A DNA stretch of 64,000 bases, taken from the NCBI RefSeq assembly GCF_021155765.1, contig NC_060112.1, positions 9,610,001 through 9,674,000 on the forward strand. The letters are read 5' to 3'. Source of the stretch: Diprion similis (taxonomy: Eukaryota; Arthropoda; Insecta; Hymenoptera; Diprionidae). This document shows, one piece after another, positions 1-64,000 of the stretch. The position numbers were made by a program, and so were the translations under genes. The number at the start of each line of letters is the position of its first letter. Position 1 is the stretch's first letter. The notes under the pieces are model-generated. The model had not been told where the DNA came from. It did no database searches and saw only the letters and a program-made list of their open reading frames with translations.

Positions 1-2887
1 TAATTAATTAACGTATATTGCATACAAGAGGAATAAAACACATATATTATTACGTTTTAAAGAAGCATGTAATATGTATGTAATGAATTTATCATTTCAT
101 AGAACCCTTATTAAAAAGCCTGATTAGTTTTTTATGATTAACGTTAATGTGTAACTTTGTTTAAAACAATCGATAAGCTCAGTTTGCATCAGGCTTAAGA
201 TTCGGTTTAATTTAGATTTGGCTTGATCAATTCATTACGACATTACAACGGAACATGATCAAACAACATTGTAAAGAGATTGCAGAATCCGAATGTACAA
301 AGTCACTACTGCATATTCACAACTCTAAATTATGCCAAACCTTGAAGCATTGCTAGAAATAAAGTAAAAAAATAATAATGCACATCTAGTATTAGTGCCG
401 CTATAAGTATGAAAATGAAACAGTCTACTATGACATAAAAAGATATCTTGCATTATAAGCTGAAGTGAAGTCTCACATTTTCACAACTATCCGGATATAA
501 CCAATATTTTTCTAAACTCCAGTGCTGCCAATTTATTTTATGAATGGGGCAAATTGAGAAATCGCTTCTCAATTTACAGGTACATAATTACTTGTTACAT
601 CCAGTATTCAATAAAACTCGAAAATCTTAAAAATTATTTAGATAATTATGAAAATGTTAGACCTCAATACCGAACAGTCGATGCTTAACGACAGGACGAT
701 AATATTTCAACTAAGTATTTAGTTTTTCCTTTGACGAAAAATTAACTATTTTCAAATTTAACCCACCAATTTTTCAATCAGGAAATAACATTGTTAATAA
801 AATAATACGATTGTGAAAAAACTTAGTTTCTTAGAGGAGCTAAGCTTTTTCGAAATCATAAATAATAAAGTAAAGAAAAAGAAAAGATAAAGAATTATTC
901 TAAAGATAAAAATACCTGCATATTTGCGCCTATGTTACATTGTAACTCCTTTCACTTTATTTTAAAGGGATATAATATAAGAGAACCTTTTATACGAAAC
1001 ATCTTACTCATCGTCAAATTTTGTTGAGCCATTACATACATTTATATATATATATATATATATTTTTTTTATCGCTGCATCAACCAGAATTCGTGACTTA
1101 TCATTGCTATGAATTGATTATAAGTTATACAGTATATAAACAGCTTATTTCTGTTTCTGTTGCACAGTGATTGATCCTACTATATTTATTATTTCACTTT
1201 CCAATTTTCTCACTTGCAATTTAATCTATTCTCTGTATTGATAATTTCTTATCCCTGTCGTTCCCTGGTATTGCAATCCTACCCTTTGAGCTAATCGTGA
1301 GATTATTACAGCTTCCGTATTTTATAGATTTGTCAAGCAAGTATAGAACTGACAGCTTTGCAGAATCATCACTTTTCAGTGAAATAGTCACATTACCTGT
1401 AATCCTCAAAACATTTTTTTAAATATCTTGATAGTTTTAAGGTACAGAATTAAAATTTTTTATTAAAATTAATACATTTTTCGAGACTTTAGACTGAAAA
1501 ATTGTCAGACGTGTTATACGAATGTTGGAGGAGCAATGAGTTGTACTAGAAGCAATCTTTCACACATTGACTTTTATTTATATATATATAAAGATGAGTG
1601 TTACATTTTTAAGAGTGCTGCAACAAGTCAATTTCTCCTGCGATTTGAGTATTCCCTTTTCCAATGATTTACTTTTTGTATTCAGCATAAGAGAGTTTCA
1701 TATTCACATGTATTTCGTTTAAGTAGGTCATAAATTATAACTTAGACAATAGATGCTTTTTATACAACCAATTTTTATTAATTTTTCTTGTGTTAATAAC
1801 ATATTTGTTACATATGACGGTGTGACTAAGACATATTATGCTTATATGCATAACTAATATTTGTTTTCCTAATTGAGTATATTAATCTGAATTTCATATC
1901 TTTATAAAGTATTTACAATATTTGTGACTTATAATTCGTCAAATAATTTTTCTGTTAGGATTCCCAATCGCGCATGTATATTAAATTGTTAATCAATAAC
2001 ATTTCACAGAATGGTTAGTATATTTATTTATAAAAATAAATTTTAATTTCATATTTCCATTAACACACCAAAATAATAATGATATCTTTTTAAAGAAATT
2101 TGGAAAATTTTGCATTCTATGCGTTTCATTCAATAAGTTATCAAGGTCAAATGAATACATCGACATTCCCAATCTGCGTTTCACATATCTGACATGAATT
2201 GTACAAGGTCTCAGTAATTGAAATATACATTTTGAGAATGTACAAAAATATAACAGTTGTAGAGGTGGGTTTGAAAACCTGGGCATTTGTTTAGAAATAT
2301 AATTTGTACATAATTTTATGATGTTGGAACTAGCAGGTAAATCCAGCAGTTGAACCATTTCACTCCAGAATCAGGCTGATATATTTGAGCTGTCCAGCTG
2401 CTAGTCATCAGTGCCGTCACAACTACTCAACATTTTTAAGCTCAAGTATGATCAGACAAAAGAAAATACTAATCATAAGTGAAGTGGAACAAAATATATA
2501 CCAAACTTGATAGCGCAAATCCTATAGGAAATTATGAACTGAAACATTGACAGTTGATTGTCATTCAATACCAAAAAGAATGAATATGCTTGGTAGTCAT
2601 TTATTTGGTTAAAATTGGTCTGGCAGCTTACTGTTTACTTTCATATCAGACAACAAAAAACTGAATAAGTTAGTTAAGGAACATCTTTGCAAAAAGTCAA
2701 AAGATGGATTAACATTTTAATTATCTTGCTTTGTATGTATTATCAACGGAAGAGTTCTTATATTATATCTCGCCATATTGATGAACTTATTGATACTTAG
2801 TCACGCTTTTCAATATCATGCAAACGTCGATGGATGATCAAAGTTTTCCAATCCACCTGCGGCAATGAGCATTGGTTTCTTCACCAG
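1..2887. other. AT-rich flank, no supported gene
   Basis: No frame here shows a recognisable domain, a splice-consistent exon series or a composition shift. The longest frame (1993-2358, minus, 121 codons) has an ATG but an AT-driven composition and no family resemblance that I can see. The part nearest 2887 is probably the 3' untranslated region of MsrB, which is transcribed leftward. A short TA microsatellite lies at about 1043-1062. Confidence 0.5.
1043..1062. repeat. (TA)n microsatellite
   Basis: About ten uninterrupted TA units, followed directly by a T run. A simple-sequence repeat with no inferred function. Confidence 0.85.
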
Positions 2888-5800
2888 TTAGGAATCAGAT
2901 TTTTTCTTGTCACCAGCTGCGTGGAAGCTGATAGACGCAGAGTTGATGCAAAATCGTTTTCTTGTTGGTTTGGGACCGTCATTAAATACATGGCCCAAAT
3001 GTGATCCACAAGTTGAGCAGGTCACTTCAGTCCGCACCATATCTGGGTTTGCGATCAGCAGTAGTAGATTGCCACCGACTATGCGTCGTGTGTTGGTTTT
3101 GTTGTGGGTTTTCATGTTCAATGTCAAGCGGTTGTGGTTGCGGTAGGGATGTAAGGAAAAGACAGAACAATAGAGTGTGATTAAATGCAGACCTGCACCA
3201 GAGTAGAAATAGAGTTTAATGCTCGACGATGATTTTTTTTCTAAGATATGCACTGAATGTGCCTCCACAAATTATTGTAATGCATCCAAACATGACGATA
3301 GTCAAAAAAGAGAATACTCGAGTATATATGTAAGTACTGGTACATTTTTTTTTTTTTTTTTTTACTGTAATTATCAAACTGAAAGATGGCCAGACCGTAA
3401 TAAATTACAAAATTCGAAGAGATTTGAGTTTGGATATGTAGGAATATCAATGATGAGAAATGTACTTTTAATTTTCGCCTAACTGCACATACCTACCACC
3501 AAGAGAATAATATAGTCAGTCTTTACCGACACAGTAAAATTTCACTCTTGTTCACCACTATTAAGGCCTATACGACACTCATGTGAAAATGCCACAGTTC
3601 ATGCAATTTTACATGCAATGCTGAATTATAATATGCGGAAACTTTTTTGTTTAATGGGAGAATAAGGCCAGAAAATGTATTCCTATCATCAGTTGTAATT
3701 CAATTATAGGAATACATTTCTTCGCCCTATTCTAAAATATGAAACAAAAAATATTTTGGCCATTTTTGTTCAGCATTGTATGTGGCATACATTACATTGA
3801 CTGCGGAATTTTCATGTCAGTGTCGTGTAGATTTTAATTAATAATAGTAAAAAGGGAGATTTTACTTAGTCGGTGAAAACTGATTCTTAATAAAACTTCT
3901 TATTTCAGAAAAAAGAGGTAATTTGTAAGTAGAGTTAAAGAAGCCTAAAAGTCAAATTGAGTTTATAAGACTCAATAAAAACCTGCTGCAGTGTTGGCAT
4001 AAATTTTGTACTGCATAACCGACTAGCAAAAAATTATTTATGCACTGCAAACGTGATATATGATGGAAACTTTACATTTATTTGATATCTACAAGCTCCA
4101 GCATCATCGCGATATTTAAGTTTGAGACAAAAGAAAAAAACTCACATCCTTTGGTTTGTAAATTTTACTTCATGTAAAAATAAGAATTCAGCACAATGTT
4201 GATTGCTTGATCATTTAATTTTGTACTGCTGTAATATTACAGAGATCAAATCTATCATGCACATCAAAATGCTCAAAATAATCTAAAAAGCAGATAGCAT
4301 GGTTACAGTAAAATATTGAGCATTAAAACAAAAGTTATCGTAATACATACTTACAATACTATAAACACTGCTTCATTATATTGCCATATTAAGAAAAGCA
4401 ATGGTTAAAATTTAGATAACTATTTCTGTTAAGTATAATGTTGTTTTGCTCGAATATCTAATACTAATAATAATGATTAAAAAAACCATCCAACATCATG
4501 TATGAAATTATTATGAAACCTATCGACAATGAATTGATTAAGTATTCAGAAAGTACGTTATTTCTTTGAAATGATCTGGAAAAATGACTGGTTTCTATAT
4601 CATGTGTTGAGCAATGATAGTTTTAGTTGGAAAATTCAATAATAACTGATGTCAGTCTAGCACAATCACACTCTAAGCACTTGACATGCAGGATATTGAG
4701 GATGATCAAGGTCATGTCTATGTGATAGAGAATAGTGTATTTTTTGGAACTACAAAATATGTGATCATTAGAAGTCAGAAGATAAAGTACTGATAGGCTA
4801 AATCTTGCAATTAGTACACATGGAATTTCATATGGTCTATTAAAGTGCTTGCCTAACTAGCGGTAAAGCTCAATTCAACACTGTGACTCTTGACTAGAAA
4901 TTTAGTTCAGTTTATCTCTTACAATTCATACCTATAATATGGGGAAGCTTGATTGAATGATTTCCAAAAAATGTTGCACATTTCAGCACATATTTTATAG
5001 TTTCAAGTTCGTGTTATATCATGTTAGGAAACAGAACATGTTGTTTCTTTTTTATATCAACATAAAATATATACAGCACCAATATTTAGAAATTACATAA
5101 GTATAGAGTGATAGAATTAAAGTAAGTAACTCGATCAATATAATGTGTGTACGTATATACACATATCTATGTATATATGTATATATATATATACACACAC
5201 GTTGAATATGGTTTAATTGACAGTAAGCTTGAGTGCTTTAGAAATAACGTATAAATCATTCTTACCATGCGTTGTGTCTTTAGTTAGTTTAACTCGACCT
5301 TGGTCTAAAACCTCATTGAATGCTGGCCAGCCGCAACCACTATCATATTTCGTCTCAGAGGAAAACAGTTCCTGATCGCATATGACACAAGTATATGTTC
5401 CTTTTTCATAGAATTTATTATAAGTGCCAGTGAAAGGCCTAAAATGAAAATAAATTGAGTTTAAACATAATTTTTTATTTATAAATCAATTGCATATGAA
5501 TAAAAATTAATTATTTTTCAGTTGAACAAACTGGATAGTCACTGTATCACACAGGTTTCTCAATATTAAATGTGAATTTTTTAAAGATCACCTGTGGGCA
5601 ATCTCAAATTTTTACTTGCAGGGACAACCAAGTGAAATATAATGAATTTGCATAATTATTGATATGAATATGTTTACGTAAAATTTTTATTTGCATGCTT
5701 GTCCTTATTGGCCCAGTGCATAGTAAAACATGTGTATGGGTACATTTGATGTTTACATTTAGTCAGATTCTTGTTACAAGTGATTTTTTTATATAAACAG

Positions 5801-6257
5801 GATCAGCACGGTAATAGAATGATTTTAGAAATATGCACAGAGTCAAACAAAATTATACTGACAGATCGCTGGTGATGAATACAGCTTTTCTTTGAAATAT
5901 GAGTGATAACTAATTTCATGCAGTGATATGTATGAAATATTCAATATCACAATTAAATTGACAAATAAGTCAGTGAGACTGGAATTGTTACAAGTAATAA
6001 TATACATCTGAAATATAGCTCAAGGGCTTGTCCGGATTTAGACTGCAAGGTCGAAGCTACGGAAAGAATATAAAAGCAAATACAATTTATTAATTGTCTC
6101 ATTAATCGGTACTAAGGCTGTAAGAATTGATGTATCATTTTATAAAGTATTTCGTATACAATTTATCATACCTTTCGGTGCCTTTTTCTTGGGTCACATG
6201 CCACTGAATTGGTGTTAATCGCTTCTTAAGCTCATCCTTGTCAATTTCCGTCGTCAT
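2888..6257 (-). CDS. MsrB: MsrB, leaderless (cytosolic/nuclear) form
   Basis: Alternative product starting at the ATG at 6257 and using exons 6257-6172, 5438-5266 and 3042-2888 (137 residues). It contains the complete MsrB fold region, so translation from this ATG would give a functional soluble enzyme. A 3' splice site sits just upstream at 6272-6273, so this ATG may be reached by leaky scanning or from a promoter inside the first intron. The sequence alone cannot tell which. Known insect MsrB (SelR) genes make several N-terminal isoforms, which makes this reasonable. Confidence 0.6.
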
Positions 6258-7976
6258 TTTCGTAGCAACGCCTAAAATGTTGCGTAAAAATTAACGATAT
6301 ACCGCCTCAAGTATATAACATGAATAACCCACTAAAAGGGCCTCAGGAATGTGTGTAAGTGTGGAGCCTGTGACTAGCGGAGACGGCGGAGACGGCGGAG
6401 ACGTCACTTCGAACTGAATTCGTGGGCCACGAATACATTCATCGCACACCTATCAGTGGGCACACCGCAGTTGACTACACCGCTGCTTTCTTTATTGCAA
6501 TCGTGAATCGTCGACAAATAACTTTGGAGGGTCACCGCTCCATACGAATCTTAGAGCATACACTCTAACAGTATGGAGGAAACTTGGCGACGGAAAAAGT
6601 GTCCACGAGCCGGCGAAAGAGAGGGACATAGTAAGATGAGTATTTCTCTCTTTCTACAGCAAGAGCGTACCTATCGTAATTGAGTGCCCCAAGCACTGCG
6701 GCGATATTGTAATACGAAGAACATGTCCTACACATGCAAATGCACTAGGGGGTCAGGCTATGGAAACAAGTCGGTAAACTGTTAAGAAATATATGATTGA
6801 GTGACACAAAATTGTTGATACAAACCCTATATAACATAACCTAAAAAATGAGTAACGTGAAACTTACCGATCAAAACTAATACTAACTACCTTCTATAAA
6901 ATCTTGCTCAAGTTTGCACGTAGAAACATTTCCCTGTCATGATTTCATTTATCAAGTATTGAAGTCTGTCATAAGCAGTGTTTATAAGCTTACAAGGTAT
7001 GTTCAATAAACCCAGGGCGCCAGGGCCCTGTGCAACGAGCGTGAATGTTCGGGGCGCTGACGTCGTCAACCAATCGCGCGCGTGCGAGACAGAGAAAGGT
7101 ACTCGTCTTAATATTCCCCTCTCTGTGCCGTTTTCCACTTACACGAAAGGGTATACAAGGCTTCCTTCATACTGTATATGCTCTGATGGATACGAATAAG
7201 GCTAGCATCCCATGATCCGGAATCCAATCCGAATTGAGGGATCCGGTACCTAGGGATCTTTGAAGAACCAATCAGAGACGACGTTCCAGTTATTTCAGTC
7301 CGTGTCCGTGTGTATTGCCATCTTAGAGCATATATTGACAGAAAATATGTATCATTTGTCAGACCATCAGCGTGCCATCAGCCGATCGCGCTTTTTATAT
7401 GTTTCAGCACAAAACGGTGTCGAACAAAAACTATGGTTAGGTTTAGATTAGTGATTACCTAATCACAGTGTCTCTTTCTACCGGGAAATTTGAAAGAATT
7501 ATTTTTGTTGCCGCTCGTTCTGCGCGTATTATTATCAGCTCGTGGGACATGGTGTTGACCAAAAATTGCTAAAGACATGCAGTCAATTAAAAGAGCATCA
7601 TGACATTGGACGTTGACTGAAGAATATCATAGGCATCCTTGTTTGGAATGCGGGACTAAACAACTCCTATGACTCAAGTTATTTTCAATAGCGCTTTTTC
7701 TTTCTATGCAACTATCGCAGTCGCCAACTGAAGTTCTTGAAGTCGTTATTTTAATAATCATTTGAAAGTGGCGCGTGAATAGTTTGTCAATATGGCTCCG
7801 TAGCTTGGTCCATAAGTCCCTAGGTAACCGTATCCGTGTCCATCCATTTCATAGCATGGACGCATACATATATAACGCATATACTTACCTGAGTAGGCTC
7901 TGATTGTGAGGCGCGAAGTTGTGCGCAGACTGTGTCGATAGATATTCGGTAAATTTTTCAGGAAAAGATTGCTCAT
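2888..7976 (-). CDS. MsrB: Methionine-R-sulfoxide reductase B, mitochondrial-leader form
   Basis: Reduces methionine-R-sulfoxide in proteins back to methionine. Coding exons on the minus strand are 7976-7889, 6271-6172, 5438-5266 and 3042-2888, all with GT/AG borders and matching phases, giving 171 residues. The core carries both zinc-binding CxxC pairs (CVIC in the third coding exon, CSTC in the last) and the catalytic RFCINSAS motif, whose resolving position is a TGC cysteine codon, not selenocysteine TGA. The first exon encodes about 29 residues rich in Arg, Lys and Ser with no acidic residue, ending near RAYSG, as expected of a mitochondrial presequence. An in-frame ATG at 6257 would give a 137-residue form without leader. 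The 3043-5265 intron holds a large palindromic element. The family is certain from the motifs; the leader is inferred from splice phase and composition. Confidence 0.9.
3345..3363. repeat. Poly-T run
   Basis: An uninterrupted T run of about 19 bases inside the MsrB intron (poly-A on the coding strand). Simple sequence. Confidence 0.85.
3517..3882. mobile_element. Palindromic MITE-like element in MsrB intron
   Basis: About 366 bp forming one long imperfect palindrome. The centre is a perfect 14-bp inverted pair (3673-3686 with 3706-3719) around a 19-base loop. Further out, the segment around 3566-3625 pairs with 3762-3830 (shared ACGACACT and CAATGCTGAA blocks), and the ends pair as CAGTCTTTACCGAC against the complement of GTCGGTGAAAACTG. 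No reading frame is present, so it would be non-autonomous. I could not fix a target-site duplication. The terminal CAGT would suit a Tc1/mariner-type element, but that is only a guess. Confidence 0.75.
5144..5200. repeat. TA/CA-rich microsatellite
   Basis: Mixed GT, TA and CA dinucleotide tracts in an MsrB intron, about 60 bases downstream (on +, 5' side) of the 5266 exon edge. No function inferred. Confidence 0.75.
6540..6655 (-). repeat. Dispersed repeat, copy A
   Basis: On the minus strand this reads TTTCGCCGGCTCGTGGACAC followed by a CATACTG...TATGCTCTAAGAT tail. The same block order occurs at about 24228-24336 (plus) and 7092-7195 (plus). It lies within the first MsrB intron, about 280 bp before the 6257 ATG. 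It has no open frame. It could be a short non-autonomous transposon, one arm of a larger foldback with copy B, or a repeated regulatory module. Confidence 0.55.
7092..7195 (+). repeat. Dispersed repeat, copy B
   Basis: Shares with copy A the TACTC-TCTTA-TAT stretch and with copies A and C the tail AGGCTTCC..ACTGTATATGCTCTGA. The middle differs by small gaps. Because A is inverted relative to B and about 440 bp away, the pair could be the arms of one foldback element spanning 6540-7195. Confidence 0.5.
7319..7342 (-). repeat. Dispersed repeat tail fragment, copy D
   Basis: Only the tail block (TATATGCTCTAAGATGG on the minus strand) is recognisable, with no flanking similarity that I can see to the longer copies. 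Short enough that chance cannot be fully excluded. Confidence 0.35.
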
Positions 7977-8345
7977 GATTCCGATATTAAACTGATGGGA
8001 AATAAAGAATAACACTCGGCGCAGGTTTACTAGAACGATATCGTTTTGGGTGCTTTTTAAAAATTTCTCCCTGTAACGCGATATTTACTTCCGTTTGTAA
8101 AAGTCGTGAGAGTTGAGATCGTGACACGATCGCGGTGAGTGTACGGGAAAGTACCGTTTACTTACAAATGCCAAGTTCAATGCGGTCAGTGCCAGGAGGT
8201 GTTCATTTGTTTTCTTTCTCCCACAACGGCGACGCGAGAAACCAGCGTCGGTACACATAACGTTTACTGATGTGATATCATTTAATTTTGCTCTTTGTGA
8301 TAAGATTAAAAATGTTGTACTAAGTTTATCAGTGAACAGGACAAA
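7977..8345. promoter_or_regulatory. Bidirectional promoter region, MsrB / ebi
   Basis: The 369 bp between the MsrB leader ATG (7976, minus) and the ebi ATG (8346, plus) must hold both 5' untranslated regions and promoters. It is visibly more CpG-rich than the surrounding introns (for example 8060-8260) and has no clear TATA box, as is common for housekeeping genes. The transcription start sites are not visible from sequence. Confidence 0.6.
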
Positions 8346-11300
8346 ATGAGTTTCTCAAGCGATGAAGTCAACTTTTTAGTGTATAGATATCTGCAGGAAT
8401 CTGGTACGCTCTTCAACCTAACCTAACTTAACTTAACCCTTGAACGAAATATCTTTGTATTTTATTTCTTACTTAGGATTTTGAGGATACATTTGATCTT
8501 TTGGTAACATATCATTGGTAGTGCTACTGGGGTAGCACGTGGTGTACTAATTTCATGGGTTTTGCGGTAACTTTGTTTTTTTCACATTTATGTTCCAATA
8601 AGTTTCAGTAAAGCAAATTTATACCAACTCTGGAATAAGATTTTATGGAAATCGTTGTAACATTGATACGTAGGAATTTTTCTGTTGTTATAACAATATC
8701 CTGGATTTTTACATAAAAATTCCGCCAAAAAGCAGTCAGTGTATAAATAAAATTTAGAAAAGTAAAGAAAAGCTTATCTCAATTTATAAAAGAAAGAAAT
8801 AAAATAAGAAATTGACAAGAAATATGGACATATCATGGATTTAGGGATGAAAGCGGAGCTAAAAATCACACACTCGTATCGGATGTGTTTGAAGTTTTGA
8901 TTGAATAAGTTTTCCTTCGAAAAATCAAGTTTTTGCTTATTTTCTGTAGCGATTATGGACAAACACATAATGTTTAAGTATGTAGGCACAATTTCGTAGT
9001 TTTGGATAGCTTACCAAGTATCATTTAATCTTGATGTACTTAATATGAGATTGTTCGGTCTAGCTTGAAAATTTTTTTAAATCCTGTTAAAACCTAACAC
9101 TATTTTAGAATAATAAGCATTGAACTTGACTGCATTATTCTATTTCGAAAGAGTAACAACTATAAGAAACAGTAAATTGAAGCTTTAATAATTGATAACT
9201 TATTCTGCAATCCTAATTTTTACATATGAAGTTGATTGTCATGAAATAGTGAATGGTTCTTAATCTTTAGTAATGCTACCATTACAAACTTGAACTTTAT
9301 TATTTATTTATTTTCATTGTAATAAAATTAAAATTCAAATACGATAAAAGAAGAATAATTTGATTTAATTTTACAGGTTTCCAACATTCTGCATACACCT
9401 TTGGTATAGAGTCTCATATATCGCAGAGTAACATAAATGGTGCATTGGTACCGCCTGCAGCTCTACTGTCCATTCTTCAAAAAGGTTTACAATATACAGA
9501 AGCTGAAATATCAATTGGTGAAGATGGCACCGAACAAAGAATGGTCGAATCCTTGTCACTCATCGATGCTGTTATGCCAGACGTCGTTGCATCACGGCAA
9601 AATCAACAAAATCAGCAAAAGCAGCAGGTTAAAACTGAAGTCCAAGATACCAATGGGGAAGAAGGTAAGGCATTACACCTCCTGCAAGAGTATCTGTATT
9701 TTATGTTCTGTGATTTCTTCATTCGAATCGCTTGAGTTTCATTCCTCGTCAAGTGACTAGTGTAGCTCCACTGTGAAATCCATTGTATTACCATCTTATT
9801 GAGGGTTAATTATTTGTTATTGTATGAATTTGAGGTGAACTACTTTTAGTGGAATTTGTAATGTTGAAAATCAATATTTTTTTTGTCAATTTTATCACGA
9901 GATGATCTCACTTTGTATGTTTGTGAAATTTTGACATTAGTAAGCTATGGTGATTCTCCTAGAAATGTGAAAAATAGAAAGACTGAAATTATAAACAAAA
10001 ACTTCAATATCGGTGTTAGACTCCTTTAATCTCACTTCACGATTGATTCTATTGTTATGAAAATTATTTTTTACAAATCACCTGCAAATGATTTTTCTCC
10101 TTCTCAATAATGAATGTTGCTATTTTTTATAAAACTCAATATTAGTGCAATTTTGAAAAATTGAACGTGTAATGATTCCAATCTTGAAAGAAAAATTGGA
10201 ATTGTAGAAAATTGTCTTTTGAATAAAATGACTTATAGCAAAGTGATATCGAATATATTAGATATTTCCCTGTTTTAAAAGTTTGTTCAACTGTTTTATA
10301 ATGAATGACCTAAAATGTATGGACTTTGAGTTGACAAATCACCTGAGGTACATAAATTTGTTTTCCAGAAAGTCATAGGATGTTGTAACATTTTTTTTCA
10401 ATGTTCGCACAATTTCCAATATTCAAAATTATTTTAAAATAAACTTTGGCAGATGTCAATCTAAAGGATCAAGTTTGAAAAATACATTTTACTTTCTTTG
10501 TCTTTATTGTAACCCTAATCTACTAAAAATTGCCGGATACACCCTGGTTCTTAAAACATATAATTTTTTTGAACCTCCTCAGCATTCCCGGTATAGAAAA
10601 GGACTGCCAACATTTCCAGACAATTTACATTCCAGGGCTTTCCACTATATTAGTTTTATTATAACACGCTGAAAGCTTTTTTTTCTATTTTGATGAAAAA
10701 GAAGTATTTGCCAATTTGTTATAATTAAGACATGTGTAGTGAAGCAAAGTTCTGTTATGATAGATGGTAAATTGTCCGTTAAGAGTGGTGAACACACATA
10801 ATAACATCTGTTTGTAGAAAACTAGTACTATAAATACACAAGTCAAAGTTCATGAATGAAACAGAAATTATCATTCTGTCAGTAGTAACGCCAAACGTTG
10901 GTGTCGGCGTGGGGATGAACGAAAGAGTTGGTGATCGGGGAGAGATGGAAGTTGACGAGCAGCAGCAGCAAGGTACTAGCGCTAGTGCTGGTACGAGTGC
11001 TGTTGAAATTCCAGCGAGTAAGGCGACCGTCTTACGAGGCCATGAATCAGAAGTCTTTATTTGCGCCTGGAATCCGACGACAGATTTACTAGCATCTGGT
11101 TCTGGAGACAGTACAGCACGAATCTGGGATATGACTGATAACTCACAAGCACCAAGTCAACTTGTACTTCGACACTGCATTCAAAAAGGTGGCACTGAAG
11201 TTCCCAGTAACAAAGATGTTACTTCGTTGGATTGGAATGTAAGTAAAATAGTATACTATGCAATCAGAGTGTCAACTGTTATGTTGACGATTCCTGACGA

Positions 11301-14300
11301 GTATGAAGCCCTAGGCTTATGCAGCATTTGCAGGAGTTATGAATCGCCAACCCGCACTAGTTATAATCATATTATTTGCAATATCTACCATGTGGAGTTC
11401 GACTGTAGAAAATATAAATGAAATGAAATGTAAATAATACTGAGTTTCCGCGGCCAAGTAGTATCTCAGAAGAGTTTGGTTCTCATTACTCCCGGTGGTA
11501 TTAGTATACGCCCATTATGCATATCAAAAGCGTCCAGTAATCTCTATTCTCTGCCAGAAGTTCAACTTTCCATGCAGGTATTAAAAAAATTATTTCCTTA
11601 TTTACTGCAAATCGAAACCTGGAAATGCTGTTAAGTACAAAATTCAAAATATTTACGCAACGTCAGATGAATTATATCTTACTAATATACAAAAACAAAT
11701 ATAAAAAATTTTCAGTACTTGCCAAAAATCTGAAAGATTTTTTGATAACAAATTTTTTTTTTCAAGCAATACTTTTGATTTGCATTTGATGTACCATGTC
11801 TGTATATTATTTTGCTAGGAATCTTTCAACAGCCTCTCAACATTTGTCTTTAAACCAATGTAAATAGTAAAAATCATGAGCATCTACAACCGACTTGTAA
11901 ATTGTATATTTTTTAAAAAACTGAATATTTCTTAACATATTCATTATCGGCTTATGTCGCGAAAAATATGTGGTGTACTAGTCTTGACATACTGAACAGT
12001 AAACGGACAGAATCTTTTATCAGGATGTAAATTCGAGACGCTCGACTTTGACGTTCTGTGAGCAAAAGTGGCAAGCATTCGAAAACAAAACATCGCCCAG
12101 TTTTTTTCTGTTCTTTATTTTCAACTAGCTCGACAGTGCTTCAGGTTTGAATGCTCTGTCATATTTTTATACAAAAATAAAGTAAGTCAAAGCCAAGTGT
12201 CTCCATTTTACGACCCAATAGTGAGCGAAATTATGCGACTTTTCACTACCATTGACATTTGTTGTTTATAAACACAAATAAAAGCAAATGCTGACAATAT
12301 ACCAATCTGTTAAAACTTCAATTAAACTGTTCAGAAAACTATTCTGCAGTTTCTAAAAAAAACTAATCGTAAAATATTTTGAAAAACTGATAGACTTCCT
12401 TAACTGTTCTTCAATAACACCATTTGCAAATCTTTATTTGTACCATTTATAAAGCTTGAGGTTTTGAGCATAAAAATTGATTCAGCAAGCTTTATTTTTA
12501 TTTCGATTGTTATCAATCAGTGTGACGGGACGCTGCTCGCAACTGGAAGCTATGATGGATATGCCAGGATTTGGACAACGGATGGACGATTAGCGTCTAC
12601 GCTCGGGCAACACAAGGGTCCTATCTTCGCCCTGAAATGGAACAAGCGAGGGAATTATATTCTCAGCGCAGGCGTCGATAAAACTACTATTATTTGGGAT
12701 GCTGCGAGTGGTCAGTGTACTCAGCAGTTCAGTTTTCATTCTGCTCCTGCTTTAGATGTTGACTGGCAGACTAACACTTCCTTTGCCAGTTGCTCCACTG
12801 ATCAGTGCATTCACGTTTGCAAGCTGAGTGTTGATAAGCCAGTGAAAAGTTTTCAGGGGCACACGGTTAGTATATTTTAAGTTTAAAATCAAATTATAAC
12901 GATGACCTTATATTTATATTGAATCAATAATATTTGATCGTCGGATCTCAATGTGATTTTCTGAAATGATTCAAGTATCCACAGTTCGTTCAGAAGCACT
13001 GGATACACAAGTAAAGATATAAAATTTGTTGTAAATTATTCAATGATGCAGCGAAAAGAAGCTTCAGTGCTAATATCAGTTCATTGTTCATAGTAATTTT
13101 AGTTAATCCTTTATTCATCATTTACAACACAATTAAATGCATAGTTTTGCAAAGTATTGTTTTGAAATCAGAAATCTGTACAAAAATACCGAATTTTTCA
13201 CTACCTTCGTTATTCTTTCTTAAAATTGTTTGCACCTTATGTGATTACAACTAGCACGTTGACATTGATTTTTTTTTAATTGAATAAATAATAACAAGCT
13301 TCAAATCACTCTCATTACATTGCTTCGTTACATTCACAGAATGAGGTAAATGCGATCAAGTGGGATCCCCAAGGAAATTTGCTTGCCAGTTGTTCAGATG
13401 ATATGACCTTGAAGATTTGGTCGATGAAGCAAGACACCTGTGTACACGACTTACAAGCTCACAGCAAAGAGATTTATACCATCAAATGGTCACCTACGGG
13501 CCCAGGGACGCACAATCCGAGTATGAATTTGATCCTGGCCAGTGCCTCATTTGATTCTACTGTGAGATTGTGGGATGTTGAAAGGGGTGCCTGTATACAC
13601 ACACTTACAAAACATACAGAGCCTGTCTACAGTGTGGCCTTCAGTCCGGATGGTAAATTCCTTGCCAGTGGTAGCTTCGACAAGTGCGTCCATATTTGGT
13701 CTACTCAGGTTCGTTTTTCTTGCAATTTTATCACAAATATTCTAATAATTGTGTTTTCATTGTTCAGCAGTAACTGCATTTGCTCAAAAACAGCATATAC
13801 TTCGTATTGTTGATACGTAAATATTGAAATGCGGAAAATTCTCATTTGTTATCAGCTACCTCAGTCTTAAGGTAGCATATAAATTACGCACGTATGATCG
13901 TGAATGGCGTGGCGAAAGACCAGAACTACTCTTTTTTTATGTTGGTAACAGCAGAATCAATGATCTTCATTGAGATGATGAAATATGAAGGAATAGATGA
14001 AAAAAAACAATACACCCCAATCTTGCAGATTTGTATCAATGAAATTTTTTCTCTAATTGAAATTAGTTTATTGAATTATAGAATGTAGAATTAGTCAAAC
14101 GATCCAAAACAACCAGCTACGTTAGGAACCGTCGCTACTAAACTGTTCTCTGCGCCATTTAGTTAAGTGTGTGGTAACAACTTGACATGCAATTCAAATA
14201 CCTGGTTGTTGAAATATAAGTCCAAAATTTTTTTAGTCTACTAATATATAGCGGATAGCCCTCTAATATCGAAATTCAATCCATTGTTAATAGATTTATA

Positions 14301-14548
14301 TGAAGAATAATTTTTCACACAATGTAACAACTGTTTTTTGTTGTTACTGAAAAATGCATCATTCATGAAATTTCCGACTTATTTACGATGAATTAATCTG
14401 GATTTCAATCATTCAGAGCGGACAGCTGGTACATAGTTACAAAGGCACTGGTGGAATCTTCGAAGTATGTTGGAATAGTCGTGGAGACAAAGTTGGGGCC
14501 TCTGCCTCCGATGGAAGTGTGTTTGTCCTCGATCTACGCAAATTGTAA
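8346..14548 (+). CDS. ebi: F-box-like/WD40 co-repressor TBL1 (ebi)
   Basis: WD40 adaptor of the SMRT/NCoR nuclear co-repressor complex. It recruits ubiquitin machinery to exchange co-repressor for co-activator; Drosophila ebi acts in EGFR and Notch outputs. Coding exons are 8346-8403, 9377-9664, 10883-11238, 12521-12865, 13340-13708 and 14417-14548; all phases match, giving 515 residues, the normal family length. The N-terminal LisH region begins [19 protein letters not shown] and leads into an F-box-like segment. A Gln-rich linker (about residues 97-107) and an acidic, Gln-containing linker precede eight WD repeats starting near residue 165 ([15 protein letters not shown]). The WD part is almost identical to vertebrate TBL1XR1, with strings such as [12 protein letters not shown] and FDKCVHIW. 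A likely poly(A) signal is at 14753-14758. It is divergent from MsrB and convergent with GPATCH4. Confidence 0.97.
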
Positions 14549-15676
14549 TCATATCTTTACCAGACTGTATCTATTTAACGTAATATTTAATTACTTTTTT
14601 GACTATTATTTTGTACATTTGTTGTACAAAAATATATCCGTGGAATTCATCCAGTAAGTCTGGCTTTCATTGCAAAGGACAATTACTTTACACTCTCAAT
14701 TCCCAAACTGAAATGAAGCATCTGCATATTGTCGCCCGTTTCATAATTTTACAATAAACTGTAGTTTAAGATGCAAATACCGTTTAGGCACATTATTATT
14801 ATGACTACTATACTAATACTAATCTTAACGAATGCCGAACTGATGAGAATAAACTTCTATAAACAGACCAATGCCCTGGCTTATTGGATTATGTTGGATA
14901 AATAGCTACCTAGTTAGTGAACCTGGTACAAATTTTATATTAATTTTTTAATTCAGAAAGAAAATGAAACGCTTTCAACAGTTTCTTATTTTTGTAAATG
15001 TAAGAATAAACAATACGTGCTAGGTTAATCAAAACCCTTTAGAAATTCAAGGTTTAACCGGAGAATAAGATTCTGGAATGGGTTACTCATAATAAAATAG
15101 TTTTCATTTTGGCGTTTATTGACAAACGCTTTTCAAAATTCTTCTTCATATTGATTAACCTAATTTCGGATTTAAATAGAATCATACAAATTCAAGTATA
15201 GTAAAGTTTTGTGTAAAGCAAATCGTTTCGTTAGCTGTACTTCTGTTTCGCTTTTATCAATATGTATTCGTACTACGTACTAAGTATGTTTTACAAATTT
15301 TTTGCTATGAATACTTGTACAAATGTGAGTACTTCTTTGATGAAGAAACTCAATCCATTATTATTCGAGTTATATAGATCTGACAAAATTGATATACAAA
15401 TTATATTACATAACTAGCTAATTATTGAAAAGCATTGAAATTATCTAAACACTTTACATTTCTTGCCCTTTGAAAAATTCAAACTGAAATTTTGCAGATT
15501 TGTTGCAAATTTTTCTGATGTTAGCAATGCAATGCCACAAATCTTTCGGCAACGACACAAGTCCCACATGATCAGCAGAGTCTAGCTATATTTCTGACTT
15601 GCGAGATTTCAACTGTTCAAGTTTTGCATTACGCAATGCACTTTATTATTAGACCGCTTCATATGTTTTCCGATGT
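14549..15676. other. Convergent intergenic region, ebi / GPATCH4
   Basis: Holds the 3' untranslated ends of two converging genes. AATAAA at 14753-14758 suits ebi, and TTTATT at 15642-15647 (AATAAA on minus) suits GPATCH4, about 30 bases past its stop. I see no further coding or structured element. Confidence 0.6.
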
Positions 15677-18221
15677 TTAAGATTTCTTCCCCAAATCAAC
15701 TGACATTAACTTTTTTGTAATACGCTCTAATTTGTGCTTCTCTTTACGTTGGTGCGCATTTTTTTTTCTCTTGAAAATTCTGCTATTTAATTTATCTGCT
15801 TCGATTGCCTCATCACTAGCATTATCCTGCTTATGTATTTTTTTGCATTTTTTGGCTGTAGGACTATATTGTTCAAGAATAGTTGACAGTATATCTTTAA
15901 CGATTTCTCGACTGTCCCCTTTTCGTTTTCTGGATACTCTTATGGATTCATCGATCATACAGGCGGTGTCCAGTTGTTCTGTCAGGTCGTTAATTTTTCT
16001 TCTTTCTTTTTTTCGACCCTTTTTCGATTTTATATGCAGTCTCGGCTGTTCAGTTATTGGTGGAATCACAAGTTCGTCATCTTGTTCAATGGCATTTGCA
16101 TCATCATTCAGCACCGACTGATTTGACTCAATAATATCTGGCCATATACATTGATCTTTAATAACGTCTATATCAAGTTTCGTTGACTCTTCAAGAATAT
16201 CCGATGACTTTCGTTTATTCCCTTTAGTCCTCTTTTTTTTACAATTTGAAATTGATGCATCTAAATTCTCCTCAGCATCGGGACATTTAGTGTAGGAACA
16301 GCTTGGCTGTGGCCCTGTACCATTTACCAGATTATCAGCAATCATCACTGATTCAGGACGAGTTTTTGCTGTTTTTTTTTTACTTTTGGCATGCCGTTTA
16401 GACTTCACTGTTTCAAAGTTACAAGTGTCCCCTACCACTTGCGCAAGACTAGAACTCAAGGCAGCTTTCTCTGCTTTGATGAGTTTCATTTTTGCTAGCA
16501 GCTGCTTTTCTTGCTCTGCAATTCGTGCCAATTTTCCATTTAATGTTAACCCATGTCTTGCACCTTTGTGTGCTGTTCTTCCTCCACAAGCTTTAAACAA
16601 ATCTTCATCCGTTAATTCGACGTGATTCATTTTCTTGTCATTGGTGGCTATGTTTATATGTGGTGTGTTCTCTTCCATTACCTTCCCATCATTCAAGAGG
16701 GTAGAAGTCTTCAAGAAATTTCCATACTGGAGCTTGTGATTTTTTTTCAAAGCTTTGAGGCTTGATTTTTTTGTAGTTATATCAACTGTATCTTCATCAA
16801 TGACCTTCATTGAAATCCCTTGATCATTTGATTCAACTGATATGTTTTTGGCTGCTTCATTAAACACATTTTCCCACCAGTGATATGTGAATTGTTCTGC
16901 TGAATCATGACCTATACCTGCATGATCAAATTTTAACTTGGGTTTTATAGGTTCTGAAATGCCGCTTTCATTTTTTCCAAGTCCTTTGCCTGTAAAAACA
17001 AGAAATAACTATCATAACACTAGTTTTCAATCTTTGTGCAGACAATATTAATTGAATAACTGTCCTGGCATTGGATATCACTATAATAAAACAAAAACTT
17101 TCTAATGGTTAACAAAATGAAAAGAAAATTGACAACATTAGATGCATGAATTGAACAGGTTTTTCCCCACAAGTCACAACTAAACAGACATGAAACAATC
17201 GAAAAGTAACTTCAATTATTTCATTAATACTCAATGAATATTCTTACAGCGAATTTTTCTCTCGTATGTATCAAGGGATTACGTGTAAATATGAAATTAC
17301 TTTTTTGTTGCTTCCATAAGAAATGAACTAGCATCAGCATTATGAGGCAGTCTAACTTACAATTATTTTCAGTTTTTGAAGGATAAAGCTGTACCCGAAA
17401 TATCACAGCTATGAACTAGTTAAAACTTCAGAGATTGCTCCATAAATTGTTTTATGAATGTTGCTTAATGCACTCTCACAATTTACATTTTTGTAGCCAG
17501 AAAAATTTTCAAATTTTGCAAAGACCACAAGAGATAACTTGGCTGATTTTTTCTACACACTGATTGGTTTTAAATTAAAAGAATTCCAAATTTTACCTAA
17601 ATTGGTCTTTTTATTTTTGGGTTATTGCCAGGGAAATAAAGTTACATTTTGGCAAATAACCTGGGAACAGCTAGCTGATTCTGCTTATAATCTAAACAGT
17701 TCCAAGTACGCAAGAACCACATCGATAGAGACAGAATGATGAGAATTCCTTGAATTATTCGCGAAATCTCAATGAACGAGAAAATTCATCATTCACAGAC
17801 TTGCCACATGGAAATGATTGCAGGTGATTCTCTAGATCTCAAAACGTCAATAACCAGTAAAAAAAAAATAGATTTTTTATTTTCATCATAATAATTTCCC
17901 CTTATTTCTGAATACAGAGTAGTTTTAAATATTTGTATGTAAAATGTATTGAAGTATGATCGTATCCAGTTTGGAAAAAAACTCATTTAGTATTTATGTA
18001 TGTTTTGCTACTATGCATAATGAGTTGCGATAAATACAGGTTAGGTTTAACTTTAACGTATTTTACTGCGCCGCAAGAAATGAAGCAATAAGTAATGTTT
18101 TTTCCCTATATGCACTATGTTCATAACGCTCAATTTCCTACTCGATATTGTAAGACTGAACACCAATCTCACCTTCTGTCCATCCATATTTCAAGAGCTG
18201 TGCCTTGGCAAAATTTGCCAT
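15677..18221 (-). CDS. GPATCH4: G-patch domain protein 4
   Basis: Nucleolar/Cajal-body G-patch protein. Family members bind and stimulate DEAH helicases such as DHX15 in rRNA and snRNA maturation. Two coding exons, 18221-18173 and 16989-15677 (minus), join in phase to 453 residues, close to the vertebrate length. Exon 1 encodes FAKAQLLKYGWTEG and exon 2 continues GKGLGKNESGISEPIKPKLK, giving a classic G-patch with its spaced glycines (about residues 12-45), ending HAGIGHD and followed by YHWW. Near residue 150 the family-specific FKACGGRTAHKGARHGLTL segment is very well conserved. The rest is Lys/Arg-rich, with several basic clusters that should act as nuclear/nucleolar signals. The intron (16990-18172) splits the G-patch. 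A foldback element lies about 125 bp upstream of the ATG. Confidence 0.93.
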
Positions 18222-19128
18222 GTTTATACCGTGGCTTGCGGCGGTGCGAGCTGCGTGTCTACGTGTGCATACTGTGTGCACAGTGACCCTACAGTGACTG
18301 TGTGTCTCACGGCTTATTCCTAAGTCCGTGGTGTGTCCCAACCTTAAGGTGATTTTTAATCACGAGTGGTTGCTGCCGTCGTTACTACCGGACGCATACG
18401 AGTGGCCGCCTTCTTTTGTACGCGGATTTTGATTCGCTCTGAGACAAACTGCTGACTGCTCCTACAAAAGAAGGTGGCCTATCGCATGCGCTTGGTAGCA
18501 GCGACCGGCTGCAGCCACTCGTGATGAAAATCACCTCTTGGGCACTTTCCTTTTACGCTTAGAGTTTTTACGTCAATTTTCTAAGAATACCATAATTGAT
18601 GCATCTAAATATTTAAAAAAAACATCAACATTCACTATATTTCTGGGCCCCGATACCGACTTATTTTTCACTCGTGAAAGTAGGGATAATAGCCATCTGG
18701 ACCGATCAGAAGTCAGCTCTAAATGGAAAATGTTCTTTCACAAGTGGAAAATAAGTCAGAAAAAGGACACAGTTATATATAATCTAATTTCCTATTGTAA
18801 CGGTGCTGCTTCGGACGGTTGTTACCGACATCTTATTTCAGAAAGTTGTCTATACTAGAATTAGCGGACTTTGTCGGTAAAACAGACTGATCATATGCCC
18901 TTAAAAGTTATTTCAATCAGGTGTGTGACATGTGTAACATTGCAGAGAAGAATTGTCTGCTGCGGTGTTCGCTCGATTTCATCTACTCATCAATGTATTA
19001 GCGATCTTTCAATTGATAAAGCGTTCAATACTTGCCTCGACTACCATCGTTACTTTACGTTTATTTGATATAAGTGTCAGACCTGATATTCATTGTTCAT
19101 TACCAGCGGCTTAATTAATTTCGGTAAT
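18222..19128. promoter_or_regulatory. Divergent intergenic region, GPATCH4 / SDHC
   Basis: About 900 bp between the GPATCH4 ATG (minus) and the SDHC ATG (plus), containing the foldback element at 18345-18538. Frames at 18538-18858 and 18871-19068 are open only by chance composition and show no family match. Promoters for both genes should lie here, but no core element stands out. Confidence 0.5.
18345..18538. mobile_element. Foldback / MITE-like inverted repeat
   Basis: Two arms of about 75 bp (18346-18420 and 18463-18538) pair along nearly their whole length with scattered mismatches. Shared blocks are GGTGATTTT-ATCACGAGTGG at the outer end and GGC-CCTTCTTTTGTA at the inner end, with a loop of about 40 bases. 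The similarity may extend outward to CCCAA / TTGGG. There is no coding frame. It sits between the GPATCH4 and SDHC starts, so it may have been inserted in or near the GPATCH4 promoter. Confidence 0.75.
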
Positions 19129-20729
19129 ATGGCTCTCAGCTACACAAGGTATGATTAATTATGTGTTATTATTAAAACATTATCGAAAGTTTGATAAATT
19201 ACACTGAAAAATTATGTTTATATAATGCTGGAATTCCAGGTTACTTTGTAGACGGAACTTGGGTGTCAATGGGTTTCGAGGGTTTTACACCAGCAAGTGA
19301 GTTATGTAATGTCATATGTATGCTTTATTTATAAATCGTATAACCTACAAACTTTAGGTATCCATTGCCATTTATCCAATATACATCTGTTTTAAGTGAT
19401 TACCCGTTGCTGATGTGAATTTCATCTTCCTAGATGATGTAGAGTCCAAATCACGTTGGTGTGAGCTTTACTCTTGCAACATTACACCTTGTGTGATTTC
19501 ATAATTGTCGACTTTCATGTAATTTAGCCAAAAAAGCACTGTAGAAAAATTGTATAAGTCTATGAAAGTTCATTACTTGAATATTTCATTTCGCTGCAAT
19601 CATGGTTGGTGCCTTTTTGTAATTTCACAGGAACCTAGCCGTTTCCACATCAAACACTGCATTAGAAAAAGTAGCAGTTCATGAGAATCACGATGAGAAG
19701 AATATGCGTCTCAAAAGACCGATGTCTCCCCACTTGACCATTTATCAAGTGCAAATAACTACTCTGCTTTCAATCTCACACAGAGCTACAGGAATAGCGC
19801 TGTCTGGTTACGCAGCAACAATTGGATTGAGTGAGTAATAAGATAATGTAGAGCTTACTTTCGTAATTATCGGAAGCTGTATGTGACCATGTTATGACTT
19901 CCACTTTTATATTTTAGGTACTCTTTTTATGCCTGGTGGAATGCCATGCATGATTGAAGCTGTGCACGCGTTATGTTTACCAGCAGTTGCGATTGCGCTT
20001 GGTAAAACTGCTCTTGCTTTTCCAGTAGCATTCCATTTTTGCAACGGAATTCGTCACTTGGTAAGTTATTTCTAATCACAATTGTAAATTATTCTACTTT
20101 GCCACAGTCTTCCAAAGTTTGTGTAACAGCATTAGAGGTGATTTCATTGTAAATAGAGTGCCGACATTTCTCCTGGCGCAATTAGTTGTATAAATCTCAA
20201 AAATTAGCGGTTAAGTTGCAGTAAATTTTAGTTTGCAATTTATTTTATTATTAGCGATCTTTGATTAACTACCAAATGAAATGTGAGAGTACAAAAAACA
20301 GTTCCGTCTAACAGTCCAAGCTTCAGCAGATTATATGTCACAAAATTATGTCCATGTAATTAAAATATCGGGTTCCCTAAAGTTTTATGGAATTTGAGTT
20401 CTTTATACCAAAAATACTGTGTATCTTCGACCTTACACTTATCACTCTCGAGCCACCAAAACTAGTCTCTCTTTGATTCTTGATAAGTACATACACCATC
20501 TCCATTAATAAAAGTGAAAAATGATGTTTTGATTGAAAATTAAGACTCAAGAGTTGCTTTTGATGCATAATGTATAGGTATACTATCCTTATGTGCAAAA
20601 ATCTTATTTGGAAAATTTTTACAGGCTTGGGACTTGGGAGTGTTTCTCAGTATAAAGGATGTTTATACCACGGGCTATGTGATGGTCCTCGCAGCTGCTG
20701 CTCTGTCTGTGGTATTAGCAATCCTTTAA
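19129..20729 (+). CDS. SDHC: Succinate dehydrogenase cytochrome b560 subunit
   Basis: Membrane anchor of respiratory complex II, which carries electrons from succinate to ubiquinone at the inner mitochondrial membrane. Exons 19129-19148, 19240-19296, 19631-19830, 19918-20060 and 20625-20729 join in phase to 174 residues. The N-terminus (MALSYTRLLCRRNLG...) is Arg-rich and lacks acids, as a mitochondrial presequence should. The mature part opens with RPMSPHLTIYQ, then SISHRATGIALSG, in which S73 and R77 correspond to the quinone-site Ser and Arg. HFCNGIRHLAWDLG supplies H132, the expected haem b axial ligand. Three hydrophobic segments follow the family pattern (about residues 67-92, 105-130, 155-174). 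A poly(A) signal is at 20879-20884. Convergent with RFC3. Confidence 0.96.
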
Positions 20730-20908
20730 AAGTTTTTTGAATTTAAAATGTATTTATTGAAAGTTGAGCAACTGAAGTGAAATCATTAGTATTATTTGTC
20801 TAACTTGGCTTGTTCTTTGAATAGAGCCAAAATTCGATTATTCCCTTTCTGGAATGTCAAGTATGTACAATACAAAATAATAAAAATTATGTTGAATATC
20901 AATTGATT

Positions 20909-21054
20909 TTAACCCCTTGGGTACGGATTTATTTGAGAAAATATTTGCATGTGGAACGGTTAATTTTTGGTTCGACGTCTTAAACACGTCATCCACTCCT
21001 AGGGGAAAAAAGTGAATGACGTGTCTCAGACGTCAAATGTACCCAAAGGGTTAA
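20909..21054. mobile_element. piggyBac-like MITE with TTAA flanks
   Basis: A 146-bp segment bounded by TTAA on both sides. The ends are inverted repeats: CCCCTTGGGTAC on the left against GTACCCAAAGGG on the right. An inner inverted pair extends the symmetry (GACGTCTTAAACACGTCAT against ATGACGTGTCTCAGACGTC). TTAA target duplication with CCC-starting termini is the hallmark of piggyBac-superfamily elements; there is no transposase, so it would be non-autonomous. It lies just past the SDHC poly(A) signal. Confidence 0.75.
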
Positions 21055-21405
21055 TGAGTTTCCAGTGTGCTATCTGAACTGCCAAAAATGTCTGAGCACC
21101 ATTAACGACGCGACCATAAATTATAGCTCCCGATATCCGTGGTGTGATACTCAACCTGTAAAAAAATATCACGAATATTTGAAGAAAATGATCGCCTCAA
21201 TGAGAGCGTCAATGTTTTCCAAAATGCTTTAGTTAGTGCTGTTATTAGAATTATGAATACAATCATGAATACAATTTCAGCAATTCATACAGAATAATAC
21301 AAAACCTAAAGTAAATACAGCATTGTTGCCAAAAAAAGAGTTCAATACTCAACCACTCGGGTGTCACTAGTGTCTTTTTGCATTTAACAAAGTTAGGTAG
21401 CCTAG

Positions 21406-21690
21406 ATGACGAGCAGCGATTCTGATAACTACGGCTACATGGACTGGACTTGCATATTTGAGTGTGAAAACAAGAATTTGTTTATCGCTGACTGTACGCG
21501 ATATGCGATAAAGTTGCTATTAATTGCATACAGCTATGAATATTGCCGTATGAAGCCATGGTACAGCCTTGACATCTTAACTCTAGGACTGTATGACTGT
21601 AATATACAGTGCACACCTTTCAGCTACGGAAATGTGCCCTGTATATTTCTCAATGGTATAGGACACAGAACTTATGTTGGTAAACGCTGA
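21406..21690 (+). CDS. Hypothetical 94-residue frame
   Basis: ATG-started frame of 94 codons, visibly less AT-rich than the DNA around it, beginning MTSSDSDNYGYMDWTC and rich in Cys and Tyr. No domain, signal peptide or homologue is recognised. It lies in the gap between two converging genes with no visible promoter or splice partner. It may be a relic, an unspliced small gene or chance. I keep it only because composition and length are above background. Confidence 0.15.
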   Translation: MTSSDSDNYGYMDWTCIFECENKNLFIADCTRYAIKLLLIAYSYEYCRMKPWYSLDILTLGLYDCNIQCTPFSYGNVPCIFLNGIGHRTYVGKR

Positions 21691-21764
21691 TGAAAAATCA
21701 TCCATAAAATTATGACGCTATTATTTGAGAACAATTCCCTCACATTAATGCCTATCAGTGTTTA

Positions 21765-23528
21765 TTACATGAAATCTCCGAGTGAGGTTTCCATGAATTT
21801 TTTGTATATTGCCATAAACCTTGCTACAAATGCTTCTAAATGGAATATAGCTTTTGATCCATGATGCATTCTGTGCTCATACTCTGCAGCGGTAGTGGCT
21901 ATTTGAGTTTTAAGCTCAAGATCACAATTTTTTACTAATTCTTGCAGCAGCCCTTTGAAAATCAAATCACAAGGTATGCAATGTGTCAGTAAATCATACA
22001 GTCTACCGCGAACTTCTAACAGTTTTTTAGGTGACTGCTCTGCTATTATTAACTTAGCAGTGTTCTGAATATAGACTTGCCAGTCAAGTTCGGCAATATT
22101 TTGGTTTGCAGTGAAGGGATATCTGAAACACCATGAACGAATGAATACACATTAAAAATAGTATACAATTAATAAATATACTACAGTACAGTCACTCACT
22201 GTTGAACTTTGCAGGCCTCAAGCATTAAAATAGCTCTTCTCAAATTTCTTTCACTGGCTTCAGCAATTCTGATTGCTAATTCATGTGGTATAGTGAGTCC
22301 CTCGCGTTTACAGATTGACTCCAGAATAGTTGTAATTTCATTGATCTTTGGTGCTGGTATTCTTATGCCCAAACAACGTGATCGGATAGCTGGTAGGACA
22401 CGTGAAGTTGAATTGGCGCACAGTATTATTCTGCAAGTGGCCATATATTTTTCCATTGTCCGGCGTAATGCGTGTTGTGCATCTTTTGTTAATTGATCAA
22501 CATTCGTTAGCAGAATAACTAAAAACATATATTTTTTTTCAACAAAATTTCTAACAGGTGGTTATTGCATGCTTTGAGATCATGATTCATGTATTGCTTT
22601 TTAGATTTCTAAGACATTACTTTTAAACTCTCTTTGGCCCGTTGCATCTAGCTGATGTGTTTGGGCTACAGTTTTTATGAGGTCCATGACAACAACCCTA
22701 TCATACATGCCCACATCACTCGGATTAACTTCGATATGATAATTACTGCTGATAGTCATTATTTCAAGTTTTTTTCGAGAAGGAGTCTGTAAAACCAAGC
22801 AGTAAGTAAATCAATATAAGATCAATAACTAGGTGAAGTAAAGATATAAAATTTTGCACCATGAAAAGTGTGTGACAATAGTAAAATAAAAATGTTGGAA
22901 TGTTAAATTATTTAATTAAATTATATTAAATAAGCGTACGAGTACGATTATGGAACTCTCAAGGCTTACAATTGCTGAAATAATAGTAGAATACCAAATA
23001 CCTCGAAATTCATGCTTTCCATTCGTAGTTTCTCAGCACCACTGCCGTATAATTCTTTAATTATTCCCATTATCCGTGTTCTTTTTCCAGCTCCTGGAGG
23101 TCCATATACTAATAAATGTGGAAAATCTCCTTGTTGTACCTGTATTGAGAATAAATTAAAGTCCAACAAAGAATATTTTTTATAAACTGGTAGAATGAAT
23201 TGCAGAGGAGTATTATTTCGATGTACTGATCACCGAATGTGCACTTGTATTGACGCAAGGTTTATAATGTTATGCTTAAATGCAGTACAAGTATAATTGC
23301 AAAAAATGCATGGTGCTGAAGTTTGTAACATTAAAGTATCTTTCAGAGAAATTTTCTGAGATTTATTAACCGTAAGACAACCGAAAGTATTCACATTCAG
23401 GAAATGCATTGAATATCGTATGTAAAAGAAAGGAGGATTACCATGTTCACAAGACGTGTCGCTTGTTCAATATGATAATCAAGTTTTCCCAAACTAGTGG
23501 GACGATACTTATCAACCCACAAACTCAT
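21765..23528 (-). CDS. RFC3: Replication factor C subunit 3
   Basis: Small AAA+ subunit of the clamp loader that opens PCNA and places it on primed DNA; also part of the alternative checkpoint and cohesion loaders. Minus-strand exons 23528-23442, 23139-23002, 22786-22621, 22518-22200 and 22122-21765 join in phase to 355 residues, one shorter than human. It begins MSLWVDKYRPTSLGKLDYH. The Walker A motif GPPGAGKR is at about residues 42-49. The segment LLTNVDQLTKDAQHALRRTM holds the degenerate Walker B region, followed by a sensor region and the RSRC (SRC) motif that contacts the neighbouring subunit. The C-terminal collar segment ends GSKAIFHLEAFVARFMAIYK. In exon 3 I chose the donor right after EFK (GT at 22620-22619), because it restores the conserved EFKIILLTNVDQ junction. 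Confidence 0.96.
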
Positions 23529-25585
23529 ATTCAAAGTATGTAATCACTCTTTGTAGGTTGAATAAAATAAAGCCTCACGATTCAACTGAATAACCAACTC
23601 TTGATCTATATACATCAAGATTAATACATTATATTATATTGCCCCGTAAATAATGATGCTCAAAATTTTAAAGGGGATGGATTGACAGTTTGCTCTAGAC
23701 GCTATTTAAAAAAAGCACAAGTCCATAACAAGTAAGTGTCCTTTTGCTTAACCTCACTCAAAAATTACAATTGGCGCCACCAACGAATTCAACCGTGCAT
23801 AGAAGCCAGTTCCTATGCTCGGCGTGAAGCTTAGAACATAAACATAGCGTGAGGACAAGTACAAGTTTTTCCCAACGGCCAACAACCACTTGACGGCGCA
23901 GCAGTCGCATCGTGACCGATGTTAGGGACTTTAGTAGCCGAGAGAGAGACCATTCGCGTACCCACAGCATCATGCCTGTAGGTGCGAGAAAGAGAGAGAG
24001 CGAGAAGCAGAGCTTTGTGTAGAGCGTGTGTCGCCGTATGCGGCCTAAAGCTAACATGCACTAGATTGATTCGGCAAGCCATCACGGGCTGACAGATGGC
24101 GCTAGTAGTTTGATGGTAATAAAAACGAGCTGTTATCAGTCGAATAAATCAGAAGTAAGTCGGTCCGCGTACGGTACACATCGGCTCCTACGCCACCCAG
24201 TTGTTCTGCGCTTTGAACTCAGGGCTAAAGAGATGAGTCCCCAAGATGATAGTTGTCTCTTTTTTTCGCCGGCTCGGGGACATTTTTTCCGCCACCAGGC
24301 TTCCCCCCAACTGTATATGCTCTGAGATCCATACATTATAATAATGATGTATTCTAGCGATTGTATACCTTTATTTTATATACTTTGCATATAGATGTTA
24401 CATCGCAGTTTTCTTTTTTTTTATCCAAGATTACTTAACGTAACATTAGGTTGCCTGTAATACGTCTGTTAAACTCCGTGTTTGCAAATTATATTATTAC
24501 ATATGATATAATTGGGTATAATGAGTGTCAGTTAACTTAATACTAATATAACAACATTATAATTTTTTATGGTAGGAGGATCTTGTAACATAGTATTGGA
24601 TTTGGATTAAGATTTGTTGTTATTATTATATTCTATCTAGGGATATTTCGAATAGTTAGATGGTTTGTTCGATATCTTCTAGTTACAGAATTCTCACCGT
24701 TATGGTTCTTTGAGGTGAAGTGTTTGAGGCAGTCGACGAATCAGACGGTTCTCATCCCGTTCCGAGTTTGAGCCAAATAGTGCCCCTGAATCAGTCAGAA
24801 TCCAACACACCAAGTGTACAATACATACTATACCCACGGACTTATGACTATACCACATTGATATGTCGGCTTAGGAATGGAGTCTTGTGGAAAGTGGGAG
24901 CGAAACATTATTTAGAAAGAAAAAAAAATTGGACATGGCCTATAAGGCCTATACCTAATGATGTAAAAAAAAAAGAAAGGCAGTAGTTGTACCAGTACGG
25001 TCAGGTTTATAAGTAGTTGGAGACAGAATTATCTAGTCAATACAAAATGCGGAAGTGAAATGCTCAACGTCTCGTCATGTGGTTGCTCAGGCGATGAGAA
25101 GTTTAAGTTCGATGTGTATCCCGCTGCTAGTGCACAGTTGCTATTACAAAGTGTCAACGGTGACGTTTTCAATGATTTTAGGTTATTTTGTAGAATTGTA
25201 TATACACGCATCTACTTCTCTTTAATAGCACAGGATTAGTATGAAATCATAAATATCTGTAGGTACTCACTGATTTATGTAGAAATTCATATTCCGAAGC
25301 TGAAACACGTCAGATTTATCATACATTAATGACTGTAATTGTCTCACAGCACGCAGTTCTGGTGCACTTTTTGTATGACTTAATGATTTTACTATGTGGT
25401 TACGTTTATTACAGTAACTCTTTATTGCTCTTCGCTGCTTAGCAAGATTATGATCTTGAGTGTAAAATGTTGACTAAATTTCTCTTCAATGTTGGAATAT
25501 TTTTTACCAAAACTAGACACGCGAATTGCAAGGATTGGCCTTATGATTTATCTTTGTACTAAATAGTAGCAAAATAAAATTCAAA
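23529..25585. promoter_or_regulatory. Divergent intergenic region, RFC3 / unknown gene
   Basis: About 2 kb between two divergent starts. The part near RFC3 (23760-24340) is more GC-rich, with GAGAG clusters at 23938-24004, two CTCF-like cores (23773-23781, minus; 24094-24102, plus) and copy C of the dispersed repeat. The remainder, 24340-25585, is AT-rich with no supported gene; the open frame at 24720-24986 shows no recognisable features. Confidence 0.45.
24228..24336 (+). repeat. Dispersed repeat, copy C
   Basis: Contains TTTCGCCGGCTCGGGGACAT, then a short spacer with TTTTCCGCCACCAGG, then ACTGTATATGCTCTGAGATC. It matches copy A block for block (18 of 20 positions in the first block), and copy B at the tail. 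No open frame. It lies about 700 bp upstream of the RFC3 ATG. Confidence 0.55.
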
Positions 25586-27869
25586 ATGATGAACTGCACT
25601 CCAAAAATCGAGCTAGTTCCCAAACTTTCCCCGCCATCATCTACTACACAAAATAATTCTCAGACTTTGGAGAGTGTCCAATTAAGGGCAGCGTATAGTC
25701 ACGTTAGAGTCGGAACTTACAGTGCTGAACCTCCTCAAATGTGCAAGAACCGTCCACCGATTATTGATACATCACAGAAGTGTAAAAAGTATGTACTATT
25801 CGTAAGAAGTTGGTTATATTGAGCAGCCTCGGTAGACGATAGATATTGTTTTTAAATCACAAATCACAGTAAATATATTACATTGAACAAGCCAATAAGT
25901 TGCACTGCTCTTTGCACATAACTTGACTGGACCTTAACTGATTTAAAAATTTGACTTCTGTCTGAAACATACTTTGAAATGCGGTTAAACTATTAAAATG
26001 TTTAAATTCTTCTAATGAAACTGTCTGTTTTTAAAAGAATTTTGAGGTCTTTTTTTTTTTAAAGTGTCCAACTTTGTTGTAATAAATGTTGTTTCTTCTT
26101 CCATCAGAAACACTGGTCCAATTTTGCGCCTATTGAAACGGCGTCAAACTTCTACCTACTTCTCAACGAAGTCTTGTGATAATATTTATGCTGTGAATAA
26201 AAGTTCTAATTCTCTGGATTGGCATCTTGGAAAATCTGTTAATCACCAAGGTTGGTTTTTTGAAAAATAATTAAATTCTTAAATTGAATATATTTACTTT
26301 TGTATTATTATCAATTTCTGTGGGTAGAATACCTATAAGATAACTTTAAGTCCTGTTTTATTGCAGTTTCCAAAATCATCCTTTAAATAATAGACATGCC
26401 AACATTTGGCAGCATTTGTGTCAGATCTTAGCCGTTACAACTGATTAGTGACAAAAATAAAAACAAAAAAAGAATATGAAAGAGTTTATCATAGATAAAA
26501 CCCGTTATTGTCTATAAGACAAAGAGGAAAGATCGATGCCAAAAAAAAAAAAGAATAGTAAACCTATCAGTAATTGAAAATATATGTAAAAAACTACTCT
26601 TAAATAAGTTACCCTCAAAAATGTAAAAGAAATACCGAATATAGTTATAAGCCTAAATATTTTTATATCTGAAGTTTTCTGACAGGGTTCAGAGCTTCTC
26701 AAAGTAACAGCTTAGACTGGAGAATCGGAAGAACTGTTACTTCATGTTCGAATCAACTGGAATCTCAAGGCGCGACTCGTAGTGCTGAGCAACTGTCAGG
26801 AAGTATTCCTTCAACACCTGGAAATTTGCAAGCAACTTCAAGTGCTAAGTTTGTACATTTTTTATACGTACAAGGTGGCAAATTTTCTCAAAACAAGACA
26901 ATTTAGTTCAAAAATGTACATATATAGTCATAGACATCAGAAAGTGCTACTCGCGTTGGGTCACTTTACTTGAATTCAGGTGGATTTGCTGTTTGGTTAT
27001 TGAATGTAAATTAAAACATACAGATTTTGTATAGATTTAATTTTAATTTTATAGATCAAAGCTCGTTTCTTTATTGAGACGTCTTTCACCTCGCCTCTCA
27101 AGACCCAGTAAAAATTCAATACAATCATCCCCCATTATCTGCCCATGGGTTCAAGTTGAGTACTCTACAAAATCAGCCGATGATGATATAAGAGATGACT
27201 CGCAAGAAAGCGATGCAAGCTTTCAGCAGGAATTAGAAATGAACGAGCTTAGAAAGAAAATTGCTGAACACTGTGTACAGATTTGTATCTCACCGGTAAG
27301 TTTTTTTTTCATGTAGGTTTGATGACATGTCAGCTTATTTTGCATGTCCAAGTCATTCAATATTAAAATTAGTCAACTGTTTCGCGAACCTTCTTCACAG
27401 TGTATGAATAGCATAATTCACTCTTCACATCGAATTACAGACATCTGGGGCAAGTGCTGCTTGTGCCGAAGCTCAACCGGCGTCTTATCCTAGCATTCGT
27501 ATTGAAGGACCAGAAAACCAATGTACGTCTCATAACTCAGGAGTGTAAGTATTTCAATTTATATTTTTTCAAATTATAAAACCTTGGAAGATTTGTGTTC
27601 GTGTATTATGTTATTTGCTAAATAACACACCTTGAAAATATTCTTTTCATTCATTTTTGTATTATTTTTTATAACTTTAATACTAGATACACAAATCATG
27701 AAAAAGCTATCAAAATTTGCAGTACGGAATTTGTTTGTTGTTCATTTTGTAATAATCCCGTGTTCATTAGACTGATACATTCACATGTGTTAATTTAACA
27801 TTTCTAATTTATAAGTCGTTTTTTTTTCGCAATTTGTGGAACTTATTATTTTGCATGCACAGATCATGA
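25586..27869 (+). CDS. Unrecognised six-exon protein, 286 residues
   Basis: I do not recognise this family. Exons 25586-25788, 26108-26250, 26686-26848, 27055-27295, 27441-27544 and 27863-27869 have GT/AG borders and matching phases throughout, which strongly supports a real gene. An in-frame stop lies upstream of the first ATG, and a poly(A) signal follows at 27936-27941. The product is Ser/Thr/Gln-rich and largely disordered in appearance, with no membrane segment. Exons 2 and 3 each encode a near-identical motif (SNSLDWHLGKSV and SNSLDWRIGRTV). Exon 4 has a basic stretch (LVSLLRRLSPRLSRPSKNS) and then an acidic, helical stretch (QQELEMNELRKKIAEH) that could form a short coiled coil. The final exon codes only the last two residues and is the least certain part. 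Convergent with OGFOD1. Confidence 0.7.
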
Positions 27870-29545
27870 GCCTGAACTGTTACATTCCAATTAACTAATA
27901 GCAATCTTTATTTGTACATAAAATATACCATATATAATAAATGTTTGAGAATATCTTTTGTATTATACCTCAATTCTATCCCTTGATCTCCACTGTGGCG
28001 CTACCTGCTACCCTTGGTCTGCAAATATATAAAAAAAACGTTCAGTACAGCATAATATTACTAGCACTTTCTGAATAATTTCAGTTATTAAACTGTAAAT
28101 CCAAGAAAAAAAAACATGGATCTCAATCAAATTTAACTAATTAGTGAATTGTAAGTAGCTTGTATCTTCAGAAGATCCAAAATGTTTATAGCCTTGATAT
28201 AGTTATGCAGATTACAGTAGCAACTAGCAGAAACACAATGCATGTTATATGCCTGCAGTCATGTTATTTCGTGGTATGTGTTCTGCATATAATGTAAGAT
28301 TCTGGTACATTCAATCATAACTACCTTCAAGCAGTTTCAGCGTGCTCTGGCGTAGGCTTGTGAGCATTCAAAGTTTGTGTAAAAAAAAACTAATAGTGAT
28401 ACTCGCCTACTGATCCAAAAGCTATAATCGATCTAGCTTTTTCTAACATGAAGATACATCAACGTTTCAAATGCTAAAACCGTATGTTGTCCTTGAGATG
28501 AAAAGGGACTGATTTCAATGCATGCGCGTATACCAGGTAATATTATGCAAAGGCCCTGTAAGGTGCTACAATGTAGAAAGTGAGGGATTCTAGCATAAGA
28601 GATGGATATACCAAATGTCGTAAATTGAGTTTGGCTTGTGATTTTGGCAGGTGACGATACAGCTCTCTGATTGAGAGCTCCATGTGTGAACTTTGCACGA
28701 ACGACCTAATATGAAGTGGTACTACTCATAAGTGGAGAAACATTCTTTGTGAATCATAGTTACTCTGCTAGTTTCAAATTGAAAACAAATGAAAGGTTTA
28801 TGAGGTGGGAGGTGGAGTTACAGTTTACGATTGTGTTGTATTTATTTTTAGAGTAGAGAAAGTTTGGATCTCCTAAAGATAGTGCTTTAAAATACGGCTC
28901 ACATTCAATACTTTATGCTCAATATTCCTGTTCAGCATCCTTCTGACAGAGCGTAAATCAATAGGATTTGTATTTCTACAAAATTCATACTGACTTTGAC
29001 TTCATTTGGATGCTGTTTACTTTCAAATTTAATTAGTTTTACTTCATAGCAGAACTTGCAAGATCCACAACTAGAGAGAATGAGTGTGCACGGTCTATCT
29101 AGGTCGAATCTAGAAAATCTGTCATGCTATAATTTACATTTCGAATGTGTATGAAGTTTAAAAAAATATTTTCAACGATCCATTTTAAAAGTTATATCAC
29201 CATCAATTATAAGTAAATTTTGTTACTTTTAAGCTAGATACCAGATGGGAATTGGGAAACAAATGATCATCAACTCTTGCATAAAAGTAGTAATTAATGT
29301 TTTTTGTAATTGCTGGTAATTTTAGTAGTTGAAGTAACCGAGTATAACGTTTGATTTTCTTTATTCCAGCCAACATTTTTTCTCTCTGACTATCACTCAC
29401 TTTTAAAGAATGAAGTGATTTGTCACGTCATAATATTCAATGTAAACAAGGAATCTGCGTTTGTTTCTCAACATTAAGCAATCTGTATCGTTTCATACAA
29501 ATCAAAAGTAGATAATGCAAGATAGGAAATTTTTTCTAAAAGGTT
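27870..29545. other. Convergent intergenic region, no supported gene
   Basis: Lies between the unrecognised gene and OGFOD1. A 65-codon minus-strand frame at 29203-29400 begins at GTG and has no supporting splice sites or homology. I see no repeats of note. Confidence 0.5.
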
Positions 29546-31456
29546 TTATTCATAGTAAGAACATACTATCGTGTAAAAGTAGCCTTTACAATAATGGTTG
29601 ACATATTCGTTACACCGACAAGTGTCAGCAGTTCTATATACTAAACACAAATGATTGTCTTGGGGTGGTATATGAATCAATGCACCATCCTTCTGGTTAG
29701 GGTCAATATAATCTATCGTAGCATCATCTGTTGCATTCTCGGTATGAAATTGTAACAAAACGTCCAGAGTTCCTAGACTATTGTCCTTCTCTTCATTATC
29801 AGACTGTGAAGTTTCAGATTCTAGGTCACTCGGTGGGTTTGACGAGTAATTTTCTATATCCAAAGAGTCAGATTGGTCAAATGCAACGGACATTGATGCT
29901 CTCTCTTCAGATTTGGTACAGTTTGCTGACGATGGCTTTGTAGATATTGACAACTTCCTTTTTCCTTTACTAGATTTACTTTCAATACTATTTTGACTTT
30001 CGCTATGTGGGTTTTTGACTACTGTTTGATCTTGTGTAGCCTTTTCCTTGGCTTTGATCGCGATTTCTTCATTAATTGTTGTATTAGTATTGTGCTTTGT
30101 ACCGAAATTAGGTTGATCATCATTCTTCTTACTCTTTGATTCGTTGGATGTGTCTTCTATTTTACCTGCCATACTAGATCCGACTTTTGTCTCTGCTTTT
30201 AGGTTTTTGTCAATTTCATCACTTTTATGGTTCTCACTGTTTGTTGTTTCTGCATTTTTTTCGCTGTAAGGTTGAATGACTTCTTTGTCATTGATTAACA
30301 TATAACAGCCCCGCGACCACCTCTGCAGTTCAATTTTCATTCTTGGTTTCATATGGTCGGCTTCCGGTATCAAATCCAACTCAGTGTATTGTTTAAGTAG
30401 ATGAAAAATATGGATGGACTTGAAAATATTGTAGAAATCTTTCAATACAGTGGGTAAAGTGTCTTCATTGGCTATTTCGTAATTCTGTACATCAGCTGGA
30501 GTAGTTTTTTCCCACTTAATATTCTCATTTTTTATATCATCACACAATTTCTCGTACACATTTTTCAGTAAAAAGTTAGGAAGGTATATGAACGAATCTT
30601 TTTCAATAGTTTTTTGAATTTTCTTAACGATTGTTTCGTACAAATAAATCTTGGAAATATAAGAAAGCAAGTCCACCTCTGTCTCCTCAGGATTAAAATA
30701 TTTGTAAATTATTTCTGGCCTAGGCTGTCTTTCAATTTCTAACAATGGCCCATGAAACCATCCATTAATTGACATTCTTACTTTATCTGTGGATAATACT
30801 TCGGACACTTGATGGTACGATTTATCTGAAACTTCAAAGAAAATCATCGAGTTATATTCAGGGATTAAGGAGCGGACAATGCATTTCGGCTGTCCGTTTT
30901 CATCCGTATCAAATATATCTAGTGATCCACCATCCTGTGCAGTCCAATTTTCAGACAAATATAAAATAAAGGCGATTCTTCTATCGCGCATATTGTCATC
31001 GTGGCATAATAGATAATCTGTGTCGGAGTAACGTGCGCTAGACATTGATATTTTTCCACTCAAATCAATTCTTATATTATTTTTCATCCAATCAGTCAAG
31101 TCTGATTCAAAGGTTCTGTACAATTCTGCTATGCTTTCAGATTTTACGTTTGCCAAGTCTTCCGTTTGTTCAAACTTATACAAGTCCATGTATTTACTGA
31201 AACTTTCTACGTCTTTTAATTCGTCTTTTATTTTCGAAACGAACGTATTCTCAGCTAGAACATTTGAAATTTTACATATTCGGTACGGCTCTGTTATTAT
31301 CTCTATTGTATCTGTTTTCACGGGCTTCGAGCCGTGCCAATGATCAGCAAAGAGTTTTTGGAATTCCGTTGACTCCACGTGTTTCGAGATTATTGAACTT
31401 TTAAATCTTTTTGCAACCGGTTCCATTGCGTCTGTTTCTGCAACGTTTTCATCCAT
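29546..31456 (-). CDS. OGFOD1: Prolyl 3-hydroxylase OGFOD1 (sudestada1)
   Basis: 2-oxoglutarate/Fe(II) dioxygenase that hydroxylates a proline of ribosomal protein uS12 (RPS23), affecting translation accuracy and stress granules; Drosophila sud1 is the counterpart. One uninterrupted frame of 636 residues from the ATG at 31456 to TAA at 29546. The catalytic domain shows the iron triad H152, D154 (in LLCHDDN) and H215 (in SYHQVSEV), with R227 (RMSINGWFHG) for 2-oxoglutarate. The second, degenerate double-stranded beta-helix domain follows from about residue 285 (DSFIYLPNFL). It is interrupted at about 395-560 by an acidic, Ser/Lys-rich low-complexity insert that contains a basic cluster (KGKRKLS), a likely nuclear signal. 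The fold resumes at LGTLDVLLQFHTEN and ends GYFYTIVCSYYE. No coding intron, unlike every neighbour. Confidence 0.95.
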   Translation of the reverse strand: MDENVAETDAMEPVAKRFKSSIISKHVESTEFQKLFADHWHGSKPVKTDTIEIITEPYRICKISNVLAENTFVSKIKDELKDVESFSKYMDLYKFEQTEDLANVKSESIAELYRTFESDLTDWMKNNIRIDLSGKISMSSARYSDTDYLLCHDDNMRDRRIAFILYLSENWTAQDGGSLDIFDTDENGQPKCIVRSLIPEYNSMIFFEVSDKSYHQVSEVLSTDKVRMSINGWFHGPLLEIERQPRPEIIYKYFNPEETEVDLLSYISKIYLYETIVKKIQKTIEKDSFIYLPNFLLKNVYEKLCDDIKNENIKWEKTTPADVQNYEIANEDTLPTVLKDFYNIFKSIHIFHLLKQYTELDLIPEADHMKPRMKIELQRWSRGCYMLINDKEVIQPYSEKNAETTNSENHKSDEIDKNLKAETKVGSSMAGKIEDTSNESKSKKNDDQPNFGTKHNTNTTINEEIAIKAKEKATQDQTVVKNPHSESQNSIESKSSKGKRKLSISTKPSSANCTKSEERASMSVAFDQSDSLDIENYSSNPPSDLESETSQSDNEEKDNSLGTLDVLLQFHTENATDDATIDYIDPNQKDGALIHIPPQDNHLCLVYRTADTCRCNEYVNHYCKGYFYTIVCSYYE

Positions 31457-32760
31457 CTCGCTAGATATTATGTACGGTACTTATTCCTTTTGCACTTTAA
31501 TGTCGCAATCAGGTTCGCTTGTTCTCGTGTCAGTCGGTTGGTCGACAGAGGTTAACTCAGTTGGCCATGTGTTCGGATGTTTTGAAATTGAAGTAAAATT
31601 AGAATCCTGTGTATTTCAACATGAACCATCGAGAAATTAAGAATAATACAAAATTGACGACTGAGAACTTGTCGAGTATCAATCGGTATTTGTAGTCGAC
31701 ATTGGAATCATTTATCTTTGAGGACACAAATTATAAGACTGACTGTCCAAGTTCCAACGGTTGTGCACAGCCTGTGCACAGTAATTGATCGAGTAGCACT
31801 AAGCACGTGCTCTTCGATCATGCGCAGTTGGTACTATAGATGATATTTTTTTCATTTTTTGTTGTGCTGATGAGAGAACTATAGAAATTTTAATCTTCCG
31901 AATATTCTCATTCAGTTTTATTGTAGGTCTATTGCTTGCTGGTATTGTTTCGTTCCCGTTATTCCGTCACTCTCTGTTGATTCCACCTCAAATCATCCAT
32001 GCAGGTCGGTATCAAAAATTCAAATCACTTGGCGATGAAATATACCTTTCTTTGAGTAATTTGAAGGAATCTTTACTGTTGTAAAATGGTAATAACTACT
32101 AAAATCAATCGATTTTTATGGTTTGTTATTCAAGTATTAAGAGTTTGGCAGTCTTTAAAAACTCTGAAAGTCCAAACTTCGCGTGGGAGTTTTACATGCG
32201 ATTTATAACATAATAATTATTTATTTTGTGAACGATTTTAAACCATTTATAAATTCTTCCATGTGCGGATAGGATTTTTCAAAAGTTATTCTTAAAGGAA
32301 AATAAAAAAATATATTACGCTTGAAGGCTTGGAAAATTAATTGTCTGAAAATAATCCAAAAATACGATTCTCCTTAGTCGCCTAAAGAGTGATACATTTG
32401 ATGGCTAAGTGAAATGATTTATTGGTCTCGACCTGCATGGTCGATTTGAAAAGGAATGAGCTTCTCGAAGAATTTGAGGACAGTGTTTTTGTGTCAACAT
32501 GTACCGTAATACGGTACAACTATAAATTAGTTAGTCTTAATATCTGCCGTGAGATATTGACATGCAATTTGTCAGACAGACTGACACGCGGATGGATATT
32601 CATCCACCATCTGATTAAAATTTTTTGTTATCGCTTTTACTCTTTTCATGCCTACCTACAGGCCCGTCATGCTTCAAGATCATAAAATTGTTTATTCAAG
32701 TGTACACGATCATTATGTAGGTTGAATAGCATGACGAGTGGATACCGTTTGAAAAATAGC
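31457..32760. other. OGFOD1 5' flank and spacer
   Basis: Contains the OGFOD1 promoter. An imperfect 13-bp hairpin (31787-31799 with 31807-31819) sits about 340 bp upstream of the ATG, beside a direct repeat of CTGTGCACAG-type sequence. The rest to 32760 is AT-rich with no supported gene. Confidence 0.45.
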
Positions 32761-33005
32761 GCTCTCAAACGAGGTTGGCATTCGGTTTGTTAGATCGCGC
32801 GCAAGTGTCAAACCAGCAACAAAATGGCAACCGGTTTTCGTGTTTGACGGATGTGTCGGGCAGTGTTGGGCGCTACGAAAATTCGGGGCACACCCTGACC
32901 TCTAAATTGCCGGAGTATTATTCGCGAAATATTGAAATCGGTTACGAAAGGTTGGCTAGAAAACGACGAAGTAGGGCTTGGAAAAATCAGGGGACAACTT
33001 GAATG
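32761..33005 (+). other. Possible 5' non-coding exon of the DLGAP gene
   Basis: A CpG-containing, less AT-rich segment ending in a consensus donor (GAAT followed by GTGAGTAAAG at 33006). It is open from a TTG at 32775 but has no useful ATG-started frame: the ATG at 32823 runs only a few codons. It could be a first untranslated exon and promoter-proximal region of the plus-strand gene downstream; this is a positional inference only. Confidence 0.25.
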
Positions 33006-33569
33006 TGAGTAAAGAATAAACGACTGCGCCGAAAGTGGAACATTCTTTCCGTTGTAAAATGTGACATATAGCATGTATGTGAATACGTCTTTAGGTTGGA
33101 TTAACCATGTGTATCGAATTATCCTTTAGTTATAAGGGTGAGGTGCTTAGCGGCTTAGTCGACAATTACGACGTTGGCAACGACGCATGCGACTCTATTC
33201 ATTATATTCTTACTTTTGCACGACGTTTTCTTCAACAATTCGGTCTTGTCGGATAGATCGAGGCGTGCCACACTCACTTGGGCGCTGACAGTTCGTTAAC
33301 GCTTTATATACACTGTCGAATCTTGTATTTCACAATGCAGCAATGCTTGTTCAGTTTACTGTAAATCTGCCTAACTGTTCATCCATGCATTTCCTTTTGC
33401 TCAATAAGCATGATATCGTTGATGTTCGGAAGTTTGGAGAATTAGGCATATTTAAAACCTAAGATTGCGTAAATAATTCGTCTAATTCAAGTATTTCTCA
33501 TACCCACCTACGTCCAATTTCATTATTTCCGGTTCAGTAAACTGTTTCTCAACTTTAATCTTCAACGTA

Positions 33570-33678
33570 ATGCCTCAATCCTGCAAACTTCGGGATCTTA
33601 GAAGGATTAACCTTACACTTGAAACCCCAGGCTGCAGTTTTTATACGTTTCAAGATCCAAACACTCGTTTGAACGAAA
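33570..33678 (+). other. Candidate coding first exon
   Basis: ATG-started frame MPQSCKLRDLRRINLTLETP, continuing to a possible donor after 33678 (GTATAAAC) or a phase-compatible but weaker donor after 33709. Composition is more coding-like than the surroundings, and a TATATA lies about 265 bp upstream (33305). Joining from 33709 to the DLGAP exon at 40295 would keep the frame; joining from 33678 would not. It may be an alternative first exon of that gene or an unrelated frame. Confidence 0.25.
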
Positions 33679-33709
33679 GTATAAACAGGCTTATATACCA
33701 CTCTAATCG

Positions 33710-36700
33710 GTTTGCAAAACTTTCCTTTTTGTTTGATAGTTTTCTCCAAAAGTAGTACAAAATGATAAGTTTATAATTTTAAAATGAAAATGCAAAACTT
33801 GCAATTGAAAAAGTAAGAAATTAATGAAAGTTATAATCTTGAAATAAGAAATAACAAGTGATTGTGCAACGTAATTTTTATTCGCAATCTTGGATATGCT
33901 ATTGCAGCATATTTCAAAGATGTTTAAAGTTCAATCTAATGTAGCTATCCACTTTACCTTTTGAACATGTATTCTAGCATTTAGTAATAGTAATTGGTTT
34001 GATACACATTATCCTGTGAAATGTTCATCACTATTTAAGTCGGACATCGATTAACACTCTCAACACGAATCTTTGGTATGAGAAGTAGTGTGCAATACAT
34101 AAACAGGTTCCTCTGCCGCCTCTCAGGAGTTGTTATAACTGTGTAGGCGTCTGCAGTATAGAAAACTTGTGCCAGATTATTTGGCATTTGGAATAATCGT
34201 CGGAATGCATGATCTTTAAATTGAAACGAATTTATATTTCAACATCAAGGCTATTAATATGTATTTTATAATTCTATTCATCTACTCTGTCAGTATTTGA
34301 ACTCCTAGTCATTTAACTTACAAATACGCAGTACTTGTGTTTTCATTTTTTTTCTCATTGCTGATATCAAAAAACAGTCTCCTGACAAATTTCACTCAAT
34401 TTTTAGGGATTTTCTGGGTGTTAGAGTTTCCATCACTTCTATATCATTACTTTCATTATTATTGCTTTATTACATCTTATTATGGAAAATTTAAATCGCA
34501 TTTATTTATTTGCAATGCAATTTATCTACTTTTCAAAGTTGCACTGAACGAACTGTACAGATGATGATGGACGCAAGATGCAATTTTCCTTACAATTGCT
34601 TTACAGTAATTTTCTTCTATATATTTATCACGTTTCTCAAATATAATAATGATATATTTATAATTATCGAATTGTTAGTTATATTTGTTCTCTAAATAAT
34701 ACCACATATTTCAATTACTTTTTCTTCATATATGCAATGAATTAATATTTTACTTATACAGACATCATCATTAAGTTCATTAATTTCGAGAAAACTAGTT
34801 TGGACATATTTGAAAAATGGAAAGATTTTTTCAAGGTGGGAGACAAGCAACATATTTTCATGCACATGCATAAAATGTAAAAAATCAAATTATACTGAAC
34901 TGGATATGAAACGTTCAGAGAAATTACAATGGGTGGGATGTGATTGCACTATTGAATGAAGTTCTCTTTTCCTTAATTTAATATTACTTTCTCTTATTGT
35001 GAAATATAGGTAGAAATTTGTCCTTTGACCAAGCCTCAAAAGTGTGTTATTCTGATAACCAATGTATCTAGAGATATTATTTTCAAGTTAGTGAATTCAC
35101 AACACTGAAGTTAACTGTACGGTTTAGCCGCTGCGTGCATGAATATATTCGAGAACTACTAATCATCAGTTTCAGAACAGGATTGCAGAGTGTTGAAAAA
35201 GGCAAGATCCAAATTATACGAAAAACAATTCAATTAAATCTTTTCACATGCGTTTGTCGGCTAAAACCTGCAGCTAACTTTAGAGTTGTAATGATTGCGG
35301 CAGTTATCCAATAAAATATTGCAGAATTTATATTTATGCACCTTTTTATTTTGAATTTTAATATTGTTTGTATCATATTCTATTGACTTATGTTGCTTCG
35401 TGATATGCACCCCAAATCTTGCTTCAATTAATGCACAGTGTATGGTAATTATTACTTTTTTGCACGGTTGTTGCACTGATAAAGAGTTGATTACTTATTT
35501 AATGTAGAAAAAGTTTTTCGTTAATAATTTATATTAAATTATAGCTGTTATGATAATTTATAATCTATTCAGTCTAATTATTCATTAAGAGTACAACACA
35601 TAAAGTGATGGTGGTAGACTTCGAATTCCTTTGGTATTACGCAAATTGCTACCAATGCATAAAACGTTATAGATTTACTTTCAATTTTTTGAAAATTTTA
35701 TTGCTGTTGTTCAAGAAGGTTGATTGAGAAAAAATCGATATCCTCTGTTAATTTGATTATGACGTAGTCGTTTATTGAGTATCTACCAAATTATTATATT
35801 CGTAAGCTATGAAAATCTCTTTAGGAATAGAGAAATAGAAAATAGTGAAATTGTGAATAAAAATTTATTGTTAGATACCGATGCTTCTTTTAAAATTTCT
35901 ACAAACTATTCTCTACACATTCATTTGAACATTTTTTTTTTCATGTCAGTGTCATTCAGTATATAACTTTACAACATTGTTTCGATATTGTTTACGATGA
36001 ACAAATGGTAATACTGAATTAAAACTGACCCAAAAGAGAAAATCGCTTTCAGTGAATGTGTAAAAAATAGAGTTCTAAATTAAATGAACCATCGCAGAAG
36101 TGAAATCGGCTAAATCTACCAGATTTTTTTTTTACCATTTTGAAGATATTGGAAGTGAAGCATTGATATCTAAGCTTTTGGTTGTATCTCCAATATTTTA
36201 GATTTGTGCATTTTTACAGATTTTTGTTGTTTACAAATATAAAAATTTGACAAATTCTCAATGGGATACTCTTTATAAACTTCATGAAAAGTGCTAATTT
36301 TTAGCCAACCAACCACCTGAATTTGGCGTGAAATAAAGCTTATTGTTAGCGCAACTGATGAGTACTGTAATAATTGTAAAATTCAGAAGAAATTGTAAGC
36401 GTGGCAACTATGACAATATAGATTTTGTTCCAGCACTTGAGTTAGCCTGTTGATTATTGAAAAGACTTGGTTTCTTAACTTAAACTCTGCTTATAGTAAC
36501 GATTTCTGCCTGCACTTTGGGTGTGTTAAATTCATGTCAAAACCTTTATTCACATGTGCGTACTCGTATTTGTGTGTCAAAATGGGTTATTTCAAATAAA
36601 TGTACATTAGTATGTTTTCACAAAGATGTGCAATTCTCTACTGTGACCAGTGGGATGAAGTTTTTTAAAATTAACGTTTTATGTGTTATTGTAGTCATGA

Positions 36701-39700
36701 ACGTGTGGTTTTTTTATGCACCATTTATGGATTCACCGAGCAATTTTTCCCATACTTTTACCAGGATGTAAACCCGAGGGATAAATTATTGTTGAAATGG
36801 TGTACGGCACATCTCAATGTACTAAATATCTCCACACATTTCTTGCCAACATTGCTATGCAACATCATCAAACTTATCCCAAAATTTTGCAAAATCCTGC
36901 AATATTCGTAAAAATCCCTGGAAATCTTCAAGAATGTTTCAAAATTAGATAAAATCTTCCTGCAGTATTGCTTATCATCTACAAAAATCTTGTTGTAAAA
37001 ACTTGCCTGTTGTACACCAAATCTCTTTTATGATTCACCCCTCGCTTTCACCTCTGCAATTAACATAAGTTACTCCTATAGTATGATTAGGTGTATCGTA
37101 TTTCGTTTTGAATTGGAATGCTGTATAATAATTATTGTTTTATATAATGCACAGTACATTAGAAATATCCAGCACTGATTCTGTTCTAATTAAGATTATT
37201 AATTCAAAATTGTTTGACAACTTCAAACAGTTTTTACGGTCTTTAGTGATGGCTTGTAATGCTAGAAATTATTACCCTTGTTATTATTGGTAAACTATTA
37301 GCATGGAAGCACCGTTTTTGAAATGAATATTTCAGTATAAAGTATATCATAGTTAAGAGTAGTACCTACTTAATTAATGAAAGATCATCATCACTTGAGC
37401 ATGCAAACTATTTCACGTTATTGAAATGTACTATTTTACAAAATGTACTTGTAGTTCCATTCTTTATTTGCTATTGCCTGATGCCATTGACGACATCTGA
37501 ATGTTGCAACTCTAATATACAAATGTTGTGCGCAATTAATATTGTGTCTGCTCTATTTCAATTGAATTGTCTAATCAATTATTATCTGTTATGGAATGTA
37601 TATGTACAGTTATAGGTACTTACATAAGTAGTTGAATTATCAAATTGTGGACAAGTTGAAGTTATGCACCAAGTTTGGAGTTATTTTTTTCAAAATCACT
37701 AATAAATTTGATGAGGTAAATTATATTTGTTAAATATTTAATGATTAATGCAAATTTAATTTCATTGTGTATTGAAATACTGAGCAACCAATTCTCTAGT
37801 AAATATTTATTATTTAAAAAAATGTAAGCACTTGTAAAATCGACAACTTCAATGTAAGTCGCCATTCAATTTTCAGACTCAGAAGATCATAATCGATATA
37901 CAAAAATTACTATTTAATTTTATACTTGTTGAAGTTGATATGAATGATCGGCATGTGTCACAATAACTTCACCGACATTATCAATAACATTGTAGTATTT
38001 TCGAAAATGAAACCTTATTGCATATTTATCTGTTGAAGAGTCTTTTTACCAAAGTAGTTAGCCAGAATAGGATATCTTTAGACTGGTCTAGAAGGGGCTC
38101 CTGGTAAGTGACACTGGAGCTAATCCTAGGTGTCTATATATAAATGCAAATAAACCACCCTAACTTCTGAATTCCTTCCTTGCTGACTATCTTTGCGGTA
38201 CTTTCTACTGCGTTGAAGACCAAGAATCTACAATGTCTGACCCAAAAGAGAAATACTGTCAATTACATTTAATTATTGAAAATTACATTCACATTTTCAT
38301 TCATACTTTTCTGTCTGTATCTTTTCTTTCGCTCTACAGACATTAGATTGTGTTTCAAAACTCCGATAAGTCTTGGAAAACGTTATGAAATTCTTTATGA
38401 AATACTGCATTGTGAAGTGGAGTTTTCTGAAACAGTGTCAATTATTTTTAGTTATCTCTTGCCTTATTTATTAGGACTATGAATAACAAATATTTTACAC
38501 CTTTTCTTCGTCTTTTGCCACCATCAGTGAAGAACTTATTGGTATTAAGTGCTTCAAATGAGACTTCGTGTAGAAGTATCTTGTACTGTAATTCAGAGTT
38601 ACATTTTCAAAGAGAGTTGATTGTTCGTAATAACATACGTAATAAGTTAATCTTTCAATAATTTATTTAGAATTTTTCAAAATGAAACCAGATTTCTTTT
38701 CAATTTATATTATTTAAATAACAGTAGCGAAGTACTATAACTACAGACATAGATATAGTCTTCAAATCTGAGTCACACGCATCTTTCTTTCATCCTAAGA
38801 ACAGTTGTATATACATGGAAACGCACCACAGGTTTTTGAGTGTTCCTAAAATATCCAGGGGAACCCTGTTCCCAGTTTAAAGAGAGAGAGAGAGAGAGAG
38901 AAAGAGAGTTGATATGTTGGGAATTGGGATTGTCTGCATACCATGTCAGTCTTCCCTCACCAGTCGGGTTAATAACGTGTGTTGTTATAGATTGTTTTCT
39001 AACGTTGCTAAAAATTATGTTAAATGTAAAAGTGGCCAGCCTGTGATTGACCAGAGCTTTCGCAACTGTCCGTTCTTTAGTTCGTTCACTCTTGGAAAAT
39101 TAAAAAAATTTGCTTGCAATTGAAAAATTAAAGTATTCCTGATATCGATATACATGTATTAATTTCAACGTCTAGTTACATTGATGAGAAATAATTCGAA
39201 TGATCATGCCTTTAAAAATTGAAAGTGGTAGTTATACAGTAAATGAAGTGGGAAAAAAAAATCTATCAAAGTATTTGCCATGGAAACATTGGCGACGAAG
39301 GTACCAAGCACAATTAAAGTTTGTATCAATTTAATTTGCGGTATATGCGGTTTATCCTGCTTTTATTGAACAGAATTAATATATTTTAAACTACGAACTT
39401 GGGGAAAGAGAAGCATTGCGAAAGAATGAATACTTGGGAAATAATACCATTGATAATTCAACTACTTCTCAAGTTTGAAAGAATTTATTAGAACCTAGCT
39501 AGTATATTCACAATCATTTGTACCTTATTGTAAATAGTAAACCAAAATTGTATAGCTGATAAATGTGTTACTTTTTTACTTCGATGCACGTAGTTTGCGC
39601 AATTTGAAAATTAATTTTTCTCCAAAACAAAACAGTTTTCAATACAATGATGCAATTTGTACAGATTTAGTATATGTTGGTGATAACGAAAAGAATATAT

Positions 39701-40294
39701 TAGTATTATATGGATATGGCTATTCGTCTGAAAGCACTTATCATATTTGCATCAGTAATTGCTTTATTTTGCACTTGTCTATGGCTGTTCGTCATTCTGT
39801 ATTAACTTTGATGAATGTTGAAACTACTTAGCTATACAGCCAATACTTGAAATTCATGCTATCAATGTAATGCAAGTACATTATATGTGAGTTTAAGATG
39901 TAATTTTCATCTATGTAAAAGTTGTTAGATATCTGAGATATGCAAATAAGTGATATTCCATTTATGGTTTTGAAACAATTTCCATTTATATACTTGGTTC
40001 TCAGGCATATAGAAACAATCGAAGTGATAATAATTTAGCAATTTCATACGAGCAAATCCGATTTTTACATTTTCTATATCAGCATTTTCAAAATGGTATT
40101 TGATCATTTTCATTTAACGGCAATCAAAAGGTACAGGGTTTTCAGAATACTTAGACATGGAATGGAAAAATTTAAAATTAGTTTTGATGCAACTATAAGT
40201 GCATACATTTGAAGCATGAATTTTACTCAATATGATTTTCAGTTTTGTCATAGTTTTTTTGTTTTATTTTTAATTATTGTGGAAACAATCATAG
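33710..40294. other. Long sparse region, probable 5' intron
   Basis: About 6.5 kb of AT-rich sequence with no supported exon. It lies upstream, on the same strand, of the first recognised DLGAP exon, so a long 5' intron is the simplest reading. A (GA)n microsatellite is at 38881-38908. Confidence 0.45.
38881..38908. repeat. (GA)n microsatellite
   Basis: Uninterrupted AG dinucleotides with a single AAA interruption. GA tracts can bind GAGA-factor-type proteins, but no promoter is evident here. Confidence 0.85.
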
Positions 40295-43200
40295 TGTTGA
40301 CAACGCTCGTGGAAACCATCGTAACACAGTGGTTCACAGTGAAGTGGCAGGTCTGGAAAGTGAAACATCGAGGGAAGACTGTGCCGGTGAAGTGGTGCCA
40401 GGCGGAGGAAACACCAGGACCACCCTTCGCCTTAGGCCACTGTCCCTCGCAGTTCAGCCCTTGCATTATCATCAACTCAGCTCTGAGGTCACCACCAATC
40501 AACATCTCAATATGACCAGTCAAGAGAGTATTGGCAGTTGTAGTCTCGACGTGGATACTTCTGCATCTGACCGATCAGGTTCGGCCCTCGATTGAATATG
40601 TCGGAATGTCCTGGAGTTCGAAAATCGTAGCTATCTAAAGTACCTGCTGCTATTGCTCGTCTTATTATGGTTGAAAATTATGATTTAATATACTGCTCAA
40701 GGTTTTTGCGTTTTTGTGGTGAATTTAACTAACGTATTTCACGTATGATAATGCGTAATTGTTGAGAATTTATGTTATCATGTGGAAGCGTATTTTATAA
40801 AGTCCATAGTTATTTTCTAAGTATTCTTGCATTGGAATTCTGCGACATATTTTTCTGCATGTTATGCGTACCGTGTTTAATTTTGGAATATTGATTCTTA
40901 CCTTCATGTGTGTTTTACAGTATCAAGTTTCAAGAGAATTTGAAGAAGGATTGTTTTCGAGCGAATACTAGTTGAAAGTTATACATCTCATCAGATTTTT
41001 TCTGTCAAGTTGACTTTCTTTTTTTACCGGAAATATATATGAAAGATTGAATTGAAATTTAAATCTTCATCGATAGAAATAAATGACTTTACGCATGTTT
41101 TGATTCATGTGGGTATATGGAAAATGAGTACTTTTTATTATTTAGCCACTGTTTTGTTGACTTCTATCATTTTTTCTGGCTCCCAAGAGAAATGAGTATT
41201 GTCCATAAATAGTGTAATATATGAAAATAGCTTTATTAGAAGTAATAGATCAGCATTCTTTTGAGGATTTGTAACGGATATTGTAATACACTTTGAAGGT
41301 CGTACAATTCAGTGTAAAAATTATTCAAACAACAAATTAATAAAAACAGGGTCTAGAAAGTTAAACTTAAATTAATTTAGTTGAATTTCATTGAGAAAAT
41401 CTCTTCTCGTCTTGAAACAAAAAAAAATATAATATATAAAATCGTAATTGGAAAGTTGAACAATAGTAACTTTGGTATTAAAATTGGAACATCAATGTGA
41501 CTTTTTAAAATGCAGAATAACTCGACTTTCTTATTGAGAATTTGTTGTATTAAATTTTTTATTCACATAGAAGCAAGATTTTCTGAGAATGAATAAATTT
41601 ACCTTAATTAAATTGAGCTCAAATTTTTAAACACTTTGATTCTTTTTTGTTTGCGTAACCTTTCCATTGAACTGCACAGTCTAATAATCATTAATTGTGT
41701 GATTTTTTTTGTTGTTTCGTCACTACTGTTTCCATTATTTTATAATACCATGACATTTTCATCAAATACATGGTTACACCTATTTTGATAAAGTTATTTG
41801 TTGGATTATACATCATAGTTACAAATTTAGAGAATTATGTAGATTTTCAATCTCTATTCAACGTAAACATTTATTCGAAATGTTATTTATCTAATCATGG
41901 TCACAACATTCTTAAGTACACTATCAGAACTAGTCAGAATGTGTCCAACTTTAAAAAATCAGCCATCATCAGTCATATCTTGCAATCGAATCCTTTTAAT
42001 ATTTCATAACAAAAAAGAAACGCTGCATAATCATCCACACTGTGCCTCTCGATTTTGAATATGAATACCATAAAACCGTTCAATATATTGAGGGTGGGTG
42101 GGGGGCTTACCCTAAGAATGTACCACTAAGAAGTAATGGCCGTCAAAGCTTGCCAACTTTTTTAAAATTTCATCGACAATAAAGTTAATACCTTAAAAAG
42201 AAAGAAATCTGATGTAAAGTATTTCTATTTATCATATTCTAAAACTAATTCAATTCTGTCTATTGACAAAGTCATCCTAGTGATATCAGACATCCTGTAA
42301 ATTATTTTTCATACTTTCTGTATTACTGTAATTGCAGTCATCGTATTATAGTCTAAGAAATTAATGACAGGTGTTTTTTTTTGTACCGATGTGATCGAGG
42401 TCCTGAATATTGTTATTTAAGGAAATTCCATCTGTTTACTATTTGAACCAATCTAGTAAGCTGATTGCAATTAGCTTAGTATAGTCCTAGAATAGTACTT
42501 TTGCTTGACTTGTGCCAAGCCAAGTCAACTTTACTTGCTTTCATTGTATTGCAAGTGTATAGCTTGCTGATGTGATCCTAGGCTATTCCTGTGTCTGCGG
42601 TAACGTTGTTAAGTACGCATTCACATCTAGCTAATCCAGATTATTGTCTCTGTGCAGTCTGTTCGGTAGATTTAATCAAACATTTAAATATTGCATCTAA
42701 CACGTAGACTGTTAACCACTTTACAATTTTAATACAGTGGGTGTTTAAACTTTTCGAATATTCCCTGTTTTGTATTTTCCTGCTGTCTTCGTTTGAGTGG
42801 CTTCCTAGGTGAATCACTTTTTTGGACAATGTTCTCCAATTGTTTTGCATGAATTTATGGATAATTGTGTATTACTTTTTTGACAATTTTTCCTTGATTC
42901 TTAGCAATAGAATCAATTAAATTAATTTATTTCGTACCAAATACGGTGATTCTATTCAATATGGTATTTGACTATTAGTGATACTTTGAAGCAAGAAAAA
43001 CAGGAAAAGGATGGCTCCACATTTTGATTCAATTTTCTGTAAAAAAAAACATATAAGGAATTCCAAATGAGTGATTTTTTGGAAATGCTTCGGAAGTCAT
43101 GGTCATAAATCTTCAGAGATGGATCTAAAAAATCGCGTTTCGTACAATCCCTTGGTTCGGATTTTCAATACTCATTTAGTTGAAATTCTAAAAAATGAAA

Positions 43201-46200
43201 CCACTTAAACTGAATTCGACTCTCAAACGAGGAGCCCCCCTTTAATTTAAAAAAAAAAATGACTGATAATTTGCTAGTAATTTAGTTGAACTCGAATGAC
43301 TGAATAATTTGATTTAAAATTTCTTTTTACAGATACTGCAGTAGGTTCTATCTCTGATAAAACCTTACACAGTCTGAGCTTCTCTTGTAACGGTGAACTC
43401 ACTCCGTCTCCTGACATCTTACCAAACGGTAAAGAGGAATCAATACAGCAAATAAATTTTGACGCAAACAAAGAAAACATAAGTAATATTCACCATGACA
43501 GCTCAGAACCAGAACAGCTGACAGCCAAAAAACCATCTTACTTGGGTCTTGCCTGTAGCATAAGTGGTTATTCTGGTATCACAAGATACGATAGCAAATT
43601 ACGAGAAGGATTCAGATCTCGAGATACGAGTCCTGGCAGCAGACTCATAACACGGGATACAAGTCCTGCAGGCTTCAGGTATATCACCAGAAATAATACA
43701 TTTTTTGAAATTACAGACAAACGATGTGAAATACTTTATACTATTAAGTTTCAGAAAATCTTACAGTTTAAATTTTCGAATATCAATTTCTAGGACTATG
43801 TAACATCTCTGAAAAATATTTTTGGATCTTGTCCATATTTAATTGATTTGACGCTCTGTTAGAGTCAATTTCGTACATTATACTTCATTTTTCCCTTTGT
43901 GCAAATTTTCTATCTATCAATTCTAAAATTATCAGCTTCAAACTGTGCACCATCTTCTATGTAATGAATCTTTGTTCCTAAAAATCTCCTTCCAACAGTT
44001 ATTAGACTGTTTCCAAGAAAACTAGCTAATGCAAGTAAACCTGCATAAAAACACATCAAATCATTTTTCATTTATAATCTTAATATCATTTTTGATGATT
44101 TTGATTATTACTACAAAATCTTATAAAATTATATGAAGCATGCTCAAAAGATGAAGGTAATTTTTTTTCGATGCATTGCATCGTGTAATTATAGTAATTG
44201 TAGATTCAGGCATTTGGTGATGCTATTACATTATTTTAAGCAATTACACTCTTATTCAACGTGGGTTCTAAAGTCGAAAAACTAACGGTGTTTTAAAATT
44301 ATTTCTTCTATTGACAATGAATCAAAAGTACCAAAATAATTTTTTTACTAACTGAAATATTTCAAAATCGAATCTTAGGATTTGAACAAAAGTTTTTGTT
44401 GCTAGGTCAAAGTTTTAAAGAAAGAGTTGTTTCCAAGCAACCTGAATGAAAATATGTTCGATACACTATACATAACATTACAGGGATTTAAAAAGGAACT
44501 TTGGTCCATTTGAAGCAGTACATTTCTTACTTGATAGAATAAAACTACACAAGGCAGCTGCAATCAAGTCAAGTTTGACTGCGATAGAAAAAAGTATAGA
44601 ATTATAACGAACTGATTTGCGGAATGCTGCATTCATATAGAATATTATAAACAAGTATATGAAAGAAAGTACATAATCATTTTGTAAAATTTTTAATTTT
44701 CTGGATAGATCCAGTGAAAACCTGAGCTTACCAAGTCATCCGCCGTCGAAAAGTTTGTCAATTTCTCCACTCGCAATGGAGCGTCAAAATGGTTTCTCCA
44801 ATGGTGTCAGGGAAGAATATAAGATCCATACGTTCGTTGAGTCTAGAAATACTGTAAGCACCTGTGAAAGCTTTAGTGAAGTTGACAAAGGCGTACCTTT
44901 GCACACAACATTCGCTGATATAAGCCCAGTACACGGTAATCTGGACATATCACCCATAAAAAAAAGCCCAGGAATGGTCAGAGTCGTCGCATTTAGTCAA
45001 CAAAATAAAAGTTTCATGTCAAATGTTAACGATTCTTCACCAAAGTCCACGAGTTTCAATGGTGAGTATTATCTGTTAGTTTCTTTATTGTGTTTTAAAG
45101 ATGTTGGTTACCCAGAGCAAGATAGTTGGAAATTGGCCCAATTTACAAGCGATGTTGATATTTTACTAAACCAAACTCATACTTAAATCGGTCCTCTGTT
45201 TTTCCTGCAACAATCGAATGTCTCAATTATAATGTCCAGTAGATAACTATGTTTCATAAAATATGATGCAAAGGTATAAACTAATGGTTATTCAATTTGT
45301 GGTTCAATTTTCAGTTACAAATACTTCAATGACAGAGATAAGCATGACTAATGGTTCATCTGTGGAAACAGAAAATCATACATTCAATTCATCATTTAGT
45401 AGTGAAAAGTCTTTCATCCAACAAAGAGTGGAACGATTATATGGACCTGGTGCGCTGGCGCAAGGATTTTTCTTCAAACGAAGTCCCAGTAAATTGAATA
45501 CCAGTGATTGCTTCTTAAATAAGTCGTTGAATAATAACAACGATGTTTCAACCGATGACATCAAGGAGGAAGAATCATTGAAATCTCTTCCAGTTTTAAG
45601 ACATCTTAGACCAGAATTCCGGGCGCAATTACCAGTTGTTAGCCCTAGGAAGCCGACTGATGGTAGTGAACAAGTAATCAAATCGTTACAAAGGTGATTA
45701 TAAGTATTCAGTAAGCAATATTCCTCAGAAATTTTACGTTCACTCAAGTATTTGTAAATCCACGTAGTGCTGAAAGATTTGGCACTGCTGAATTTATTGT
45801 GGCAATCAGACAAAGTATTTCACTGCATTGAAAATTTGTGTTTGTTTAACAGAGTAACTTCGTCCGTTCAAAGAAATGAGCAGAAAAGTAAAGCTGTCTC
45901 AAGTACGATAGATCTGAATAAATGTACAGCCAGAAATGAATCTATTGCCACCACGAAGCCAAGTATGATCAGCGTAACAAATATCCCTGACCATCAGCCA
46001 GCTGCGTTGGAAGTAGTCCTACCTGTTTTGGAGCCGAGCGCAAGTTCACATAATATAGCAAAGCATATTCAAGAGACGGAAAAGGCAGCTGAAGAGAAAG
46101 ATGGTCATTATTTTATAGCGGTAAGAAGAAACTCAACTTTACATTATCAATTAGTTGTTTCAACGATAACATATTTTATACTTTTACGATTTATTCTTTC

Positions 46201-48488
46201 ATTCATAACTCAATATTTCACACTTTTCTAATAAAAATCTCTGAGCCATTTCAAAGATGCACTGATTTACGTCTAATATGTTCTAGATATTAAAAGCAGA
46301 AACAGAAAGGTTATTGTCTTTAGCAGCATCTGCAGAAGCTGAACTGGCAGGTGGTGATCCAAGTGTACTTCCTGAGGAGGCAGCTGGAAAGTTGAGATCA
46401 GCTGCCGGCAAAGCTAGACTATTAGCGACTCAAAAGATGCAACAATTTGAGGGACTCTGCCAAAAGAATATTGTAAGTATTTGTTGTTAATACACTTGAG
46501 AATACATTCAACTAATCTCTCTGTTTACATCAATATTTTATTTTATCGTAGCTAATGAAAATAGTTTCCTACTATATTGGTAGGTTTCGTTACGTCTGTG
46601 AATAATTAAAGCGAATGTTAAAACTATCTACTTCATAAACATGAAAATTGTTTATTCCTCAGTGCAGGTTAGGATAAAAGTGAAACCTGCTTCGAACGTT
46701 AAGCTGATAGACTTTTGCATTTAGAGTTAGTATTCTGCTCGGGAAAACGTCTGTGTAGTACATCAGGTTTAGTCTTAATTATGTTTTCTAATTCATATAT
46801 CATCCTCATCATGATATTGTGAAGAGAAAAAAAATTTAATCTTGCTATTACAAACTGTAATTTAAAGTGTTGAGGTAAATTGAAAATGGCAATACACTTT
46901 GAAATTTGCAAATTTCCAGTGAAATTAAATACTAGTAAATCTGTATGGATTTTGTCGATATTTGTAGAATGTATATATTTTATATTTTTTGCATTCGTGG
47001 AAAGAATTTCATTCACTTTTTACGGTGTTTTTTTTTATAATCAGAATTCCTTGTAGATTTTATGTTACATTTTTATTTCTATAGAACCAAATACCTGGGG
47101 AAGAATTCCCAACCACCAACGAAGACTTAGCAGGCTTCTGGGATATGGTGATGCTACAAGTTATTCAAGTCAATGAACTTTTCGATCAAATTCGAAGACT
47201 GAAAGATTCGCAGTGGAAAGAAGTATGTATAATTTTTTTTTTTTATTATCTAGTGTTGATGATATGGTTAATTAGTGAGGATGACAATTTTAACGATAAT
47301 AAAACAATTGCAGTAACTATATGTAAAATAGAAAAAGTATTTTTGAAGCAAGATTTTCAGGAGTGCTATTACAATTATGCACGAAAGATGAATTATTTCA
47401 CTCAGCGAGCTGTGATTCCAAATTATAAGACATGTGTTCAAAATTTGAAAAGATTCACTTTAAATCAATTACTAATTAAATGTTATCTGAATCTCGAATC
47501 TTGAATCCAATGTTGGGGTTCATTGACAATAGGATTCATTCGTTCATCACAATTTTTGATAAAACATACAAGCAATATTGAAACTTGTTTCCACTTTGGC
47601 TGAAAAATTTTGCTCTCCCTGTTCTAAAATTACAAAGAAAGTATGAAAAAAGTAGAAACATTTCAGAATTAATTGATACTGTAATATTTTAAAACCAAAT
47701 TAATTTAAGTTGAGATATTGTGCCGTAATCTGGTATTACAGTGCAAAAAACTTTGTGTTACCCAGTCTTTGAAACAATTAGTATAATACCATTAGGGATC
47801 AACTAACTATAAAACTTTTTTCGGGGGACGTTGAAATATCAATTGAAAGTAATGTTTATATGAATTGTTGAAAACTAAAAGAAACAATGACAAATTTATC
47901 ACAAATTCTCGTCCAGCAGAATATAAACCGAATCTGAAAATTCCTAAGAATAGACGTAATAATTTTTTACGTATTGTTTGAATCCTCGTTCATTCTGTTA
48001 CTTTGAGTGATTTTTTTCTGCAAGTTAAAGTAGTTGCATGGCTTTTTGTCAAAAGTTAGAAAAAGATACTGGTAAGAAGCTTTGTCTAATAGAAAATAAA
48101 TGACTGGTTCAAAATGTATGTAGAACTGATATTTGAGTATTACTTCGGTAGTATCAACATGTTTGCGAATTGTAATTTACTTTTTATAGTTTTGTACTTT
48201 TTTTAAACTAAAATTTTACAAGAACAAAAATTTTTTTTCCAGGTTATTCCAGATTCTAAGGCTATTACATCCTTACCTCAAAATGGGAACACCACGAAAC
48301 GTCGTGTCAATGTCATGAAACAAGCAAAATCAACTGTAAATAGTGAAGCGAATCGCAAAGCTCGGGAAGCTCGCGAACAAGCCAGACGGCAAATGATAGA
48401 AGAAAGAAGACGAGCAATGCGTTCGCAGGCCCAGAATAAGGATCATAGTGATGCGGATTCTGTCAAAATTTTCGTTCCTGAAACGTAA
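40295..48488 (+). CDS. DLGAP: Disks large-associated protein (DLGAP/SAPAP, vulcan-like), 5' end uncertain
   Basis: Scaffold linking DLG/PSD-95 guanylate-kinase domains to Shank-type proteins at synapses and junctions. Exons 40295-40578, 43333-43678, 44709-45061, 45315-45693, 45853-46120, 46287-46472, 47085-47222 and 48243-48488 join in phase, about 730 residues. The first exon is open from its 3' splice site, so the true N-terminus is upstream or at the in-frame ATG in NMTSQESIGSC. The N-terminal half is disordered and Ser-rich, with YLGLACSISGYSGITRYDSK and two RDTSP motifs. The GKAP homology domain starts HYFIAILKAETERL and includes EEAAGKLRSAAGKARLL, QQFEGLCQKN and TNEDLAGFWDMVMLQV. A basic Arg/Lys/Gln helix and ADSVKIFVPET complete it. 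Vertebrate DLGAPs end in a similar stretch plus QTRL, absent here. The C-terminal ending and LAGFWD segment favour DLGAP1-4/vulcan over HURP/mars. Confidence 0.88.
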
Positions 48489-51400
48489 CGGTGAATTGGC
48501 GTGAGAATGAAACGCAAATGAAAAAAAAACAACGGCACTTTTTACACTGTTTTAGATTAAATGTATTCAAACGATTACTTACACAGCTTGCTAATGCTAC
48601 GACGAACATTACAATTCTAGTATGAACTGCATTCGCATCTAAAACTGTAACATTTTATAACAGTATTAAATTTCATTAAATGTTGAAGATTCGAAATGAT
48701 TTAAAGTTTTACGATCAGAGAGGATTTACTGACAAGAAGCGTATTTTAATATTTTTATTGGTTCCAAACGAGGACGTATTTTTAGAATATTTGTTATTAT
48801 ATTATGGGTTTAAAAAAAGATCGAATATACTCGAACAGCCGTTATAGTAAATGCATAGTTTTAGATCAGGTTGTGTCTGTTTAGTCAATCTTTTCGTGCT
48901 GCTTGTGTCGCGTCTTTTTCCAGATGGATGAGTGAGAATGAAACAATATGTGACTGCAAGCCGAGGTCGAATGAAAGAATGCTTCCTTAATGCGAGTTTT
49001 CTTTCGCGATTGAAATAAATTTACTATCAAAACATGAAGTAACTTTCGGATGTACAGTTCTCAGATGTGATAATTTGTTGCGATTAAAAAAATCTAACGT
49101 GAATCAATTTGTGACACCAGTGTTATAACATATTTTTTATTATCATCATTAGCAGAATGGTAAGTTCCATTTTTTCGCGTAAGCAGACTTTTTGTAAGAA
49201 AACTTAAATTAATTATTGATATTAAGTACTCTAGCTATTTAAATTTTTTCTATTGCGAGCCTAATGATTACTTAGTAACTTATAAATAGTAAATTGTAAA
49301 AACGAAAACACGACAAAAAAACACTAGGAATAAAACTTAATTGATTTTGTGTAACTTGTATAATATTCCTGTAATTAAATCATACTTTGGTGCAAAGTTA
49401 CATGTTATGTATATACTTATGTTATAAATAATTTAAATACACATGGCTTTGCTTGTAAATGGTAAATTTAAAAATCGTTTTGGTGTCGAAAGCGGCAGAT
49501 TCCAATTGTTATATTTAATAATTCTGTCGGCTCTTCGCGTTAATGTGGAATATTTGCAATATTTCATATTTATCGTGGTTATTATGTGCTAAACTTCTTG
49601 AAGCAGAGTACTTTCTTATATTCTTATTTTATACACTTTTATCTTCATATTAAGTAAGAAATCCGTCGGTTTAATATGTATTCTAACAAATTAAAAAAAA
49701 ACTGACCTCTAATAGTTAAGGATTGAATTCATGGGGAACCGAATAATTACATTAGCACATCCCTTAGTGCAGACATACATCTACCTATGATAAATGTTCG
49801 TTTCGATTGGGATTTCGAGGTGTCAAAGTTTCTCTTACAATTAATGTAAATCTTTGCGAACGGCGCGTAGTAAAACTTCAGACATCGGTGATTCAGTGAG
49901 TTCATGGCTCAGATTTTTTTCCTTTCAACGGAGCGAGAAGCTAATCGCTAGATCCAAATACGGACTCGAAATGATTATTTTTCGAAATTCCCAACGTACA
50001 TACTCACTGTGATTCTTAAACTTTGTTGAGTCATTCGAAATACTCTATATGCATGCGTTATAGCAAACAATATCTAGATTCGAAGAGTCAGTTCCTATAG
50101 CTATTCAGACATGTGTTAAAAAAATATTTGCATGCAAAAGTCCTTAGTATAAATGAAAAAATTACATATGATGAATGGATTTACAATTAAGGCCCTAGTC
50201 TAGTCATATAAATAGGTGCGTATAGAAACACAGACATAGATTTGTGATGCCGGGGATATGAAAATTTATATTTGAATTTACCATCGCATCGTTCACAGGT
50301 CTTTCCATGTTAGCGACTATTTCTAACATACTTAAACTTGAAGATCAATGCCACGAAGCTTATTTGAAATTGATTGAAAATCGATGATCGAGGTACTTGA
50401 CAAAAAAAAAAAAAGTTACCGAGCGATCTGTACTTATTAAAATATAATTTTGTGGTGAAACTATGCATTTTTATAATTAATGAAAGAAAAACTATAGTAC
50501 CAAGTATTCGTGCTCAATCATGTGAAGAATTTCGATTGACACTACGACCGTATGTTTGTGTTTGTATTAAAGAAAACTGCACTAGGTCCTTAAATCCCCA
50601 AAGATTAATGATGCGTTAAAAGTTTCAAGGCTCTAAAATTAAAATTAAACATCTTAATTCAGGGACTGTTAATTTTCCTAATTAAATAACGCGTTACCAT
50701 CACATATGTAATTAAAAGTCCGCCGCATCATGCCTCAATGCCTTAGTAAACAGAAAGATAATTGCATAAGTTAATAAATGGTTGAAATTCGACTAGAATC
50801 TCTTTTCTAAAAATACTGTGGTAATGAGGTCACGGCAGGTCAGAAACGTGACTCGAAATACACTTTTTACCCAAGAATACTAAGTTATTTATATTTAATA
50901 AAATTTTGTACATTTACATTGTTAATTATCAATTACGTTGATTAAAATATCGATACTTTGATATGCTTAAACACATTGTGAAGTTGGTACCGAATCATTA
51001 GTTCTCTTCTCTTTACGCATTCAAGTGATGAAATCACAACTTATTGGAAACTTCGTTAGCCACACGCTAACAACAAGCATTTTCAAAATAATTAGAGTTT
51101 CAACCATGTTAAAATTTGTTGTGATTTTTTAATTGTTTTCAAAGAGTTATTCATACTTTTACTTTACTTTACTTTTCGTGTTTTTGCAGGTTTGAATGGT
51201 TTACATTTTTATCAGATATTTTTATTGTGTTTGAAGCAGCTGATTAATCTATCGAAAATTCATTGAAATCAATACATTTTGCCATACGAGTTGTCGATTC
51301 TACTTTGCGATTACTTCCCTTTAGGCTTAAGTTTTTTTAAATTGTAAACGTTTGACATCATGACGTTTTATATAGTGCGCCATCAAAATTACACATACAT

Positions 51401-53538
51401 AAACGAATTTTTTTTTTCAACAATGAGTGCAAAGTTAATTTAAATTAGTGAATTACTAACAATTTTAATAATTCATAGATATTGCAACCTGCAATCGATA
51501 CTTTTTGATCCTTTATTAGTAATTTACATTTAGATATACCTGACTCTGTTCACAACATAACGCAATCAGCTGATGGAAATAGTATAAAAAAGTATGTTAT
51601 TCAAATTCGTGATAGTCTCTTCTGGATAGAAATTTGGTGACAGAAATTGCACACATTCTTTATTTGTTTGATATACTCACATCGTTTATTATTATTTATG
51701 TCACATTTTGTTGAAAAGCGTATTATTTTGTATTGTCAGGATGACTTTGGTTGAATAAAGTATTGACACGAGGGAGAAAATCATGAATAATGAAATCGGT
51801 ATAATAAATTTTCATATTGCTCTTGCTGCATGGATGAGTTTTAGTTCTTCGTTAATCCTTTAAGCTAAATAGATTGAGGTACAATTACATCGGGATGTCT
51901 CGCCATGCTCAACTATAATGTGGCATTGACATATTAAAGGAATTTCAGCGCGAATACTTCGTTGTCAAAGAATTAATTGGGAAATAAATTCCACACAAGA
52001 AAAACTGCTAAGAGTAAAATACTTCTGAAATAATGCTATTAGATTCAAGCAATGTAGCAAAATATTACTGTATGTGAAAAATATTAGAATATATTCATTT
52101 CGATTAAAATCATCCTTCTGTATATTTGGTTATATTCTAATCAGCCCTATTTTACAACTACCACAACGATGTTCAATGGAAATGAATAGTTTAATACCAA
52201 ATCGTAAACCGTAATTCAGTCTACAGTGAACTCAGAATTGAAAAATGTTATAATTAATCTAGTTTGTATATATTTAGGATAGTTTAAATATCAACCAAGG
52301 TCATCAAAATGAGAACGGAAAAAATTCATTTCTTTTTTGTAAAAATGGTTCTCACGATAATAATTAAATGCAAGCTTTCAGAAATACGTTGACCCAATTG
52401 TGAAGGTATTATTGAAAACAGCTACAGACCATTTTAACAAACGGTATAATGAAGGATAATTTGAGAATATGACGAACTGTACTATATTTTAATAAATGAA
52501 ATCACTGCTCTCTTACGCAGAGTCACATATTCTTCACGTCATTATTACGTATATTAATTAATTTCCCCTACAATCGGTACTTTGATGGGGGCCACGAGTA
52601 GAAATATTTTCAGTGGTATTGATTTCCCCAAACGCCAAAGCGAACGAGTTTCATTTACAGCCTGAAAATGTACAGCATTCGGTTTTGATCGTCAGTGTTG
52701 ACTGCCTAAATAGTAAATCGGAATCTAAAACGTTTATTGCTAAAATATTGATAATGATATAAAAATTTTCTAACTGTGTGAGAACACTTACTATTGAGCG
52801 GTAATACCACTCTAGCGGCCGCAAAAAAGGCCTAACTTCGACGATTTATTTTGGGAGTATGGAAGACAGAATAAGGATTTTTCAAGGGGTTTATTTAACA
52901 CATATCGAAGTCAAAACATTTCTTTTTATCATCATTTTAATGTAAAATGGCGGTGACAGAACCAATATCTGAAATCGTCTTTTATTAGAACTCTTTCACA
53001 GGGAGACGGATTTTTCGTAAAGTATAAAACCTGGATTAAAGGATGAAACCTTGGATCCGTTGCTCGTAGCGTATTCGAAGTACGCCAAACGATTCCTCTC
53101 GCAAAATTATGTCGGTACACTGCACCGAAGAATTGATTCCAGGAATATATGATATGTGTGCATCTGATCCAACAATAATAAAAAATAACTGGTCAGTGAA
53201 ATTTTGGTTTCAGAAAGCTCGTCGACGTGTTATTTGGATAATTGAAGAAGAAAAGGACCTTCCACTGCAACACGATCAAGTGGCAGCGAGTTTTTCAAGA
53301 AATTCACTTGCAAACAAGTTTCTTTGTTGACATAAATCTAAACTACGGACCTTAAATCAATCGTCGATTTACCGATAATGAACCCAGATCAACAATATGG
53401 GGAATAGGTCTCATTAAAAACTCGAGTCATTTGAATACGGGCGAGTCACTTTATCAGTTACATACATCAATTTGTATGTTTATTCAATAACAAAAGCGTC
53501 TATCAATGGCCACACACGTTTTCCCCTCTATGTTTTTA
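48489..53538. other. AT-rich region, DLGAP 3' UTR and spacer
   Basis: About 5 kb without a supported gene. The start should be the DLGAP 3' untranslated region (several AATAAA-type signals, e.g. near 49010 and 49330). A 73-codon ATG frame at 53109-53330, close to the satellite border, is noted as a finding but not called as a gene. Confidence 0.5.
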
Positions 53539-53850
53539 TCAGACTATGTTTGGCCAAATCTATGCGGCATGAGATTGCGTAATATCGGTATAATTTATCC
53601 CGAACTGTATATCCTGGTCGTTATTCCTCTGCCGATGATCCTACGCACTTTTTGCTGTGTTTGCCAAGTTCCTAAGGGTGCGATTATTCCAGGTAGGGTC
53701 ATACAAATCGATTCAAAGACGGAAAATTTTACGCTCGAAAAATTGCGAAAAAGTAAGGCTAACCCCTTTGGATTTGTGTCGAAAATTCCGACGATTTTGA
53801 GAAAGGCTGCAATCAATTCTTGGTGGCACTATTTCGACGTAATTTTGCGA
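53539..53850 (+). repeat. Degenerate edge monomer of the satellite
   Basis: Aligns with the 312-bp monomer but with many substitutions. From about 53600 the order is the same (GTTATTCCTCTGCCG for CATTTCTCTGCTG, then CCTACGC, GAGTTCCTG-like, GGTCATACAAATCGATTC). Similarity improves toward 53850 and is marginal before about 53600. This is where the array begins. Confidence 0.7.
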
Positions 53851-56514
53851 GAGGAATCGATTGAGCGCAGTCCCAATACGCTGCGAGCAACGGCTAAAAA
53901 GTTACAGGCGAAAAACTGAGAATTTTATTCGTCATTTCTCTGCTGTTCGTCCTACGCTCTTTTTCTTGTTTTTTCTGAGTTCCTGGGGGTCGAATTACTC
54001 TAAAGATGGTCATACAAATCGATTCCGGGACGAAAAATTTTCGTCTCCTAAAATGACCAAAAAAGTAAGGCTAACCCCTTTGGATTTTTGTCGAAAATTT
54101 CGACGATTTCGAGAAAGGCTGCAATCAATTCTTGGAGGCACTATTTCGACGTAATTTCGCGAGAGGAATCGATTGAGCGCAGTCCCAATACGCTGCGAGC
54201 AACAGCTAAAAAGTTACAGCCAAAAAACTGAGAATTTTATTCGTCATTTCTCTGCTGTTCGTCCTACGCTCTTTTTCTTGTTTTTTCTGAGTTCCTGGGG
54301 GTCGAATTACTCTAGAGATGGTGATAAAAATCGATGCCGGGACGAAAAATTTTCGTCCCCGAAAATGACCAAGAAAGTAAGGCTAACCCCTTTGGATTTT
54401 TGACGAAAATTTCGACGATTTTGAAAAAGGCTGCAATCAATTCTTGGAGGCACTATTTCGACGTAATTTTGCGAGAGGAATCGATTGAGCGCAGTCCCAA
54501 TACGCTGCGAGCAACGGCTGAAAAGTTACAGCCAAAAAACTGAGAATTTTATTCGTCATTTCTCTGCTGTTCGTCCTACGCTCTTTTTCTTGTTTTTTCT
54601 GAGTTCCTGGGGGTCGAATTACTCTAGAGATGGTCATAAAAATCGATTCCGGGACGAAAAATTTTCGTCCCCGAAAATGACCAAAAAAGTGAGGCTAACC
54701 CCTTTGGATTTTTGACGAAAATTTCGACGATTTTGAGAAAGGCTGCAATCAATTCTTGAAGGCACTATTTCGACGTAATTTTGCGAGAGGAATCGATTGA
54801 GCGCAGTCCCAATACGCTGCGAGCAACGGCTAAAAAGTTACAGCCAAAAAACTGAGAATTTTATTCGTCATTTCTCTGCTGTTCGTCCTACGCTCTTTTT
54901 CTTGTTTTTTCTGAGTTCCTGGGGGTCGAATTACTCTAGAGATGGTCATACAAATCGATTCCGGGACGAAAAATTTTCGTCTCCAAAAATGACCAAAAAA
55001 GTAAGGCTAACCCCTTTGGATTTTTGTCGAAAATTTCGACGATTTCGAGAAAGGCTGCAATCAATTCTTAGAGGCACTATTTCGACGTAATTTCGCGAGA
55101 GGAATCGATTGAGCGCAGTCCCAATACGCTGCGAGCAACGGCTAAAAAGTTACAGCCAAAAAACTGAGAATTTTATTCGTCATTTCTCTGCTGTTCGTCC
55201 TACGCTCTTTTTCTTGTTTTTTCTGAGTTCCTGGGGGTCGAATTACTCTAGAGATGGTCATAAAAATCGATTCCGGGACGAAAAATTTTCGTCCCCGAAA
55301 ATGACCAAAAAAGTGAGGCTAACCCCTTTGGATTTTTGACGAAAATTTCGACGATTTTGAGAAAGGCTGCAATCAATTCTTGAAGGCACTATTTCGACGT
55401 AATTTTGCGAGAGGAATCGATTGAGCGCAGTCCCAATACGCTGCGAGCAACGGCTAAAAAGTTACAGCCAAAAAACTGAGAATTTTATTCGTCATTTCTC
55501 TGCTGTTCGTCCTACGCTCTTTTTCTTGTTTTTTCTGAGTTCCTGGGGGTCAAATTACTCTAGAGATGGTCATACAAATCGATTACGAAACGAAAAATTT
55601 TCGTCTCCAAAAATGACCAAAAAAGTAAGGCTAACCCCTTTGGATTTTTGTCGAAAATTTCGACGATTTTGAAAAAGGCTGCAATCAATTCTTGGAGGCA
55701 CCATTTCGACGTAATTTCGCGAGAGGAATCGATTGAGCGCAGTCCCAATACGCTGCGAGCAACGGCTAAAAAGTTACAGCCAAAAAACTGAGAATTTTAT
55801 TCGTCATCTCTCTGCTGTTCGTCCTACGCTCTTTTTCTTGTTTTTTCTGAGTTCCTGGGGGTCGAATTACTCTAGAGATGGTCATACAAATCGATTCCGG
55901 GACGAAAAATTTTCGTCTCCAAAAATGACCAAAAAAGTAAGGCTAACCCCTTTGGATTTTTGTCGAAAATTTCGACGATTTCGAGAAAGGCTGCAATCAA
56001 TTCTTATAGGCACTATTTCGACGTAATTTCGCGAGAGGAATCGATTGAGCGCAGTCCCAATACGCTGCGAGCAACGGCTAAAAAGTTACAGCCAAAAAAC
56101 TGAGAATTTTATTCGTCATTTCTCTGCTGTTCGTCCTACGCTCTTTTTCTTGTTTTTTCTGAGTTCCTGGGGGTCGAATTACTCTAGAGATGGTCATACA
56201 AATCGATTACGAAACGAAAAAGTTTCGTCTCCAAAAATGACCAAAAAAGTAAGGCTAACCCCTTTGGATTTTTTTCGAAAATTTCGACGATTTTGAGAAA
56301 GGCTGCAATCAATTCTTGGAGGCACCATTTCGACGTAATTTCGCGAGAGGAATCGATTGAACGCGGTCCCAATACGCTGCGAGCAACGGCTAAAAAGTTA
56401 CAGCCAAACACTGAGAATTTTATTCGTCATTTCTCTGCTGTTCGTCCTACGCTCTTTTTCTTGTTTTTTCTGAGTTCCTGGGGGTCGAATTAGTCTAGAG
56501 ATGGTCATACAGAT

Positions 56515-58074
56515 CGATTCCGAAACGAAAAATTTTCGTCTCCAAAAATGACCAAAAAAGTAAGGCTAACCCCTTTGGATTTTTGTCGAAAATTTCGACG
56601 ATTTCGAGAAAGGCTGCAATCAATTCTTGGAGGCACTATTTCGACGTAATTTTGCGAGAGGAATCGATTGAGCGCAGTCCCAATACGCTGCGAGCAACGG
56701 CTAAAAAGTTACAGCCAAAAAACTGAGAATTTTATTCGTCATTTCTCTGCTGTTCGTCCTACGCTCTTTTTCTTGTTTTTTCTGAGTTCCTGGGGGTCAA
56801 ATTACTCTAGAGATGGTCATACAAATCGATTACGAAACGAAAAATTTTCGTCTCCAAAAATGACCAAAAAAGTAAGGCTAACCCCTTTGGATTTTTGTCG
56901 AGAATTTCGACGATTTTGAGAAAGGCTGCAATCAATTCTAAGAGGCACTATTTCGACGTAATTTCGCGAGAGGAATCGATTGAGCGCAGTCCCAATACGC
57001 TGCGAGCAACGTCTAGAAAGTTACAGCCAAAAAACTGAGAATTTTATTCGTCATTTCTCTGCTGTTCGTCCTACGCTCTTTTTCTTGTTTTTCCTGAGTT
57101 CCTGGGGGTCGAATTACTCTAGAGATGGTTATACAAATCGATTCCGAAACGAAAAATTTTCGTCTCCAAAAATGACCAAAAAAGTAAGGCTAACCCCTTT
57201 GGATTTTTGTCGAAAATTTCGAAGATTTTGAGAAAGGCTGCAATCAATTCTTGGAGGCACTATTTCGACGTAATTTTGCGAGAGCAATCGATTGAGCGCA
57301 GTCCCAATACGCTGCGAGCAACGTCTAGAAAGTTACAGCCAAAAAACTGAGAATTTTAATCGTCATTTCTCTGCTGTTCGTCCTACGCTCTTTTTCTTGT
57401 TTTTTCTGAGTTCCTGGGGGTCGAATTACTCGAGAGATGGTCATACAAATTGATTCCGAAACGAAAAATTTTCGTCTCCAAAAATGACCAAAAAAGTAAG
57501 GCTAACCCCTTTGGATTTTTGACGAAAATTTCGACGATTTTGAGAAAGGCTGCAATCAATTCTTGGAGGCACTATTTCGACGTAATTTTGCGAGAGGAAT
57601 CGATTGAGCGCAGTCCCAATACGCTGCGAGCAACGGCTAAAAAATTTCAGCCAAAAAACTGAGAATTTTATTTGTCATTTCTCTGCTGTTCGTCCTACGC
57701 TCTTTTTCTTGTTTTTTCTGAGTTCCTGGGGGTCGACTTACTCTAGAGATGGTCATACAAATCGATTACGAAACGAAAAAGTTTCGTCTCCAAAAATGAC
57801 CAAAAAAGTAAGGCTAACCCCTTTGGATTTTTGTCGAAAATTTCGACGATTTCGAGAAAGGCTGCAATCAATTCTTGGAGGCACTATTTCGACGTAATTT
57901 TGCGCGAGGAATCGATTGAGCGCAGTCCCAATACGCTGCGAGCAACGTCTAGAAAGTTACAGCCAAAAAACTGAGAATTTTAATCGTCATTTCTCTGCTG
58001 TTCGTCCTACGCTCTTTTTCTTGTTTTTTCTGAGTTCCTGGGGGTCGAATTACTCGAGAGATGGTCATACAAAT
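56515..58074 (+). repeat. Five-monomer satellite block, first copy
   Basis: A 1560-bp block of five monomers. It is followed immediately by a near-identical second copy; in the lines I compared the two differ at only a couple of positions (58731 and 59067 in the second copy). The variants inside the block (e.g. CGAGAATTTCGACG, AATTGATTCC, GAGCAATCG) mark each monomer and repeat in the same order. Confidence 0.8.
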
Positions 58075-59634
58075 CGATTCCGAAACGAAAAATTTTCGTC
58101 TCCAAAAATGACCAAAAAAGTAAGGCTAACCCCTTTGGATTTTTGTCGAAAATTTCGACGATTTCGAGAAAGGCTGCAATCAATTCTTGGAGGCACTATT
58201 TCGACGTAATTTTGCGAGAGGAATCGATTGAGCGCAGTCCCAATACGCTGCGAGCAACGGCTAAAAAGTTACAGCCAAAAAACTGAGAATTTTATTCGTC
58301 ATTTCTCTGCTGTTCGTCCTACGCTCTTTTTCTTGTTTTTTCTGAGTTCCTGGGGGTCAAATTACTCTAGAGATGGTCATACAAATCGATTACGAAACGA
58401 AAAATTTTCGTCTCCAAAAATGACCAAAAAAGTAAGGCTAACCCCTTTGGATTTTTGTCGAGAATTTCGACGATTTTGAGAAAGGCTGCAATCAATTCTA
58501 AGAGGCACTATTTCGACGTAATTTCGCGAGAGGAATCGATTGAGCGCAGTCCCAATACGCTGCGAGCAACGTCTAGAAAGTTACAGCCAAAAAACTGAGA
58601 ATTTTATTCGTCATTTCTCTGCTGTTCGTCCTACGCTCTTTTTCTTGTTTTTCCTGAGTTCCTGGGGGTCGAATTACTCTAGAGATGGTTATACAAATCG
58701 ATTCCGAAACGAAAAATTTTCGTCTCCAAACATGACCAAAAAAGTAAGGCTAACCCCTTTGGATTTTTGTCGAAAATTTCGAAGATTTTGAGAAAGGCTG
58801 CAATCAATTCTTGGAGGCACTATTTCGACGTAATTTTGCGAGAGCAATCGATTGAGCGCAGTCCCAATACGCTGCGAGCAACGTCTAGAAAGTTACAGCC
58901 AAAAAACTGAGAATTTTAATCGTCATTTCTCTGCTGTTCGTCCTACGCTCTTTTTCTTGTTTTTTCTGAGTTCCTGGGGGTCGAATTACTCGAGAGATGG
59001 TCATACAAATTGATTCCGAAACGAAAAATTTTCGTCTCCAAAAATGACCAAAAAAGTAAGGCTAACTCCTTTGGATTTTTGACGAAAATTTCGACGATTT
59101 TGAGAAAGGCTGCAATCAATTCTTGGAGGCACTATTTCGACGTAATTTTGCGAGAGGAATCGATTGAGCGCAGTCCCAATACGCTGCGAGCAACGGCTAA
59201 AAAATTTCAGCCAAAAAACTGAGAATTTTATTTGTCATTTCTCTGCTGTTCGTCCTACGCTCTTTTTCTTGTTTTTTCTGAGTTCCTGGGGGTCGACTTA
59301 CTCTAGAGATGGTCATACAAATCGATTACGAAACGAAAAAGTTTCGTCTCCAAAAATGACCAAAAAAGTAAGGCTAACCCCTTTGGATTTTTGTCGAAAA
59401 TTTCGACGATTTCGAGAAAGGCTGCAATCAATTCTTGGAGGCACTATTTCGACGTAATTTTGCGCGAGGAATCGATTGAGCGCAGTCCCAATACGCTGCG
59501 AGCAACGTCTAGAAAGTTACAGCCAAAAAACTGAGAATTTTAATCGTCATTTCTCTGCTGTTCGTCCTACGCTCTTTTTCTTGTTTTTTCTGAGTTCCTG
59601 GGGGTCGAATTACTCGAGAGATGGTCATACAAAT
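58075..59634 (+). repeat. Five-monomer satellite block, second copy
   Basis: Direct tandem copy of 56515-58074 at a 1560-bp offset, with the same order of diagnostic variants. The match continues to about 59700, where TTTGTCG becomes TTTGACG. Its last two monomers are repeated again at about 59785-60408 (624-bp offset). Confidence 0.8.
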
Positions 59635-62600
59635 CGATTCCGAAACGAAAAATTTTCGTCTCCAAAAATGACCAAAAAAGTAAGGCTAACCCCTTTGGAT
59701 TTTTGACGAAAATTTCGACGATTTTGAGAAAGGCTGCAATCAATTCTTGGAGGCACTATTTCGACGTAATTTTGCGAGAGGAATCGATTGAGCGCAGTCC
59801 CAATACGCTGCGAGCAACGGCTAAAAAATTTCAGCCAAAAAACTGAGAATTTTATTTGTCATTTCTCTGCTGTTCGTCCTACGCTCTTTTTCTTGTTTTT
59901 TCTGAGTTCCTGGGGGTCGACTTACTCTAGAGATGGTCATACAAATCGATTACGAAACGAAAAAGTTTCGTCTCCAAAAATGACCAAAAAAGTAAGGCTA
60001 ACCCCTTTGGATTTTTGTCGAAAATTTCGACGATTTCGAGAAAGGCTGCAATCAATTCTTGGAGGCACTATTTCGACGTAATTTTGCGCGAGGAATCGAT
60101 TGAGCGCAGTCCCAATACGCTGCGAGCAACGTCTAGAAAGTTACAGCCAAAAAACTGAGAATTTTAATCGTCATTTCTCTGCTGTTCGTCCTACGCTCTT
60201 TTTCTTGTTTTTTCTGAGTTCCTGGGGGTCGAATTACTCGAGAGATGGTCATACAAATCGATTCCGAAACGAAAAATTTTCGTCTCCAAAAATGACCAAA
60301 AAAGTAAGGCTAACCCCTTTGGATTTTTGACGAAAATTTCGACGATTTTGAGAAAGGCTGCAATCAATTCTTGGAGGCACTATTTCGACGTAATTTTGCG
60401 AGAGGAATCGATTGAGCGCAGTCCCAATACGCTGCGAGCAACGGCTAGAAAGTTACAGCCAAAAAACTGAGAATCTTATTCGTCATTTCTCTGCTGTTCG
60501 TCCTACGCTCTTTTTCTTGTTTTTTCTGAGTTCCTGGGGGTCGAATTACTCTAGAGATGGTCATAAAAATCGATTCCGGGACGAAAAATTTTCGTCCTCG
60601 AAAATGACCAAAAAAGTAAGGCTAACCCCTTTGGATTTTTGACGAAAATTTCGACGATTTTGAGAAAGGCTGCAATCAATTCTTGGAGGCACTATTTCGA
60701 CGTAATTTTGCGAGAGGAATCGATTGAGCGCAGTCCCAATACGCCGCGAGCAACGGCTAAAAAGTTACAGCCAAAAAACTGAGAATTTTATTCGTCATTT
60801 CTCTGCTGTTCGTCCTACGCTCTTTTTCTTGTTTTTTCTGAGTTCCTGGGGGTCGAATTACTCTAGAGATGGTCATACAAATCGATTACGAAACGAAAAA
60901 TTTTCGTCTCCAAAAATGACCAAAAAAGTAAGGCTAACCCCTTTGGATTTTTGTCGAAAATTTCGACGATTTCGAGAAAGGCTGCAATCAATTCTTAGAG
61001 GCACTATTTCGACGTAATTTCGCGAGAGGAATCGATTGAGCGCAGTCCCAATACGCTGCGAGCAACGGCTAAAAAGTTACAGCCAAAAAACTGAGAATTT
61101 TATTCGTCATTTCTCTGCTGTTCGTCCTACGCTCTTTTTCTTGTTTTTTCTGAGTTCCTGGGGGTCGAATTACTCTAGAGATGGTCATACAGATCGATTC
61201 CGAAACGAAAAATTTTCGTCTCCAAAAATGACCAAAAAAGTAAGGCTAACCCCTTTGGATTTTTGTCGAAAATTTCGACGATTAAGAGAAAGGCTGCAAT
61301 CAATTCTTAGAGGCACTATTTCGACGTAATTTCGCGAGAGGAATCGATTGAGCGCAGTCCCAATACGCTGCGAGCAACGGCTAAAAAGTTACAGCCAAAA
61401 AACTGAGAATTGTATTCGTCATTTCTCTGCTGTTCGTCCTACGCTCTTTTTCTTGTTTTTTCTGGGTTCCTGGGGGTCGAATTACTCTAGAGATGGTCAT
61501 ACAAATCGATTCCGGGACGAAAAATTTTCGTCCCCGAAAATGACCAAAAAAGTAAGGCTAACCCCTTTGGATTTTTGACGAAAATTTCGACGAATTTGAG
61601 AAAGGCTGCAATCAATTCTTGGAGGCACTATTTCGACGTAATTTTGCGAGAGGAATCGATTGAGCGCAGTCCCAATACGCTGCGAGCAACGGCTAAAAAG
61701 TTACAGCCAAAAAACTGAGAATTTTATTCGTCATTTCTCTGCTGTTCGTCCTACGCTCTTTTTCTTGTTTTTTCTGGGTTCCTGGGGGTCGAATTACTCT
61801 AGAGATGGTCATACAAATCGATTCCGGGACGAAAAATTTTCGTCCCCGAAAATGACCAAAAAAGTAAGGCTAACCCCTTTGGATTTTTGTCGAAAATTTC
61901 GACGATTTTGAGAAAGGCTGCAATCAATTCTTGAAGGCACCATTTCGACGTAATTTCGCGAGAGGAATCGATTGAGCGCAGTCCCAATACGCTGCGAGCA
62001 ACGGCTAAAAAGTTACAGCCAAAAAACTGAGAATTTTATTCGTCATTTCTCTGCTGTTCGTCCTACGCTCTTTTTCTTGTTTTTTCTGAGTTCCTGGGGG
62101 TCGAATTACTCTAGAGATGGTCATACAGATCGATTCCGAAACGAAAAATTTTCGTCTCCAAAAATGACCAAAAAAGTAAGGCTAACCCCTTTGGATTTTT
62201 GTCGAAAATTTCGACGATTTCGAGAAAGGCTGCAATCAATTCTTGGAGGCACTATTTCGACGTAATTTCGCGAGAGGAATCGATTGAGCGCAGTCCCAAT
62301 ACGCTGCGAGCAACGGCTAAAAAGTTACAGCCAAAAAACTGAGAATTTTATTCTTCATTTCTCTGCTGTTCGTCCTACGCTCTTTTTCTTGTTTTTTCTG
62401 AGTTCCTGGGGGTCGAATTACTCTAGAGATGGTCGTACAAATCGATTCCGAAACGAAAAATTTTCGTCTCCAAAAATGACCAAAAAAGTAAGGCTAACCC
62501 CTTTGGATTTTTGTCGAAAATTTCGACGATTTTGAGAAAGGCTGCAATCAATTCTTAGAGGCACTATTCCGACGTAATTTCGCGAGAGGAATCGATTGAG

Positions 62601-64000
62601 CGCAGTCCCAATACGCTGCGAGCAACGGCTAAAAAGTTACAGCCAAAAAACTGAGAATTTTATTCGTCATTTCTCTGCTGTTCGTCCTACGCTCTTTTTC
62701 TTGTTTTTTCTGAGTTCCTGGGGGTCGAATTACTCTAGAGATGGTCATAAAAATCGATTCCGGGACGAAAAATTTTCGTCCCCGAAAATGACCAAAAAAG
62801 TAAGGCTAACCCCTTTGGATATTTGACGGAAATTTCGACGATTTTGAGAAAGGCTGCAATCAATTCTTGGAGGCACTATTCCGACGTAATTTTGCGAGAG
62901 AAATCGATTGAGCGCAGTCCCAATACGCTGCGAGCAACGGCTAAAAAGTTACAGCCAAAAAAACTGAGAATTTTATTCGTCATTTCTCTGCTGTTCGTCC
63001 TACGCTCTTTTTCTTGTTTTTTCTGAGTTCCTGGGGGTCGAATTACTCTAGAGATGGTCATACAAATCGATTACGAAACGAAAAATTTTCGTCCCCAAAA
63101 ATGACCAAAAAAGTAAGGCTAACCCCTTTGGATTTTTGTCGAAAATTTCGACGATTTTGAGAAAGGCTGCAATCAATTCTTGGAGGCACCATTTCGACGT
63201 AATTTCGCGAGAGGAATCGATTGAGCGCAGTCCCAATACGCTGCGAGCAACGGCTAAAAAGTTACAGCCAAAAAACTGAGAATTTTATTCGTCATTTCTC
63301 TGCTGTTCGTCCTACGCTCTTTTTCTTGTTTTTTCTGAGTTCCTGGGGGTCGAATTACTCTAGAGATGGTCATACAGATCGATTCCGAAACGAAAAATTT
63401 TCGTCTCCAAAAATGACCAAAAAAGTAAGGCTAACCCCTTTGGATTTTTGTCGAAAATTTCGACGATTTTGAGAAAGGCTGCAATCAATTCTTGGAGGCA
63501 CCATTTCGACGTAATTTCGCGAGAGGAATCGATTGAGCGCAGTCCCAATACGCTGCGAGCAACGGCTAAAAAGTTACAGCCAAAAAACTGAGAATTTTAT
63601 TCGTCATTTCTCTGCTGTTCGTCCTACGCTCTTTTTCTTGTTTTTTCTGAGTTCCTGGGGGTCGAATTACTCTAGAGATGGTCATACAAATCGATTACGA
63701 AACGAAAAATTTTCGTCCCCAAAAATGACCAAAAAAGTAAGGCTAACCCCTTTGGATTTTTGTCGAAAATTTCGACGATTTTGAGAAAGGCTGCAATCAA
63801 TTCTTGGAGGCACCATTTCGACGTAATTTCGCGAGAGGAATCGATTGAGCGCAGTCCCAATACGCTGCGAGCAACGGCTAAAAAGTTACAGCCAAAAAAC
63901 TGAGAATTTTATTCGTCATTTCTCTGCTGTTCGTCCTACGCTCTTTTTCTTGTTTTTTCTGAGTTCCTGGGGGTCGAATTACTCTAGAGATGGTCATACA

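What the first reader, a model, noticed from the sequence alone, without database searches (positions are those of the whole stretch)
53539..64000. Large 312-bp satellite array beginning next to genes
The sequence shows about 33 head-to-tail monomers of 312 bp, very similar to each other, leaving the window still intact. No known satellite family is recognised by me. Such arrays usually mark centromeric or pericentromeric heterochromatin, so this window may be a euchromatin-satellite boundary within about 5 kb of the DLGAP gene.
Basis: partly seen in the sequence, partly recalled or inferred. Interest (0 to 1): 0.7.

Follow-up and report, generated by a model that had tools for sequence, protein, structure and literature searches.

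The report
One of many dispersed satellite arrays
The 312-base repeats are real, but they form one of many separate arrays of a common satellite DNA scattered among genes in what is probably an insect genome, so this is most likely not the edge of a centromere.

Summary
The array is real: about 33 monomers of 312 bp in the window, 96% matches. It does not lead into a large satellite block. Followed along the contig it runs about 34.3 kb (C8:9,663,618-9,697,925, plus one strongly diverged monomer) and stops. The next 46 kb hold none. An LHFPL-type exon lies about 3.6 kb beyond; a GKAP/DLGAP-type exon lies about 6 kb before. The family is abundant: 22,689 hits of a conserved 29-mer, on both strands, control 0, about 7.1 Mb or 2.6% of 269 Mb. 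From capped lists I tallied 53 sites on 12 of 14 large contigs (41 read). Monomers are 96.6% alike within this array, while 40 sampled arrays average about 85%, and edge monomers are diverged. Best reading: a satellite dispersed through gene-bearing DNA, seeded long ago and kept uniform array by array through local unequal exchange. This kind is known in insects (PMC12692304, section read). I found no description of this repeat, but the species is unknown. A distributed-centromere role is unlikely but not excluded; no chromatin data exist here.

The parts
53618..64000 (+). 312-bp satellite array, left part; on the contig it runs from C8:9,663,618 to 9,697,925 plus one strongly diverged monomer
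   Evidence: TRF; continuation read in L009-L011; segmentation
53618..53919 (+). diverged edge monomer (86.8% to the array consensus)
56727..59846 (+). monomers 10-13 recur as monomers 15-18, five monomers (1,560 bp) further on, with the same variant sets apart from one extra change in two of the four: a trace of local block duplication
   Evidence: variant lists
53041..53142 (-). degenerate monomer fragment in inverted orientation outside the array (78.6% over 103 columns)
47085..47504 (+). flanking landmark, not part of the array: ORF with a GKAP (DLGAP-type) match
   Evidence: Pfam PF03359, 31.2 bits, cut-off 27

Best explanation
This is one interstitial array of an abundant, non-coding 312-bp satellite family that occurs as many separate arrays (about 5.5 to 44 kb where extents were seen) on most large contigs of a 269-Mb genome, probably an insect with about 14 chromosomes. 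Shown: abundance, dispersal on both strands, array-specific sequence types, uniform interior with diverged edges, no Pfam match in the ORFs tested, no Rfam match, genes near both ends of this array. Inferred: each site was seeded long ago by a small copy (extrachromosomal circle, ectopic recombination or a lost mobile carrier), then grown and kept uniform by local unequal crossing-over, conversion or slippage, which does not reach the edges; some transfer between chromosomes went on. In the cell the arrays most likely form small islands of condensed chromatin with no dedicated function.
For: Array ends and non-satellite DNA follows; genes near both ends and near a second array. 11,594 forward and 11,095 reverse hits of a 29-mer, reversed-pattern control 0. 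53 tallied sites on 12 of 14 large contigs. Within-array identity 0.966 (108 monomers) and 0.963 (31 monomers of L019) against 0.852-0.862 between 40 arrays. Diverged edge monomers and block duplications inside. A rare variant falls almost wholly in two arrays: of 100 listed hits out of 110, 73 at C3:13.645-13.678 Mb and 19 at C6:22.17-22.18 Mb.
Against: Chromatin state, FISH position and transcription are untested. Sites look uneven (10 of 12 C3 sites lie between 11.1 and 15.9 Mb; three C8 sites between 9.44 and 9.91 Mb), so a regional concentration is possible; the lists are capped samples. Same-contig arrays are only slightly more alike than others (0.862 against 0.852; 41 of 2,000 permutations reach it), and some arrays on different contigs are up to 0.958 alike, so homogenisation is not purely local. 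No carrier or seeding event was identified.
Confidence: 0.84

Rival explanations
1. One reading: the array marks the border of centromeric or pericentromeric heterochromatin of this chromosome.
For: High copy number; three sites on C8 between 9.44 and 9.91 Mb, one of them a single pattern hit, could be the fringe of a pericentromere.
Against: The array is closed on both sides with genes near both ends. Points read at 9.764-9.864, 10.004, 10.204, 10.604 and 11.604 Mb hold no 312-bp satellite (7 of 8 ten-kb stretches; the eighth, 9.904 Mb, is all satellite). Other C8 sites lie at 13.2, 15.2, 25.6 and 26.5 Mb.
Confidence: 0.06
2. The dispersed arrays are distributed centromere units, as the Tyba arrays of the holocentric plant Rhynchospora are.
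For: Array sizes are of the same order: Tyba mean 18.2 kb with mean spacing 374 kb (PMC10954556, passages); here about 5.5-44 kb and, by my estimate, roughly one per Mb. A CENP-C-like gene is present, so a CenH3-type kinetochore is plausible.
Against: In insects holocentricity goes with loss of CenH3, and the CenpC motif was found in no holocentric insect (PMC4359364, passages), whereas a sequence fitting that motif is present here. Tallied sites look uneven; regular spacing was not tested with a full map.
Confidence: 0.04
3. The arrays are carried by a mobile element that holds tandem repeats (Helitron-like or other).
For: Dispersal on both strands and pairs of arrays on different contigs up to 0.958 alike call for some mobility; an inverted monomer fragment lies outside the left edge.
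Against: Apart from satellite pieces the 1,301-bp right flank matched only itself (40 of 43 candidates scored); the 821-bp left flank matched satellite pieces and a separate dispersed repeat that, in 11 of 11 copies checked, has no 312-bp satellite within its fetched flanks. Left and right flanks share nothing but satellite. The junctions of other arrays were hardly examined.
Confidence: 0.05

Closest known systems
Euchromatin-dominant insect satellite DNAs (Rhodnius prolixus, Rhynchophorus ferrugineus, Tribolium castaneum arm repeats; PMC12692304, section 7 read)
   Same: Abundant tandem repeats with satellite-like monomers, dispersed in chromosome arms rather than in one heterochromatic block; the review gives more than 3% of the genome for three Rhodnius satellites.
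   Different: No sequence comparison was possible. Arrays of tens of kb are seen here; for Tribolium arm repeats the review speaks of relatively short arrays.
Tyba repeat of Rhynchospora breviuscula (PMC10954556, passages)
   Same: Hundreds of arrays of about 20 kb dispersed along chromosomes.
   Different: Tyba arrays carry CENH3 in a holocentric plant and have mean spacing 374 kb; here CENH3 is untested, estimated density is lower and the tallied sites look uneven.
CenSol centromeric satellite of fire ants (PMC5024525, passages)
   Same: High-copy insect satellite in tandem.
   Different: CenSol is 109 bp and by FISH lies at primary constrictions; the 312-bp family occurs as several separate arrays per contig. 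The paper's second satellite, Solmin, patchy and off the centromeres, is nearer in behaviour.
Helitron-linked satellite repeats of oysters (PMC12692304, section 7; PMC7492417 seen in a search listing only)
   Same: Satellite repeats dispersed through the genome.
   Different: There as short arrays inside mobile elements and as standalone arrays; here long arrays, and no carrier found at this locus.

Membership tests
satellite DNA | long head-to-tail arrays of a non-coding unit at high genomic copy number | tested here: met
   TRF; 22,689 hits of a 29-mer; no Pfam match in 3 array ORFs at E up to 0.1, no Rfam match at gathering threshold in window 51,000-58,000; longest open frame in the tandem consensus 89 codons
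euchromatin-dispersed satellite | several separate arrays along chromosome arms | tested here: met
   53 tallied sites on 12 of 14 large contigs, up to 12 on one contig
euchromatin-dispersed satellite | arrays lie among genes | tested here: met
   for the 2 arrays whose flanks were read: this one and C8:26.48 Mb, right side only tested; other arrays' flanks were not read
euchromatin-dispersed satellite | euchromatic state by cytology or chromatin marks | not testable with these tools
   no FISH or chromatin data
centromeric/pericentromeric satellite | one main block per chromosome | tested here: not met
   separate arrays at several places per contig; a special subset at the centromere is not excluded
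centromeric/pericentromeric satellite | CENP-A enrichment or position at the primary constriction | not testable with these tools
   no ChIP or FISH data
mobile-element-borne tandem repeats | shared non-satellite termini around different arrays | tested here: not met
   for this locus only: flank searches and flank comparison with the C8:26.48 Mb array, which shows no shared non-repetitive flank
repeat-based holocentromere (Tyba type) | CENH3 on each array and regular spacing | not testable with these tools
repeat-based holocentromere (Tyba type) | holocentric chromosomes | tested here: inconclusive
   indirect only: a sequence fitting the CenpC motif is present, which PMC4359364 found in no holocentric insect (passages)

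The most novel reading that the evidence does not exclude
The dispersed 312-bp arrays are centromere-competent units, giving an insect that keeps CENP-C a distributed or multi-site centromere built on a repeat, an arrangement known from Rhynchospora but not described for insects in the passages I read.
Probability: 0.04. Interest if true: 0.9.

Novelty: new member of a known kind. Interest (0 to 1): 0.3.

Why it matters
It corrects a natural inference: a large uniform satellite array at the edge of a window need not be a centromere edge. By the 29-mer count about 2.6% of this assembly is this one family, in arrays that differ from one another and sit, in the two cases read, next to genes. That makes it a good natural series for asking how satellites seed, homogenise and decay at their edges, and whether they affect neighbouring genes.

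Tried and rejected
Rejected: a centromere boundary (array closed; several arrays per contig). A coding or RNA-gene tandem array. A mobile carrier with shared flanks at this locus. A CENP-B-box-like sequence in the consensus, pattern recalled, up to 1 mismatch: none. A relation to the 279-bp satellite: best E 0.48.

Weak or adverse results: higher-order structure is slight (lag 16 identity 0.978, other lags up to 30 between 0.965 and 0.973). Same-contig arrays are marginally more alike (0.862 against 0.852; 41 of 2,000 permutations); by distance 0.876 (under 0.3 Mb, 5 pairs), 0.868, 0.871, 0.852 (over 4 Mb). Of the 40 short loci fetched, C6:2.363 Mb held only a 105-bp piece and was dropped from the 53 sites; 38 of the 40 gave a near-full monomer for the comparison. 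C3:14.83 and C3:14.85 Mb were counted as two sites although they lie only about 18 kb apart and the gap was not read, so the tally could be 52. The plain DNA search skipped common words and did not list the window's own array, so it was not used for counting.

Species: 14 large contigs holding 98.3% of the assembly and TTAGG ends made me think of a diprionid sawfly of the genus Diprion (haploid number 14 recalled, from no call). No call confirmed it, and a cupin piece in the CENP-C-like gene speaks against it or for a basal exception.

Paper searches that showed no description of this repeat. They cover one open-licence library and were made without a species name, so they do not show that it is unpublished.

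Full report
Observation. TRF reports 33.3 copies of a 312-bp unit at 53,618-64,000 with 96% matches. Identity at a shift of 312 is 0.919, against 0.257 after shuffling and 0.278 elsewhere in the window.

The whole array. The window is G000:C8:9,610,001-9,674,000 of a 269-Mb assembly in 60 contigs. I read onward. The satellite fills L009, L010 and the first 3,968 bases of L011 and then stops; the rest of L011 and L012-L015 (to 9,744,000) show none (blastn at E 1e-5). Segmentation of window and L009-L011 gives 111 hits to the consensus: one inverted fragment at 9,663,041-9,663,142 and the array from 9,663,618 to 9,697,925; 108 are full-length, mean pairwise identity 0.966, 75 distinct sequences among the 108. 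The first monomer is 86.8% and the last 89.7% like the consensus; the printed neighbours are 96-99%. The next 312 bases on the right are still recognisable (score 182; the best of 200 shuffles reaches 164.5), the 312 after that are not (143; best shuffle 160), nor are the 312 before the left edge (123; best shuffle 163). Inside, monomers 10-13 recur as 15-18. A second array whose two ends were read, C8:26,477,610-26,483,144, also has diverged end monomers.

Neighbourhood. A GKAP (DLGAP-type) match lies in the ORF 47,085-47,504, about 6 kb left of the array; LHFPL-type matches begin at L011:7,510, about 3.6 kb right of it, one piece above and one below the Pfam cut-off. Other window ORFs match 2OG-oxygenase, WD40, G-patch, RFC-type lid and SelR families. 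The array at C8:26.48 Mb ends about 1 kb from ORFs with helicase C-terminal matches.

Genome-wide distribution. A conserved 29-mer with up to 2 mismatches has 11,594 forward and 11,095 reverse hits; the reversed-pattern control has 0. At 312 bp each that is 7.08 Mb, 2.6% of the assembly; monomers diverged in that stretch are missed. From the places listed, plus L019 and L027, I tallied 53 sites on 12 of the 14 large contigs. I read 41 of the 53: the window, L019, and 39 of the 40 short loci; each of the 39 shows two or more neighbouring monomer matches; the fortieth, C6:2.363 Mb, was a fragment and is not among the 53. The other 12 rest on pattern hits, three of them (C3:15.92, C8:9.44, C8:13.20 Mb) on a single hit. 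C3:14.83 and 14.85 Mb may be one site. Lists are capped (100 places for patterns, about 150 for DNA), so this is a sample. C5 and C11 gave no listed hit and were not searched by themselves. Extents seen run from 5.5 kb (C8:26.48 Mb) to about 44 kb (C2:9.60-9.64 Mb, span of listed hits, not read through). If arrays average 25 kb, which is my guess, about 280 exist, roughly one per Mb. Tallied sites look uneven: 10 of the 12 on C3 lie between 11.1 and 15.9 Mb.

How arrays relate. Between 40 arrays, one monomer each, identity runs from 0.766 to 0.958; means are 0.862 (88 same-contig pairs) and 0.852 (692 others), and 41 of 2,000 label permutations reach that difference. Within arrays it is 0.966 and 0.963. 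The window array and its neighbour at 9.90 Mb are 92-94% alike. Some arrays on different contigs are as close or closer: C12:6.12 and C1:4.95 Mb 0.958, and several pairs among these, C3:12.25, C4:15.16 and C6:3.54 Mb 0.94-0.95. Arrays with a 304-bp period (C7:7.62, C9:1.06, C9:4.94 Mb) and a 342-bp period (C3:11.28, C4:11.16 Mb) are variants. A rare one-base variant has 110 hits; of the 100 listed, 73 are at C3:13.645-13.678 Mb and 19 at C6:22.17-22.18 Mb.

Mechanism. Uniform interiors, diverged edges, block duplications and array-private variants are what local unequal exchange, conversion or slippage produces (general knowledge, recalled). The seeding of sites is inferred; no carrier was found. 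Apart from itself the 1,301-bp right flank matched only satellite pieces (40 of 43 candidates scored). The left flank matched satellite pieces and, at 52,781-53,040, a separate dispersed repeat: 21 listed places, 11 of 11 fetched copies. The DNA search skips very common words, so a very common carrier could be missed. The inverted fragment at 53,041-53,142 shows an older rearrangement at this edge.

Centromere question. Of 17 ends read on the 14 large contigs (14 starts, 3 ends), 6 are TTAGG telomere repeat, 4 a different 279-bp satellite, 1 is N and 6 are neither. The 279-bp satellite has 31,012 hits of a 31-mer, about 8.7 Mb, control 0, and also occurs inside contigs (C1:14.24, C1:15.00, C2:3.53 Mb among the first 100 places). 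So neither family shows a simple one-block-per-chromosome pattern in what I saw. A CENP-C-like gene is present at C2:10.8 Mb: 47 of 85 positions of the CENP-C cupin model (33.1 bits, 35.1, cut-off 29; 4 of 14 control genomes gave matches, none over the cut-off) and, about 0.7 kb upstream in an open frame, a sequence fitting the CenpC motif as I recall it. PMC4359364 (passages) reports the motif in most monocentric insects, in no holocentric one, and says that the hymenopteran CenpC proteins then found lacked the cupin domain. The first point favours monocentric chromosomes here. The second speaks against my recalled sawfly guess or marks a basal exception.

Literature. PMC12692304 (passages, section 7) describes satellites that are abundant and mainly euchromatic in several insects, so the kind is known. 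Rhynchospora Tyba arrays (PMC10954556, passages) are most similar in layout and the basis of the bold reading. CenSol of fire ants (PMC5024525, passages) is the nearest centromeric counter-example.

Verdict. A real, abundant, dispersed satellite with array-by-array homogenisation; a new member of a known kind; on present evidence not a centromere edge.

Noticed in passing
L024 (C8 start), L048 (C8 end), L026 (C6 start), L052 (C12 start); interior C1:14.24, C1:15.00, C2:3.53 Mb: A second, unrelated satellite of 279 bp: 31,012 hits of a 31-mer (about 8.7 Mb, 3.2%), at contig ends and inside contigs.
   Followed up: partly
L101 (C2:10.815 Mb): CENP-C-like gene with a sequence fitting the CenpC motif (motif recalled) and part of the cupin domain; PMC4359364 (passages) says hymenopteran CenpC lacked the cupin domain.
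   Followed up: partly
window 52781-53040; L030-L040: Fragment of a separate dispersed repeat, 71-83% alike at 21 listed places; other copies align to each other over up to about 700 bp.
   Followed up: partly
window 1-53000 against 53615-64000: CpG observed/expected is 0.88 in the gene side of the window and 1.52 in the array; eleven 10-kb non-satellite stretches to the right range from 1.03 to 1.46.
   Followed up: no
C7:7.615, C9:1.063, C9:4.939 Mb; C3:11.277, C4:11.156 Mb: Length variants of the family: 304-bp period in the first three and 342-bp period in the last two.
   Followed up: no
C3:14.828-14.830 and 14.848-14.850 Mb: Listed monomer hits repeat with a constant offset of 20,270 bases, as if a 20-kb stretch were duplicated.
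   Followed up: no
L025 (C2 start): 5,000 bases of TTAGG telomere repeat and 2,500 N in the same 10-kb stretch, the look of a scaffolding join.
   Followed up: no
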